Source: an uncultured archaeon (lineage in GTDB: Archaea > Nanobdellota > Nanobdellia > Pacearchaeales > GW2011-AR1). Taken from it: a stretch of 45,584 nucleotides of DNA. The notes below the pieces were generated by a model. It did no database searches. It was not told where the DNA came from and saw nothing but the letters and a program-made list of their open reading frames with translations. The translations under genes and the position numbers were made by a program. How positions within the stretch are numbered: position 1 is the stretch's first letter; each line of letters opens with the position of its first letter. Shown in pieces: positions 1 through 45,584 of the stretch. The stretch spans positions 1 to 45,584 of the forward strand of contig CABMGO010000002.1 in the NCBI GenBank assembly GCA_902385655.1, given 5' to 3'.

Positions 1-215
1 AAACAAACGATGGCTTATTGAACTGTACTTTGATACTTGCTCCAGGAAGCTCTAGCTTAATTAATGGAAGAGTTTTAGTAAATTGGTCCTTGGGAGACGG
101 AGTTTACAAGGTTGGAAATTGGACAGCAGATTACAATAACATTGTAAATTTTGGTTATTATTATTCAACTGCTGGGACACATACAGCAACAGTGAGGTTT
201 GATTATTATGCTTAG
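1..215 (+). CDS. C-terminal end of a PKD-like surface protein (5' truncated)
   Basis: The frame is open from base 3 and ends in TAG at 213-215; the start lies outside the window. The visible ~71 residues contain WSLGDG and, near the end, YYSTAGTHTATV. These match the W-x-F/L-GDG and Y-x-x-x-G-x-(Y/H)-T-x-T-V pattern of a PKD/immunoglobulin-like beta-sandwich, with several N-x-S/T sequons. The protein is probably exported; PKD proteins of similar style occur at 40-42.9 kb. The fold is inferred from these short motifs only. Confidence 0.55.
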   Translation, partial: TNDGLLNCTLILAPGSSSLINGRVLVNWSLGDGVYKVGNWTADYNNIVNFGYYYSTAGTHTATVRFDYYA

Positions 216-225
216 ATTTAAAAAA

Positions 226-627
226 ATGAAGAAAGGATTTCATATAAATGTTGAGAATGAAACTTTGGCTAATAAAGATTTCAGAAAAGTTCTCTATACT
301 TCTACTCATAGCCAACTTGTTTTAATGAGTTTAAGACCGAAGGAAGAGATTGGTATGGAAGTTCATCCGGGCAATGATCAATTTTTTAGATTTGAAAAAG
401 GTAATGGAAAAGTTATCATTAATGGTAATGTTTACAAAGTCAGGGACGGCAGTGCGATTATTGTTCCAGCAGGAGCTCAGCATAATGTAATTAATGTGTC
501 TGACAAGAATGAGTTGAAACTTTATACTATTTATTCGCCAGCACATCATAGGGATAAAGTTGTTCATAAAACAAAAGAGCAGGCAGAAAAAGATGATGAA
601 GAGTTTGATGGGAAAACGAGTGAATGA
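226..627 (+). CDS. Cupin-domain protein
   Basis: Single-domain cupin of 133 residues. Visible features are HPGNDQFFRFEKGNG, a variant of cupin motif 1 (metal-ligand region), and VPAGAQHNVINVSD, cupin motif 2, joined by VIINGNVYKVRDG. Small stand-alone cupins of this size resemble the mannose-6-phosphate isomerase-like proteins and usually bind a divalent metal; the substrate is unknown. The tail (about residues 110-133) is highly charged. I chose ATG 226 (MKKGFH) because it begins at the conserved N-terminal strand; ATG 208 is in frame but overlaps the preceding gene. Confidence 0.85.
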   Translation: MKKGFHINVENETLANKDFRKVLYTSTHSQLVLMSLRPKEEIGMEVHPGNDQFFRFEKGNGKVIINGNVYKVRDGSAIIVPAGAQHNVINVSDKNELKLYTIYSPAHHRDKVVHKTKEQAEKDDEEFDGKTSE

Positions 628-681
628 GATCATAGTTAGGTTTATAATGCTTTTTTGGTTCTTTAATTTTAGGAGTTTACA

Positions 682-1530
682 GTGAGGGTAAGATATGAAT
701 TTGGTTCGAGACATACGGGACATATAGAAAACATAGCGAAGCAAAGGAAAAAATATCCTGATATCGTTGCTAATCTTATTCAAATTTCGGATATTATTTT
801 AGAAGTTTTAGATGCTAGGTTTCCACAGGAGACGAGGAATTTGGAAATTGAAGAGGAAATTTTGAATATGGGCAAGAAAATAATTTATGTATTAAATAAG
901 GCAGATATGGTCGAGGATTTGGCTAAGAAGAAAGAGCAGTTAAAAGAGATGAAGTTGTATCCATATGTTTTGGTTTCTTGTAGGTCTAGAGTCGGTTCTA
1001 ATGAGCTAAGAGAAAAGATTAAGATTGAGGCTAAACGAGTTGAGTTGCCACATGGAGAAATGAAGAGAGTTCAAGTAGGAATTATCGGTTATCCTAATAC
1101 TGGAAAGTCTTCTTTGATTAATTTTTTGACTGGAAGATCTGCTGCAAAAGTTGGTGCTGAAGCAGGGTTTACTAAAGGTTTGCAAAAAGTTAAGTTGACA
1201 CAAGATATTTTAGTTTTAGATACTCCAGGAGTTATTCCTCAAAAAGAATATTCTGCTTCTGATAAACTTGCTGCGAGTAAACATGCGAAAGTTAATGCAA
1301 GAGATTATTCTAAAGTTAGAAGTCCTGATTTTGTCGTCGCTAAATTAATGGAAGAGTATCCTGAGCAAATAGAAAAGTTTTATGGTGTTGATGTCCATGG
1401 AAATTCTGATGAATTAATTCAAATAATCGGGCATAGAAGAAATATGTTAAAGAAAGGTGGCGTGATTGATGAGGATAAAGCTGCGAGAGTAATTTTGAAA
1501 GATTGGCAAGAAGGTAAAATCAAGACGTGA
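682..1530 (+). CDS. Circularly permuted YlqF/YawG-type GTPase
   Basis: The GTPase motifs appear in permuted order: G4 (VLNKADM, about residue 72) and a G5-like VSC come first, followed by G1 (GYPNTGKSS, about residue 137) and G3 (DTPG, about residue 176). This order defines the YlqF/RbgA/YawG family, whose studied members act in ribosome assembly; archaeal members are related to MJ1464. The length, 282 residues, fits. The start is GTG 682, supported by a Shine-Dalgarno-like AGGAG at 671-675 with 6 nt spacing and a TATA-like box near 641. This gene therefore seems to have a short leader, unlike most neighbours. Confidence 0.88.
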   Translation: MRVRYEFGSRHTGHIENIAKQRKKYPDIVANLIQISDIILEVLDARFPQETRNLEIEEEILNMGKKIIYVLNKADMVEDLAKKKEQLKEMKLYPYVLVSCRSRVGSNELREKIKIEAKRVELPHGEMKRVQVGIIGYPNTGKSSLINFLTGRSAAKVGAEAGFTKGLQKVKLTQDILVLDTPGVIPQKEYSASDKLAASKHAKVNARDYSKVRSPDFVVAKLMEEYPEQIEKFYGVDVHGNSDELIQIIGHRRNMLKKGGVIDEDKAARVILKDWQEGKIKT

Positions 1531-1672
1531 TTTTACCATAAGACCTGCGGAATTTACTCTGGTCCTGCATGTTATTTTTTTATGCTTTCCATTTTCAAGT
1601 GTTCTTCTTGCAGAAGGAAAATTAAAACTTGACTATAAATATAATTATAAACAAGTTATTTCTTCGATAATT

Positions 1673-1894
1673 ATGAAAAAGCTATTGGCTATTCTGTTTG
1701 CAACCGCTTTTTGTTTGAGTGGTAATGCTGACGATAAAAATGTTGTTTCGAATAGGCTTGTATCTAGCAACTGCTCAACTAATATTGTGAATACGAATGT
1801 TAACTGGCGTGTTGAGGCAAGCAAGTATCCGATACATTATTGTCCTCAGATTTATATTAAAGAGAAAGGCGTTACTTACTCTTCTGATAGGTAG
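1673..1894 (+). CDS. Small putative secreted protein
   Basis: 73 residues. MKKLLAILFATAFCLSGNA looks like a signal peptide with a cleavage site near residue 19. The mature part has two cysteines (SSNCST and HYCPQ) that could form a disulfide. There is no recognisable domain. A TATA-like box TTATAAAC at 1646-1653 lies 27 nt before the ATG, the spacing seen for leaderless genes throughout the window, which supports a real gene. Function unknown. Confidence 0.6.
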   Translation: MKKLLAILFATAFCLSGNADDKNVVSNRLVSSNCSTNIVNTNVNWRVEASKYPIHYCPQIYIKEKGVTYSSDR

Positions 1895-1926
1895 AAATTT
1901 AATAAAAAGATAATTATGTTTGAGAC

Positions 1927-2067
1927 TTACATTAAAATTTTCCAAAGGTTTTTGCCTTCGGAGTCTCGTCTTTCCCATACTTCGTCAAGTTGTCTTGCGA
2001 TAATATGTGACACGGGCGTCTCGTATACGTCGCTCTCGTATTCGTTTCCATGATATAATTGGTCCAT
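1927..2067 (-). pseudogene. Possible small gene or 3' remnant of a frameshifted gene
   Basis: A minus-strand frame from ATG 2067 to TAA 1927 encodes 46 residues with natural-looking composition, ending in an amphipathic helix (ARQLDEVWERRDSEGKNLW). The same frame stays open upstream to about 2145 without a start codon. There a second frame (TNFEKEDEQNAF) could join it if one T were added to a T4 run near 2127-2130. A TATA-like box lies further upstream at 2169-2176. I read this as a decayed or mis-sequenced short gene; other frames here are also partly open, so support is weak. Confidence 0.35.
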
Positions 2068-2285
2068 ATTACTTCCCTCACAAAATGCATTTCCAATTTT
2101 TACTTTTCGAGTATCTATTGAAAAGCGTTTTGTTCGTCCTCCTTTTCAAAGTTAGTAATTCTATTTTCTTTATATATTCATAATAGGGTTTGAAATATAT
2201 TTTTGCAAATAATTCTGTTTAAATAGCGTTTAACTAAAAAATGATTGCAGGTAATTCTTAAGTGACAAATTTTTTTTAGATTAGC

Positions 2286-2303
2286 CTCCAATTCTAATTG
2301 GAG
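2286..2303. promoter_or_regulatory. Palindrome upstream of the HTH regulator (possible operator)
   Basis: A perfect inverted repeat, CTCCAATT-ct-AATTGGAG, with 8-bp arms and a 2-bp centre. It ends 12 bp before the TATA-like box of the membrane HTH gene. The 2-nt centre is too tight for a hairpin loop, so a dimeric DNA-binding site is more likely. Autoregulation by the adjacent gene is an inference. Confidence 0.45.
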
Positions 2304-2314
2304 TCATCGAGGAG

Positions 2315-2322
2315 TTTATAAA
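2315..2322 (+). promoter_or_regulatory. TATA-like box of the HTH/SIMPL operon
   Basis: TTTATAAA starts 29 nt before ATG 2344. This predicts transcription starting at or next to the start codon. Confidence 0.6.
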
Positions 2323-2343
2323 TAAGTTTTATGTGGGTAAAGT

Positions 2344-2967
2344 ATGAGTACTGAAATTAATATTGACTTGAATGATCCGCGTTCTGTGGAGATTGCGGAG
2401 ATACTAGGAAATAAAACTTGTAAAAATATTTTGAATTTAATTGCAAATAAAGAAATGACCGAGTCTGATATTGCTCAAGAGTTAAAGATACCGTTGAATA
2501 CTGTTGATTATAATGTGAAGAAACTTGTTAAGGCAGGTTTGATAGAATCTAGTTCTCATTTTTGGAGTGTGCGTGGAAAGAAAATGCCTTCGTATAAAGT
2601 TTCTGAAAAAAAGATAGTTATTTCTCCGAGGAGTTTAATGAATAAAGTTTTCATACTTCCTGTTGTTACAAGCTTGGCTTTAGTAGTTGATGGTTTTAGA
2701 AGATTTTTCTTGACAAATAATGTCCCTCAACTCGCAACTAAGGCTGCAACAGTTTCTTCGGAAAGTAGTTTAGCATTTGTTGCTGCTCCCGTTAGCGATG
2801 TCGTAACCAGTTGTGGTGCTACTACAAATGTTTGCGGTGCTGTTGTTCAAAATTCTCCTTCTTTCTTTTCTAATTTGGCTGGATGGGAATGGTTACTAAT
2901 TTGTTTATGGGTTGGTGCACTTGGTTATTTAGCTTTCAATTTGATTAGTGAAAGGAGGCCAAAATAA
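2344..2967 (+). CDS. Membrane-anchored winged-helix (ArsR-like) regulator
   Basis: 207 residues. Residues about 15-75 form a winged-helix HTH of the ArsR type (NKTCKNILNLIANKEMTESD, then LKIPLNTVDYNVKKLVKAGL, then a wing with KKMPSYKVSEKK). Residues about 98-118 are moderately hydrophobic. A Ser/Thr/Val/Ala-rich linker follows, and then a clear membrane helix at the C-terminus (WLLICLWVGALGYLAFNLI). The HTH is therefore probably cytoplasmic and tethered, possibly responding to an envelope signal. The stop codon is directly followed by the ATG of the SIMPL gene, so the two are one operon. The ligand or signal is unknown. Confidence 0.8.
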   Translation: MSTEINIDLNDPRSVEIAEILGNKTCKNILNLIANKEMTESDIAQELKIPLNTVDYNVKKLVKAGLIESSSHFWSVRGKKMPSYKVSEKKIVISPRSLMNKVFILPVVTSLALVVDGFRRFFLTNNVPQLATKAATVSSESSLAFVAAPVSDVVTSCGATTNVCGAVVQNSPSFFSNLAGWEWLLICLWVGALGYLAFNLISERRPK

Positions 2968-3720
2968 ATGGAAAAATCTGTTAAGATAACTGGAATTATT
3001 GCGGTTACGATTATTGTTTTGGCTTTGATTGGTTATTTCGGAATAAATGGTTTGATCAATATGAATGCTAAAACTGTTGATGCGCAAGGATATTCTTCTA
3101 TAAAAGTTACTCCTGATCTTGTTAATGTTTATTTTACTATAGAGACTAAGGGTAAAACTGCTGTTGAAGCAAAAAATAACAATAGTGTTATTGTTGATGA
3201 TATGATCACTGCTCTGATGAAGTTAGGTATTGCTAGAGAAGATATCAAGACTCAAGGAGTTCAAATTTATGAAGATCAAGTTTGGGAAAATGGACAGTAT
3301 GTTAGTAAGGGCTATAAGGCTTCTCATCAAATTAACATTTTATTAAATACCAGCGAAGCTGGTTTGATATCTGATGTTATTGATGCTGGAGTTAATGCTG
3401 GAGCTATGTTGAACTATATTAATTTTGAACTTTCTACTCAGAAACAAAATGAGTATAAGGCTCAAGCATTAAAAGAAGCTGGTGCTGATGCTAGAATAAA
3501 AGCACAGGCTATTGCCGAGGGGTTAGGTATGAAAGTTGGAAGTCTGGTTTCTGTATCTACTTCTAATTTCTATTATCAACCTTGGAATATTTATTCTGCA
3601 AGGGGCGGAGTAGAGATGATGGCTACAGATGTTGCTGATGCAAAGGTTGCTACAACAAATATTGTTCCCGGAACTCAAGAAGTAACTGCTAACATTAATG
3701 TAGTTTACAAACTGCGTTAA
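2968..3720 (+). CDS. SIMPL-domain (DUF541) membrane-anchored protein
   Basis: 250 residues: an N-terminal membrane helix (IIAVTIIVLALIGYFGI, residues ~9-26) followed by a SIMPL/DUF541 domain. The domain is recognisable by GYSSIKVTPDLVNVYFTIET, the helix with AVEAKNNNSVIVDDMITAL, the GIAREDIKTQGVQIYE segment, and the final VPGTQEVTANINVVYKL strand. Family members are exported proteins, some linked to oxidative stress; a precise biochemical role is not established. It starts immediately after the stop of the membrane HTH gene, suggesting that the regulator senses or controls this surface protein. Confidence 0.85.
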   Translation: MEKSVKITGIIAVTIIVLALIGYFGINGLINMNAKTVDAQGYSSIKVTPDLVNVYFTIETKGKTAVEAKNNNSVIVDDMITALMKLGIAREDIKTQGVQIYEDQVWENGQYVSKGYKASHQINILLNTSEAGLISDVIDAGVNAGAMLNYINFELSTQKQNEYKAQALKEAGADARIKAQAIAEGLGMKVGSLVSVSTSNFYYQPWNIYSARGGVEMMATDVADAKVATTNIVPGTQEVTANINVVYKLR

Positions 3721-3731
3721 TTATTTTTATT

Positions 3732-3755
3732 TGCCCTTTTTGGGCACTTTTTTTA
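3732..3755 (+). terminator. Hairpin and poly-T terminator
   Basis: TGCCC (3732-3736), a T5 loop and GGGCA (3742-3746) form a 5-bp stem followed by a T-tract. It lies just after the SIMPL gene and before the convergent DUF424 gene. Confidence 0.6.
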
Positions 3756-3761
3756 TTTTAT

Positions 3762-4067
3762 TTAATTTAAAATCATTGCAATAGGAATCCCTGCAATTTC
3801 GATTATTTCGTCTTGAGAAATTAGCTTAGATTTTATTGCATAAGAAACCGATTCTTTGCCGATTATATTAAACGAAGCGTCTTCTCTTTTGAAATCTTTT
3901 ATTGCTTCAATTATTTCTTCTTCTGTTTTTACTTCTCCCTTAAAGAAATTTCCTGTAAGATCTACCTGTCTTTTTCCGTCAGAGTCTTCGAATTTCTTTC
4001 CAAGTAAGTCTTCGTCGCAGATTGCCACAACGTATCTTGTTGCTTTGTGTATTTTGATAAATGCCAT
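3762..4067 (-). CDS. DUF424 family protein
   Basis: 101 residues matching the archaeal DUF424 family: VVAICDEDLLGKKFEDS near the start, DLTGNFFKGE in the middle, SFNIIGKESVSYAIKSKLIS and the final IEIAGIPIAMIL. The family is small, widespread in archaea and of unknown biochemical role. The start at 4067 is 29 nt from the far edge of a TATA-like box (4089-4096) that the divergent methyltransferase gene also appears to use. Confidence 0.85.
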   Translation of the reverse strand: MAFIKIHKATRYVVAICDEDLLGKKFEDSDGKRQVDLTGNFFKGEVKTEEEIIEAIKDFKREDASFNIIGKESVSYAIKSKLISQDEIIEIAGIPIAMILN

Positions 4068-4088
4068 TTATTCTAAAGAAAGAGACTG

Positions 4089-4096
4089 TTTTTAAA
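4089..4096. promoter_or_regulatory. TATA-like box apparently shared by two divergent genes
   Basis: TTTTTAAA read on the plus strand starts 29 nt before ATG 4118. The same bases read on the minus strand start 29 nt before ATG 4067. No other TATA-like sequence lies in the 50-bp spacer, so one box seems to serve both directions. Confidence 0.6.
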
Positions 4097-4117
4097 GTTG
4101 GTTGTACCTAATATTTC

Positions 4118-4756
4118 ATGGTAAAACCTACTTCAGAGAAGAAAGTTTCTCAAGAGGCAGTCTGGGATGCGATTGCTTCAAAGTGGAAAGAATTTCGAAG
4201 CGAACCTTACAAGCCTGCGAAGGATTTTCTGAAGCAGTATGCTCAAGAGAGATATAAGATTCTAGACTTGGGATGTGGTAGTGGTAGAAACTTTTTGGAT
4301 ATAAAAGGAGTGCGATTTTGTGGTGTTGACTTCTCCGAAAGGATGATTAAGTTAGCTAGAGAAACTGCTAAGGAGCGAGGAATATATGCAGAGCTTAGAA
4401 AAATAGATGACGGAAAGATTCCATTTGAAGATAACTCTTTTGATTTGGCTATTTGTGTTGCAGTTTTGCACTGTGTTGACTCTGAAGAGGGTAGAAAGGC
4501 TATGTTAAAAGAACTTTTTAAGAAAATGAAGAAAGGTGCTAAATGTTTTATTTCTGTGTGGAGTAAAAATCATGCTCGTGTAAAAGGTAAACATGGAGCT
4601 CTTTTTATTCCTTGGACTATTGATAACAAAAAATATGAACGGTATTATTATATTTATTCACATAAAGAATTTGAAAATAAACTTTCTGAAGCAGGATTTC
4701 ACGTTGTTAAAATTTGGGAAGATGAAAATATTAATGTGATTGTAGAGAAAAATTAA
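4118..4756 (+). CDS. Trm9/ALKBH8-like SAM-dependent methyltransferase
   Basis: 212 residues with a class I methyltransferase core: motif I DLGCGSGRNF (about residue 50), motif II VDFSE, and DNSFDLAICVAVLHCV. The N-terminal VWDAIASKWKEFRSEPYKP closely resembles the start of eukaryotic Trm9/ALKBH8 and archaeal relatives. Trm9 methylates 5-carboxymethyluridine at tRNA position 34 and works with the activator Trm112. An elp3 gene in this window would supply the cm5U substrate. No Trm112 candidate is visible here. The end overlaps the convergent esterase gene by 4 bp. Family level is confident; tRNA specificity is inferred. Confidence 0.75.
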   Translation: MVKPTSEKKVSQEAVWDAIASKWKEFRSEPYKPAKDFLKQYAQERYKILDLGCGSGRNFLDIKGVRFCGVDFSERMIKLARETAKERGIYAELRKIDDGKIPFEDNSFDLAICVAVLHCVDSEEGRKAMLKELFKKMKKGAKCFISVWSKNHARVKGKHGALFIPWTIDNKKYERYYYIYSHKEFENKLSEAGFHVVKIWEDENINVIVEKN

Positions 4757-6237
4757 CTCTTTAGATACTTGTTAAAAAATTCTACATACTGGTCGATATA
4801 TGGATCATTAAATTGTGTTCCGCCATGGCCTGCCCCAGAAACTTGAGTAAAATAAGAAACAACACCCGAATTCTGCAATTTGGAATATAATTTCTTACTT
4901 TGATTTATTGGAACATGATCATCAATATTTCCGTGAATTATGAAGAATGGGGAGTCATTACCGCTAACATAATTTATCGGACTAGCTTCAACAGCTCGAT
5001 TACCGCAACCACCATTAACAACACAGTTCAGATATGGATCATTTCCCTTACCCAAAACACGATTCGGAAACTGAGATAACAAATCAGCACTAAAGGTAGA
5101 AAAATCAGTTATTCCGTACTGATCAATCACTGCCTGTACGCTACTAGAATAATTTAGATTGTCTCCCACATCAAAGGTTCGATTATCGCCAGTAACTCCT
5201 AAGAGAGCAGCAAGATAGCCTCCAGCACTTCTACCAATAACGCCAACATGATTATTATCTAATCCATATTTATCTGCGTTTGCTCTAAGCCACCTGACTG
5301 CAGATTTAACATCATAATTTGCAGCCGGATATTTTGCTTCACTAGCCAATCTATAATTCAAGGTGGCGACTGCATATCCCTGTCCAGAAAACTTAATAGC
5401 ATAATAAACCGAATCATTTTCCGTTTTATCTCCGCCTTCAAATCCTCCACCGTGTATATCTATGATTAATGGAACTATTTGGTTGCTAGCAAGATTTGCT
5501 GGGAAATACAAATCTAACCTCTGATAATTGCTACCAGAACCATAGTTCAGGTTATAGATTGCTTGTGCTGTCCTGTATACACTATAATCTTTTTGCGATA
5601 TATTTTGTTGCACATATTCTACACAATATTTTGTTCCATTAATTTCGGTTAAATTTCCTTCTGAACAAACATATGCTATTGACGGAGAAATTTCACAATT
5701 CCCAGTTAATGAATTATAATTTCCTTGTGGACAAACTTGAGTTATGGGTGCATTAACTTCACAAACGTTTGTTGAATTATTTAAAGTACCATTTTGGCAG
5801 ATGTAAGTTACATTCTTTGCTTGACAAGTATTTGTTGAAAGATTATATTCAAAACCGTTTATGCAACTAACATTTGCATAGGATTTATTTATACAATCTC
5901 TCGGGCACAATAATGAGTGTGCTCTTTCTAAATTGTCACATATCCCGTCTCCACATAATTGGCTTTTTGTAGCATTTATGTTTAGATTACATTTTGCTGT
6001 GCAAAATGGCAGATTATCATTGTTTTCTTTCATACACAGGTTCATGCAGATCTTTACACTTTCTTCTGTATTAGTTTCTTGAGAGATATAGAAGTTTTTG
6101 TAAATAAAAACTACTCCCAGAATTATAATTATGATAACTGGAATTATCCAAATGATTTTTTTCCAAGGATTGCTTTTTGGAGTAGATTCTATATTTTGAG
6201 AATTACTTGGAATATATAATTGGCCTCTTTTATTCAT
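4753..6237 (-). CDS. Membrane-anchored alpha/beta-hydrolase (esterase/lipase) with Cys-rich stalk
   Basis: 494 residues. There is a short cytoplasmic N-terminus and a membrane helix (IIWIIPVIIIIILGVVFIY, ~28-47). A cysteine-rich stalk follows (~60-205) with CGDGICDNLE...CPRDC and about four short repeats of the type C-x-x-G-x-(L/Y)-N-...-C. The rest is an alpha/beta-hydrolase with oxyanion motif DIHGGGF, nucleophile elbow GRSAGG (Ser ~337), acid HGNIDDHVP and histidine GAGHGG, in the style of the carbohydrate-esterase/lipase BD-FAE group. The catalytic domain should face outside. The N-x-S/T content is high. A TATA-like box sits 28-29 nt upstream of ATG 6237. Confidence 0.85.
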   Translation of the reverse strand: MNKRGQLYIPSNSQNIESTPKSNPWKKIIWIIPVIIIIILGVVFIYKNFYISQETNTEESVKICMNLCMKENNDNLPFCTAKCNLNINATKSQLCGDGICDNLERAHSLLCPRDCINKSYANVSCINGFEYNLSTNTCQAKNVTYICQNGTLNNSTNVCEVNAPITQVCPQGNYNSLTGNCEISPSIAYVCSEGNLTEINGTKYCVEYVQQNISQKDYSVYRTAQAIYNLNYGSGSNYQRLDLYFPANLASNQIVPLIIDIHGGGFEGGDKTENDSVYYAIKFSGQGYAVATLNYRLASEAKYPAANYDVKSAVRWLRANADKYGLDNNHVGVIGRSAGGYLAALLGVTGDNRTFDVGDNLNYSSSVQAVIDQYGITDFSTFSADLLSQFPNRVLGKGNDPYLNCVVNGGCGNRAVEASPINYVSGNDSPFFIIHGNIDDHVPINQSKKLYSKLQNSGVVSYFTQVSGAGHGGTQFNDPYIDQYVEFFNKYLKS

Positions 6238-6267
6238 GTTTATTGAAGAAGAAATGTATTTATAACT

Positions 6268-6768
6268 TTAATCTTTTTTTACTTTCTTAAATTGAATAAA
6301 ATTCATCAAACTTTCTTTTTTGAAATTTAGACATTCTTTTGTTTTAGCGTCTATTTTTATTTTTAATATGTCAACTGTAGCAGTTAGGCAGTTTAAATCC
6401 CAGGCTCCGTCTTTAAGAATTGCAATTGTTTTTGTTATATTTGTTTTATCTTTTTTTTCTTTTTGAATTTTTTTTACTTCTTCAGGAATGTCTTCTATGT
6501 CTAAATTTATTTCAGAAAGCTCTAACTTTTTTGGTTTTGGATTTATTTCTTGTAAAGAGACTTTAACTTCTTCAAAGGGATATTCAGCTATTGCTACTCT
6601 GTTATTTTTTTCTACCAAAAAGTCAAATTGCATTTTGTCTCCTTCTTTTTCTTCTGTAGAAAACATTGCAAAAATTGCATAGAGGTAAGCTTCTGGATTT
6701 GCCTTTATGAACTTCTCATAGCATGATTTCTGTTTCAATCTATCAAAGAGTTGTTGTGACTTTGCCAT
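6268..6768 (-). CDS. Hypothetical protein
   Basis: 166 residues, no family recognised. It is mostly charged, with a Lys/Glu-rich middle (KKIQKEKKDKTNITKT) and the end TKECLNFKKESLMNFIQFKK. The start codon lies directly against a palindromic element (GCAAAATGG) that recurs upstream of two other genes; see 6766-6815. A weak AT-rich promoter could lie inside that element. Confidence 0.65.
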   Translation of the reverse strand: MAKSQQLFDRLKQKSCYEKFIKANPEAYLYAIFAMFSTEEKEGDKMQFDFLVEKNNRVAIAEYPFEEVKVSLQEINPKPKKLELSEINLDIEDIPEEVKKIQKEKKDKTNITKTIAILKDGAWDLNCLTATVDILKIKIDAKTKECLNFKKESLMNFIQFKKVKKD

Positions 6769-6815
6769 TTTGCGATATTTTATTATTTTTATTTTTTAAT
6801 TGAAAAATCGCAAGG
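6766..6815 (-). repeat. Palindromic element, copy C
   Basis: On the minus strand TTGCGAT (6813-6807) can pair with ATCGCAA (6776-6770) across 30 nt, extended by TTTT/AAAA. The 50-nt block matches 36617-36666 at both ends with identical spacing: 19 of 21 bases at the 5' side and 15 of 16 at the 3' side. The stem difference is compensated (G-C here, A-T there). It ends in the start codon of the 6768 gene. Confidence 0.6.
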
Positions 6816-6850
6816 CAAAAAATGCGAAGCATTGACTGCCGCTATCGGGT

Positions 6851-6894
6851 TTTTTCGGTCGAGCAAACAGCTCGAAATTATTCGAAAAACGACC
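6851..6894. repeat. Nested inverted repeat between thrS and the 6768 gene
   Basis: TTTTTCG (6851-6857) pairs with CGAAAAA (6883-6889), enclosing CGAGC-aaaca-GCTCG (6860-6874). GGTCG (6857-6861) can alternatively pair with CGACC (6890-6894). This is downstream of thrS and could be a transcript-end structure or a small structured RNA. Confidence 0.45.
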
Positions 6895-6955
6895 TATATT
6901 AATGCGATTAATACTAAAAATTCAAGAAATGAGGAGTTTTTAAAAATTTGTGTGC

Positions 6956-8686
6956 TTATTTTCTTTCTTTAATTTCCGAGACAATTTCTTCTAAGAAATC
7001 TTTTAGCTTAACTCCGAATTCTGGTTTGTCTTTTCCTCTTCTCTTTAGTGCAATTGTTCCTTTTTCTTCTTCCTTATCCCCAATTGTTACAACATAAGGT
7101 ATTTTCATTAAAGCTGCATTTCTTACTTTATCTCCTACTGTTGTTGAGGTGAAATCTGCTTCTGCTCTTATTCCTGCTGCTTTCAATTCATCTAAGACTT
7201 TTTGTGCTGCTTTTTCATTTCTGTCTGTGAATGAAATTACTTTGACTTGAACTGGTGAAAGCCATGTTGGGAGATTTCCATTTGTTTCTTCTAATAAAAC
7301 TCCTAAGAATCTCTCAATTGAACCATAGATTACTCTATGAAGCATTACAGGTCTTTTCATTGTCCCGTCTTTGTCAGCATACTCTAATTCAAATCTTTCT
7401 GGTAATGAAAAGTCTAATTGGATTGTACTTGTTTGCCAGGTTCTTCCGAGTGAGTCCTTTGTTTTGAAGTCAATCTTTGGTCCGTAGAAAGCGCCGTCAC
7501 CTGCGTTTATTTGGTATTTCATTTTTTTATGTTTCAAAACATTTTCTAATGCTTTTTCTGCTTTATCCCAGACTGCATCTGATCCAATTCTTTTTTCAGG
7601 TCGTGTTGAAAGTTCTACGTGATCAAATTCAATTTTGAATTGTTTGTAGAATACTTTGATTAACTCCATAACTTTTCCAATTTCTTCTTCTAGTTGTTCT
7701 TCTGTGCAAAATATATGTGCGTCATCTTGTGTGAATTGAATTACTCTAAACAATCCTGCTAGAACTCCTGATAATTCTGTTCTGTGAACTGTTCCAATTT
7801 CTCCAGCTTTTAGTGGCAGATCTTTGTAAGACTTTGGTGAAGTTTTGTAAACTAACATTCCTCCGGGGCAATTCATTGGTTTTACTAGGAAGGGTCTTCC
7901 TTCGTAGTCTGTTACAAAATTATTTTCCTTGTATTTATCCCAATGTCCAGAAATCTTCCAGAGTTTTGAATCCATAATCTGTGGAGTTCTAATTTCTTGA
8001 TAGTTTGCTTTTGCATGTTGTTCTCTCCAATAATTGATTAACTCATTATAAATTATCAAACCTTTATTGTGCCAGAAAACCATTCCTGGTGCGACTTCAT
8101 TAAATGAAAATAAATCTAAATTCTTACCGATAATTCTGTGGTCATTTTCCTTTAATTTGCTTGTGTCTAATTTTGATTTTGAAATACTTGCTAAAAGTTT
8201 TTTTGGGTCGATTACTTCATTTTTTTCTACAATCTTTGTTTTATTTTCTTGAATAGGCATTTGTGTTCCAATTTGTCTAGATAGTTCAGACAATGGGTGT
8301 CCTTTACATTTTAATTCAAATTCTTTGTAAAATCCAAAAGGTGCTCTGAAAACTTCAATTTTCTTTTCTTTTAGTGCTTTTTCAGCGTCAATTAAAAGTT
8401 GTTTTGCAAAATCTGGTGAGGAAAGGGAAGATGATAAGTGCGCATAGGGGTAGAGAACTATTCTTTCGACTTTTCCTATTTTTTCTTTTAATTCTAAGAT
8501 ATTTTTAATGTAATCTTCTAAAATTGTTTTGTTTTCTTCGTCAGCTTTTTCAACCGCAGTTAAAATTACTAGTGGTTCTTTTACTTTAACTTCTTTATTT
8601 TCTTCTTTTGGAAGCTCTGTACCTTTGATTGCGGGTTTCAAAGGTTTGAAATTTATGTAGTCGCAGTGTAAGGATAAAATCTTCAT
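6956..8686 (-). CDS. thrS: Threonyl-tRNA synthetase, archaeal type
   Basis: 576 residues. The N-terminal ~140 residues (MKILSLHCDYINF...) match the archaeal D-aminoacyl-tRNA-deacylase-like editing domain, not the bacterial TGS/SAD editing region. The class II catalytic core includes MVFWHNKG, KPMNCPGGM, motif 2 HRTELSGVL with FTQDDAHIF, GDGAFYGPKID, and motif 3 region MLHRVIYGSIERF. The C-terminal anticodon-binding domain includes LPTWLSPVQVKVI and GIRAEAD. Length is normal to slightly short. A TATA-like box at 8716-8724 would give a leader of about 10 nt. It charges tRNA-Thr; a tRNA-Thr(CGU) lies at 14.2 kb. Confidence 0.95.
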   Translation of the reverse strand: MKILSLHCDYINFKPLKPAIKGTELPKEENKEVKVKEPLVILTAVEKADEENKTILEDYIKNILELKEKIGKVERIVLYPYAHLSSSLSSPDFAKQLLIDAEKALKEKKIEVFRAPFGFYKEFELKCKGHPLSELSRQIGTQMPIQENKTKIVEKNEVIDPKKLLASISKSKLDTSKLKENDHRIIGKNLDLFSFNEVAPGMVFWHNKGLIIYNELINYWREQHAKANYQEIRTPQIMDSKLWKISGHWDKYKENNFVTDYEGRPFLVKPMNCPGGMLVYKTSPKSYKDLPLKAGEIGTVHRTELSGVLAGLFRVIQFTQDDAHIFCTEEQLEEEIGKVMELIKVFYKQFKIEFDHVELSTRPEKRIGSDAVWDKAEKALENVLKHKKMKYQINAGDGAFYGPKIDFKTKDSLGRTWQTSTIQLDFSLPERFELEYADKDGTMKRPVMLHRVIYGSIERFLGVLLEETNGNLPTWLSPVQVKVISFTDRNEKAAQKVLDELKAAGIRAEADFTSTTVGDKVRNAALMKIPYVVTIGDKEEEKGTIALKRRGKDKPEFGVKLKDFLEEIVSEIKERK

Positions 8687-8730
8687 TGTCTTATAAAATT
8701 TGAATAGAAAGCAGATTTATAAAACTTGGG

Positions 8731-9303
8731 TTAGGAGAGGGTTAGTTCTCTCGTAGCATAGCCTTTTTCGGTTAGTTCAAGAATAAGTTTGTATCCTTGG
8801 TACGGGGATGCTCCTGAATATGCTGAGTTGAATACTATGTCTACTCCTGCTTTTCTTAGATGCGAGGGAGATAGGCTCACATGCGATCTCTTGTCTGTTA
8901 ATTCTCTTGAAATTGATCTATGGGTTTGACTAAATTCATAAGGCAATTCTAATGGGAACTTGTGGTAGGATAAGATTTCTTTTGGAGTGTATCCTAACGC
9001 TCTGCCTGCCCAATATCTTTCGTCTAGTGTGGCGTCATGTTTTCGAAATAAGAATTCTAGCTCTTTTCTAGCTAATTTTGCTACGCTGCCATGGGTTGTG
9101 ATTTCGCCTATTTCGCAAGGTAAGTTGTTGCTTGCAACGAAGTCTAAAAACTCTTTACTGGGGCCATGATATTCAACTGCAGTTGGTTCGGTGTCTTTCA
9201 TTAGTTCTACAAGACTCGGAATTGTGACTTTTCTATACTGATCTATGTTTTGATCTTTGTTACTTGGTGTTCTTCTTAATTTTTTTAGTAAATCTTTCAA
9301 CAT
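8731..9303 (-). CDS. Hypothetical protein
   Basis: 190 residues, no family recognised. The N-terminus is basic (MLKDLLKKLRR). The rest is a mixed alpha/beta soluble protein with no signal peptide or membrane segment. The segment RSISRELTDKRSHVSLSPSH is polar, and the C-terminal part has GASPYQGYKLILELTEKGYA. A TATA-like box about 29 nt upstream (9325-9332) supports expression from its own promoter. Confidence 0.65.
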   Translation of the reverse strand: MLKDLLKKLRRTPSNKDQNIDQYRKVTIPSLVELMKDTEPTAVEYHGPSKEFLDFVASNNLPCEIGEITTHGSVAKLARKELEFLFRKHDATLDERYWAGRALGYTPKEILSYHKFPLELPYEFSQTHRSISRELTDKRSHVSLSPSHLRKAGVDIVFNSAYSGASPYQGYKLILELTEKGYATRELTLS

Positions 9304-9337
9304 ATAAAATTAACTCTCCGTGGCTTTTTAAGAATTG

Positions 9338-9802
9338 TTATTTTTTGCTTCCTTTAAGTTGTTGAGTAAGAACCAAATCCTGATAGCCATGCAGAAATGC
9401 TAATCTTTGAGAAAGATTTCTTCTTGTTTCGCCTTCTGCTTTTTCGTATAGCTCATAACTTATTCCATACGCTAAATCATTCAATGCAAGCGCACGTTCC
9501 CAGTTTTTTGCTAGGAAAGCTTCATGCATTTTTGTCATACTTCTAGATATTTCGTCATAAGGGTTGTCTTCTTTTTCTTCCTGTCTCTCTTTTTCTTTAT
9601 CTGCTATTTGACAAAGAAGGATGAGGTCGTCCATTTTTTTACAAAGGGAATTTCTTTCAGATGTTTCTCGTGATTTTTGCTGATCTCTGAATAAAACTTC
9701 ATAGAATCTGTCTGAAACTCTTAAGAACTTTCTCCATTCTTCTGCTTCGCTATGCTTTTTCATAGCTGCATAAAATTTAAGGTATAGTTTTCTTTCTACC
9801 AT
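9338..9802 (-). CDS. Hypothetical all-helical protein
   Basis: 154 residues, predicted almost entirely helical and highly charged (for example ADKEKERQEEKEDNPYDEIS). Two halves could each form helical pairs, and FLAKNWERALALNDLAYGIS is a TPR-like helix. No known family is recognised. TTTTAAA at 9825-9831 gives the usual 29-nt spacing to ATG 9802. It is separated from the 9303 gene by 34 bp, but each has its own TATA-like box. Confidence 0.65.
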   Translation of the reverse strand: MVERKLYLKFYAAMKKHSEAEEWRKFLRVSDRFYEVLFRDQQKSRETSERNSLCKKMDDLILLCQIADKEKERQEEKEDNPYDEISRSMTKMHEAFLAKNWERALALNDLAYGISYELYEKAEGETRRNLSQRLAFLHGYQDLVLTQQLKGSKK

Positions 9803-9895
9803 AATTTTATTTAGTATTTCTTACTTTTAAATGTTACTACGTTTAAGATACAACATATTCGAAAGGTTTAAATATACTAAAAGATCTATTTATGT

Positions 9896-10660
9896 ATGGC
9901 TAGAGCGGTTGAAGAAAAAGCTAGAAGGATGCATCAATACGTCATTTCTAGGTTAAGTGAATCTGGAATTTTTGTTGTTAGAAATTTAGCTGCAGATCAT
10001 TATTTGGTGAATGATCATGGACAGCATGTGCATTTTTTTTTACACTCTGATACAAGTGGTACACGATATCTTGGAGAAAGAGTTACTGGTTTGATTACCG
10101 AAGGAGAGTCTGTTGCGAATATTTTTTATAAGGAAACAAATCCGCAATTAGAACCAGTTTTTTTCAGAGCTTTAGAGCATAGCGAAGCATTGAATTTTGG
10201 TAGGAATACTCGTTTGCCCTTTAGCTACTCTGAAGCTAGAAGAGTAATTGGTTTGAGAGATTTGGAAAGGAGCGCTTTATTTTTGCAGAAGGCCAATGAG
10301 CTTATGTATTATGTTCCTGACAACACCCAATTGGGCAGAAATACTCCTGAGGGAATTGTCAAATATCCTCTAAGACTTGTGGGAAGTAAAACGAGGGATT
10401 CTAGGGATGGAACTGTTTTTGTTGAAAAGTATGGCGTTCCTGGTGACAAAGTAGTTCTTGATAAACATGTAAGATTTTCTCCATTAAGAACAGGTTCGCA
10501 TCTTCTTCATTTAGTCCATAATACTCGATTGATTGCTGAAAGAAAACATTTAGCTAGAAGATTATCCGATACTCAAAGAATTGATTTTCTTAGACAAACT
10601 GGAACTAGCGAAGATGACTGGGGACAAGAAGGCATCGATTCTTATTTGGATCCTAAATAA
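9896..10660 (+). CDS. Hypothetical protein
   Basis: 254 residues, soluble, rich in Arg and His, no recognised family. Notable segments are DHYLVNDHGQHVHFFLHSD near residue 40 and SHLLHLVHNTRLIAERKH near residue 210. The His clusters could bind metal, but no known motif fits. TTTAAATA at 9867-9874 is 29 nt before ATG 9896; an out-of-frame ATG at 9892 lies just before it. It ends 2 bp before the convergent Nudix gene. Confidence 0.65.
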   Translation: MARAVEEKARRMHQYVISRLSESGIFVVRNLAADHYLVNDHGQHVHFFLHSDTSGTRYLGERVTGLITEGESVANIFYKETNPQLEPVFFRALEHSEALNFGRNTRLPFSYSEARRVIGLRDLERSALFLQKANELMYYVPDNTQLGRNTPEGIVKYPLRLVGSKTRDSRDGTVFVEKYGVPGDKVVLDKHVRFSPLRTGSHLLHLVHNTRLIAERKHLARRLSDTQRIDFLRQTGTSEDDWGQEGIDSYLDPK

Positions 10661-10661
10661 T

Positions 10662-11099
10662 TTATTTTACTACCTTCTTATTTACATATTTCAAACATTT
10701 TTTTTGATCTGGCCAGGTTAATTTTTTTATTGCCTCTTTAAATGAAAACCATTTGTATCCTGAAGATTCTTTTTTATCTATTTTTATTTTTCCGTCTATA
10801 ACTTCTGCTGAAAAAAGTTTGTAGGTTTGTCCTATTATATCTGGCCGGTCTTTGAAAACTTTTGGATAAAGATATTTTCCTTTCATTGAATGAGAATTTA
10901 ATTTCCTAATTTCTAGTCCAGTTTCTTCGCAAACTTCTCTTATGGCTGCTTCTTTTTTTGTTTCTCCCTCGTCAATTCCTCCCTTTGGAAATTCCCAACC
11001 TACCCAATGTTTGCTTCTTTTCAAAAGGAGATATTCTATTTTGTCTTTATCTTTCTTGTAAACTACAATACAAACTGCTTTTCGAAAGAATTTTCTCAT
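10662..11099 (-). CDS. Nudix hydrolase
   Basis: 145 residues with a full Nudix box: the segment from GGIDEGE through REVCEETGLEI fits G-x5-E-x7-R-E-U-x-E-E-x-G-U and binds the catalytic divalent metals. The preceding WVGWEFPKG is the usual entry to the box. Substrates (diadenosine polyphosphates, NDP-sugars, capped nucleotides) cannot be assigned from sequence. Its ATG overlaps the stop of the peptidase E-like gene by 4 bp, so it is the second gene of a two-gene operon. Confidence 0.9.
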   Translation of the reverse strand: MRKFFRKAVCIVVYKKDKDKIEYLLLKRSKHWVGWEFPKGGIDEGETKKEAAIREVCEETGLEIRKLNSHSMKGKYLYPKVFKDRPDIIGQTYKLFSAEVIDGKIKIDKKESSGYKWFSFKEAIKKLTWPDQKKCLKYVNKKVVK

Positions 11100-11716
11100 T
11101 TCAAAACCTCTTTTTTATTTCCATTAATTATCACTGCTTCTCCGTCTTTTAATGCAATTGCGAGATATTTATTTTTTATTTCTTTTTTGAAATCAACAAT
11201 TTCTTTGGAGAGTTTATCTTTGTAATGTGGATAAATTGAGACCTTTGTAAGATTTAATCCATTCCATTCTTTTTCTTTTAAGCCCGCGAGATTTTCTTCT
11301 CCGTCAGATCCCCAACTTGCGATTTTTATATTTGGTCCAGCGATAATTGAACTTGCACTTGCTCCGACATAAATTTTTCCAGAGTTAACAAATTTTTTTA
11401 TTAATTTATCTGATCCTGTTGCTCTAAGTTTTTTTAAGATTACAAAAGTTTCTCCACCCATAAAATAAAGAACATCTATTTCTTCTAGCGATTTTTTTAA
11501 TTTTGTATAATTTATATCCGTATAAATAATATTTTTCTCATCGAATCCTAATTTTTTTAATTCTTTTTTTACATAGGCTAAATATTTTGGATGTTTTTGT
11601 CCGTATAAAACTAATATTTTTATTTCACTTCTTTTTTTATTTACTAATTTGTCAAATTTTTTAATTATCCTCGGAGAATTGATTCCGCTAGATGTTAGAA
11701 TAAGTCTCTTTTTCAT
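11096..11716 (-). CDS. Peptidase E-like protein (class I glutamine amidotransferase-like, S51)
   Basis: 206 residues. YFMGGETFVILKKL and VGASASSIIAGP are the characteristic peptidase E segments; the latter is the nucleophile elbow with the catalytic Ser. Family enzymes hydrolyse Asp-X dipeptides or act as cyanophycinases; the substrate here is unknown. It is first in an operon with the Nudix gene (4-bp overlap). A TATA-like TATTTAAA lies 29 nt upstream of the start, inside a pair of 11-bp inverted repeat arms. Confidence 0.82.
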   Translation of the reverse strand: MKKRLILTSSGINSPRIIKKFDKLVNKKRSEIKILVLYGQKHPKYLAYVKKELKKLGFDEKNIIYTDINYTKLKKSLEEIDVLYFMGGETFVILKKLRATGSDKLIKKFVNSGKIYVGASASSIIAGPNIKIASWGSDGEENLAGLKEKEWNGLNLTKVSIYPHYKDKLSKEIVDFKKEIKNKYLAIALKDGEAVIINGNKKEVLK

Positions 11717-11720
11717 GTTT

Positions 11721-11768
11721 AAATTTAGATAATTATGTTTAAATATCTATCTTGAAGTATCTAAATTT
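11721..11768. promoter_or_regulatory. 11-bp inverted repeat flanking the peptidase E promoter
   Basis: AAATTTAGATA (11721-11731) and TATCTAAATTT (11758-11768) are perfect inverted copies separated by 26 bp. A third, partial arm TATCTA lies at 11744-11749. The TATA-like box of the minus-strand operon (about 11738-11745) is in the spacer. This could be a two-site operator; the protein is unknown. Confidence 0.45.
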
Positions 11769-11820
11769 GTCATTTTTTTGGAGTTTCTTAAAAAAGATCT
11801 ATATAAAATAAAACAAAAAT

Positions 11821-11830
11821 GTATTTAAAT
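11821..11830 (+). promoter_or_regulatory. ftsZ TATA-like box
   Basis: GTATTTAAAT/TATTTAAATA lies about 75 nt before ATG 11897. At the spacing seen for other genes, transcription would start near 11850, giving ftsZ a leader of roughly 45 nt. Confidence 0.5.
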
Positions 11831-11860
11831 AAGAATTTTCTATAATTTTCAATTAAATTT

Positions 11861-11884
11861 ATGAAAATTGAAAGGAGGTTATAA
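11861..11884 (+). promoter_or_regulatory. ftsZ leader: 7-codon upstream ORF with embedded Shine-Dalgarno
   Basis: ATG 11861 opens MKIERRL and stops at TAA 11882-11884. AGGAGG (11873-11878) is inside this mini-ORF and 18 nt from the ftsZ ATG, longer than the usual spacing. TTTCAATT and AATTGAAA flank the mini-ORF start and can pair, placing its ATG in the loop. This suggests translational control of ftsZ; it is inferred from sequence only. Confidence 0.4.
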
Positions 11885-11896
11885 AAAAAGAGAAAA

Positions 11897-12982
11897 ATGG
11901 CTTTAGATTTTGCAAAAGAAGCAATCGCAAATGCTGAAAAGAATAGTATTAATTTTGATGAATTGAAAGCAGGTAAAGCTAATATCAAGGTTTTTGGTTG
12001 TGGAGGCTGTGGTTCTAACATGGCTACATGGTTATTTAACAAGGGTATCAGCGGTGCTACAGTTTACGGAATAAATACAGACGCTTTACATTTATCCATT
12101 ACAAAGGCTGATGAGAAAATCCTTATTGGTAAGGAATTGACAAGAGGTCTTGGTTGTGGAGGTTATCCTGCAAGAGGAAGAGAAGCTGCAAAGGAGGCAA
12201 TTTCTGAATTGAAGAGAGCTGTACAGAATTCTGATATGGTTTTCATTTTATCAGGAATGGGCGGCGGTACTGGTACTGGCTGTTCTCCGGTCGTAGCTCA
12301 ACTTGCTAAAGAAGCAGGAGCAGTAGTTATTGCGGTAGTTACAATGCCTTTTGAGGCTGAAAAAGCAAGAATTGACAAAGCTGAATTTGGTTTACAAGAA
12401 TTGAGAGAAGTATCTGATACTGTTATCGTTCTTGACAACAACAGACTTGTAGATATTGCTGGACAGCTTCCAATGGAACAAGCATTCGCTGTTGCGAATG
12501 AATTAGTTTCCACAATGATTAAAGGTATCGTTGAAACTATCACATTACCTTCTTTGATCAACCTTGACTATGCAGACGTTTCTTCTATCATGAAGGGCGG
12601 AGATGTAGCAGTTATTGGTATCGGAGAAGACAACTCTTCAAACAGAGTTGATACAGCTTGCCAACAGGCATTAACACATCCTTTACTTGACGTTGACTAT
12701 AGAGGAGCAACTGGTGCTTTGATCCACGTTACTTGTGGTCCAGACATGAAGTTGGAAGAGTTCGATAACATCGGAAGATTAGTTACTGAACACTTAAATC
12801 CTGAGGCAAACGTTATCATTGGAGCTCGTATTAATAAGGAATTCCAAGGAAGAGTAAGGGTCATAACAATTATGACTGGTGTAAAGAGCCCATATATCTT
12901 AGGAAAATCTCAATACGAAGAGAAGATGAGTGCTAAGAGTGGACGAATGTCTAACGATTTCGGCATAGAAGACTTATCCTAA
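11897..12982 (+). CDS. ftsZ: Cell division GTPase FtsZ
   Basis: 361 residues. FtsZ/tubulin GTPase features are VFGCGGCGSN near residue 33, INTDALHL, RGLGCGGYPARG, and the tubulin signature GMGGGTGTG near residue 118. The T7/synergy region contains NLDYADVSSIMKGG with the catalytic Asp, and the C-terminal domain has ATGALIHVTCGP. FtsZ polymerises at midcell in archaeal division. Two unusual Cys replace small residues in the first glycine loop (GCGGCG; commonly GAGG), and another is in LGCGGY. The leader with Shine-Dalgarno contrasts with the leaderless neighbours. The subfamily (FtsZ1 or FtsZ2) was not assigned. Confidence 0.95.
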   Translation: MALDFAKEAIANAEKNSINFDELKAGKANIKVFGCGGCGSNMATWLFNKGISGATVYGINTDALHLSITKADEKILIGKELTRGLGCGGYPARGREAAKEAISELKRAVQNSDMVFILSGMGGGTGTGCSPVVAQLAKEAGAVVIAVVTMPFEAEKARIDKAEFGLQELREVSDTVIVLDNNRLVDIAGQLPMEQAFAVANELVSTMIKGIVETITLPSLINLDYADVSSIMKGGDVAVIGIGEDNSSNRVDTACQQALTHPLLDVDYRGATGALIHVTCGPDMKLEEFDNIGRLVTEHLNPEANVIIGARINKEFQGRVRVITIMTGVKSPYILGKSQYEEKMSAKSGRMSNDFGIEDLS

Positions 12983-13004
12983 AGATAAGTTTTTGAAAAC
13001 CTTA

Positions 13005-13026
13005 GGGCGCTTTGCGCCCATTTTTT
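13005..13026 (+). terminator. ftsZ terminator
   Basis: GGGCGC-ttt-GCGCCC, a perfect 6-bp GC-only stem, is followed by A and a T6 tract and further T-runs. It lies 22 bp after the ftsZ stop. Confidence 0.8.
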
Positions 13027-13040
13027 ATTTTTTTATTTTT

Positions 13041-13058
13041 TCCTTCCGCATGGAAGGA
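13041..13058. repeat. Second hairpin downstream of ftsZ
   Basis: TCCTTCC-gcat-GGAAGGA forms a 7-bp stem with a 4-nt loop, 21 bp after the ftsZ terminator. It is not followed by a T-tract on the plus strand; on the minus strand it would be followed by a run of A. It may be a back-up transcript end or processing site. Confidence 0.45.
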
Positions 13059-13157
13059 TTCTTGATTTTGGTCTCATGCAGGACAAGAGCTTGTTTGTTA
13101 TTGTGTGATTTCTTCTATAGCCTATAACCTTATAAAATAGCGATATTCCATCCGAAT

Positions 13158-13982
13158 ATGGAAATAAATGGATTTAGAAAAATAAATGAATTTACGTTTG
13201 TATCAGATATACAGTCTGCACAAAATCTAGGTTCAGAAACAGGATATATACAACTATGTAGATTTACTATGCCAACAAAAGAATCTCTGGTAAGTAGCTT
13301 TAATGAATTAACTTCCGAAAATATTTGCCTAATCGATCAAACCCTTTACAATCATTCGGGTGCACACGATATCGAAGAAAGAGCATTAAGAGGAAAGGGT
13401 GGAAAAAATGTTCTAGGATTTAAATATGGATATAGAGATAAGAAAACATTCGAAGAAAATCCGAATTGGACCACGTTACCTCGTGAAGGAATTAATCCGG
13501 GCACACGGAGAATTCAACTACCAGGGTTTATGCAGAAAATACATATGGAAGCTTTGCGAGAAATTGGATTCAAAAATCCACAACCTGTTAAAGAAAGTTT
13601 TATGATAGATGAAAGTATTACAACTGGTGCATCTTATCTTGTCTGTCCTAGCAATATAAAAACTGAAAAAGATTTTGCGGAAGCACTGATGGAAGAACAT
13701 AGAAAAGTGTATATTTATCCTAGAACAAAATATGGAAGAACTCTAAAAGAAGTTATGAATCCTCAATTTGAAGAAGAATTTAGAAACGCCGCGCAAATAA
13801 CTTGGAACGCAATTGCATTAAATGGGCAAGATTCATTATATGATTTTACAGCTATTGCAAAAAAATTTTATTTTGGGGAATTTTGTAGGTTGTGTGAAGA
13901 GAATTCAGAATTGGTAGGAATTTTATCTGAAAAAGCAATTAGTGATGCGATAGAGAAAATGAAGAATGCAGAACTTAATTAA
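13158..13982 (+). CDS. Hypothetical protein
   Basis: 274 residues, soluble, no recognised family. Segments worth noting are DQTLYNHSGAHDIEERALRG (about residues 60-80), GINPGTRRIQLPGF and the C-terminal FYFGEFCRLCEENSELVG. The gene uses more A-rich codons (ATA, AGA, AAA) than most plus-strand neighbours, which favour T-ending codons. Together with its position next to tRNA-Thr fragments, this could reflect later acquisition. TTATAAAA at 13130 lies 28 nt upstream of the ATG. Confidence 0.6.
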   Translation: MEINGFRKINEFTFVSDIQSAQNLGSETGYIQLCRFTMPTKESLVSSFNELTSENICLIDQTLYNHSGAHDIEERALRGKGGKNVLGFKYGYRDKKTFEENPNWTTLPREGINPGTRRIQLPGFMQKIHMEALREIGFKNPQPVKESFMIDESITTGASYLVCPSNIKTEKDFAEALMEEHRKVYIYPRTKYGRTLKEVMNPQFEEEFRNAAQITWNAIALNGQDSLYDFTAIAKKFYFGEFCRLCEENSELVGILSEKAISDAIEKMKNAELN

Positions 13983-14036
13983 AATTAATGGCTTATAATT
14001 TTCTCTAAGATCTCTTTCTTTTTTAATTTTCTAAAA

Positions 14037-14063
14037 GCCACTTGAGAGGATTGAACAGCTCAA
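14037..14063 (-). repeat. Degenerate copy of the tRNA-Thr 3' end
   Basis: Reading the minus strand, this segment resembles the T-loop and 3' acceptor strand of the tRNA-Thr 116 bp away; 18 of the first 24 aligned positions match (plus-strand 14037-14060 against 14153-14176). There is no D-arm or anticodon arm. It looks like a remnant left by integration or duplication at the tRNA 3' end. Confidence 0.45.
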
Positions 14064-14132
14064 AATTTGCACCTCGAAAAGTTAAATTATTTTTAGTTAG
14101 TTTTCTCGGAGCGAATTTTTCGTCCCGACCTT

Positions 14133-14147
14133 GGTCTCGAGTTCAAT
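14133..14147 (+). repeat. Inverted near-copy of the tRNA-Thr T-arm
   Basis: The 15 bases match 14 of 15 bases of the T-arm of the adjacent tRNA-Thr but lie on the opposite strand. CGAGTTCAAT at 14138-14147 and ATTGAACTCG at 14166-14175 therefore form a 10-bp inverted repeat across the tRNA 3' end. The precursor trailer could pair with the T-arm. Confidence 0.4.
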
Positions 14148-14152
14148 ATGAA

Positions 14153-14224
14153 GCCACCTACGAGGATTGAACTCGTGACCCCAGCTTTACGAAAGCTGTG
14201 CTCTACCAACTGAGCTAAAGTGGC
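14153..14224 (-). tRNA. tRNA-Thr (anticodon CGU)
   Basis: A 72-nt cloverleaf on the minus strand: acceptor GCCACTT/AGGTGGC (one G-U), D-arm GCTC...GAGC with AGTTGGTA, anticodon stem CAGCT/AGCTG with loop TTCGTAA (anticodon CGT), and T-arm ACGAG-TTCAATC-CTCGT. No CCA is encoded and there is no intron. It decodes ACG codons. Confidence 0.93.
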
Positions 14225-14266
14225 ACAGTTTTGTGATAACAAAATCTTATTTATATTTAACGAAGT

Positions 14267-14286
14267 TGGGAACCATCTGTGGCCCA
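14267..14286. repeat. Strong hairpin upstream of tRNA-Thr
   Basis: TGGG-aa-CCA-tctg-TGG-CCCA can form a 7-bp stem with an AA bulge and a 4-nt loop. It lies between the nitroreductase end and the tRNA. It may be a transcript-end structure or part of a small RNA; I see no coding explanation. Confidence 0.35.
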
Positions 14287-14366
14287 GCAGGGTCATCCTT
14301 TGGGAAGCTAAATTGGCTTGGCTTTTTAGTGATTTATTTAGAATTTAAAGTTTTAGTCAAATAGAC

Positions 14367-14939
14367 TTATGTCCATTCGCCTCGAACTCTTGGTTGAGGT
14401 TCTGTTTTGCTCTTTCCGTATTTTTCAAAGAATATGATGTCTTCAATAGCCATCTTTGTTTCAGATTTCTTTTTTTGAGATAAGTCTTTCGATGGAAGAC
14501 CTACAGCGATTATTGCTTCAACTGTTTGTCCCTTTACGCCTAAGGCGTCATTTACTTGATCGTCATCGAAGAAGCCTACCCAACAGTTGGCAATATTTGC
14601 TTCTGTTAAACTGAGTAATATTGTTTGTATTGCTGCACCAGCTTGTTGAGCTCCGAATCCCTTGTCGTTATAATCATACATTTTTTTTACTTTTTCTCTG
14701 TCTGAAACTACTGCAATTGCGGCTGTTGCTTTTTTTATGAAGTCTTGTTGTGACGCTTCTGCGATTTTATCTAGTGTGCTTTCTTTTTGAACGATAATAA
14801 ATCTTAAATTATAATAATTGCCTGCACATGGACTAAGATTAATATTTTGGATTGCTCTGATTATTGCACTTAACTCTATCTTTTTTTCAGAAAATTTTCT
14901 TGAACTTTTTCTCTTTTTTATTGCTTCCTGCAGTTGCAT
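14367..14939 (-). CDS. Nitroreductase-family FMN-dependent oxidoreductase
   Basis: 190 residues. The start KKRKSSRKFSEKKI is the R-R/S-x-R-x-F phosphate-binding motif for FMN. The middle contains GAQQAGAAIQTILLSLTEAN with NCWVGFF, and the end has IIAVGLPSKD with a typical basic tail. Family enzymes are homodimers that use NAD(P)H to reduce flavins, quinones or nitro-compounds; the physiological substrate cannot be told. TTTATAAA on the minus strand sits 29 nt upstream of ATG 14939. Confidence 0.88.
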   Translation of the reverse strand: MQLQEAIKKRKSSRKFSEKKIELSAIIRAIQNINLSPCAGNYYNLRFIIVQKESTLDKIAEASQQDFIKKATAAIAVVSDREKVKKMYDYNDKGFGAQQAGAAIQTILLSLTEANIANCWVGFFDDDQVNDALGVKGQTVEAIIAVGLPSKDLSQKKKSETKMAIEDIIFFEKYGKSKTEPQPRVRGEWT

Positions 14940-14974
14940 GTTTTATTGAGGAATAGGATATTTATAAAACTATT

Positions 14975-15601
14975 CTACCATCCAAGTCTTCCAGGTCTTT
15001 CGCTTTCGTGAAATCTTCCTTGGTCGTAGCTATCCAGGTTTCTCTTCATTTGTGCTGAATGTTCTGCGCTTTTTTGAGTTTCATAACCTGTTATAATCTG
15101 TTCTACTCTTTCTATTCTTGAAACTGTTGAGTTTTCTCCAAAGAGAATTTCTCCAAACATTTCTTCTGTTGATTTGCCTTCTTCATATTTTCTTGCTGTC
15201 CAGATTTCTCCAACTCTTTCTATAAAAAATCCTTCCAGGTTTGTACCAGGAATTATTCCATTTTGAGAAATAACAATTCCTCCATCAAATAAAATACAAT
15301 CTTCTTCAGGCATAGTGGGCTTACTTTCTTTAAACAAGTATCTTTCTTTAGGGTCGCATCGTGCAATCATTGCTCTATAAACTGTTCCGTTAGCATTAAG
15401 AGTGTAATTTCCTTCAGAGGTTTTGTAATCTAATTTTCCTAAAGCTTGAGAGAGTTTTGTAGAAGCGTTAACTTCTAATCCTGATCTAATATATCCTGGA
15501 GCGCAAGGCCTATTCCAAGGGGTTATGTCCCATTCTTTTAGAAATACAGGATTTCTTTTTACAGGCTTTCCTTCGTGACCTATAATCTCTATCTGTTCCA
15601 T
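14975..15601 (-). CDS. Hypothetical protein
   Basis: 208 residues, soluble, no family recognised. The N-terminal half is beta-rich (EGNYTLNANGTVYRAMIA, ILFDGGIVISQNG, GFFIERVGEIWTARKYEEG), suggesting a small beta-sandwich or barrel. The C-terminus is helical and charged. TTTTAATA lies 29 nt upstream of ATG 15601. Nothing about the neighbours indicates a role. Confidence 0.65.
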   Translation of the reverse strand: MEQIEIIGHEGKPVKRNPVFLKEWDITPWNRPCAPGYIRSGLEVNASTKLSQALGKLDYKTSEGNYTLNANGTVYRAMIARCDPKERYLFKESKPTMPEEDCILFDGGIVISQNGIIPGTNLEGFFIERVGEIWTARKYEEGKSTEEMFGEILFGENSTVSRIERVEQIITGYETQKSAEHSAQMKRNLDSYDQGRFHESERPGRLGW

Positions 15602-15653
15602 AAATCTTATTTGTTTTTGGTCTATTAAAAGGTTGTTGTGATAACTTCTTTAG

Positions 15654-16784
15654 CTAGAAATTGTCCCTAACTATTATAGTTCCTCCGCCTAAAACTTTCT
15701 CTTTCTCATATAATACTACTGCTTGGCCATCTGAAACACCGGTGATCGCTTTGTCTAATGTTAGGTTGAATCTTCCCTTGCTGAAGAGGAGGGTTGCTGG
15801 AAGAAGTTCGCCAACCTGTCTTATTCTTGCTAGAACTTTTGTGATCTTCTTTTTATATTTATTTTTGTCTTCATCTATTAGGTAAAAGTCTTTTATGATA
15901 ATATCTTTTCTGAAATTTAGCGGATGTTCTTCTGGTGCTGCAACGATTGTGTTTGTTTTTGCATCTTTTTTTGCTACATACCATCTAGTGTGGTCTTGTC
16001 CATCTTGTCCTGCCAAGGTGTATGAAATTTCTATTCCAAATCTTGGGCCAATTCTCTGACCTATAGTATAATAAAAAATACCATCGTGCTCTCCGATTTG
16101 TTTTCCTGTCGGATCAAGAATCTTTCCTTTTTTAGGTTTTATTTTCTTTTGTAAAAAATCTTTTAAGTTTATTTTTCCGATAAAACAAATTCCAACTGTG
16201 CCTTTCTTGTTATAATTTGGGAAATCTTTTCTTTCAGCTATTTTTCTGATTTGCTTTTTTGTGTAATCTCCTATTGGGAAAAGACATTTTGCAAGTTCTT
16301 TTTGTTTTATTGTATAAAGAAAATAAGATTGGTCTTTTGATTCATCTTTTGCTCTTAGTAACTCATATTTGTTTGTTTTTTTGTTATATCTTTTTCTTAT
16401 ATAATGGCCTGTTGAGATGAAATCGCATCCTAATTTTTTTGCTGCTTTTAGCATTAGTGGGAATTTTATTTCTTTATTACAGTCAATATCTGGGTTTGGA
16501 GTAATTCCTTTTTTGTATTTCTTGAACATTTCATCGACAACTAATTTTTTGTATTCTTTTTCAAAATCTAAAGTGATGAGTTTTATTCCAAGTTTTCCTG
16601 CGACTTTTTCTGCAAATCTTCTTTCTTCTTTCCATTGACATTCTCCTGTAATTTTATTTTTTGTATCGCTCCAGTTTTTCATAAATGCGCCAATTACTTC
16701 GTAACCTTGTTTTTGTAAGAGCATTGCCGCAATAGAAGAATCAACTCCACCAGACATTCCGAGCAATACTTTCTGCCTTACCAT
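15654..16784 (-). CDS. mnmA: tRNA (5-substituted) 2-thiouridine-34 synthase MnmA, bacterial type
   Basis: About 376 residues. The PP-loop GMSGGVDSS near the start binds ATP. Catalytic cysteines are visible in TPNPDIDCNKEIKF and GTVGICFIGK. YTIGQRIG and the C-terminal beta-barrel with GVSDGQAVVLYEKEKVLGGG complete the family pattern. MnmA adds sulfur to C2 of U34 in tRNA-Lys, -Glu and -Gln. The sulfur-relay partners (IscS, Tus) are not in this window. I prefer ATG 16784 (MVRQKVLLGMSGG) over 16829, as it starts just before the conserved strand and overlaps the upstream membrane gene by only 7 bp. The usual archaeal route is Ncs6/NcsA, so the gene suggests transfer from bacteria. Confidence 0.93.
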   Translation of the reverse strand: MVRQKVLLGMSGGVDSSIAAMLLQKQGYEVIGAFMKNWSDTKNKITGECQWKEERRFAEKVAGKLGIKLITLDFEKEYKKLVVDEMFKKYKKGITPNPDIDCNKEIKFPLMLKAAKKLGCDFISTGHYIRKRYNKKTNKYELLRAKDESKDQSYFLYTIKQKELAKCLFPIGDYTKKQIRKIAERKDFPNYNKKGTVGICFIGKINLKDFLQKKIKPKKGKILDPTGKQIGEHDGIFYYTIGQRIGPRFGIEISYTLAGQDGQDHTRWYVAKKDAKTNTIVAAPEEHPLNFRKDIIIKDFYLIDEDKNKYKKKITKVLARIRQVGELLPATLLFSKGRFNLTLDKAITGVSDGQAVVLYEKEKVLGGGTIIVRDNF

Positions 16785-17095
16785 GTTTTTATGAGAATAT
16801 TTCCTATTTCGAGACAAATAAATATCCATCCTAAGAAGTTAAACACATTTCTATGCACTAAAGATGTTACTGCTATAATTACTACTAGGCCGATAACTGC
16901 TACAACTGTAATAATCTCTATGATTCTCTTATGATCAATAAAATGATACAAAATAAAGCATAGTAAACCAATCCAGAATAGAATTAGAATTATCGAAGTG
17001 TTTAGTAAAGTTTGAAAAACTTTGTCTGTTATTGCCGAGACTATAAAAAATGCTGCTGCGATTCCTATGAACCAAACGTCTGATAAATATTTCAT
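16778..17095 (-). CDS. Small four-helix membrane protein
   Basis: 105 residues with about four hydrophobic segments (for example WFIGIAAAFFIVSAI, IILILFWIGLLCFILYHF, IITVVAVIGLVVIIAV and FNFLGWIFICLEIGNILI). No family is recognised. A TATA-like box at 17116-17123 is 28 nt upstream. It overlaps the mnmA start and is likely co-transcribed with it; no functional link is evident. Confidence 0.65.
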   Translation of the reverse strand: MKYLSDVWFIGIAAAFFIVSAITDKVFQTLLNTSIILILFWIGLLCFILYHFIDHKRIIEIITVVAVIGLVVIIAVTSLVHRNVFNFLGWIFICLEIGNILIKTW

Positions 17096-17292
17096 GTTTT
17101 TTTTATGTTATCCGAGTATAAAAAGTTAATCTTATTCAATAAAAAAATTTTAGAACATGTCTTCTCAATTCTCTCACTCCTACTCGGTTCCAGTCCTCTT
17201 ATAATTCTTCGAATTAATAAAACAAAATTAGAAATACTGCGTTTTTCTCTGCTCTTCGAATTAAATAAAATTTAGCGAAGCCAGAAAAAAAC

Positions 17293-17364
17293 GTCCCCGC
17301 GAGGACTCGAACCTCGGACCCCATGATTAACAGTCACGTGCTCTACCTACTGAGCTACAGGGAC
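17293..17364 (-). tRNA. tRNA-Asn (anticodon GUU)
   Basis: A 72-nt cloverleaf on the minus strand: acceptor GTCCCTG/CGGGGAC, D-arm GCTC...GAGC, anticodon stem CGTGA/TCATG with loop CTGTTAA (anticodon GTT), and T-arm CGAGG-TTCGAGT-CCTCG. No encoded CCA; the 3' end runs into a T6 tract that could end transcription. No intron. Confidence 0.94.
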
Positions 17365-17460
17365 ATTGATAAGATAGATGGGAAAGAATGATTTTTAAAG
17401 GTTTAGTTTTGATTGGTGTCTGTATTAAATAATTATTTAAACTCTGAATGTTTGATTGTT

Positions 17461-17742
17461 ATGTGCCCAAAATATGCGATTGCCTATTCTAGTAGTTTTC
17501 CTAAAGATGAGACTGTTGTGGGAGTGACTGACCCTGAAAGAAAAATTAAAATTCCTTGTTCTTTTAGTTTAGAAGAGGCTGAAGCATATCTTGAGAGTGA
17601 TAGGCAGGGAGCAGTTTCTAGAGGGTACGATCATGCTAGAATTCATGTTTTGAATGGTTGGGAGTTGGGACCTGTTCATTTAACTTTTGAACTTGGATGG
17701 AGAGAAACAGAAAATAATGGTTTGGTTGAAAGAGTTCTTTAG
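17461..17742 (+). CDS. Hypothetical protein
   Basis: 93 residues from ATG 17461, no family recognised. It contains FSLEEAEAYLESDRQGAVSR and VHLTFELGWRE; a small alpha/beta fold is likely. A frame extension to TTG 17413 or GTG 17416 exists, but TATTTAAA at 17434 is 27 nt before ATG 17461, the window's usual spacing, which supports the shorter form. Confidence 0.55.
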   Translation: MCPKYAIAYSSSFPKDETVVGVTDPERKIKIPCSFSLEEAEAYLESDRQGAVSRGYDHARIHVLNGWELGPVHLTFELGWRETENNGLVERVL

Positions 17743-17784
17743 ATTTTCGCAAATATATTTAAATGACGAATTATGAGCATGTTT

Positions 17785-18369
17785 ATGGCAACAGGAAATT
17801 ATATTATTATTCCCAAAATGAATGTGAATACTTATGGCGAGCCGGTTATTTTTTTGGCTGGGCCTGTTAATCGTGGAAATGGTTGGCAGAATAGGGCTAT
17901 CGAGATTATAAAGTCTCAAAATCCTAGAATTTATATTGCTGTTCCAGATTATTCTGGGATGTTAGATGAGAAGTGGACAAAATGGTCTGAAAGGCAAGGT
18001 TGTCTTTTTGATTCTCAGTTAGAATGGGAACAGTATTATTTAGAAATTGCCGAAAAGAATGGTGCGATTTTATTTTGGTTGCCTAAGCAGGACGGAGAGA
18101 TGCCCATTTCTAGGGAATCTGGATTTACTCAACCATATGCACAAGATACTCGACCTGAGACTGGTGCCTGGGGCTGGGGAAATTTGAGACACAATCCTAA
18201 AGCTCATGTTGCTGTGGGGGGAGAAGAGGGTTATTCTGGTTTAAGAACTACTAGAAGAAATTTTGCTAAATATGCCTCGCATATTCCTTTTAGAGACAAA
18301 TTAGAACAAGTTTGTGATGATGCACTTGGTTTTATTCCGAAGGGATTTGGACATGTTAGTTTGGATTAA
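17785..18369 (+). CDS. Nucleoside 2-deoxyribosyltransferase-like protein
   Basis: About 194 residues. VIFLAGPVNRGNGWQNRAIE, then QLEWEQYYLEIAEKNGAILF with WLP, and an EISRESG-like GEMPISRESG segment match the 2-deoxyribosyltransferase-like fold (PF15891 type), which handles nucleosides or nucleotides in salvage. The catalytic Glu is probably in the ISRESG segment. ATG 17785 is 29 nt after the TATTTAAA box at 17756; in-frame ATGs at 17773 and 17779 are possible alternatives. It overlaps the convergent KH-protein gene by 4 bp. Confidence 0.78.
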   Translation: MATGNYIIIPKMNVNTYGEPVIFLAGPVNRGNGWQNRAIEIIKSQNPRIYIAVPDYSGMLDEKWTKWSERQGCLFDSQLEWEQYYLEIAEKNGAILFWLPKQDGEMPISRESGFTQPYAQDTRPETGAWGWGNLRHNPKAHVAVGGEEGYSGLRTTRRNFAKYASHIPFRDKLEQVCDDALGFIPKGFGHVSLD

Positions 18370-18905
18370 TCTAAATTTTTCAAATCTTTTTTTGGATCTC
18401 TTAAACCTAAATCTTCATCATCGATTTTTCTTAAATTTGCGTTTTGTCTTTCAAGATAGGAGAAAACATTCGCGTGCTTTGAGCCTTGAATTAAAGAGAG
18501 TATTCCTTGAATCGTTTGTGAAACGTGTTCAGAATCTGCAATAACTCCTACGATATTTCCATGAATAACAATAACTGATCCTGTTAGAAGTTCAATTGTT
18601 TTTTTTGCTTTTCCTTCCGTTCCTATGACTCTTGCTCTAATTTCTGCAAGGTTCTTTCTGTGTGTGTGGTCTTTTATGTTGATAAATTCTAAAGAAAAAT
18701 TCTCATTTCTTAATAAGCAAGCATCTTCTGCATCAAAACCAAAGTCTACAGCTTGAATTACTTTTTCTGCCAGGAACTCGTTTACTTCTTTTCCATCTAG
18801 GTAAGCAAAGTTTTTATTTACTATTATTCCTACGTTTAACTTTTTGGTTAAATAGGGAATTGCTTTCTCTATCTTATTTGGTGAGTTTATTGGAACTTTT
18901 TTCAT
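18366..18905 (-). CDS. KH-domain RNA-binding protein, Pno1/Dim2-like
   Basis: 179 residues with two KH-like modules. The second contains the RNA-binding G-x-x-G loop in RVIGTEGKAKKTIELLTG, then IVGVIADSEHVSQTIQGILS, and ends with GSKHANVFSYLERQN, the conserved tail of archaeal Dim2/Pno1 homologues. Eukaryotic Pno1 binds the 3' region of 18S rRNA during small-subunit assembly, and the archaeal protein is linked to 16S rRNA maturation and to aIF2. The TATA-like CTTAAAAA is 29 nt upstream. Confidence 0.88.
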   Translation of the reverse strand: MKKVPINSPNKIEKAIPYLTKKLNVGIIVNKNFAYLDGKEVNEFLAEKVIQAVDFGFDAEDACLLRNENFSLEFINIKDHTHRKNLAEIRARVIGTEGKAKKTIELLTGSVIVIHGNIVGVIADSEHVSQTIQGILSLIQGSKHANVFSYLERQNANLRKIDDEDLGLRDPKKDLKNLD

Positions 18906-19042
18906 GCTACTAAGATGTTGCGACTCTTTTTAAGTCTTTAACTTTACTTTTTCCAATAACGATTAATTTCTTCCTATTTTGTTGTCATTTGCTAATGGTT
19001 ACAAAAAGAAAGATTTATAAATCGGATTTGACCTAGATTTTT

Positions 19043-20083
19043 ATGGTATTTGGATCATTTTTTTCAAGAAAGAGTAGGGAGAGCGGAGTAGCGCCAGTTG
19101 TAGATGGAAAAAGATCCTCTTTAGATGTGTTGGCTACACTACATAGAAGACCAACTTCTGAAGAAGTAATCGGGTTGGAAGATAAACATATTCTGGAATC
19201 TGCTGCAACCTTAGGTTTGCCAATTGACAGGGAGGGAATGAAACCTATTTTTGATATTCATGAAAAAGCTTTGCCTTTAATTGAACATGCTATGGCTGGC
19301 TTACTTAAAACTGATCAGGCTTTTCAGAGTTATTATCCTTTAGCAAGAGATGGAGAAATAATTTATGATGCTCTTTGGGCACTCGGTCGAGCTACAGGAA
19401 GTACTTTACAGCGAAGAGTTCATTACACTAAAACTAGTAATGCAATGAAGAGTGTACGAGAAGTTGCTCCAGAATATTTTTATGGTATTGGTATCTCTCC
19501 CGAACGTGCAAAAAATGGGCCTCCTATGGTTTTTATTGATTCTGGATTTTGGGGAAGTTTATTTGGTGCTATTGCTCGTTGGACTGGTATTCCTACTTCT
19601 TCTATTCCTAACGATAATTTTAGAGGTTATATGGTTTGTTGTCAAAACAGTTCTTACAATCAGTTAGCTCTTCCTAAGGACACTAAAGGGGCTAAAGAGT
19701 TTTTGAAAATGATTGCAGGCAGTCCGATATACAAAGATGCTAGTTGCGGGGCCGATTTGCCAAATAGACTATGTAGTTATATTCAGTTAATGCCAAAGTA
19801 TACTGGAAGATTTGTACAAACTGTCAAAGTAGATGGTAAATGGGATGTTATGCCTCAAGAAAATAAATATGTTTCAGATAACATCCGGGAAGGACGAACT
19901 ACAAATGACAGATGCGTGGGGAATAACTCTGATCAAATAAATTCTTTGTCTGACAAACTATCTCATGTTAATGCGGATGTAGTTGATCCCGTTGCTTCTA
20001 TTTTACTTCAAAGAAGAACGTTAGAATATTTTTCTGATCCAAATGTTCATGATAGAGTTTATTCGAGAAGTAAAGTTTATTGA
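19043..20083 (+). CDS. Hypothetical protein
   Basis: 346 residues, soluble, no family recognised. Residues ~100-200 contain LARDGEIIYDALWALGRATG, YFYGIGISPERA and MVFIDSGFWGSLFGAIARW; the alternating hydrophobic strand ending in D-S/T-G-F recalls a Rossmann-like or phosphotransfer strand but does not fit a known family. The C-terminus is polar and Arg-rich. TTTATAAA at 19014 is 29 nt before the ATG. It is convergent with aIF1A across a short spacer carrying two copies of TCGAGCCTAAAA (20095-20106 and 20149-20160). Confidence 0.65.
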   Translation: MVFGSFFSRKSRESGVAPVVDGKRSSLDVLATLHRRPTSEEVIGLEDKHILESAATLGLPIDREGMKPIFDIHEKALPLIEHAMAGLLKTDQAFQSYYPLARDGEIIYDALWALGRATGSTLQRRVHYTKTSNAMKSVREVAPEYFYGIGISPERAKNGPPMVFIDSGFWGSLFGAIARWTGIPTSSIPNDNFRGYMVCCQNSSYNQLALPKDTKGAKEFLKMIAGSPIYKDASCGADLPNRLCSYIQLMPKYTGRFVQTVKVDGKWDVMPQENKYVSDNIREGRTTNDRCVGNNSDQINSLSDKLSHVNADVVDPVASILLQRRTLEYFSDPNVHDRVYSRSKVY

Positions 20084-20154
20084 TTGTTTATTTATCGAGC
20101 CTAAAACTCTCCGAATTTCAGCTCTCGTCTGATTATGTATTTCTTTAGTCGAGC

Positions 20155-20496
20155 CTAAAATTCGTTTTCCTGTGTCTTCAATAAACCGTCTTTTTTCAAT
20201 TTCTCTACTTCTGCTTTTGAGTATTTATATAGAATATCTCCTTTCTCGTCTCCATCAAATTCCCAAGGTTCGACAATTATTGCATCTCCTTCTCTTAACC
20301 AAAGATCTCTTCTTAATCTTCCAGGTACTCGACAATTTCTTGTTTTTCCATCCATACAAGAGACCATCATTCTTCCTGCTCCGACTCTCTGAGTTATAAT
20401 TCCGATTACTTCTCTTCCTCTTGGAAGTTTTACTCTTACGGGAACATTTGGGTTAAATTCTCCTTGATCTCGATCATGTCTGTTAAAATATGCCAT
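20155..20496 (-). CDS. Translation initiation factor aIF1A
   Basis: 113 residues with an OB (S1/IF1) fold: VRVKLPRGREVIGIITQRVG, MMVSCMDGKTRNCRVPGRLR, LWLREGDAIIVEPWEFD and the helical tail KGDILYKYSKAEVEKLKKDG. This is the archaeal/eukaryotic IF1A family, which binds the A site of the small ribosomal subunit during initiation. Size and motif order are normal. TTTAAA on the minus strand starts 29 nt before ATG 20496; the divergent elp3 gene has its own box. Confidence 0.95.
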   Translation of the reverse strand: MAYFNRHDRDQGEFNPNVPVRVKLPRGREVIGIITQRVGAGRMMVSCMDGKTRNCRVPGRLRRDLWLREGDAIIVEPWEFDGDEKGDILYKYSKAEVEKLKKDGLLKTQENEF

Positions 20497-20572
20497 GCTT
20501 ATTAGAATAAATGTAGGTTTTTAAAGATGAGGATTTGGTTAATTCTATAAACTCATTTTTGATATTATTATA

Positions 20573-22006
20573 ATGAACGAATTTGTAGAAAGAAAGGATT
20601 GGGAAGGGAAAGATCAGAAGAAGCCGACGAGGACGATCTCTGGTGTTGCGCCGGTTTCAGTTATGGTTCCTCCTAGACGTTGTCCTCACGGGGTTTGTGC
20701 TTATTGTCCTACTTTTGATAATGCTTCACAAAGTTATACTCCTGAAAGTCCAGCTGTTATTAGGGCAATTTCACTTGCTTATGATCCAAAAAGGCAAGTC
20801 GAGGCGAGATTGAAGTCTTACAATGCGATGAAACACCCTACTGACAAGATTGAGTTAATTATTATGGGCGGAACTTTTATGGGTTTTCCTAGGGATTTTC
20901 AAGTTGATTTTGTAAAGAAATGTTATGATGCGATGAATGGTTTTGATAGTAAAAGTTTGCAAGAAGCTAAAAAGGCAAATGAGAAAGCGAAAAATAGGTG
21001 TGTTGCACTTTGTATTGAAACTCGGCCAGATCATTGTAGCGAACAACAAATTTCGGACATGCTTTCTTGGGGAACAACAAGAGTTGAATTAGGAGTTCAG
21101 ATTTTGGATGATAAAATTTACAAGAAAATTAACCGAGGACATAGTGTTAGGGACGTTGTTGAAGCGACTGAGAGATTAAAGAAGGCTGGTTTCAAACTTG
21201 GTTATCATATGATGCCTGGTTTGCCAGGAAGTACTCCTCAAAAAGATGCGAGAGTCTACAAGCAAGTTTTTTCTTCTGATAAGTTTAAGCCAGATCAAGT
21301 TAAAATTTATCCATGTCAAGTTATCAAAAATACTGGAATTGAAAAATGGTTTTACGAAAGAAAGTTTGTTCCTTATGATGAAAAAACTGTTAGAGATTTA
21401 CTTGTTAAAATGTTGAAAGCAACCCCAAGATATTGCAGAGTTATGAGAATTATGAGAGAGATTCCTCAAAGATATCTTGTTGCAGGTTTGACGAAGATTG
21501 ATTTGAGAAAAGATGTTGAGGAGTATATTAGAGATCAATCCTCAAAGGATCATCCTGCTGGACGTAAAATTAAGATAAATGAAATAAGATTTAGGGAGAT
21601 TGGTTTTGCTTTGAGAGACAAGAGAGAAATTAAACCTGAAACTATTAAGATAAAGACAACAAAATATTCTGCTTCACATGGAAAAGAATTTTTTATTGAA
21701 GCAGTTGACTCAAAAGATAATCTTTATGGTTTGTTAAGATTAAGATTGGAGAAGGATAAAAAAACACCGAGTATGGTTAGAGAGCTTCACGTTTATAGTC
21801 CTGCTTTAAATTTGGGTGAAAGAGAGGAAACTAGTTTTCAACATATTGGGCTTGGAAAGAAATTAATGGCTGAGGCAGAAAAGATTGCTAAAAAATTAGG
21901 TTATAAAAAAATCCGAGTTATTTCTGGTGTCGGAGTTAGAGAGTATTATAAGAATTTAGGATATAAGGTTGATGAAAATAATGTTTATATGGTAAAGGAC
22001 TTCTGA
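20573..22006 (+). CDS. elp3: tRNA uridine-34 carboxymethyl synthase Elp3 (radical SAM/GNAT)
   Basis: 477 residues. The N-terminal part is radical SAM with RRCPHGVCAYCP (C-x4-C-x2-C, 4Fe-4S), followed by ELIIMGGTFMGFP, CIETRPDHC, RVELGVQ and the GYHMMPGLPGS segment. The C-terminal GNAT domain ends with QHIGLGKKLMAEAEKIAKK and VGVREYYKNLGY. Archaeal Elp3 forms cm5U34 from acetyl-CoA and SAM. The N-terminal tRNA-binding region is very short: conserved TRTISGVAPVSVM begins at residue ~19 rather than ~75, and an in-frame stop at 20540-20542 rules out an upstream start. It pairs functionally with the Trm9-like and MnmA proteins. Confidence 0.93.
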   Translation: MNEFVERKDWEGKDQKKPTRTISGVAPVSVMVPPRRCPHGVCAYCPTFDNASQSYTPESPAVIRAISLAYDPKRQVEARLKSYNAMKHPTDKIELIIMGGTFMGFPRDFQVDFVKKCYDAMNGFDSKSLQEAKKANEKAKNRCVALCIETRPDHCSEQQISDMLSWGTTRVELGVQILDDKIYKKINRGHSVRDVVEATERLKKAGFKLGYHMMPGLPGSTPQKDARVYKQVFSSDKFKPDQVKIYPCQVIKNTGIEKWFYERKFVPYDEKTVRDLLVKMLKATPRYCRVMRIMREIPQRYLVAGLTKIDLRKDVEEYIRDQSSKDHPAGRKIKINEIRFREIGFALRDKREIKPETIKIKTTKYSASHGKEFFIEAVDSKDNLYGLLRLRLEKDKKTPSMVRELHVYSPALNLGEREETSFQHIGLGKKLMAEAEKIAKKLGYKKIRVISGVGVREYYKNLGYKVDENNVYMVKDF

Positions 22007-22016
22007 ATTGGTCTGT

Positions 22017-22506
22017 TTAGTTAACCAGTGATTTTATTCTTTTTATTGCATCTTCAGGATTTTTTGCAACGTATACTTTCTCTTTACCTAGTCTTTTGAA
22101 TAATGACTGACACTCCTTATCATCATTAAGAAGGATTACATTTTTATCGCTCTTTAGTGCTAATGCTATTTCAGAAATTGTTCCGGTTCCAACGCCACAT
22201 GCAATTACTACGTCGCTTGAAAGAACATTGATACTATTTCTTGCATTTCCTAGACTAGTTATTATTGGTAAGTCTACAAATTTAGATATGGAACTTTTGT
22301 CTGAGGTGGGCAATATTCCTATTGTGAGCCCATTAGATTTTTTAGCTCCTTCGTTTGCTGCGTCCATTACTCCCTGATTTCTGCCCCCCAGTTAGAAGAA
22401 CCCATCCGTTGTCTGCAATTAATTTACCGATTTCAATAGCATTTTTAATGTCTTTTTTAGTTGCTTCTTTTCCTGGACCCATGACACCTATAATTTTTTT
22501 TGTCAT
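22017..22506 (-). pseudogene. Frameshifted Rossmann-fold (TIGR00725/LOG-like) protein
   Basis: From ATG 22506 the minus strand reads MTKKIIGVMGPGKEATKKD... to NGWVLLTGG, then loses frame at a G6 run (plus-strand C6, 22384-22389). With five G the frame joins RNQGVMDAANEGAKK and continues as SSDVVIACGVGTGTISEIAL to the stop at 22017, giving a complete ~162-residue protein. The GG-R-x-G-V-M-x-A and GxGTxxE motifs are those of SLOG/TIGR00725 nucleotide-binding Rossmann proteins. A TATA-like box 29 nt upstream of 22506 supports the full gene. Either a recent mutation or a homopolymer sequencing error explains the break. Confidence 0.82.
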
Positions 22507-22626
22507 AACCAATATATTCATCTTCTTTTTATAAATCTTTGTCGGTAGGTAAAATCTTCTGTGTGTCTTTTAGAGTCTCTTTTCTTCACAATAATGTTTA
22601 TAAGACGCTTTTTTATTGAGTAGCTG

Positions 22627-24609
22627 GTGAAAAAAAAGATGGAATTTGATAAAGATGGTCGAATAATTGTGCCTGGTTCTGAACATAAATCTAATTCAGA
22701 AGTAGTTGCTCATCCTACAAAAAAGGCTTATTGGAGTTTGTATAAGAAAAAAGAAGGGGAGGAAAGTGCTTCCGAAAGTCCTGGAGATCTTTTTAGTTTT
22801 TCTGGTGAAAAGCTTAGTCCTCTTAAGTTTAGTAATGGAAAAACACAGGAAGATATTGTGAAAGAAATCATGGCTGCGATTGAATCTGGTGAAAAGTTAA
22901 TTTTTGTTAAAGGAGTTTGCGGTTCTGGAAAGTCTGCTATTGCTTTGAATCTCGCTAAACATTTTAAGAAATCGGCAATTGTTGTTCCAATAAAGAGTTT
23001 GCAGGATCAGTATGAGAACGACTATACAAATAAAAATTTTATTTTAAAGGATGATGGAAAAAAATTAAAAATTTCAGTTATAAAGGGAAGAAATAATTTT
23101 GTTTGTCCATTTGAGAGAGGTTCAAATGCAGATGATGAATATTTGCCTTGTGATATTGAGTTGAGAGAAAAAAATATGGCGAAGATTTTAGAATATGTTG
23201 AACGAAATAGTGAAGTCCGGAAAGAAGATTTTTCAAGTGTTTCTGATGTTAGGAGAGTTTCTATTGCACCTGCTTGTCCTTATTGGTCTCCAATTTTAAA
23301 TGCAGATAGTTCTGCCAAGGTTCTGAATAAGACAAAGAAGAAAAAATACATGGGCGTTTCCGGAAAAGAATATGCTTTGTTTGAAAGGGCGAAAGGCTGC
23401 GGTTATTATCAACAATTTCATGCTTATATTGATTCCGATGTTTTGATTTTTAATTCTATGAAATATGCTTTGGAAACTGCGATTGGAAGGAAACCTAAAA
23501 CAGAATTAGATATTATTGATGAGTGTGATGAGTTCTTGGATAGTTTTGCACATGAGAAAAAAATTAATTTGAACAGGCTTATTTCTTCTTTGCAGAATTT
23601 AATGCCGGAAGATCAAAAAGATAAAAATGCGATAAAAGAAATCATTTTGTTGGCAAACAGAGTTATTGCTATGCATTCTGAAGAAATAAAAAAATTGCCA
23701 GGAACTTTGATGGCCGATTTGGTTGCAAAAATTATTGATCATCCCTATCTTGCTGAAGATGAAGATAATAGCTACTATAATTCTGTTTTTGAGGCTGTTA
23801 AAACTTTTGAAGGTCTTGAGGGTGAGACTTATGTTGCTTTTGAGAAGGAAGAGAAGGAACAGACTGGTTTGTTTGGTAAGAATTACGGAGACAATATTTA
23901 TGTTAACCTTGTTTCGATAAATGTTTCTAAAAGACTAAAAGAATTGATTGCTATGAATGATGTTTTTGTTTTCATGTCTGGAACATTACATTCTCCCCAT
24001 GTTTTAAAAGATATTTTTGGTTTGCAGAAGTTTAAAATTATTGAGGCTGAAACGCAAAGTCCTGGAAAGGTAACTAAGTACCGAACTGGAAATGAGATAA
24101 ATTGCAAATATGAAATTATGAAAAATTTGCCTGATGGGAGGGAGAGATATTTGAAAGCACTTTCTTCTTGTATTGCCAAGGCTAAGGCGCCCACTTTGGT
24201 TCATGTTTCTACCTTTGCTGATTTGCCAAATGATTTTGAGAGAAAGAAATTTAATGTTCCAAATTTGATAACTCGAGAAGAACTTGTGAAAATGCAAGAG
24301 GCGAGACATATTGCTGCTTTTAAGAATAAAGAAGTTGATTTGCTTTTTACTACGAAATGTTCTAGAGGGGTTGATTTTCCCGGAGATCAGTGCAATTCAA
24401 TTGTTGTAACTAAATATCCTTATCCAAATATTCAGGGTTTATTCTGGCAGATTTTGAAGAAAGAGAAACCTCATCAATTTATGGAATTTTATCTTGACAA
24501 GGCAAATAGAGATTTAATTCAAAAGGTTGCGAGGGGAGTAAGGTTCAAAGGAGATCATGTTTTGTTGTTGAGTCCAGATTCTAGAATTTTGGATGCACGA
24601 GTGGACTAG
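22627..24609 (+). CDS. XPD/DinG-like superfamily 2 helicase with probable Fe-S cluster
   Basis: 660 residues. Walker A is KGVCGSGKSA (~residue 97), motif II is DIIDECDEF, and motif VI-like is IQKVARGVRF. Four cysteines between motifs Ia and II (NFVCPFE, LPCDIE, APACPYW, KGCGYY) match the spacing style of the XPD/FancJ/DinG Fe-S domain. The C-terminal domain includes FMSGTL and LLFTTKCSRGVDFPG. It is probably a 5'-3' DNA helicase in repair. The N-terminal ~75 residues before the helicase core are not recognised. GTG 22627 lies 30 nt after TTTATAAG, so it is preferred to ATG 22639. Confidence 0.82.
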   Translation: MKKKMEFDKDGRIIVPGSEHKSNSEVVAHPTKKAYWSLYKKKEGEESASESPGDLFSFSGEKLSPLKFSNGKTQEDIVKEIMAAIESGEKLIFVKGVCGSGKSAIALNLAKHFKKSAIVVPIKSLQDQYENDYTNKNFILKDDGKKLKISVIKGRNNFVCPFERGSNADDEYLPCDIELREKNMAKILEYVERNSEVRKEDFSSVSDVRRVSIAPACPYWSPILNADSSAKVLNKTKKKKYMGVSGKEYALFERAKGCGYYQQFHAYIDSDVLIFNSMKYALETAIGRKPKTELDIIDECDEFLDSFAHEKKINLNRLISSLQNLMPEDQKDKNAIKEIILLANRVIAMHSEEIKKLPGTLMADLVAKIIDHPYLAEDEDNSYYNSVFEAVKTFEGLEGETYVAFEKEEKEQTGLFGKNYGDNIYVNLVSINVSKRLKELIAMNDVFVFMSGTLHSPHVLKDIFGLQKFKIIEAETQSPGKVTKYRTGNEINCKYEIMKNLPDGRERYLKALSSCIAKAKAPTLVHVSTFADLPNDFERKKFNVPNLITREELVKMQEARHIAAFKNKEVDLLFTTKCSRGVDFPGDQCNSIVVTKYPYPNIQGLFWQILKKEKPHQFMEFYLDKANRDLIQKVARGVRFKGDHVLLLSPDSRILDARVD

Positions 24610-24613
24610 GCTC

Positions 24614-24652
24614 CCTCTTTTACAAAAAGAGGCTCCAAATTAAAATTTTTTT
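24614..24652 (+). terminator. Helicase terminator
   Basis: CCTCTTTT (24614-24621) pairs with AAAAGAGG (24625-24632) across a 3-nt loop, followed after a short gap by a T-tract at about 24645-24652. Confidence 0.6.
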
Positions 24653-24691
24653 GACAATAAGTCTTAAATATTCTCTTTTATTTTTATAAAA

Positions 24692-24979
24692 ATGGAAATT
24701 ACTAAGCAAGGACTAAGTTATCTAGAAGAAATTTTTGAGGGCAAATGGCATATACATAATCCTACCGATTTGGATATAGAAGGTTTAGGCAAATTTGTAG
24801 CGACTTCTATGGTTTTGACGAGGTTTAGACAAAATCCTGACAAATCAGAAGACAATCAACGTGTAAGATATTTTAGTTTTCAAATGGGTGAAAAAAGTGG
24901 AGAGATAGTTGAGCAGGGAAGGAAATATTTTCTAGAATATCAATTTTGGGAAGAAAGAGAGGAGTTGATAGCTAAATAA
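24692..24979 (+). CDS. Hypothetical small protein
   Basis: 95 residues, soluble, mixed alpha/beta, no family recognised. It contains LEEIFEGKWHIHNPTDLDIE and a charged C-terminus (QFWEEREELIAK). A TATA-like CTTAAATA lies about 28-30 nt upstream. It stands alone between the Fe-S helicase and the PEP-synthase-like gene. Confidence 0.55.
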   Translation: MEITKQGLSYLEEIFEGKWHIHNPTDLDIEGLGKFVATSMVLTRFRQNPDKSEDNQRVRYFSFQMGEKSGEIVEQGRKYFLEYQFWEEREELIAK

Positions 24980-25063
24980 ATTTAGACACGCTGTTTTATG
25001 CTTCTTTGGATGAACGAGTTGATTAGTAACATTTAAAATATGCTTTCATTTTGACTTTTTGAG

Positions 25064-26482
25064 GTGTTCGTCTGGGATTACGTTATAATTCTAAAGATAA
25101 ATATGGCAGATTCAAGGCTTGTATGGTGCGGAGAAAGTCCTCGAGATCATCCTAGAGAACATGTTGGCGGAAAGGGACATAATTTGCTAAAATTGTATAA
25201 TTTAGCACAGGATACTGGCTTGTTTTATGTTCCTGAATTTTTTGTCGTTCCTACTGGTTTTAAATATACTTTTAGAAGTGATGAGACAGGTCTTAGTGCT
25301 ATTTTTCCGACAAACGAACTAGAAAAAACATTTGCGCCTATGAGGAAGCCGGTAATTGTAAGGTCATCTTCTCCGTTAGAAGATGGTTTAAATGCTAGTT
25401 TTGCTGGGGTTTTCTTAAGTTTACCAGATAATCATAATTACGATGCTCTTTGTAGATCTATTGCCAGAGTAGACCACTCGGCTTTTGCAGATCATGCTGA
25501 AAAATATACTGAACGAATGGGACTTCAACCTTCTGATTCTATGGCGATGATTGTTCAAGAACAAGTAACTGATTTTTTAGAAAGAGGAGTTATTCAACTT
25601 GAAAGAGATGGTGCCATTATTGAGGGTATGACAAAAAAAGGAAATTCTTTTACTCACGAGATTGATTATTGGACTCTACGAGAAATGATTAAGGAAGATG
25701 CTGTTTGGACTTTTGAAAAAGAAGACAAGGAGAGAGATTATATTGGCGAAGGTGAAATGTGGTATGCTGTTCATGGCGCAAAGAGAGCGGCTGATTTGTT
25801 GGGGCTGGAAGGAACAGTTCAAGTAGAATTTTTATTGGCTCCTGCAAGGTTACCTGATTTTGTGCAGATAAGACAATTACCGAAAATAAATTCTCATTGT
25901 GCTCATTTAGATTTAGACATTCCAAAGGGGGTGCCCTATTTAGAAAGCCAAGTTTGTAATGGTGTTCCTGGAGATATTAGTCTTCCTGCCTATGTTACTT
26001 TTAGCGAATCTGCATTTGGTAGGATTTTGATAGAAACAGGGTTTAAATCTGGAGATGAAAGGATGCAACTGCTGAAAAATAGCAAGTTATTGCCTAGTGA
26101 AGAGTTTCATAATGCTTGGAATTTTAGAGAAATAATGCGTTTTGCAGGCGTGGGAGAGGGTCTTCATTATTTTGAAGAAATGTGGGCTCGAGGAAATTCT
26201 TTATTTCCAGAATATATTTTGGTTTGTGATAAACTTGATGAAAGCATCTGCGGTATGAATAATTTAACAACTGGTAAACGTGGGATAATTACCTGTCTTG
26301 AGGCAAATAAAACTTCTCACGCTATGACTGTGGCAAGGGACTTAGGTATTCCTGCAATGGGAGTTAATGGCAATATTGCAGATCCAAACTATTTTTTTCA
26401 TCAGGTAGAATCTGGTGATGTCATAAGAATGAAAAGTGATGGGAAGAGAGCAGTTGCTTATGTTGAAAAGAGCAGAGAGTAA
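25064..26482 (+). CDS. PEP synthase/pyruvate phosphate dikinase-like phosphotransferase lacking the PEP domain
   Basis: Up to 472 residues. The N-terminal ATP-grasp (PPDK N-term) part has VGGKGHNLLKL and VIVRSSSPLEDG with SFAGVF. The C-terminal swivelling phospho-His domain has GIITCLEANKTSHAMTVARD ending in LGIPAMG, with the phosphorylated His in TSHA. The TIM-barrel PEP/pyruvate domain of PpsA/PPDK is absent, and about 150 residues between the two domains are not recognised. Rifampicin phosphotransferase uses a similar truncated plan with its own acceptor domain, so the acceptor here may be novel. GTG 25064 fits a TATA-like box at 25032; ATG 25103 (MADSRLVW) is a reasonable alternative start. 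Confidence 0.78.
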   Translation: MFVWDYVIILKINMADSRLVWCGESPRDHPREHVGGKGHNLLKLYNLAQDTGLFYVPEFFVVPTGFKYTFRSDETGLSAIFPTNELEKTFAPMRKPVIVRSSSPLEDGLNASFAGVFLSLPDNHNYDALCRSIARVDHSAFADHAEKYTERMGLQPSDSMAMIVQEQVTDFLERGVIQLERDGAIIEGMTKKGNSFTHEIDYWTLREMIKEDAVWTFEKEDKERDYIGEGEMWYAVHGAKRAADLLGLEGTVQVEFLLAPARLPDFVQIRQLPKINSHCAHLDLDIPKGVPYLESQVCNGVPGDISLPAYVTFSESAFGRILIETGFKSGDERMQLLKNSKLLPSEEFHNAWNFREIMRFAGVGEGLHYFEEMWARGNSLFPEYILVCDKLDESICGMNNLTTGKRGIITCLEANKTSHAMTVARDLGIPAMGVNGNIADPNYFFHQVESGDVIRMKSDGKRAVAYVEKSRE

Positions 26483-26527
26483 CTTCTTCCATAATCTTTT
26501 TAATATCTGAGTTTTATACTTTTCTGC

Positions 26528-28444
26528 ATGCAAAAGGAAGTGATAAAAGAAATTGGTCCTGGGAAAGAGCTTGATTATCTTTATGTGCTTAGGGCTTTGA
26601 ATGAGATTCAATTTCCCGTCGGGAAAGGTCTTTTGGTTGATTTCTTGACTGGAGAAATGAAAAATCAATCTATTCAAAAAAATGATTTATATTTATTGAA
26701 TAATTTTAAAGTTCTGAAAAAATACTCTGAATCCGAAGTTAAGGCAATGGTTGACAATTTGATTACGAATTCAATGATTGAGCAGAGTGGTTTGATTGGA
26801 AATAAATTTGCACAAGTTTTAGGGATTACTCAAAAAGGCAGAGAAGAGTTGATTGAACCGAGTTTGCATAAGAAAAAGTTGGGGCATAAAATGGAAATTG
26901 TTACAAGTCAGATAACTGATGAAGAAAGAGTTTTGTTTAAGGAATTGGATTTCTTTTTGAATAAATATAACGATGAGCAGAAGAAAGCGATTATTTTACA
27001 GAAGCAGAAAATTCTTTGTATCGCTGGTGCAGGTAGCGGAAAGACTTCTGTTTTAGTCAAGAGAATAGAGTTTTTAACAAAATATCAGTCTGCAGATCCT
27101 CAGAAAATCTTGGCAATTACTTTTACTAGGAAGGCGAGGCAGGAAATGGAACTTCGATTAAGAAATTTAGGGGTTTATGGAGTTCAGGTTGAAACATTTA
27201 ATTCATTTTGTGAAAAAATTCTTCAGAAGTATGCTAGATTAATTTATTCTACGCCGAAAAGAGTTATGGGTTATGCGGACAAAGTTATAGCGATGAATTT
27301 TGCTTTAGATATGCTTGGAATGGATTTGGATAGTGCGACAGATAAATACTTTTCTGACAATCAAAAGAAAAACAAAGAACAAAGACAGCTTTCAAATATT
27401 TTTATGAATGACTGCTTTTCTGTTTTGGAATATTTCAAATCTAAAGGCGAACCCTTGTACGATTTTTCAACAAGCGTTTCAGATTTTCAGGAGAGAGAAA
27501 TAGCTAAGACAATCTCTAATATTTGTAAAAGTCTAGATCAGCAGATGAAAATGCAAGGGCTTAGAGATTATACTGATCAAATTCTAGATACGATTGGTTT
27601 TTTTGAGAAAAATAAAAATTATATCCCGGAATTTGAAAACGTTTTAGTTGATGAATATCAAGATGTTAATGCGATGCAGATAAAATTGTTGGATTTGTTG
27701 CTTGAGAAAAATCCTAAAGCAAACTTGTTTGCGGTTGGAGATCCAAGACAGTCTATTTTTGGTTGGAGAGGAAGTGATATTAATTATATTTTGAAATTTA
27801 GAGAAAAACATCTTGATTGTGAGATTGTGAATTTAATTAAAAATTACAGAAGTAAGAAAAAAATTGTAGATTTTATGAATCATTCAATTAAGTCAATGAG
27901 TGTTCCTGATTTACATGCTCATCATTCTGACGATGCTGAAATTAATATTAGTGATTTTGAATCTGAGGAGGTTGAACATCTGTACGTTATCAATAATGTT
28001 AAAGAATTTCTGAAGGCAAAAATTTCGGGAGACGAAATTTTTGTTTTGGCTAGGACTAATAGGCAGTTGAATGAACTTTCTACAAAAATGAAACTAGAAC
28101 AAATACCTCATGTTTTGAAAACTGATGAATTGAAAAATCCGATCATGGGAAATCCCGGGGATGTTACACTTGCAACTATTCATGCGATAAAAGGTCTTGA
28201 AGCTAAAATAGTTTTTGTGATTGGATGCAACGAAGTTAATTTTCCATGCAAGGCTTCTGATCATCCTGTAATCGAAATTGTAAAAACCGATTTACAAGAA
28301 TATGACAAAGAAGAGGAAGAAAGAAGATTATTTTATGTGGCTATTTCTAGAGCGAAAGAGAAATTATTTTTGACTTATACTGGAAAGAAGCCGACGTATT
28401 TTATTAACGATGAAATGAAGAAAGTTGCTAATAGTTGGTTTTGA
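26528..28444 (+). CDS. UvrD/PcrA-like superfamily 1 helicase with N-terminal RQC-like domain
   Basis: 638 residues. Residues ~15-115 resemble the RecQ C-terminal winged helix (LLVDFLTGEMKNQSIQKNDL, then FKVLKKYSESEVKAMVDNLI). The SF1 helicase follows with motif I AGAGSGKTS, Ia ITFTRKARQEM, II LVDEYQDVNAMQ, III VGDPRQSIFGWRGSD, IV KNYRS, V TIHAIKGLEAKIVFV and VI RRLFYVAISRAKEKL. It likely unwinds DNA 3'-5' in repair or recombination. The helicase core is compact, with reduced 1B/2B regions. The neighbouring XPD-like helicase makes this a small DNA-repair pocket. Confidence 0.9.
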   Translation: MQKEVIKEIGPGKELDYLYVLRALNEIQFPVGKGLLVDFLTGEMKNQSIQKNDLYLLNNFKVLKKYSESEVKAMVDNLITNSMIEQSGLIGNKFAQVLGITQKGREELIEPSLHKKKLGHKMEIVTSQITDEERVLFKELDFFLNKYNDEQKKAIILQKQKILCIAGAGSGKTSVLVKRIEFLTKYQSADPQKILAITFTRKARQEMELRLRNLGVYGVQVETFNSFCEKILQKYARLIYSTPKRVMGYADKVIAMNFALDMLGMDLDSATDKYFSDNQKKNKEQRQLSNIFMNDCFSVLEYFKSKGEPLYDFSTSVSDFQEREIAKTISNICKSLDQQMKMQGLRDYTDQILDTIGFFEKNKNYIPEFENVLVDEYQDVNAMQIKLLDLLLEKNPKANLFAVGDPRQSIFGWRGSDINYILKFREKHLDCEIVNLIKNYRSKKKIVDFMNHSIKSMSVPDLHAHHSDDAEINISDFESEEVEHLYVINNVKEFLKAKISGDEIFVLARTNRQLNELSTKMKLEQIPHVLKTDELKNPIMGNPGDVTLATIHAIKGLEAKIVFVIGCNEVNFPCKASDHPVIEIVKTDLQEYDKEEEERRLFYVAISRAKEKLFLTYTGKKPTYFINDEMKKVANSWF

Positions 28445-28456
28445 ATTTACTTCAGT

Positions 28457-29125
28457 TTATTGTGTTGTTTGTTGTGCAGAATAAATTTCCATAAGTCGGT
28501 CATATTTAGGTCTAATTTCTGGATCATTAACGCCTCTTGTAAATCCCATCTTTGGGGAAAGTTTTAATATTATCTCTAGTCTTTCTTTTCCTCTAATCTG
28601 TTTCCTTCCCTGTCCAGAGCATATCAAGTCTTGGGCAAATTCTAGGTCTTCTTCATTATTTTCTCGACTATGGCTTCGAACTGTCGATAAGATCCTGGGC
28701 AATCCATCGTCTAAGTTGTGGACATCAATGAAAGTGCCTTCGGTTATGTATCCTTCAATTTCATGCTCTAGTTTTTCTTGTTCTGAAAGTTGTCTTGGCA
28801 AATAATGGAATTTTGTACCTCTTATTTCTATGTTCCCAGTTTTCTCTTGCTCAAAAAATTCTTTTTTTTCTTCCTCGGATAGGTAGAACGGTAAGAAGAC
28901 CATTAATGTTTCTGGAATTTTTTCTGGAAGCATATAGGATGTTTCACGATATTCGAAATATTCTCTTTTGCCTTGTATTGCTTGGATAATTCTTAAACAA
29001 GTATCGACAGATTCATCTGCTAGTGTTTTGTTCTTGACCTTGCCAAATGGAGTTTCCCAAATTTTTGTCCTTCTTCCAGCCAGATTCATTAGCAATATGC
29101 CTAGTGGTCTTATTTTCGAATTCAT
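28457..29125 (-). CDS. Hypothetical protein
   Basis: 222 residues, soluble, no family recognised. Residues 55-130 include a charged helix SEEEKKEFFEQEKTGNIEIR; the rest is mixed alpha/beta, with SGQGRKQIRGKERLEIILKL basic. Two TATA-like sequences lie upstream (TTTATAAA about 30 nt before the ATG). It is convergent with the UvrD-like gene, 12 bp apart. Confidence 0.6.
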   Translation of the reverse strand: MNSKIRPLGILLMNLAGRRTKIWETPFGKVKNKTLADESVDTCLRIIQAIQGKREYFEYRETSYMLPEKIPETLMVFLPFYLSEEEKKEFFEQEKTGNIEIRGTKFHYLPRQLSEQEKLEHEIEGYITEGTFIDVHNLDDGLPRILSTVRSHSRENNEEDLEFAQDLICSGQGRKQIRGKERLEIILKLSPKMGFTRGVNDPEIRPKYDRLMEIYSAQQTTQ

Positions 29126-29171
29126 ATTTTTTGGAGAGTTTATAAGATTTATAAAGATACTGTTGTTGGTT

Positions 29172-29522
29172 TTAATGCATTGTATCTGCGATTAGTTTTA
29201 AAGTTTCCGTTCTAGTATCCGTTCTTTTACCTTTTTCGTCTAAGAAACAATGTGCAAAATATTTCAAGTCTGATAATACTATGTCTGCTGTGTGATAATC
29301 TTCTTTTTCTATTGCTTCTGAGAATGCTTTTGTCCTTCTTGAGAAATAATTTTCTCGGACTACTCGTGGTTTTCCTAAAATTAAATCGCTTAATTCTTGT
29401 GCTTCTTCAAATGCGAGAGGATAGCCAAGGTCTGAATCATCTCGAGTCCATTGACCAAGAACTCTGTTAGTTTGTCTAAGTTTGTCAAAAAGTTCGTCTA
29501 TATCTAACTCTTCGATTGCCAT
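29172..29522 (-). CDS. Hypothetical helical protein
   Basis: 116 residues, predicted all-helical (DIDELFDKLRQTNRVLGQW, FEEAQELSDLILGKPR, AFSEAIEKEDYHTADIVLSD). No family recognised. ATG 29522 is chosen because TTTTAAAC on the minus strand starts 28 nt before it; the upstream in-frame TTG 29534 would sit too near the box. Confidence 0.58.
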   Translation of the reverse strand: MAIEELDIDELFDKLRQTNRVLGQWTRDDSDLGYPLAFEEAQELSDLILGKPRVVRENYFSRRTKAFSEAIEKEDYHTADIVLSDLKYFAHCFLDEKGKRTDTRTETLKLIADTMH

Positions 29523-29567
29523 AGCTTTAATCAATACTGCTTGTTTAAAAGGATTATTGTAATGAAG

Positions 29568-30782
29568 TTATTCTTTAGAAAAACGTTCGAGAATTGCAAA
29601 AAATTCTTTGGAGTCCATGACCTTGTCTACAGATGTTAATCCTCTTTGTATTGAGAATTTTTTAAATGCGATTGGATTAAATCCTCGTTTTCTTAGTGAG
29701 ACTAGTGTTGGGAGTTTTTCATCTTCCCACCCCGAGAACTCTCCCGATTCTATTGCGGCTTTAATATGTCTTTTTCCAAGCTTTAGATCAGAGAATTTTA
29801 TTCTTCCCATAAAAAATGTCCAAGGATATGGCTTGTTAAAAATTTCAAAAATCATTTTTTGTCTTTCTGCGTTGTCATGATGATCTTTGCCTCTGATTAC
29901 GTGCGTCATTCCTAGCTCCATGTCATCTACAGAGACTGATAAATTCATCAATGGCCAAACTCTGTATTTTGTTCCCTGTTTTGGATGTTCTTTAAGTGAG
30001 ATTCTTGCTAGGGGGAAATCTCTCATTGCTGGATTTTTATGTTGCATATTTGATTTAAATCTCAAAACTGCTTCTCCCTCTGCGTATCCTTTTTTGTCTA
30101 ACATCTTTTGCCATCTTTTTTCTTGCTCTTTATTATCTAAATCTCTACAAGGGCAATTTTGCATTTTATCTGCGTATTTTAATTTAAAGTCTTCTTGAGA
30201 GCAGGTACAAACATACGCTGCATTTTTTTCTATTAGTTTTTTGGCGTAGGAGTAGTAAAGTTCTAATCTCTCTGACTGAATTATATACTCGGTGACATTT
30301 CCGAATAGCCAATCGCAATCTTCTTTGATTGTTTGGTATGCATTTTTATCTGTTTTTTCGGGGTTAGTATCTTCTATTCTTACATAAAACTTTCCGCCGT
30401 ATTTTTCTACGTAAAGTGAAGAAATTACATTTGAAATTGCATGGCCTACGTGAAGTGCTCCGGACGGGGCAGGTGCAAACCTCATAACTACTCCTGTTTT
30501 TGGAACATCTGGCAATTCTGGAAGTTCGTCTTCTGCTCTAACTTTTCTATGAGAAATTAGCTTTTCAGTTTCTTCTAGTTCTTTTTTTTGTTCGTCTAAT
30601 GACATAGAGTTGACTTTCTTTACAACTTCATTGATTTTTGGCATAATGTTCTTTACTTCTGCTTTGTCTAATCCTTCATGGAATAGGGGGTTAAGAACTG
30701 CTCCAGATTGACATTTTCCTTCATGTTCTACTGCATTTTTTAATGCATAAGCAAGCATTTTCTTTTCGATGTTTTCTATCAT
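29568..30782 (-). CDS. gltX: Glutamyl-tRNA synthetase, archaeal type, without anticodon-binding domain
   Basis: 404 residues. A helical N-terminal region (~1-95) as in archaeal GluRS is followed by the class I core: the HIGH-like PSGALHVGHAISN, YVRIEDTNPEKTD, the Cys-rich insertion CTCSQEDF...NCPCRD, VDDMELGMTHVIRGKDHHDN, and KLGKRHI in the KMSKS position followed by ESGEFSGWEDEKLPTL. The protein stops ~60 residues after that loop. Usual archaeal GluRS is ~550 residues, with two C-terminal beta-barrels that bind the anticodon; these are missing, and no continuation is found in any frame before the next gene. It charges tRNA-Glu and possibly tRNA-Gln for amidation. Confidence 0.88.
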   Translation of the reverse strand: MIENIEKKMLAYALKNAVEHEGKCQSGAVLNPLFHEGLDKAEVKNIMPKINEVVKKVNSMSLDEQKKELEETEKLISHRKVRAEDELPELPDVPKTGVVMRFAPAPSGALHVGHAISNVISSLYVEKYGGKFYVRIEDTNPEKTDKNAYQTIKEDCDWLFGNVTEYIIQSERLELYYSYAKKLIEKNAAYVCTCSQEDFKLKYADKMQNCPCRDLDNKEQEKRWQKMLDKKGYAEGEAVLRFKSNMQHKNPAMRDFPLARISLKEHPKQGTKYRVWPLMNLSVSVDDMELGMTHVIRGKDHHDNAERQKMIFEIFNKPYPWTFFMGRIKFSDLKLGKRHIKAAIESGEFSGWEDEKLPTLVSLRKRGFNPIAFKKFSIQRGLTSVDKVMDSKEFFAILERFSKE

Positions 30783-30894
30783 ATTGTCTTAAGAAATAGT
30801 ACGTTTTTAAAGATTTTTAGTTGATTTTTGCTTGTCACTATCTGCAGTGAATTTTTGCAGTAAACTTTTTATACTGAAACGAATATTATTTTTT

Positions 30895-31158
30895 ATGGCA
30901 AAAGAATGTACTTCGGAAGACTTATGGAAAGAATGGAGTAACTCTCATAATCCTGAACAGAGAAGATATGCTGACTTGCTTTTTCCCGAGTTCAGTATTC
31001 GACATGAAGTGGATTTGGCTAGACGTGCAGAAAAAAAAGATTTAGTTATAAGAATGGGAGAAATAATTCAGAAATACATGCACCCTAAAATGGATTCCTA
31101 CCGTTCTACAGATCATGCTTATCGAGCACTTTTAGAAATTAGAACTCTTGTTGCTTAG
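30895..31158 (+). CDS. Hypothetical small protein
   Basis: 87 residues, charged, helical, Arg-rich (ADLLFPEFSIRHEVDLARRA). No family recognised. TTTTATAC at 30867 is 28 nt before ATG 30895; the in-frame extension upstream to 30832 crosses the promoter and is rejected. It ends 2 bp before a convergent gene. Confidence 0.55.
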   Translation: MAKECTSEDLWKEWSNSHNPEQRRYADLLFPEFSIRHEVDLARRAEKKDLVIRMGEIIQKYMHPKMDSYRSTDHAYRALLEIRTLVA

Positions 31159-31160
31159 GT

Positions 31161-31580
31161 TTACCAGCTAAATCCGCCCTGGCTAGATGAAGAATCCGAA
31201 TTAGAAATCCCTGCCTTCCTTTCTAGCAATTCAATTCTTTGTTCCATCTTGTACAACTTTGTATCAAGATCCGAAATTTGCATCGATATTTTTCTCAATT
31301 CTTCGCCCGAATCTGAACTCGATGATGAGCTTGAAATTGGTGTTGAAGGGGTGTCAAAAAAGCTAAATCCCGAAGATTGCGTTTGGGGTGTTGTTGGAGT
31401 AAGTGCTGGTTTTGATGGAGATTCTAAAGCTTTAAGTGGAAGTTTTGGTTTTCTTGTCAGGTCTACAAAACCATAACCATCTTTGGGAACAAATTTTCTA
31501 CCATGAGGAAGATTGACACTTCTTTTTTGAACTTCACTTAGCTCAACCATATCTTTTTTCTTACTAAATAACATATTCAT
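31161..31580 (-). CDS. Hypothetical protein with low-complexity linker and coiled coil
   Basis: 139 residues. A basic N-terminus (KKKDMVELSEVQKRSVNLPH) with YGFVDLTRKPKLPLKAL is followed by a Pro/Ser/Thr-rich linker including a run of eight Ser, and a C-terminal coiled coil (QISDLDTKLYKMEQRIELLE). The tail SSSSQGGFSW is again flexible. The layout suggests an adaptor or scaffold: N-terminal peptide, disordered spacer, oligomerising helix. Function unknown. Confidence 0.6.
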   Translation of the reverse strand: MNMLFSKKKDMVELSEVQKRSVNLPHGRKFVPKDGYGFVDLTRKPKLPLKALESPSKPALTPTTPQTQSSGFSFFDTPSTPISSSSSSSDSGEELRKISMQISDLDTKLYKMEQRIELLERKAGISNSDSSSSQGGFSW

Positions 31581-31664
31581 TTAATCCTTCTGAAGTTTTT
31601 AAACATTTGGTGAATTTTCTTTTATCACAATAATGTTATTAAACTGCGCATATCTGTTTTCGCG

Positions 31665-32138
31665 ATGGTAAAACACGAAGGTTGGAAGGGAATAGGCTAT
31701 CTTTTAGGATTGGCTGCATCTTCAGCTGTGACCTATGGTGTTATGTATTTTGGAAATCACAGAATGGAAGATTGCGGATGTACTCCTTCTCAGATTGCTG
31801 CTCTGACTTTAGTTTTACAGGAGTCGGTTTATATTCCTACAAATTTTTTATTTCATCCTCTTTTTTGTGCACCTTGCTATGAAAGTGAGCAGGAAGTAAG
31901 GGATGATTTGAATGGGATTGCTAAATCTAATCTTGCAGCTATTAGTTTAAGTACGCTTTTGAAAGCAGGATTACATTATTTTTGTATAAAAAAAGGATTG
32001 GATCCTGCTACTTCTATGCTCGGAATTTATTCTGTTGTTGGAGCAAGTGGTGCGGTGGTTAAACTTCCTTTAGACATTAAGAATAAAGTTATAGGAAAGT
32101 TTACGAAAAAGAGAAAGTTGGAAGAGCTTGCTGGTTAG
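31665..32138 (+). CDS. Small membrane protein
   Basis: 157 residues with 3-4 hydrophobic segments (GIGYLLGLAASSAVTYGVMY, IAALTLVLQESVYIPTNFLF, SNLAAISLSTLLKAGLHYFC, GIYSVVGASGAVVKLPL) and a basic C-terminus. Cys pairs (DCGCT and FCAPC) lie near membrane ends. The transmembrane-loop layout resembles the small protein at 39608-40006, but I see no clear sequence similarity. TTATTAAA lies 29 nt upstream. Confidence 0.62.
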   Translation: MVKHEGWKGIGYLLGLAASSAVTYGVMYFGNHRMEDCGCTPSQIAALTLVLQESVYIPTNFLFHPLFCAPCYESEQEVRDDLNGIAKSNLAAISLSTLLKAGLHYFCIKKGLDPATSMLGIYSVVGASGAVVKLPLDIKNKVIGKFTKKRKLEELAG

Positions 32139-32173
32139 ATTAGATTTAAATATTTTGAATAGACTAATTTTAT

Positions 32174-32719
32174 ATGAAAATATATTTTATTACTGGAAAT
32201 AAGAACAAGTTTGCAGAAGTTAAACATATGCTGCCTGAAATTGAACAATTAGAGTTAGATTTAGAAGAGATTCAAGAGTTTGATGCGCATAAAGTTATTC
32301 AGGCAAAAATACAAGAAGCGTTTAAGCATCACAAATCTGGTGATGCCTTTATTATTGAGGATACTTCTCTTTATTTAGATGGATTAAATGGATTACCTGG
32401 TCCGTTGATAAAATGGTTTATGCAGAGATTGAAAGTCGAAGGGATTTTTGATATTGTTGAAAAGATTGGTAATTTTGGTGCGGAAGCGAAAACGATTATT
32501 GGTTATGCTGAAAGTCCAGAAAAAATTCATTTTTTTGAAGGCAGTGTAAAGGGAAAAATTGTTCCTCCTTCTGGTCCTACAAATTTTGGCTGGGATCCGA
32601 TCTTCAAGCCAATTGGAAGCGAGAAGACTTTTCAGCAGATGGCAAAGGAAGAAAAAAATGTTATGAGTATGAGAAGAATTGCCGTTGAAAAATTGAAGGA
32701 ATTTTTGGAAAAAAGTTAA
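32174..32719 (+). CDS. HAM1/RdgB-type non-canonical purine NTP pyrophosphatase
   Basis: 181 residues. ITGNKNKFAEVKHML, IEDTSLYLDGLNGLPGP with IKWFM, and FGWDPIFKP are the core HAM1/ITPA motifs. The enzyme removes ITP, dITP and XTP from nucleotide pools. The usual final S-H-R motif near the C-terminus reads VMSMRR here, so the base-contacting His is replaced by Met. TTTAAATA at 32146 is 28 nt before the ATG. Confidence 0.9.
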   Translation: MKIYFITGNKNKFAEVKHMLPEIEQLELDLEEIQEFDAHKVIQAKIQEAFKHHKSGDAFIIEDTSLYLDGLNGLPGPLIKWFMQRLKVEGIFDIVEKIGNFGAEAKTIIGYAESPEKIHFFEGSVKGKIVPPSGPTNFGWDPIFKPIGSEKTFQQMAKEEKNVMSMRRIAVEKLKEFLEKS

Positions 32720-32763
32720 CACTCTTTCCCACTGCTTTTAAACTAATTCTTTGTTTTATTCAA

Positions 32764-33750
32764 ATGTCAAAATTATTTATTTTTGGTTCGACTGGGGATT
32801 TGGTTAAGAGAAAGGTTTTGCCAGCTTTGCATCATGTAAGGGGTTTGGAAGTTTATGCTATCGGGAGAAAACAAATGGAGCATGAAGATTATCATGAGGT
32901 TTATTGTCCCGAATGTGAAAATATTTTTTTGAAGAGACTAAAATACATTCAAATTGATTTTTCTTCTATTGTTGAATCTATAAAACCTTACTTAGAAAAA
33001 GATGAGGTAAACTATTTTTATGTTTCTCTTCCGCCAGATATGATTAGAGGGATTCTTGAAAGTTTGTCTTATCTAAAAGAATACAAAATTAAGATTTTAG
33101 TTGAGAAACCATTTGGCAGCAATCTGAAAGAAGCAGAGCTTTTGTTTGATTTTATTAAAGAAAATAATTTGGAAGAGAATGTTTTTTTGGCAGATCACTA
33201 TATCTTTAAGAAGAATGTTTTGAGTTTGGAGTCTTCTGATTATTCAAATGTTAAGTTAGTTTCTTTAGAAAAGTTAGGTCTGGAAAAAAGAGGTTATTAT
33301 GATTCTGTTGGAGCTTTGAGAGATATGGTTCAGAGCCATTTTTTGAATATACTATTCAGGCTTGTTCCGAATATAGATTTGAACAATTTCAAAATTCTTG
33401 ATTTTAAACTTGGTCAGTATGAAGAATATGTTTCTGAACTTGGAGATGAATCTAAAACTGAGACTTATGTAAAACTTAGAGTCGCTTTTGAAAACTTAGA
33501 GGTAGAGTTTGTTACTGGAAAGGGTTTTGACAAAAAAGAAAGTTTCTTGGTATTGGGGAAAAATAGCCTAGACTTTGGAGATGATAACTCTTATGTTGCT
33601 ATGTTTCATGATTTTTTAAATGGAGATAAGAAGGTATTCCCAACAATTGAAAATGCAATAAAATCTTGGAAATTTATCGAGAATGTTGAACAAAATAAAC
33701 CTAGTTTAGATTATTATAAAAAAGGAAGTTCGGCTAGCAATTTTATGTAG
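32764..33750 (+). CDS. Glucose-6-phosphate dehydrogenase-like protein (short form)
   Basis: 328 residues, against about 490 for bacterial Zwf. The N-terminal Rossmann motif is FGSTGDLVKRKVLPAL, followed by LVEKPFGSNLKEAELL, the substrate-site ADHYIFKKNVLSL and GYYDSVGALRDMVQSHFLN, which carries the catalytic His. The large C-terminal alpha/beta domain is much reduced, although key residues are kept. It probably oxidises a phosphorylated sugar with NAD(P). No other pentose-phosphate gene is nearby. TTTTAAAC lies 28 nt upstream. Confidence 0.8.
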   Translation: MSKLFIFGSTGDLVKRKVLPALHHVRGLEVYAIGRKQMEHEDYHEVYCPECENIFLKRLKYIQIDFSSIVESIKPYLEKDEVNYFYVSLPPDMIRGILESLSYLKEYKIKILVEKPFGSNLKEAELLFDFIKENNLEENVFLADHYIFKKNVLSLESSDYSNVKLVSLEKLGLEKRGYYDSVGALRDMVQSHFLNILFRLVPNIDLNNFKILDFKLGQYEEYVSELGDESKTETYVKLRVAFENLEVEFVTGKGFDKKESFLVLGKNSLDFGDDNSYVAMFHDFLNGDKKVFPTIENAIKSWKFIENVEQNKPSLDYYKKGSSASNFM

Positions 33751-33811
33751 TTAATTTTTTACGTGTTTTAGCGACGATAAAAATAGAGTTTCTTAAAAAA
33801 ATGCCAAAAAG

Positions 33812-33820
33812 TTTATAAAG
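33812..33820 (+). promoter_or_regulatory. TATA-like box of the gyrase operon
   Basis: TTTATAAAG starts 32 nt before the gyrB ATG. I see no other promoter-like sequence before the small genes up to gyrA, so it may drive the whole run of genes. Confidence 0.55.
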
Positions 33821-33843
33821 GAACTGAGTGTTTTGTAGCTGAA

Positions 33844-35745
33844 ATGTCTGATAAAAAAGAGTATAATGCAGAGAATATTAAGGTTCTAGAAGGTCTTGAA
33901 GGAGTTAGAAAAAGGCCGGCGATGTATATTGGAAGTACGGGCAAAGAGGGTTTACATCATCTTGTTTATGAAATTGTTGACAATTCTGTTGACGAAGCTA
34001 TGGCTGGTGTTTGTGATACAATTACTGTGACCTTGAATGCTGATGGTTCTGTTTCTGTTGAAGATAATGGAAGAGGTATGCCTGTTGACAAGCATCCAGT
34101 TTACAAGGTATCTGCTATGGAAGTTATTGTTACAAAGTTGCACGCTGGAGGAAAGTTCGATAAGGGTTCCTATGCAGTTTCTGGAGGTTTACACGGAGTA
34201 GGTATTTCGGTAGTAGCTGCTCTATCCAAAAAGATGAGAGTTGAGGTAAAGAGAGAAGGAAAAATCTATATGCAGGAGTATAAAATTGGAACTCCTCAAA
34301 AAGAAGTAGAAGTTATTGGGAAGTACGATGGAAAAGAAACAGGAACTAAAGTTACTTTCATGCCTGATGATACTATTTTTTCTACAACAACTTTCGATTT
34401 TAATTATCTGTCTACTAGATTTAGAGAAATTGCTTTTTTGAATGCTGGATTGAAAATTATTTTTATTGATGCTAGAGAAAAAGAAAAGAAAGAGGAATTT
34501 CATTTTGCTGGAGGAATCTTAGAATTCGTAAAATGGTTGAATAGGACAAAACAATCACTGCATTCTAAACCTGTTTATTTTAAAAAAGAAGCTGAAGGTT
34601 TAGGAATTGAAGTTGCCATTCAGTATAACGATTCTTATAACGATAATATTCAAAGTTTTGTAAACACGATTAACACAATTGAAGGTGGAACTCACGTTGC
34701 TGGTTTTAAGACTGCTTTAACAAGAGTTATCAATGATTATGCTGAAAAGAAAGGCATTATTAAGAAAGGTGAAAAATTAGAAGGAGATGATGTAAGAGAG
34801 GGTTTGACTGCAGTTATTTCTACAAAAGTTAAGGAACCTCAATTTGAAGGTCAGACAAAAACGAAATTAGGTAATTCTGAAATTAAAGGAATTATGGATT
34901 CTGCGACGACGGCTGCACTTGGAGAATTCTTTGAAGAGAATCCGACTGTTGCAAATACTATTGCTAAAAAAGCAAGCGAAGCATTAAGAGCTAGGGAAGC
35001 TGCAAAGAAAGCTAAAGAACTTGTTAGAAGAAAGAATGCTCTTGGTGGCGGGGGACTTCCAGGTAAATTGGCTGATTGTTCTTCGAAGAAAGCTGAAGAA
35101 ACTGAATTGTATATTGTAGAGGGTCAGTCTGCTGGTGGTACTGCTAAAGGAGCAAGAGATAGAGAATGTCAGGCAATTCTGCCATTGAGAGGTAAAATCT
35201 TGAATGTTGAGAAATCAAATCCTGCTAAGGCACTTGCTTCTGAAGAAATTGCAAACCTAATGACTGCAATTGGAACTGGTGTTGGTGATGGTTTCAAAAT
35301 GGAAGAGTTGAGATATGGAAAAATTATTATTATGACTGATGCGGACGTTGATGGTGCGCACATTAAGACTTTACTTTTGACGTTGTTTTACAGATATACT
35401 CCTCATTTGATTGAAGCAGGACATGTTTTCGTTGCTGTTCCTCCACTTTTCAAATTGAGAAAAGGACAGAAAGATGTTTATGTTTATAATGAAGAAGAAT
35501 TGAAGAAGGCATTGAAGGATACTTCTGGAAAACCTGAGGTAAGTCGTTTTAAGGGTCTGGGAGAAATGAATGATGAACAACTTTGGGATACAACTATGAA
35601 TCCTAAGACTAGAATTTTGAAACAAGTTTCTATTGAGGATGCAGTTGAAGCTGATGAAACCCTTTCTGTTTTAATGGGTGATGCAGTCGAACCAAGAAGA
35701 AAATTCATTGAAGAAAATGCGAAGATGGCGGAGGTTGATTTGTAA
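33844..35745 (+). CDS. gyrB: DNA gyrase subunit B
   Basis: 633 residues, bacterial-type GyrB. The GHKL ATPase has GLEGVRKRPAMYIGST, EIVDNSVDEA, EDNGRGMPV and GGLHGVGISVV. A transducer domain follows, then TOPRIM with VEGQSAGGTAKGARDR, LPLRGKILNVEKSN and TDADVDGAHIKTLLL, and the C-terminal RFKGLGEMN. With GyrA it forms A2B2 and introduces negative supercoils using ATP. Gyrase in archaea is generally taken to be of bacterial origin. It is followed 1 bp later by a small membrane-protein gene and then the rest of the operon. Confidence 0.96.
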   Translation: MSDKKEYNAENIKVLEGLEGVRKRPAMYIGSTGKEGLHHLVYEIVDNSVDEAMAGVCDTITVTLNADGSVSVEDNGRGMPVDKHPVYKVSAMEVIVTKLHAGGKFDKGSYAVSGGLHGVGISVVAALSKKMRVEVKREGKIYMQEYKIGTPQKEVEVIGKYDGKETGTKVTFMPDDTIFSTTTFDFNYLSTRFREIAFLNAGLKIIFIDAREKEKKEEFHFAGGILEFVKWLNRTKQSLHSKPVYFKKEAEGLGIEVAIQYNDSYNDNIQSFVNTINTIEGGTHVAGFKTALTRVINDYAEKKGIIKKGEKLEGDDVREGLTAVISTKVKEPQFEGQTKTKLGNSEIKGIMDSATTAALGEFFEENPTVANTIAKKASEALRAREAAKKAKELVRRKNALGGGGLPGKLADCSSKKAEETELYIVEGQSAGGTAKGARDRECQAILPLRGKILNVEKSNPAKALASEEIANLMTAIGTGVGDGFKMEELRYGKIIIMTDADVDGAHIKTLLLTLFYRYTPHLIEAGHVFVAVPPLFKLRKGQKDVYVYNEEELKKALKDTSGKPEVSRFKGLGEMNDEQLWDTTMNPKTRILKQVSIEDAVEADETLSVLMGDAVEPRRKFIEENAKMAEVDL

Positions 35746-35746
35746 A

Positions 35747-36004
35747 ATGGATATTTTGATTGCGAATATTTTTGGCTGGGTAGGCTTGTTTCTCTTACTT
35801 TTGGATTACTTTCTATTGGCTACAAAGAAAATAGCTTCTTCTTCTTTTATTTATAGTTTTATTAATTTTATGGGTGGAGTATTTATTATTATTAACAGTT
35901 TTGTTTTTAAAATTTGGCCTGTTTTTGTTTTAAATATTTTTTGGGCTAGTATTGGTTTGTTTGGAATGTTTAAATCAACTAAAAAAGGAGTTAAGAAAAA
36001 ATGA
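35747..36004 (+). CDS. CBU_0592-like small membrane protein
   Basis: 85 residues with three membrane helices: IFGWVGLFLLLLDYFLLA, SFIYSFINFMGGVFIIINS and WPVFVLNIFWASIGLFGMF. The W-x-G...Y-F-L and W-P-x-x-x-L-N-x-x-W pattern matches the CBU_0592 family of unknown function. It starts 1 bp after gyrB stops and its TGA overlaps the next ATG by 4 bp. An upstream in-frame start inside gyrB is rejected. Confidence 0.75.
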   Translation: MDILIANIFGWVGLFLLLLDYFLLATKKIASSSFIYSFINFMGGVFIIINSFVFKIWPVFVLNIFWASIGLFGMFKSTKKGVKKK

Positions 36005-36249
36005 ATGAACAAAAAGTTGTGAAAGTTTATTTCTGTCCTGCTTGTAGAGGTAAAGATGTTGGATATGTTTTTAGATTGAGAAATTTATTTGGGCTTGTTC
36101 CTCAAATGAGATGCAAGAAATGTGGATTTACTGGAATGACATTTCCGATATTAGCTGTTCATGAAAAACATTTAAAGGATGCAAACAAGAAAATTAAATC
36201 TAAAAAGAAAGGGAGAATTGTTATGAGACATTCTCAGGAAAGGAGATAA
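36001..36249 (+). CDS. Zinc-ribbon protein
   Basis: 82 residues. YFCPACRG and MRCKKCGF give a C-x2-C...C-x2-C zinc ribbon over residues 12-41, followed by a basic helical tail (KKIKSKKKGRIVMRHSQERR) that could bind nucleic acid. It overlaps the preceding membrane gene by 4 bp and is followed by the DUF5654 gene, all within the gyrase operon. Partner unknown. Confidence 0.75.
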   Translation: MNEQKVVKVYFCPACRGKDVGYVFRLRNLFGLVPQMRCKKCGFTGMTFPILAVHEKHLKDANKKIKSKKKGRIVMRHSQERR

Positions 36250-36257
36250 TTTGTAAA

Positions 36258-36557
36258 ATGGCAAAAGAAGATAATTTAAGTAAAATTGAAAGAAGGGAAG
36301 TTGGGAAGATGATTGCAAGTAAAGCATTGTCTCATGCTAGTGTAATAAAAAGCGAATTTAAAAAGCAAGTTTCAGGTGCGATTATTGCTGCATTTGGTTT
36401 AATTATTGCTTTATCTTGGAAAGATGTGATAACTGAATGGGTAAACAAGTTGAATGTTGCAGGTTATGGTCTTCTGGCTTCTGCGGTTGTTATGACTTTG
36501 GTTTCTGTTGTTGGAATTTTAATTATAAGTAAATGGGCGAACAGAGGTAATCAATAA
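36258..36557 (+). CDS. DUF5654-family membrane protein
   Basis: 99 residues with two membrane helices (AIIAAFGLIIALSWKDVI and GYGLLASAVVMTLVSVVGIL) after a charged N-terminal helix. The FKKQVSGAIIAAFGLIIALS motif with W-K-D fits the archaeal DUF5654 family, of unknown role. Its TAA overlaps the ATG of a 44-codon ORF that spans the intergenic element. Confidence 0.72.
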   Translation: MAKEDNLSKIERREVGKMIASKALSHASVIKSEFKKQVSGAIIAAFGLIIALSWKDVITEWVNKLNVAGYGLLASAVVMTLVSVVGILIISKWANRGNQ

Positions 36558-36691
36558 TGAAACTCTTTTCAATCGTAGTCGCCAATTATGTTAGCGGTAA
36601 CGCGGTAAACTTGTTACCTTGCAATTTTTCAACTAAACTAAACCATTGTGAAAATATTGCAAAATGGGCAAAATCTGGAGAAAATAAATAA
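36557..36691 (+). CDS. 44-codon ORF bridging the gyrase-operon gap
   Basis: ATG 36557 overlaps the DUF5654 stop (TAATG), and the ORF's TAA overlaps the next gene's ATG 36691 in the same way. The peptide, MKLFSIVVANYVSGNAVNLL and onward, is not recognised, and codon use differs from neighbours (GTC, GCC, AGC, GCG). A palindromic element occupies 36596-36666 of it. Either it is a real coupled small gene, or translation passes through a mobile palindrome that happens to be open. I consider the second at least as likely. Confidence 0.35.
   Translation: MKLFSIVVANYVSGNAVNLLPCNFSTKLNHCENIAKWAKSGENK
36596..36666 (+). repeat. Palindromic element, copy A
   Basis: Two stems in series: GGTAAC-(11 nt)-GTTACC (36596-36618), and TTGCAAT (36619-36625) with ATTGCAA (36656-36662), extended by TTTTC/GAAAA. 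It is followed by AATGGGC. The second stem is shared with copy C and the first with copy B, with compensatory changes in both. A 7-codon ORF starts at the terminal ATG (36664) and stops 3 nt before the next gene. Confidence 0.65.
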
Positions 36692-36966
36692 TGGCAATTA
36701 GTATAAGAAGATTAATGGAAATGTCCGATGAAGAAATAGCACGAACTTTTGATAAGTCTATTGGAAAATGTGCTTATGAAAGATGTGGTCGAGATGTGAT
36801 GAGTTCAGAAGAGCATAGAGTTGTTCCTGCTGGAGTTTATCATGAGGATTGTTATTTTGATGACTGGGGAGAGATGATTGAACAACATCCAATTTGCAAT
36901 CCTTGCAGAAGGGGAATCGGAATTGTTATGGTCGATGAAAATGATTTGGAGGTTAGAGTAAATTAA
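36691..36966 (+). CDS. Small treble-clef/LIM-like zinc protein
   Basis: 91 residues. KCAYERCG (C-x4-C), YHEDC (H-x2-C) and ICNPC (C-x2-C) supply metal ligands in an order reminiscent of LIM or other treble-clef fingers, with WGEMIEQHP between. The N-terminal helix ([18 protein letters not shown]) could be a dimer or partner surface. It ends 1 bp before the gyrA ATG, so it is likely co-translated with gyrA; a role with gyrase is only inferred from position. Confidence 0.65.
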
Positions 36967-36967
36967 A

Positions 36968-39481
36968 ATGGCAGACGAAAAAGACGAAAAGAAGAAAGTT
37001 GAAGCAGGTATGACAAAAGAAGAGCTTGCTGCAAGAAGAGAAGATTTCAAGAAAAATGTTGATGCTAGGGAGCTTGTGAATGCTGAAATTTCTAACGAAA
37101 TGAGAACTGCCTTTATCAATTATGCAATGTCCGTTATCATGGATAGAGCACTTCCAGCTGCTGAAGATGGTTTGAAACCCGTTCACAGAAGAATTTTATG
37201 GGCAATGCATGAGTCTGGATTACAACATAACAAACCAACAAGAAAATCCGCTAAGATCGTGGGAGAGACAATGGGTAATTACCACCCTCATGGCGACGCT
37301 GCAATTTATGAAACTTTAGTTAGAATGGCTCAAGATTTCTCATTAAGATATCCTCTTGTAAAAGGACAGGGTAACTTCGGTAGTATGGATGGAGATCCTG
37401 CTGCGGCTATGAGATATACTGAAGCTAAGATGTCTAAGATTTCTGAACAATTAATGGTTGACATTGAAAAAAATACTGTTGAGATGATGCCTAACTTTGA
37501 TAATTCTTTACAAGAACCTAAGCTTGTTCCTGCAAAATTGCCTAATTTATTACTTAATGGTGCTTCAGGTATTGCAGTAGGTATGGCAACTAATATGCCT
37601 CCTCACAATTTGAATGATGTTTGTGACGCAACTTTGGCTTATATTGATAATAATGAAATAACTATTGAAGAATTGATCAAGATAATAAGGGCTCCTGATT
37701 TCCCAACTGGCGGTTATATCTCTGGACAAATAAAACAAATGTATATTGAAGGCAAGGGAAGACTTGTTTTGAAAGGTAGAACAAAAATTGAAGATGGAAA
37801 TAAACCTTCTATTATAATTACCGAAATACCTTATCAGGTTAACAAAGCTACTCTTGTTGAGCAAATTGCTGAATTGGTTAAAGAAAAGAAGTTACCTGAC
37901 GTTACAGATATCCGAGATGAATCTGCGAAAGGAAAAGTAAGAGTTGTTGTCGAATTAAAGAGGGGAACTGAAGCAAGTTTTACTTTGAATAGACTTTTGA
38001 AATTTACAAATTTGCAAACTACTTTTGATGCTAATATGCTTGCTCTTGTCGATGGTCAACCTAGACAGATGGGTCTTAAACACATGTTAGAGGTTTATGT
38101 TAACCATAGAAGAAAAATTGTTAGGAAGGCAACCGAATTTGATTTGGACAAAGCTGACAAGAGAATACATATTGTTGAAGGTTTATTAGTTGCTCAGAAA
38201 AATATTGATGCTGTTGTCAAGTTAATTAGAGCTTCTAAAGGCAAGACTGAAGCTGCTGAAGAATTGAAAGAAAAATACAAACTTTCTGAAAAACAAGTTG
38301 AAGCTATTTTGGAAATGAAGTTACATCAACTTACCTCTCTTGAGCATGATAAGCTAGTTGGTGAAGAAAATGAATTAAAAGAATTGATTGAGAGATTCAA
38401 GAAGATATTGGCTGATGAAAAAGAAATTTTGAAGATTATTAAGAAAGATCTTAATGAGTTGAAGAAAGATTATGGCGATGAGAGAAAGACAGTTGTTGTT
38501 TCAAATATCAATGAGGAATTTGAAGAAAAAGATCTTGTAGACAAGAAAGAAGTTGTTGTTACAATTACTGATAAGGGTTATGTTAAGAGAATGGATTTGA
38601 AACAATACAAGGAACAGAATCGTGGTGGAAAAGGAGTTATTGGTACTGAATTAGCTACTGGCGATTTTGTAAAAGATTTGTTGATGTGTTCTACTCATGA
38701 TTATTTACTTCTTTTCACAAATAAAGGAAAGTTGCATTGGTTGAAAGCGTATGAAGTTCCGGAGATTCAGAAATATGGTAAGGGAAAAGCATTAGTGAAT
38801 ATGCTCGAATTGAAAGATGAGGTTGTTACTTCAGTTATTTCTGTGAAGGAATTTAAGGATTTCTTGATGATGTTTACAAAAGAAGGAACTGTGAAGAAGA
38901 TTTCTCTTGAAGAATTTTCTAATCCTAGAAAGGGTGGAATTAAAGCAATTGATTTGGAAGGAAAGACAGATTTACTCGTTGCTGTTAAACCTATAAAAGA
39001 ACATCAAGAAGTATTGCTTGTTTCAAAGGATGGCCAGGCCTGCAGATTTAATTCGGATGATGTAAGACCGACTGGAAGAAATGCTTACGGAGTTATTGGA
39101 ATGACTTTAGAAAACAAAGATGAAGTTGTTTCTGCTGAAGTTTTACCAATTGAAAATAAGGAGAAGTTCTCTATTTTAACAATCTCTAAGAAAGGTTATG
39201 GTAAGAGAAGCGAGATTGAAGATTACAGATTAACTTCTAGAGGTGGAAAGGGAGTTATCAATTTGGCTGTTTCAGACAAGACTGGAGAAATAATAACGTC
39301 TCAATCTGTTGTTGAAGAAGATACAATAATTGTTTCTACAACTAAGGGAATTGTTATTAGAACACCAGTTACAGATATAAGAGTAATGGGAAGAGCAACA
39401 CAGGGCGTTAGAATTATCAAACTTGACGACGGAGATTCTGTTGCTGATATGGCTCGAGTCGCCGATGTGGTTGAAGTGTAA
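36968..39481 (+). CDS. gyrA: DNA gyrase subunit A
   Basis: 837 residues. After a charged ~35-residue N-terminal extension, [38 protein letters not shown] and [10 protein letters not shown] (active-site Tyr) mark the breakage-reunion domain. The C-terminal beta-pinwheel contains QNRGGKG, a variant of the GyrA box (QRRGGKG) needed for DNA wrapping and negative supercoiling, and further blade repeats such as SRGGKGVI and [10 protein letters not shown]. It is the last gene of the gyrB-gyrA operon, with an operon gap of about 1.2 kb holding small genes. Confidence 0.96.
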
Positions 39482-39503
39482 AAAATTTTGCATTTCTCAA
39501 AAG

Positions 39504-39573
39504 GTATAGCGATAGTGGTTTTTTTTTTAGATTTTGCTCAAAGCGAAATTTTTTAAGAAAGAATAGGCTATAC
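39504..39573 (+). terminator. Structured region after gyrA, probable terminator
   Basis: The inner hairpin ATTTTGCT-caa-AGCGAAAT (39531-39549) is followed by a T6 tract, and a T10 tract precedes it. GTATAGC (39504-39510) and GCTATAC (39567-39573) can close an outer stem around both. The outer stem is unusual for a simple terminator. Confidence 0.55.
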
Positions 39574-39607
39574 AAATTCTTTTAAATTGAAATTTTTTAG
39601 GTTGTTT

Positions 39608-40006
39608 ATGAGATATAAGTTTCCTTATAGGTTTGCACGTGCGGTTGATTCTAAGAAAACAGAGTTGTCTAATTTACTTAGTTTTGGTGTGTCTGCTGTT
39701 GTTCCATTTGTTTCAGCTTTTGAACCTTCTTGGAGTCATGCTGTAGCTTCGCTTGTTGCTCCTCAATTAGTTTTTGGCGTTATGGGTAATGTGAATTTAA
39801 ATTGTTATGATAAAATTTCTAGAGATGAACTTCCTAAGGTTGTAAGTTTAAGAGCCGATAAAGCAGGTAAATCTGAATGGTTTTCGGAACCTGTTTCTCG
39901 AAAGGATGTTTATTTTGAGAATGGTTTGATGCACGGGATTGGTTTGGCTGTTTCTTGTGCAAGTTATGGATTAGGTTATTTTGCGAGAAATTATTTTGGA
40001 AGTTAA
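39608..40006 (+). CDS. Small membrane protein
   Basis: 132 residues from ATG 39608, with three or four hydrophobic segments (LLSFGVSAVVPFVSAF, AVASLVAPQLVFGVMG, GLMHGIGLAVSCASYGLGYF) and a basic N-terminus. No family recognised. TTTTAAAT at 39580 lies 28 nt upstream; the in-frame TTG 39587 overlaps that box and is rejected. Confidence 0.6.
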   Translation: MRYKFPYRFARAVDSKKTELSNLLSFGVSAVVPFVSAFEPSWSHAVASLVAPQLVFGVMGNVNLNCYDKISRDELPKVVSLRADKAGKSEWFSEPVSRKDVYFENGLMHGIGLAVSCASYGLGYFARNYFGS

Positions 40007-40044
40007 TTTGAAAGATTTATAAATCTCTTTTGTATTTATTATTC

Positions 40045-42861
40045 ATGAGAAAGGGTGTAATTTTGTGTTTAGTGTTTTTGCTGTCGATTAATTTTGTTTT
40101 TGCTTATGATTTGAATGTTACCAATGTATCTCTGAAGACTAATTATGCTCCTGGGGAAATTATTTCTGGAAGTTTTAATATGAACATTTCTAACGCACCG
40201 GTTAATCTTTATTTTTCATCGAGTTTGGGAACTTTAGGTATTCGTGATTTTCTCAAGGCAAATAACCAGCCTCTTTCGTGTGAAAGTATTAATTGTTCAG
40301 ATGTTATTGTTTTAGCAAATGGTGGTCAAACTTCGAAAACTATTTCTTTAATTTCTGGGGATGAGAAAAAATATGCTTTTGCCGTTACTGACAGTGGAGT
40401 ATCTTTTAATCAGTTAAGTCTTAATTTGTCTTCTAATTTTCCTGAGTCAAGTAATTTGCCTTTGCAAATAGTTGTTGGAAATGGAATGGTTCTGAACTAT
40501 AATCAGTTTTCTGAAAATTATAATCGACAGGTTTCTTATGGATGCTACGATACTAGTTTGTCTTCTTATGAAGAAAATTCTAAAATAGATCAGACAGGAT
40601 ACTGTGAAAAAATGAGTTTGAATCGATCGAATAAATATTTAGTTGGTGCTCAAATTTCTGGAAGTGCTTTGAGAGATTTAAAGGTTCAATTAAAAGATTC
40701 TCAAGGTTTACAAGTTTTAGGCGAATGTACTATTTCAAAAGATGGTTCTGCTTCAACATCTTTTTCAGATAACTCTTCGTGTATAATTCAAACTCCTTCC
40801 GTAAATACTGAAGGCAATTATTATGTTTGCATAAAAGATGTTACTGCAGGAAGCACAGATTCTTCTCTTTTTTATAAAATAAGATCTGAAACTTCTGGAA
40901 CAAACTGTGGTTATTATTCTAATCTTGCTACAAGTTCTATTGATTATGCAATTTATGCTAAACTTCCTACTTATGATGCTGCGCCGTCCTCTGGCTTTTC
41001 TTTTTTTGCTAATTCTTCTAACAGTGGTCTTTCAGGAATAAGTTCTTATGTTTCTCAGAATTATCCTTCGGGATGTGCAAATACTTGCTTAATTCCTTTT
41101 TCAGTTACTGGAGTTTCACAGAGCTTGACTTTTAATAATTTAGACTTGGCATACAGTTCTGTAACTGGTCCGCGAAGTACGAATAAGATTTATGAAACAG
41201 ATTACAGTACTCGTAAATTTAATTTTTCTGGAGATGTTTCTCTGGATGCTTTGAATTGGACTCTTTCAGGATTTGGGAATAAATCATTTACTTTATCTCT
41301 TTTGGGAGATGGGACTAAACAAATTTTGAATTCAACATTTTATGTTTCATTATTGCCGGTTATAGACTATGTTTCTCCTTTAAATCCTCCAGCAGGAATC
41401 CCTGTTTTCTTTTATGTTTATGTCAGAAACTCAGGGAATATTTCTCATTACGAATGGAATTTCGGAGACGGTTCTACAGTTCAGATTACAAATGTTTCTT
41501 ATGTACTTCATAACTATCAAAATCTTTCGAATTATACCTTATCAGTTAAGGCTGGAGAAGGGAATTACAGTGACTCTGGATCTTTTGTGATCAATTCTGT
41601 GAATCCTCGTGATCAGTTGAATCAAACATTTGTTGCTAAGAGAATCAGACTAAACCATGCAAATAATGACTTATTATCTTTACCGAGCTGGTATCAAAAT
41701 GCAGTTTCTAGAAATGTTAACTTGGACTATTATCAGACTGAATTAAATAATCTTGAATCAGAAAGTAGACTTGCAACAACAGATCAAGATTTCCTTAATG
41801 TTGCTTTGAAACTATATAATTTAGTTATGCCTTGGGCTATTGTAATTACGGACAAAAAAGTTGGACCTATGGTAGATAATTATAATTCTTTTTCTCCATC
41901 GATAATTCAAGATATTTTCCCAAGTTCGGTTGGCGATGATCTTTTGGCTTATAGATCTGCTATGTTTGAATGGCAACTTGAAAATACGAACTCAACTATT
42001 ACTCGATCCCTTGTCAGAGTATTTGACGAGAATGAAATTCCTCGTGATGTGCTTTCGGTGTATGAGATAAACATTAAGTCAAATTCTAATGATGAAAGTT
42101 ATTTTGTTATCCAAAAAGATTTTACTACAATAAGTTTTAGTTCGGATACTGCGGTTGTTCCAAAAAAGATTGGAGGCAATACTTATATTACAGTTCCTGC
42201 TCAAGATTCTATTTCTTTGAAATTTTATTTGAATAGTACAGACTATCCTGTAATGTTTATTTCTCCCAAGCTGAGTTTATTGTCTCTTAATAATTCTGTA
42301 GGAGTATGTAACTTTAATCTAAAATGTGAGGCTAATCTTGGAGAAAACTCAAGTAATTGCAGAAGCGACTGTCGTCCAATTGGCTGGATGTGGTTCTGGT
42401 TAGTTATATTATTGCTTGTTGCTTTAGTAATTTATACGATTTTACAGGAGTGGTATAAGAGAAAATATGAAGAATATTTATTTACTGATCGAAATGAGTT
42501 GTATAATCTTCTTGCATTTTTCTCTAATGGAAAATTGAATAAACTTTCTGTTCCGCAAATGAAAGTAATGCTTTCTCAAAAAGGATGGGACGGAGAACAA
42601 ATACAATATGCTTTGTTAAAATCTGAAGGTAAAAATACTGGAATGTTTGAGATTATACCTGTCGATAAGATTGTTTCTCTATTTAGCAAGAAACCAGCGC
42701 AAGTGCCAATGCAAAAACCCATTGCACCAGTTAATCCATATCCAACTCGACCAGGAATGCAAAGACCAGCATTTAACCCATTAAAGAGTCAACGACGAAA
42801 TATTCCTGTGCAAAATAAAACAACTACTCAATTTGGACAACAAAGTAGGCCCAAATATTAA
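40045..42861 (+). CDS. Large secreted/membrane-anchored PKD-domain surface protein
   Basis: 938 residues. There is an N-terminal signal peptide (GVILCLVFLLSINFVFA). Extracellular beta-rich domains with many N-x-S/T sequons follow, including a PKD domain (YEWNFGDGSTVQI...YTLSVKAG, ~residues 475-510), a helical region, and a Cys motif C-x5-C-x3-LGENSSNC-x3-DC just before a membrane helix (MWFWLVILLLVALVIYTIL, ~790-810). The cytoplasmic tail has a helical domain (NLLAFFSNGKLNKLSVPQMK, GWDGEQIQYALLKS) and a Pro/Gln-rich end. TTTATAAAT lies 29 nt before ATG 40045. It is likely an envelope sensor or adhesin. Confidence 0.8.
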   Translation: MRKGVILCLVFLLSINFVFAYDLNVTNVSLKTNYAPGEIISGSFNMNISNAPVNLYFSSSLGTLGIRDFLKANNQPLSCESINCSDVIVLANGGQTSKTISLISGDEKKYAFAVTDSGVSFNQLSLNLSSNFPESSNLPLQIVVGNGMVLNYNQFSENYNRQVSYGCYDTSLSSYEENSKIDQTGYCEKMSLNRSNKYLVGAQISGSALRDLKVQLKDSQGLQVLGECTISKDGSASTSFSDNSSCIIQTPSVNTEGNYYVCIKDVTAGSTDSSLFYKIRSETSGTNCGYYSNLATSSIDYAIYAKLPTYDAAPSSGFSFFANSSNSGLSGISSYVSQNYPSGCANTCLIPFSVTGVSQSLTFNNLDLAYSSVTGPRSTNKIYETDYSTRKFNFSGDVSLDALNWTLSGFGNKSFTLSLLGDGTKQILNSTFYVSLLPVIDYVSPLNPPAGIPVFFYVYVRNSGNISHYEWNFGDGSTVQITNVSYVLHNYQNLSNYTLSVKAGEGNYSDSGSFVINSVNPRDQLNQTFVAKRIRLNHANNDLLSLPSWYQNAVSRNVNLDYYQTELNNLESESRLATTDQDFLNVALKLYNLVMPWAIVITDKKVGPMVDNYNSFSPSIIQDIFPSSVGDDLLAYRSAMFEWQLENTNSTITRSLVRVFDENEIPRDVLSVYEINIKSNSNDESYFVIQKDFTTISFSSDTAVVPKKIGGNTYITVPAQDSISLKFYLNSTDYPVMFISPKLSLLSLNNSVGVCNFNLKCEANLGENSSNCRSDCRPIGWMWFWLVILLLVALVIYTILQEWYKRKYEEYLFTDRNELYNLLAFFSNGKLNKLSVPQMKVMLSQKGWDGEQIQYALLKSEGKNTGMFEIIPVDKIVSLFSKKPAQVPMQKPIAPVNPYPTRPGMQRPAFNPLKSQRRNIPVQNKTTTQFGQQSRPKY

Positions 42862-42886
42862 TAAATGGTTCATAATTTAATTTAAA

Positions 42887-43531
42887 ATGGGAATCAATAT
42901 TTTCAAAGGATGGGGAAAGAAATTTTTCTCTAATTTGTTTAAGACAAAAGAGAATGTAAAACTTGGTTTTTATGGTCCTCCGAATGCTGGAAAAACTAGT
43001 TTAGCGAATAAGATTTGTCAGGATTGGCTTGGCGAAGATATTGGAGTTGTAAGTAAGATTCCCCATGAAACTAGACATGTTCAATTTAAGGAAAAAGTTA
43101 CTCTTGAAAGAAATGGAAAAAAGATTGAGTTTAAGTTGATTGATACTCCTGGAATTGCAACCAAGATTGATTTCGAAGATTTTTTAGGTTTTGGAATGAA
43201 GAAAAAAGAAGCTCAGTCGAGAGCAAAAGAAGCTACACAAGGAATTATTGAATCAATTAAATGGTTAGATGACATGGATGCTGTCGTTGTTGTTTTAGAT
43301 TCTGCAGAAAATCCTTATTCCCAGGTTAACATTACAATTATTGGAAATTTGGCAGCAAGAAAGATTCCTGTTTTGGTTGTTGCTAACAAAATTGATTTAA
43401 AGAAATCAGATATTGAAAAAATTAGAGCTGCTTTTCCAGATTATGAAGTTGTTGGAATTTCTGTAAAGAGTGGTGAAGGAATTGATGATTTTTACGAGCA
43501 TATATTTAAACTTGTAAAAAAGGCGAAGTAA
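42887..43531 (+). CDS. Era-like GTPase (archaeal)
   Basis: 214 residues. G1 GPPNAGKTS, G3 DTPG, and G4 ANKID with a G5-like ISVKSGEG (SAK-like) give a TRAFAC Era-like G domain; there is no KH domain. A ~45-residue charged insertion follows G3 (FEDFLGFGMKKKEAQSRAKE). In many archaea this GTPase sits beside a DUF2073 gene, as here (44163). The biochemical role is unknown. A TATA-like box may overlap the end of the surface-protein gene. Confidence 0.87.
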   Translation: MGINIFKGWGKKFFSNLFKTKENVKLGFYGPPNAGKTSLANKICQDWLGEDIGVVSKIPHETRHVQFKEKVTLERNGKKIEFKLIDTPGIATKIDFEDFLGFGMKKKEAQSRAKEATQGIIESIKWLDDMDAVVVVLDSAENPYSQVNITIIGNLAARKIPVLVVANKIDLKKSDIEKIRAAFPDYEVVGISVKSGEGIDDFYEHIFKLVKKAK

Positions 43532-43541
43532 TCGTCGGTCG

Positions 43542-43575
43542 GCAAATTTGCTCCAGAGGAGTACCCTCGCGAGGG
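43542..43575. repeat. Three consecutive palindromes between the GTPase and membrane genes
   Basis: GCAAATTTGC (43542-43551), CTCC-aga-GGAG (43551-43561) and CCCTCGCGAGGG (43564-43575) follow each other almost without gaps. The last is a 12-bp perfect palindrome with unusual GC content for this window. It may be a processing site or a decayed repeat element. Confidence 0.45.
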
Positions 43576-43603
43576 CAAAAAGGAAAAATAAGTAAATTTA
43601 AAT

Positions 43604-44041
43604 ATGGTAAAATCGATAATGAATAAGATGAAGCAAAAAAAAGAGAATGTAAAAAATCCATTAAAGTGGATTGCTGTTTCAGGTTTTGTATTTGCCGTTT
43701 TAATTTTAATTTTTAATGTTGTTCTATACTCTTCTTTAATCATTACGGCTTTGAAGAGTTTTGATTTATTGTTTTTTGTTCAATTTATCTTTTCTAATAA
43801 TATTTTATTTGGCGTTTTATTTGTTTTGATGAGTATTTATTTGTTAAAGGCAAACAAGTTTGCTAGAGTTTTATGGGTTGTTATATCATCGTATTTTGTT
43901 GTTCCTGCTATTCCTTCATTAGTTAGTTCTTTTTCTAAGATGACTATTTTTACGGGAGTTGATTTAGTTTTTAATTTATATCTAATTTTCACTTCTTTGG
44001 CTTTGTTATTTTGGAAAACTGTAAAGGAGAGGTTCAAGTAA
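43604..44041 (+). CDS. Four-helix membrane protein
   Basis: 145 residues: a basic N-terminus (KSIMNKMKQKKENVKNPLKW) then four hydrophobic segments (IAVSGFVFAVLILIFNVVLY, FFVQFIFSNNILFGVLFVLM, VLWVVISSYFVVPAIPSLV, VDLVFNLYLIFTSLALLFW). No family recognised. It is placed between the Era-like GTPase and DUF2073 genes on the same strand, so it may anchor or recruit that pair. Confidence 0.65.
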   Translation: MVKSIMNKMKQKKENVKNPLKWIAVSGFVFAVLILIFNVVLYSSLIITALKSFDLLFFVQFIFSNNILFGVLFVLMSIYLLKANKFARVLWVVISSYFVVPAIPSLVSSFSKMTIFTGVDLVFNLYLIFTSLALLFWKTVKERFK

Positions 44042-44072
44042 AATGCTCACAATAAGTCAAATAAATTTGAAG

Positions 44073-44140
44073 TTCGCAAGAAATGTAGTGATAACTCGAC
44101 TAACTCGTTATCTTGCGAAGGCGAACTGATTCGCAAAATG
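44073..44140 (+). repeat. Palindromic element, copy B
   Basis: TTCGCAAG (44073-44080), then GTAG, GATAAC-(11 nt)-GTTATC (44090-44112), TTGCGAA (44113-44119) and TTCGCAA (44130-44136), then AATGGGC. TTGCGAA can pair with either the upstream or the downstream partner. The first stem corresponds to GGTAAC/GTTACC of copy A with a compensated change. A 7-codon ORF starts at ATG 44138 and stops 1 nt before the DUF2073 gene. Confidence 0.65.
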
Positions 44141-44162
44141 GGCGGAGGTCATAGTAACTAAA

Positions 44163-44564
44163 ATGGCAAAGAAAGAGGACAAAAGTTCTAAAGATTTAAC
44201 AATACATTTCATGCCGTATTCTGAAATTGCTAAACTTGATAGTTTGAATAGAATAAAGAAATTAATTGGACTAATTCTTGAGGGAAAAATAATTATTTTA
44301 CAAGGAAGATTGACTGCTGAAGAAGAATCGAAGATGATTGAGACAACAATGACTTTGATTGGAAATATTAGGGGTTTTCAAGGTGTCGAGATTTCTACAC
44401 TTTCCGGAGAAGAAGACCAGAGCATGTTTGATAAAGTAAGGCATAATATTGCAAGAATTTTAGTGGGAGAACAGGATGCAATTACTTTAATTGGACCAGC
44501 TTCAGTTGTTAAAGACATTAAGAGAGATCCTAAGAAGATTGAATTGATGTTGAAGAGAAAATGA
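44163..44564 (+). CDS. DUF2073 family protein
   Basis: 133 residues. DSLNRIKKLIGLILEGKIII, LQGRLTAEEESKMIETTM and FQGVEISTLSG match the archaeal DUF2073 family, found beside Era-like GTPase genes. The C-terminal part VGEQDAITLIGPASVVKDIK is a further conserved block. Its role is unknown, but the pair is probably a functional unit. Its stop overlaps the ATG of the TSP1-containing secreted protein gene. Confidence 0.85.
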   Translation: MAKKEDKSSKDLTIHFMPYSEIAKLDSLNRIKKLIGLILEGKIIILQGRLTAEEESKMIETTMTLIGNIRGFQGVEISTLSGEEDQSMFDKVRHNIARILVGEQDAITLIGPASVVKDIKRDPKKIELMLKRK

Positions 44565-45584
44565 TGAAAAGATTAATTTTACTTTTGTTTTTAGGAATTT
44601 TTTTAATTGGTTTTGGAAGTGCTGGTTGTGATTCTGGTTATAGCATCTGTTCAGGTTATATGAATTTTAATCACGTAAGTAACTGGGATACTAGCAATCC
44701 TCTTGCTTGGCAAACTTGTGCTAATAAGCAAAACAGTGATTGTAGCGGGCTCGGTGGGGTACATTATAGCTGTTATGAGTCAAAGGTTTGCTCTTGGTGT
44801 TGTAATTGTCAAACCCAAATTAATGGTGGTTGGAGCAGCTGGAGCAGCTGGAGTGCATGCTCAGCATCTTGTGGTGGAGGAACTCAATCTCGTACTCGAA
44901 GTTGTAATAATCCTTCTCCTTCTTGTGGCGGGAGTAGTTGTTCTGGCTCAAGTACTGAAAGTCAATCGTGCAACACTCAAGCTTGTTGTACAACTTATTC
45001 TTTTCCTTCATTTAGTACTGTTCAATGGTCTGAATGTAATTCTAGCGGAATGCAAACTAAAACAGTAGTTTGTCCCACAGGTACAAATAGATGTGTAAGT
45101 AGCTGTACTGCTGGGGCTACTAATTCAACTTACCAATCTTGTACTTACTTAGATAAACCTTATTTTGCTTCTCTTTCTCAACCAAATGTAAATATTTCTT
45201 CTGCAGGTTTGGGAGATACTGTTTTTGTAAGATTTCCTGGAGTTAATTTGGTTGCTGGGCAGAATATTACATTTTACATAAATACTTTTAATTCGTCTAA
45301 TGCTGTTTGGTGGAACCCATTTACTTGGTTTGGTGGAAAAAAAGATTGGAATAGCTTTAGTAAAATTTACGGAAATGCAACTGAAAGATTTACGATTACT
45401 TCTTCAGATAAACATAGGATTAATGCTTCAGTAGACGGAGTTTCTTGGAAACAATCTGATAATTTAACTGTTTCAACAAGTAGTCAAGACTCAATGCCAG
45501 TTGCTACAATTTTAAATCCGTTAAGTGCAGGTACTTACAATGTAAATTCGTCAATTGATTTTAATCAAACTTCATCTGATGAAG
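44561..45584 (+). CDS. Secreted protein with thrombospondin type 1 repeat (3' truncated)
   Basis: The frame is open from ATG 44561 (or 44564) to the window end, ~341 residues. A signal peptide (RLILLLFLGIFLIGFGSAG) is followed by a Cys-rich segment, then a canonical TSP1 repeat at residues ~90-140: WSSWSSWSACSASCGGGTQ, RTRSC, and the closing Cys in SQSCNTQACC. A second, degenerate unit begins VQWSECNSSG. Beyond residue ~190 it is beta-rich with many N-x-S/T sequons. TSP1 repeats usually mediate adhesion. The gene overlaps DUF2073 by 4 bp. Confidence 0.85.
   Translation, partial: MMKRLILLLFLGIFLIGFGSAGCDSGYSICSGYMNFNHVSNWDTSNPLAWQTCANKQNSDCSGLGGVHYSCYESKVCSWCCNCQTQINGGWSSWSSWSACSASCGGGTQSRTRSCNNPSPSCGGSSCSGSSTESQSCNTQACCTTYSFPSFSTVQWSECNSSGMQTKTVVCPTGTNRCVSSCTAGATNSTYQSCTYLDKPYFASLSQPNVNISSAGLGDTVFVRFPGVNLVAGQNITFYINTFNSSNAVWWNPFTWFGGKKDWNSFSKIYGNATERFTITSSDKHRINASVDGVSWKQSDNLTVSTSSQDSMPVATILNPLSAGTYNVNSSIDFNQTSSDE

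Follow-up and report, generated by a model that had tools for sequence, protein, structure and literature searches.

Gene and domain anatomy

The window, a stretch of 45,584 nucleotides from the genome of an uncultured archaeon, carries on its minus strand a gene for an archaeal-type glutamyl-tRNA synthetase (GluRS) without C-terminal barrels (P0001; Table 1), the plus-strand frame across the same positions being full of stops. Both sequence motifs named in the initial annotation, the HIGH-like motif and the KLGKR variant of the KMSKS-like loop, are present; H111 and H114 are invariant in an alignment of 20 rows (A1), and the KMSKS-like loop reads LSKR or LSTT in many of the barrel-less relatives. 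Four cysteines of the core form what we take to be a metal site. Translation had been placed as ending about 60 residues past the KMSKS-like loop, and 66 residues were counted after KLGKR. The accompanying statement that no frame had been lost agrees with the end point common to 86 genomes; the "normal downstream gene", by contrast, turned out to be an open reading frame (ORF) with a TTG start and no Pfam match.

Table 1. Features of the GluRS locus in window coordinates; residue numbers refer to P0001.
Feature	Position	Strand	Remarks
ORF downstream of the GluRS gene	29172-29534	-	120 aa, TTG start; no Pfam match
Barrel-less archaeal GluRS gene (P0001)	29568..30782	-	404 aa plus stop
Helical (stem-contact) subdomain and terminal helix, residues 339-404	29571..29768	-	chain ends at the expected start of the proximal barrel
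KMSKS-like loop KLGKR, residues 334-338	29769..29783	-	sequence
Rossmann catalytic core with inserted acceptor-binding domain, residues 96-330	29793..30497	-	PF00749 98-392; Z 35-36 to 3aii and E. coli GlnRS
CxC...CxC cysteines C192, C194, C210, C212	30147..30209	-	all four conserved without exception in A1 (20 rows)
HIGH-like motif HVGH, residues 111-114	30441..30452	-	sequence
Archaeal N-terminal helical extension, residues 1-95	30498..30782	-	aligned to 3aii from residue 4; four helices in the model
Conserved small upstream neighbour	31161..31580	-	matches no Pfam family; present next to full-length and one-barrel GluRS as well

The only Pfam domain in P0001 is the catalytic PF00749 (E 1.3e-64). 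PF03950 and PF20974, the models of the anticodon-binding barrels, were both detected in all three full-length relatives scanned and neither in P0001, so that their absence from P0001 is real. Of the NCBIfam archaeal GluRS models, P0001 covers only the first two thirds (3-401 of 567 and 2-392 of 560 positions) and stays under the cut-offs (460 of 516 and 378 of 402 bits); GluQRS models reach 70-114 bits at cut-offs of 250 and above, the GlnRS model is likewise below its cut-off with 173 of 425.8 bits, and the GluRS models rank best. The closest solved protein, the non-discriminating GluRS of M. thermautotrophicus (3aii, 553 aa), is matched only over its residues 4-392. An AlphaFold model of P0001, built from a 20-sequence alignment and with a mean pLDDT of 92.5, superposes on 3aii residues 87-398 (Z 35.9, 300 residues, 1.5 Å) and on E. 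coli GlnRS residues 7-336 (Z ~35), and Foldseek agrees with these alignments. In chicken GluRS, the helical subdomain joins the catalytic part to the proximal and distal barrels (excerpt of PMC9643514). The initial description of an archaeal GluRS lacking both barrels is borne out by sequence, structure model and the 86 genomes described below; P0001 is confirmed, as judged from the predicted fold and the profile matches, as an archaeal-type GluRS complete through the helical subdomain.

By sequence and fold, P0001 is closest to the archaeal non-discriminating GluRS (3aii; NCBIfam PRK04156/gltX_arch), with which it shares the N-terminal extension, catalytic core, acceptor-binding domain and helical subdomain, and from which it differs in the absence of both barrels and in missing the family cut-offs. 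In comparison with class Ib GlnRS and eukaryotic GluRS (E. coli GlnRS, 1gtr; chicken EARS1, 7wru), the core fold is the same up to GlnRS residue 336; the two-barrel plan of these enzymes is shared by the full-length relatives of P0001 but not by P0001 itself. Bacterial GluQRS (YadB), a GluRS paralogue that modifies queuosine in tRNA-Asp (excerpt of PMC3542578), has the same catalytic-domain architecture without an anticodon domain; unlike it, P0001 is the only GluRS found, is of archaeal type and has the N-terminal extension and the helical subdomain. The one-barrel archaeal GluRS of the same lineage are orthologous to P0001: the distal barrel is absent in both, and the proximal one is kept only there.

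Genomic neighbourhood

The GluRS gene shares its neighbours across the full-length, one-barrel and barrel-less forms in many loci. The initial annotation had regarded a full-length orthologue at this locus in close relatives as evidence against its reading. The closest relatives are all short; in family members further away, the same neighbours surround full-length or one-barrel genes. These orthologues identify the short gene as a descendant of an ordinary GluRS and leave the finding standing. The small upstream protein is present at 47 of 67 barrel-less loci. A small ORF downstream of the barrel-less GluRS, called pilin-like from a reading of its N-terminus and with no significant Pfam match, lies near the GluRS gene in 56 of these 67 loci and adjoins it in 53 (named loci, L103-L182); it is also found near some one-barrel and full-length genes, and the window is without it. 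Both neighbours were considered as specific partners of the short GluRS and rejected, as both also flank full-length and one-barrel genes; they count as evidence that the locus is shared. The ThrRS encoded in the same window retains its anticodon-binding domain, which indicates that the genome is not shedding anticodon domains in general.

Further genes of the window include an MnmA-type (tRNA U34 thiolation) gene at 15654-16829 on the minus strand, here in an archaeon. An enzyme of this type would modify U34 of tRNA-Glu, tRNA-Gln and tRNA-Lys, and U34 is presumably the base that the short GluRS ignores. A protein with radical SAM and GNAT domains, encoded at 20573-22006 on the plus strand, is presumably Elp3, another U34-modifying enzyme. 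DNA gyrase B and A genes lie close together at 33844-39481 on the plus strand, also an observation in an archaeon.

Distribution of the three forms

Two hundred genomes of the same order as the window genome were surveyed, 179 of which gave a GluRS match. The form was assigned by open-frame length, with inspection of split genes and sequences, resulting in 86 barrel-less (frames of up to 441 aa), 10 one-barrel (469-483 aa) and 82 full-length enzymes and one ambiguous case (G120, cut short). The full-length calls rest on the frame of the GluRS match itself in 60 genomes and, in the 22 where the gene was cut by a contig end or lay beyond the matches listed, on a profile of the two-barrel region, whose match sits in a frame of 555-578 aa in 18 of the 22. 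Among the best 80 matches in the named genomes, 68 are barrel-less, six one-barrel, five full-length and one is cut by a contig end, many of the records being titled Candidatus Pacearchaeota, Nanoarchaeota or just archaeon. Archaeal-type GluRS were also seen on two contigs titled Patescibacteria or bacterium (L151, L153), which are probably mislabelled bins.

The barrel-less enzymes are 51-67% identical to P0001, with conserved catalytic motifs and helical subdomain, and the draft genomes that carry them are small, about 0.4-1.3 Mb. As 86 genomes have the same end point, the short gene is no assembly error: the barrel-less GluRS is a lineage trait of tiny uncultured archaea, not an accident. 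At thresholds chosen here and uncorrected for ancestry, eight sites separate barrel-less from full-length enzymes (e.g. W321); the mean net charge of the catalytic part, also uncorrected for ancestry, is +15.4 in the former and +10.6 in the latter.

Search for a second GluRS, GlnRS or free barrel

The draft genome to which the window belongs (G000; 836 kb, 84.7% complete) gave a single GluRS match at E<=10, with no second GluRS and no GlnRS; PF03950 was not found anywhere in it, a control search in archaea being positive. For the order as a whole, the two-barrel profile (A2) was built from 20 full-length rows and matched in 94 of the 200 genomes: all 60 full-length by frame, the 22 further full-length ones, nine of the 10 one-barrel ones, two of the 86 barrel-less ones, and G116, which has a barrel match without a catalytic match. 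The one-barrel genome missed by A2 is G089, so that A2 may overlook a proximal barrel that stands alone. In the barrel-less genomes, no barrel remnant was detected genome-wide with stops read through, apart from the two weak matches, which lie elsewhere in the genome (G057, E 6e-4; G061, E 0.009 with stops). Twenty genomes reach 90% completeness or more with no more than 5% contamination. A GluRS is present in each of them; nine match A2, and the other 11 are barrel-less and gave neither a second GluRS gene nor a barrel domain.

Two GluRS matches were obtained in nine genomes, seven of which are consistent with one gene: the matches are two segments of one frame in G013, G130, G131 and G166, identical overlaps of contig ends in G082 and G090, and non-overlapping contig-end pieces in G067. 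G073 (86% complete; L342/L343) has two distinct partial GluRS with 78% amino acid identity in the overlap, both at contig ends, and G089 (70% complete; L338/L059) has two distinct sequences with 67% identity in the overlap, one being the one-barrel gene and the other an N-terminal fragment, located at a contig end, with greater similarity to the barrel-less enzymes. The GluRS of both drafts belong to the family described here, and the pairs may be mixed bins or real second copies. The check proposed at the outset, for a second GluRS or a free barrel, has thus been run, with none found in the window genome or in the 11 barrel-less genomes of 90% completeness or more, and P0001 is apparently the only GluRS of its cell, as far as an 84.7%-complete draft shows.

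Evolutionary origin

A tree was calculated from 69 rows over the shared residues 1-395. Five full-length rows, four of them titled Woesearchaeota, are outermost, a one-barrel branch follows (support 96/93), and the innermost clade holds 39 barrel-less rows and one one-barrel row (98/93). The shared gene neighbours and the tree together indicate that the short gene descends from a full one. The C-terminal half of the one-barrel proteins is shorter by about 80 residues in its middle part, and the model of one (mean pLDDT 92.1) ends in a small beta-barrel tail. Its structural alignment spans 3aii residues 87-553, the tail aligning to 501-553, i.e. the last 53 residues with the last strands; the sequence score alone is weak for this tail. 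This fits an excision of the distal barrel, which is inserted in the proximal one, as the first event, and suggests an order of loss from full-length over one barrel to none, the distal barrel going before the proximal.

L025 and L026 are one-barrel enzymes in a distant clade, so that loss of the distal barrel probably arose at least twice. The one-barrel row nested among the barrel-less rows, L057 of genus g56, combines a body of the short type with a one-barrel tail that is 68% identical to that of the one-barrel L055 of its own genus, and a single loss as sole scenario was dropped on account of its position. In the same genus, the barrel-less L046 and the one-barrel L055 are 84% identical over residues 1-95 and 59% over the catalytic part. 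Such mosaic similarity points to likely recombination among the GluRS genes of g56, which would have blurred the last step of loss. Two divergent full-length GluRS on long branches inside short-GluRS genera (G160, L332; G180, L331/L069) are probably replacements.

tRNA-Glu, tRNA-Gln and GatE

The window genome has tRNA-Glu with anticodons UUC and CUC and tRNA-Gln with UUG and CUG. The D-arm pattern GTNYAGNGGYCAAGNAY, derived after the fact from these same tRNAs, is common to all four isoacceptors and occurs in no other tRNA found in G000. The tRNA-Glu(CUC) (G000:C3:223951-224123, L190) has an intron of about 100 bases in the anticodon loop, and tRNA-Glu introns are present in several relatives too.

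For comparison between GluRS forms, tRNA-Glu sequences were collected non-randomly, by BLAST with the tRNA of the window genome and then with a model from the 16 tRNA-Glu so found; the tRNA-Gln of G165 and G018 and the tRNA-Glu of G010 and G138, all four parsed with a shifted register, and one unparsed tRNA (G021) were dropped. G1-C72 is present in every tRNA-Glu kept for the count and A1-U72 in every tRNA-Gln. Counted per genome, tRNA-Glu has C13-G22 in 19/27 barrel-less, 1/7 one-barrel and 1/30 full-length genomes, U13.G22 being kept in 8/27 barrel-less genomes and C13-G22 being found in G160 despite its full-length GluRS; G73 is present in 22/27, 0/7 and 5/30 genomes, respectively, and A37, counted by sequence, in 29/32, 7/7 and 10/32. 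The raw association with the GluRS form is strong but comprises only two phylogenetically independent pairs; ancestry may explain much of these differences, and co-evolution of the tRNA was therefore not accepted as proof and is kept as a lead. A37 lies in the anticodon loop, is unpredicted by recognition through acceptor and D-arm, and tends, if anything, to weaken the case for recognition entirely free of the anticodon.

GatE was found in all 41 genomes searched. That of the window genome (485 aa; L191:1492-2949, corresponding to G000:C5, about 69283-70740) is without the middle, AspRS-like insert (profile positions about 264-386) and has no GAD domain. The insert is missing in 38 of the 41 genomes, the exceptions being G001, G104 and G053; as it is missing also in genomes with a full-length GluRS, the short GatE was rejected as a co-lost partner. 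The sorting role of a GatE without the insert may differ from that in the GatDE studied so far.

Discussion

GluRS and GlnRS serve as textbook cases of anticodon reading, and in E. coli the anticodon-loop determinants of Glu identity are U34, U35, C36 and A37. A review lists these bases as strong identity elements for Glu (excerpt of PMC9976931), which makes a GluRS without barrels surprising. As tRNA-Glu, tRNA-Gln and GatE are present and no GlnRS was found in the window genome, the GluRS is expected to be non-discriminating. Archaea make Gln-tRNA-Gln from Glu-tRNA-Gln by means of a non-discriminating GluRS and GatDE. The two form a complex, and the features of tRNA-Gln recognised by GatDE are A1:U72 and the D-loop (excerpt of PMC9499178).

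We assign a probability of about 0.7 to the reading that P0001, the sole GluRS found in the draft genome of a Pacearchaeota-like DPANN archaeon, lost its barrels stepwise from a two-barrel non-discriminating GluRS and charges tRNA-Glu and tRNA-Gln without reading the anticodon. The ancestor would have been an ordinary archaeal enzyme, which lost the distal and then the proximal barrel. The data presented here show the missing domains, their absence from many genomes, the one-barrel intermediate and the common locus; the way in which the enzyme charges its tRNAs is inferred. What is left would attach glutamate to both tRNAs, the catalytic and acceptor-binding domains holding the acceptor end and the retained helical subdomain holding the inner, D-stem side of the tRNA L, with the anticodon unread; GatDE would then turn Glu-tRNA-Gln into Gln-tRNA-Gln. 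Loss of anticodon reading would be tolerable because the enzyme must accept both tRNAs anyway, and the shortcut would be eased by the Glu/Gln-specific D-arm pattern and by the sorting of tRNA-Gln through GatDE, which would use A1-U72 and the D-loop. Against this mechanism counts that dual charging by non-discriminating GluRS has been credited to the anticodon-binding domain (excerpt of PMC9976931). The initial annotation had left the choice between recognition by acceptor and D-arm and a side function of the GluQRS kind; the former is favoured, since neither the window genome nor its most complete relatives offered another GluRS or GlnRS for an essential job. More tentative, and in our estimate somewhat short of even odds, is the wider proposal that Glu/Gln identity has moved off the anticodon throughout the lineage, with GluRS reading the acceptor stem, discriminator and D-arm, tRNA-Glu rewritten to match (C13-G22, A-U 12-23, G73) and the intermediates recording the steps.

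Replacement of the barrels in trans, by an unrelated RNA-binding protein or by GatDE docking to the enzyme and supplying anticodon or overall tRNA recognition, would agree with the conservation of the pilin-like ORF and the small upstream protein around the gene and with the difference in A37 of tRNA-Glu between GluRS groups. We regard it as unlikely: the same neighbours stand beside one-barrel and full-length GluRS and the downstream one is missing from the window, no free barrel domain was detected with a profile that did, however, miss the lone proximal barrel of G089, and help from GatDE would serve tRNA-Gln, not tRNA-Glu. Decay in a host-dependent cell, where a weak and error-prone enzyme is tolerated or topped up by the host, would fit the small draft genomes of these presumed symbionts and the divergence of tRNA-discrimination domains in aminoacyl-tRNA synthetases of intracellular bacteria (excerpt of PMC11020763); the conservation of catalytic motifs and helical subdomain among the barrel-less enzymes and the intact anticodon domain of ThrRS make it very improbable.

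Hardly to be credited is a paralogue with another job, which would act like GluQRS on a modified base or another acceptor while the genuine GluRS is either imported or absent from the assemblies. The architecture, a catalytic core without anticodon domain, is indeed that of GluQRS, and GluQRS models do score; their 70-114 bits are set against 378-460 bits for the archaeal GluRS models, full-length orthologues occupy the same gene neighbourhood, and the GluRS family is present in 20/20 of the genomes at least 90% complete, the 11 barrel-less ones among them having yielded no second gene or barrel. Moreover, synthesis of queuosine at position 34 is, to our knowledge, not known from archaea. Practically negligible is a sequencing, assembly or annotation artefact, for which the metagenomic origin of the drafts could be cited and against which stand the shared end point in 86 genomes and the stop-tolerant genome-wide search that gave no barrel remnant bar two weak matches.

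A report of a barrel-less GluRS was not found in the open-licence literature, including excerpts of PMC9976931, PMC11020763, PMC3655853, PMC3927822, PMC4122945, PMC9643514 and PMC9499178, and the enzyme described here would, by its sequence, be a known one in a form for which that literature yielded no published report. The barrels are regarded as a late addition to the catalytic core (excerpt of PMC3927822). If the favoured reading, charging of both tRNAs without the anticodon, is true, these archaea rely throughout the lineage on a natural GluRS that has no barrels and is apparently essential, with living one-barrel intermediates, and P0001 would be a very compact natural archaeal GluRS. Whether the acceptor half suffices for accurate coding would then become testable with matched natural enzymes and tRNAs rather than with engineered fragments, and the lineage would provide a natural test of how little of its tRNA a GluRS must see.

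Follow-up and report, generated by a model that had tools for sequence, protein, structure and literature searches.

A canonical thrombospondin type 1 domain in a predicted secreted protein of a Pacearchaeota archaeon

The window, a stretch of 45,584 nucleotides, is the entire contig C2 of an 836-kb, 8-contig, 85%-complete archaeal genome. The last gene in it encodes a protein with a thrombospondin type 1 (TSP1) domain (Table 1). Upstream of this gene lie an Era-like GTPase, a 145-residue membrane protein and OapB/DUF2073, and the TSP1 gene starts (position 44561) in an ATGA overlap with the OapB stop codon (44562–44564). The TSP1 protein has no match in NCBIfam or PHROGs. It is predicted to be exported, judging by a signal peptide called by eye, and a hydrophobic helix occupies residues 3–13 of the full-length structure model, within the signal peptide region. 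The mean pLDDT of that model is 44.5, with low confidence outside the TSP1 domain. The short module that follows TSP1 is possibly a degenerate TSP1-like repeat (hhalign probability against TSP1 of 40%). A PKD domain, present in the relatives described below, would sit past the contig end.

Table 1. Features of the TSP1 gene and its surroundings in the window
Feature	Position	Strand	Remarks
Era-like GTPase	42887..43531	+	kept as upstream neighbour of OapB
OapB (DUF2073, PF09846)	44163..44564	+	4-nt overlap with TSP1 gene
Gene of the putatively secreted TSP1 protein	44561..45583	+	ORF without stop before contig end; 3' end missing
Putative signal peptide MKRLILLLFLGIFLIGFGSA	44564..44626	+	by eye; start may be first or second ATG
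N-terminal Cys-rich segment	44627..44818	+	no family match
TSP1 domain INGGWSSWSSWSACSASCGGGTQSRTRSCNNPSPSCGGSSCSGSSTESQSCNTQAC	44819..44986	+	six canonical Cys and one extra
Short W-x-x-C-N-S-S-G-x-Q module (W/Cys module)	44987..45142	+	common to TSP1-less relatives
Conserved Pacearchaeota domain (PYFASLSxPN...DLGDT)	45143..45583	+	beta-rich by prediction; PKD expected next
Repeat	45458..45584	+	last 127 bases identical to end of contig C4 (L066, paralog)

The GTPase–OapB pair is conserved in relatives (OapB loci L081–L110), and the usual order in Pacearchaeota relatives is Era-like GTPase, OapB and a small protein that resembles a zinc ribbon by eye. This last gene is the one that most often follows OapB (in 11 of the 22 relatives read), the remaining relatives having a different gene or no called ORF in that place. 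The window departs from this order in that OapB is preceded by the membrane protein and followed by the TSP1 gene. A TSP1 gene follows OapB in none of the 22 relatives and in this genome only, so the coupling of the two genes is physical and local and does not reflect a conserved functional link. Thus, of the earlier proposal that the TSP1 gene is coupled to a DUF2073/Era-like GTPase operon, the 4-nt overlap stands, and a functional tie is unsupported. The same operon adjoins a 943-residue PKD-domain protein (40030–42861) with a signal peptide and a C-terminal membrane helix, which is predicted to be another surface protein. Further upstream, the genes at 33844–35745 and 36968–39481 resemble by eye DNA gyrase subunits B and A, respectively; bacterial-type gyrase occurs in other archaea.

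The TSP1 domain belongs clearly to a known family. The PF00090 profile matches it over its full length (profile positions 1–49 of 49) with an E-value of 7.2e-10 and a score of 39.3 bits, the cut-off being 21.6 bits, and a search of the whole genome with PF00090 recovers one TSP1 copy only (44.0 bits). The second profile named in the earlier note, PF19028 (TSP1_spondin), stays under its threshold (31.9 bits against 41). In a phmmer search of the Protein Data Bank, the top match of the protein is human thrombospondin-1 (149 bits), and the alignment with the third thrombospondin repeat (TSR3) of that protein is free of gaps, with 33 of 56 residues identical (59%). The W-x-x-W-x-x-W motif, the arginine pair and the six-cysteine layout that make up the CWR layers are all present, and the cysteine positions fit a disulphide pairing of 1–5, 2–6 and 3–4. 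A profile built from seven human TSRs scores the domain at 69.0 bits, which none of 40,000 shuffled sequences approaches: the best score is 16.7 bits among 20,000 full shuffles and 27.6 bits among 20,000 shuffles with the cysteines held in place.

The AlphaFold2 model of the domain (pLDDT 79) recovers the TSP1 fold, and Foldseek superimposes it on the TSRs of thrombospondin-1 with TM scores of 0.80–0.82. Of the three strands, DSSP recognises two (residues 21–26 and 46–51), the third being the rippled tryptophan strand. The earlier note had named a predicted structure without the fold and a sub-threshold profile score as findings that would speak against a TSP1 domain; both were looked for, and the fold was recovered and the PF00090 score lies well above its cut-off. 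Its central claim of a canonical TSP1 in a secreted protein of a DPANN archaeon is borne out with regard to the domain, to the predicted signal peptide and to the Pacearchaeota origin of the protein, and the domain can be assigned firmly to PF00090.

Downstream of TSP1, the protein continues as a member of a Pacearchaeota family. When the whole protein is compared with 180 genomes of its family, relatives in genomes G042 and G040 align to it over residues 142–340 and 77–340, respectively, and a paralog in the same genome, located where contig C4 ends, is 47% identical over residues 56–340. These relatives conserve the W/Cys module followed by the PYFASLSxPN...DLGDT domain, and all three share the signal peptide with the window protein. 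Unlike it, none of them carries a canonical TSP1, and the two complete ones, those of G042 and G040, run on into a PKD domain. Because both the paralog and the relatives do without it, the TSP1 domain is best read as a module that an originally archaeal scaffold has gained.

The gene reaches the end of its contig and runs into a repeat of 127 nucleotides or more, which raises the question of whether a foreign TSP1 fragment has been fused to an archaeal contig by misassembly or contamination. The identical 3' stretch is common to the C2 and C4 genes and is where the assembly broke. The missing 3' end was sought on the other contigs, but the contig ends have no more in common than the exit shared with C4; the bin therefore lacks the repeat itself. 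Since the archaeal family sequence continues downstream in the same frame, contamination is disfavoured; moreover, OapB overlaps the gene on its other side, and TSP1 occurs in eight other genomes of the family. We therefore regard a chimera as extremely improbable. The nearest other matching stretch between the two paralogous genes is ~79% alike, and against this background the 127 identical bases suggest that the 3' part has recently been duplicated or homogenised by gene conversion.

The survey of DPANN genomes called for in the earlier note shows that TSP1 is present, though patchy. At E-values up to 0.001, and with the centre genome of each sample included, TSP1 is found in 9 of 181 family genomes (this genome among them) and in 9 of 371 genomes of the phylum sample. 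It is rarer still in the Patescibacteria-type sample (6/380, four of them above the cut-off) and in the Bacillota-type sample (2/392). With the centres left out, the difference between the family (8/180) and the Bacillota-type sample (1/391) gives a Fisher p of 0.0006 for genomes that are phylogenetically non-independent and unequally complete. Among named species, a further scan picked up TSP1 in Portnoybacteria, Yanofskybacteria, Nomurabacteria and Roizmanbacteria as well as in Bacteriovoracaceae, Bdellovibrio, Rickettsiales, Myxococcales and a Bacilli MAG; because it relied on a single peptide pattern, its negatives carry little weight. The view of TSP1 as a mostly eukaryotic module thus needs qualifying, as the domain recurs in CPR, Bdellovibrionota, Myxococcota, Rickettsiales and a Bacilli MAG. 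Bdellovibrionota, Rickettsiales and CPR are groups with predatory or host-associated members.

Annotated phages and plasmids yielded no TSP1. A viral contig from IMG/VR (L031, 525–1058) encodes a small protein with a TSP1 domain (PF00090, 43.6 bits); the N-terminus of this protein resembles by eye the start of a phage tail fibre, and PHROGs gives no match. One CPR genome (G725; L121, L128 and L130) carries five TSP1 copies across three separate proteins. An archaeal C-x-P-x-W-x-C-x-x-W repeat (L073) was considered as a TSP1 homologue and rejected (hhalign probability 1.6%). In the literature searched, coverage of which was incomplete, no report ties TSP1 to DPANN or CPR.

The closest copies of the domain are those of CPR/Patescibacteria and of other Nanoarchaeota. 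In a tree of 58 TSP1 domains (56 columns, the eukaryotic rows being human only), the window copy has CPR and DPANN copies as its nearest neighbours and is 84% identical over 49 columns to that of a CPR genome. Labels for DPANN and CPR are mixed across the tree (11 and 9 changes, respectively), 30 of the 55 forks are open, and the AU test does not reject a single DPANN clade (p-AU 0.13). Of the seven human repeats, six form a branch of their own, in which TSR2 and TSR3 group with the properdin repeats. The proteins that carry these nearest domains differ from the window protein: the CPR copies sit on unrelated scaffolds with Ig-like or PKD domains, and other Pacearchaeota copies sit on unrelated repeat proteins (GHxADEIxVSVxGxEMTLQEAI). 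N-terminal repeats like GHxADEIxVSVxGxEMTLQEAID are seen in several TSP1 proteins of the same genome family (L013, L022, L024, L007, L010 and L012).

The 59% identity to human TSR3 would agree with the archaeon having acquired the domain recently and directly from an animal or another eukaryote, but the identity to CPR and DPANN copies is higher, the human repeats, the only eukaryotic ones in the tree, stand mostly on their own branch, and the GC3 of the TSP1 segment (0.25) equals the local mean (0.25). With its nearest copies in CPR and DPANN and a host-like GC3, such an import is unsupported and in our judgement very unlikely. The tree proposed in the earlier note to detect transfer fits a different route: TSP1 has probably circulated laterally among prokaryotes, by gene swapping between microbes.

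The TSRs of thrombospondin-1 (TSR2 and TSR3, PF00090) and of properdin share with the window domain the W-x-x-W-x-x-W, CSxSCGGG and RxR motifs, the six cysteines and the predicted TSR fold. Unlike them, the archaeal domain is present in a single copy with an extra cysteine, belongs to an archaeal protein family whose complete members carry PKD, and occurs in a genome in which DPY19 and POFUT2 were not found. The sites that animals C-mannosylate and O-fucosylate, to which the earlier note had drawn attention, are indeed present as WSSWSSWSAC and CSASCGGG (the WxxW and CxxSCxxG targets), but the enzymes were not found, although an unrelated enzyme might act on these sites: neither DPY19 (PF10034) nor O-FucT (PF10250; POFUT2) has a match above cut-off in this 85%-complete genome or in 12 other TSP1-bearing genomes. 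A sub-threshold DPY19 hit in this genome was rejected as a C-mannosyltransferase, being the archaeal oligosaccharyltransferase AglB/STT3. Ten N-x-S/T sequons lie downstream of TSP1, so N-glycosylation of the protein seems more likely than animal-type modification of TSP1 itself.

We propose that the native core of this protein consists of a Cys-rich N-terminus, the short W/Cys module, the beta-rich domain and a PKD domain, and that in this lineage a true TSP1, drawn from a pool that is passed between small-genome archaea and bacteria, would have been inserted between the N-terminus and the rest. On the cell surface or in secreted form, TSP1 would act as a disulphide-braced binding module and would contact a glycan or a protein on a partner cell. 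A role in attachment to cells or hosts is plausible by analogy with the behaviour of the eukaryotic domains and from its presence in presumed symbionts and predators. Taken as a whole, this proposal seems to us somewhat more probable than its negation.

Its main competitor holds that TSP1 is a structural spacer or stabiliser in a surface or pilin-like protein and has no binding role in symbiosis. In its favour, TSP1 accompanies PKD domains, Ig-like domains or the N-terminus of a type IV pilin in other proteins, and the majority of relatives manage without it. The strong conservation of the canonical Trp, Cys and G-T-Q residues from phylum to phylum speaks against a mere spacer, yet these positions are needed for folding too. 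We consider the spacer function rather unlikely. A broader reading makes TSP1 a mobile adhesion module with which prokaryotes that live as episymbionts or predators (DPANN, CPR, Bdellovibrionota, Rickettsiales) grip partner cells, and adds that eukaryotic TSP1 may derive from, or share ancestry with, the prokaryotic pool; we think this improbable. Two points of distribution weigh against our own proposal of attachment: the domain is not exclusive to episymbionts, being present also in Myxococcota, in a Bacilli MAG and on a viral contig, nor is it essential to the lifestyle, since 95% of the family genomes lack it.

To our knowledge, the means by which DPANN archaea recognise and hold their partners are largely unknown. 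The attachment reading offers an entry point here, as a structurally understood binding domain on a predicted exported Pacearchaeota protein is a concrete, expressible candidate for binding tests. The domain counts as an animal adhesion module, and its scattered presence in CPR, DPANN and predatory bacteria opens its history to testing as well.
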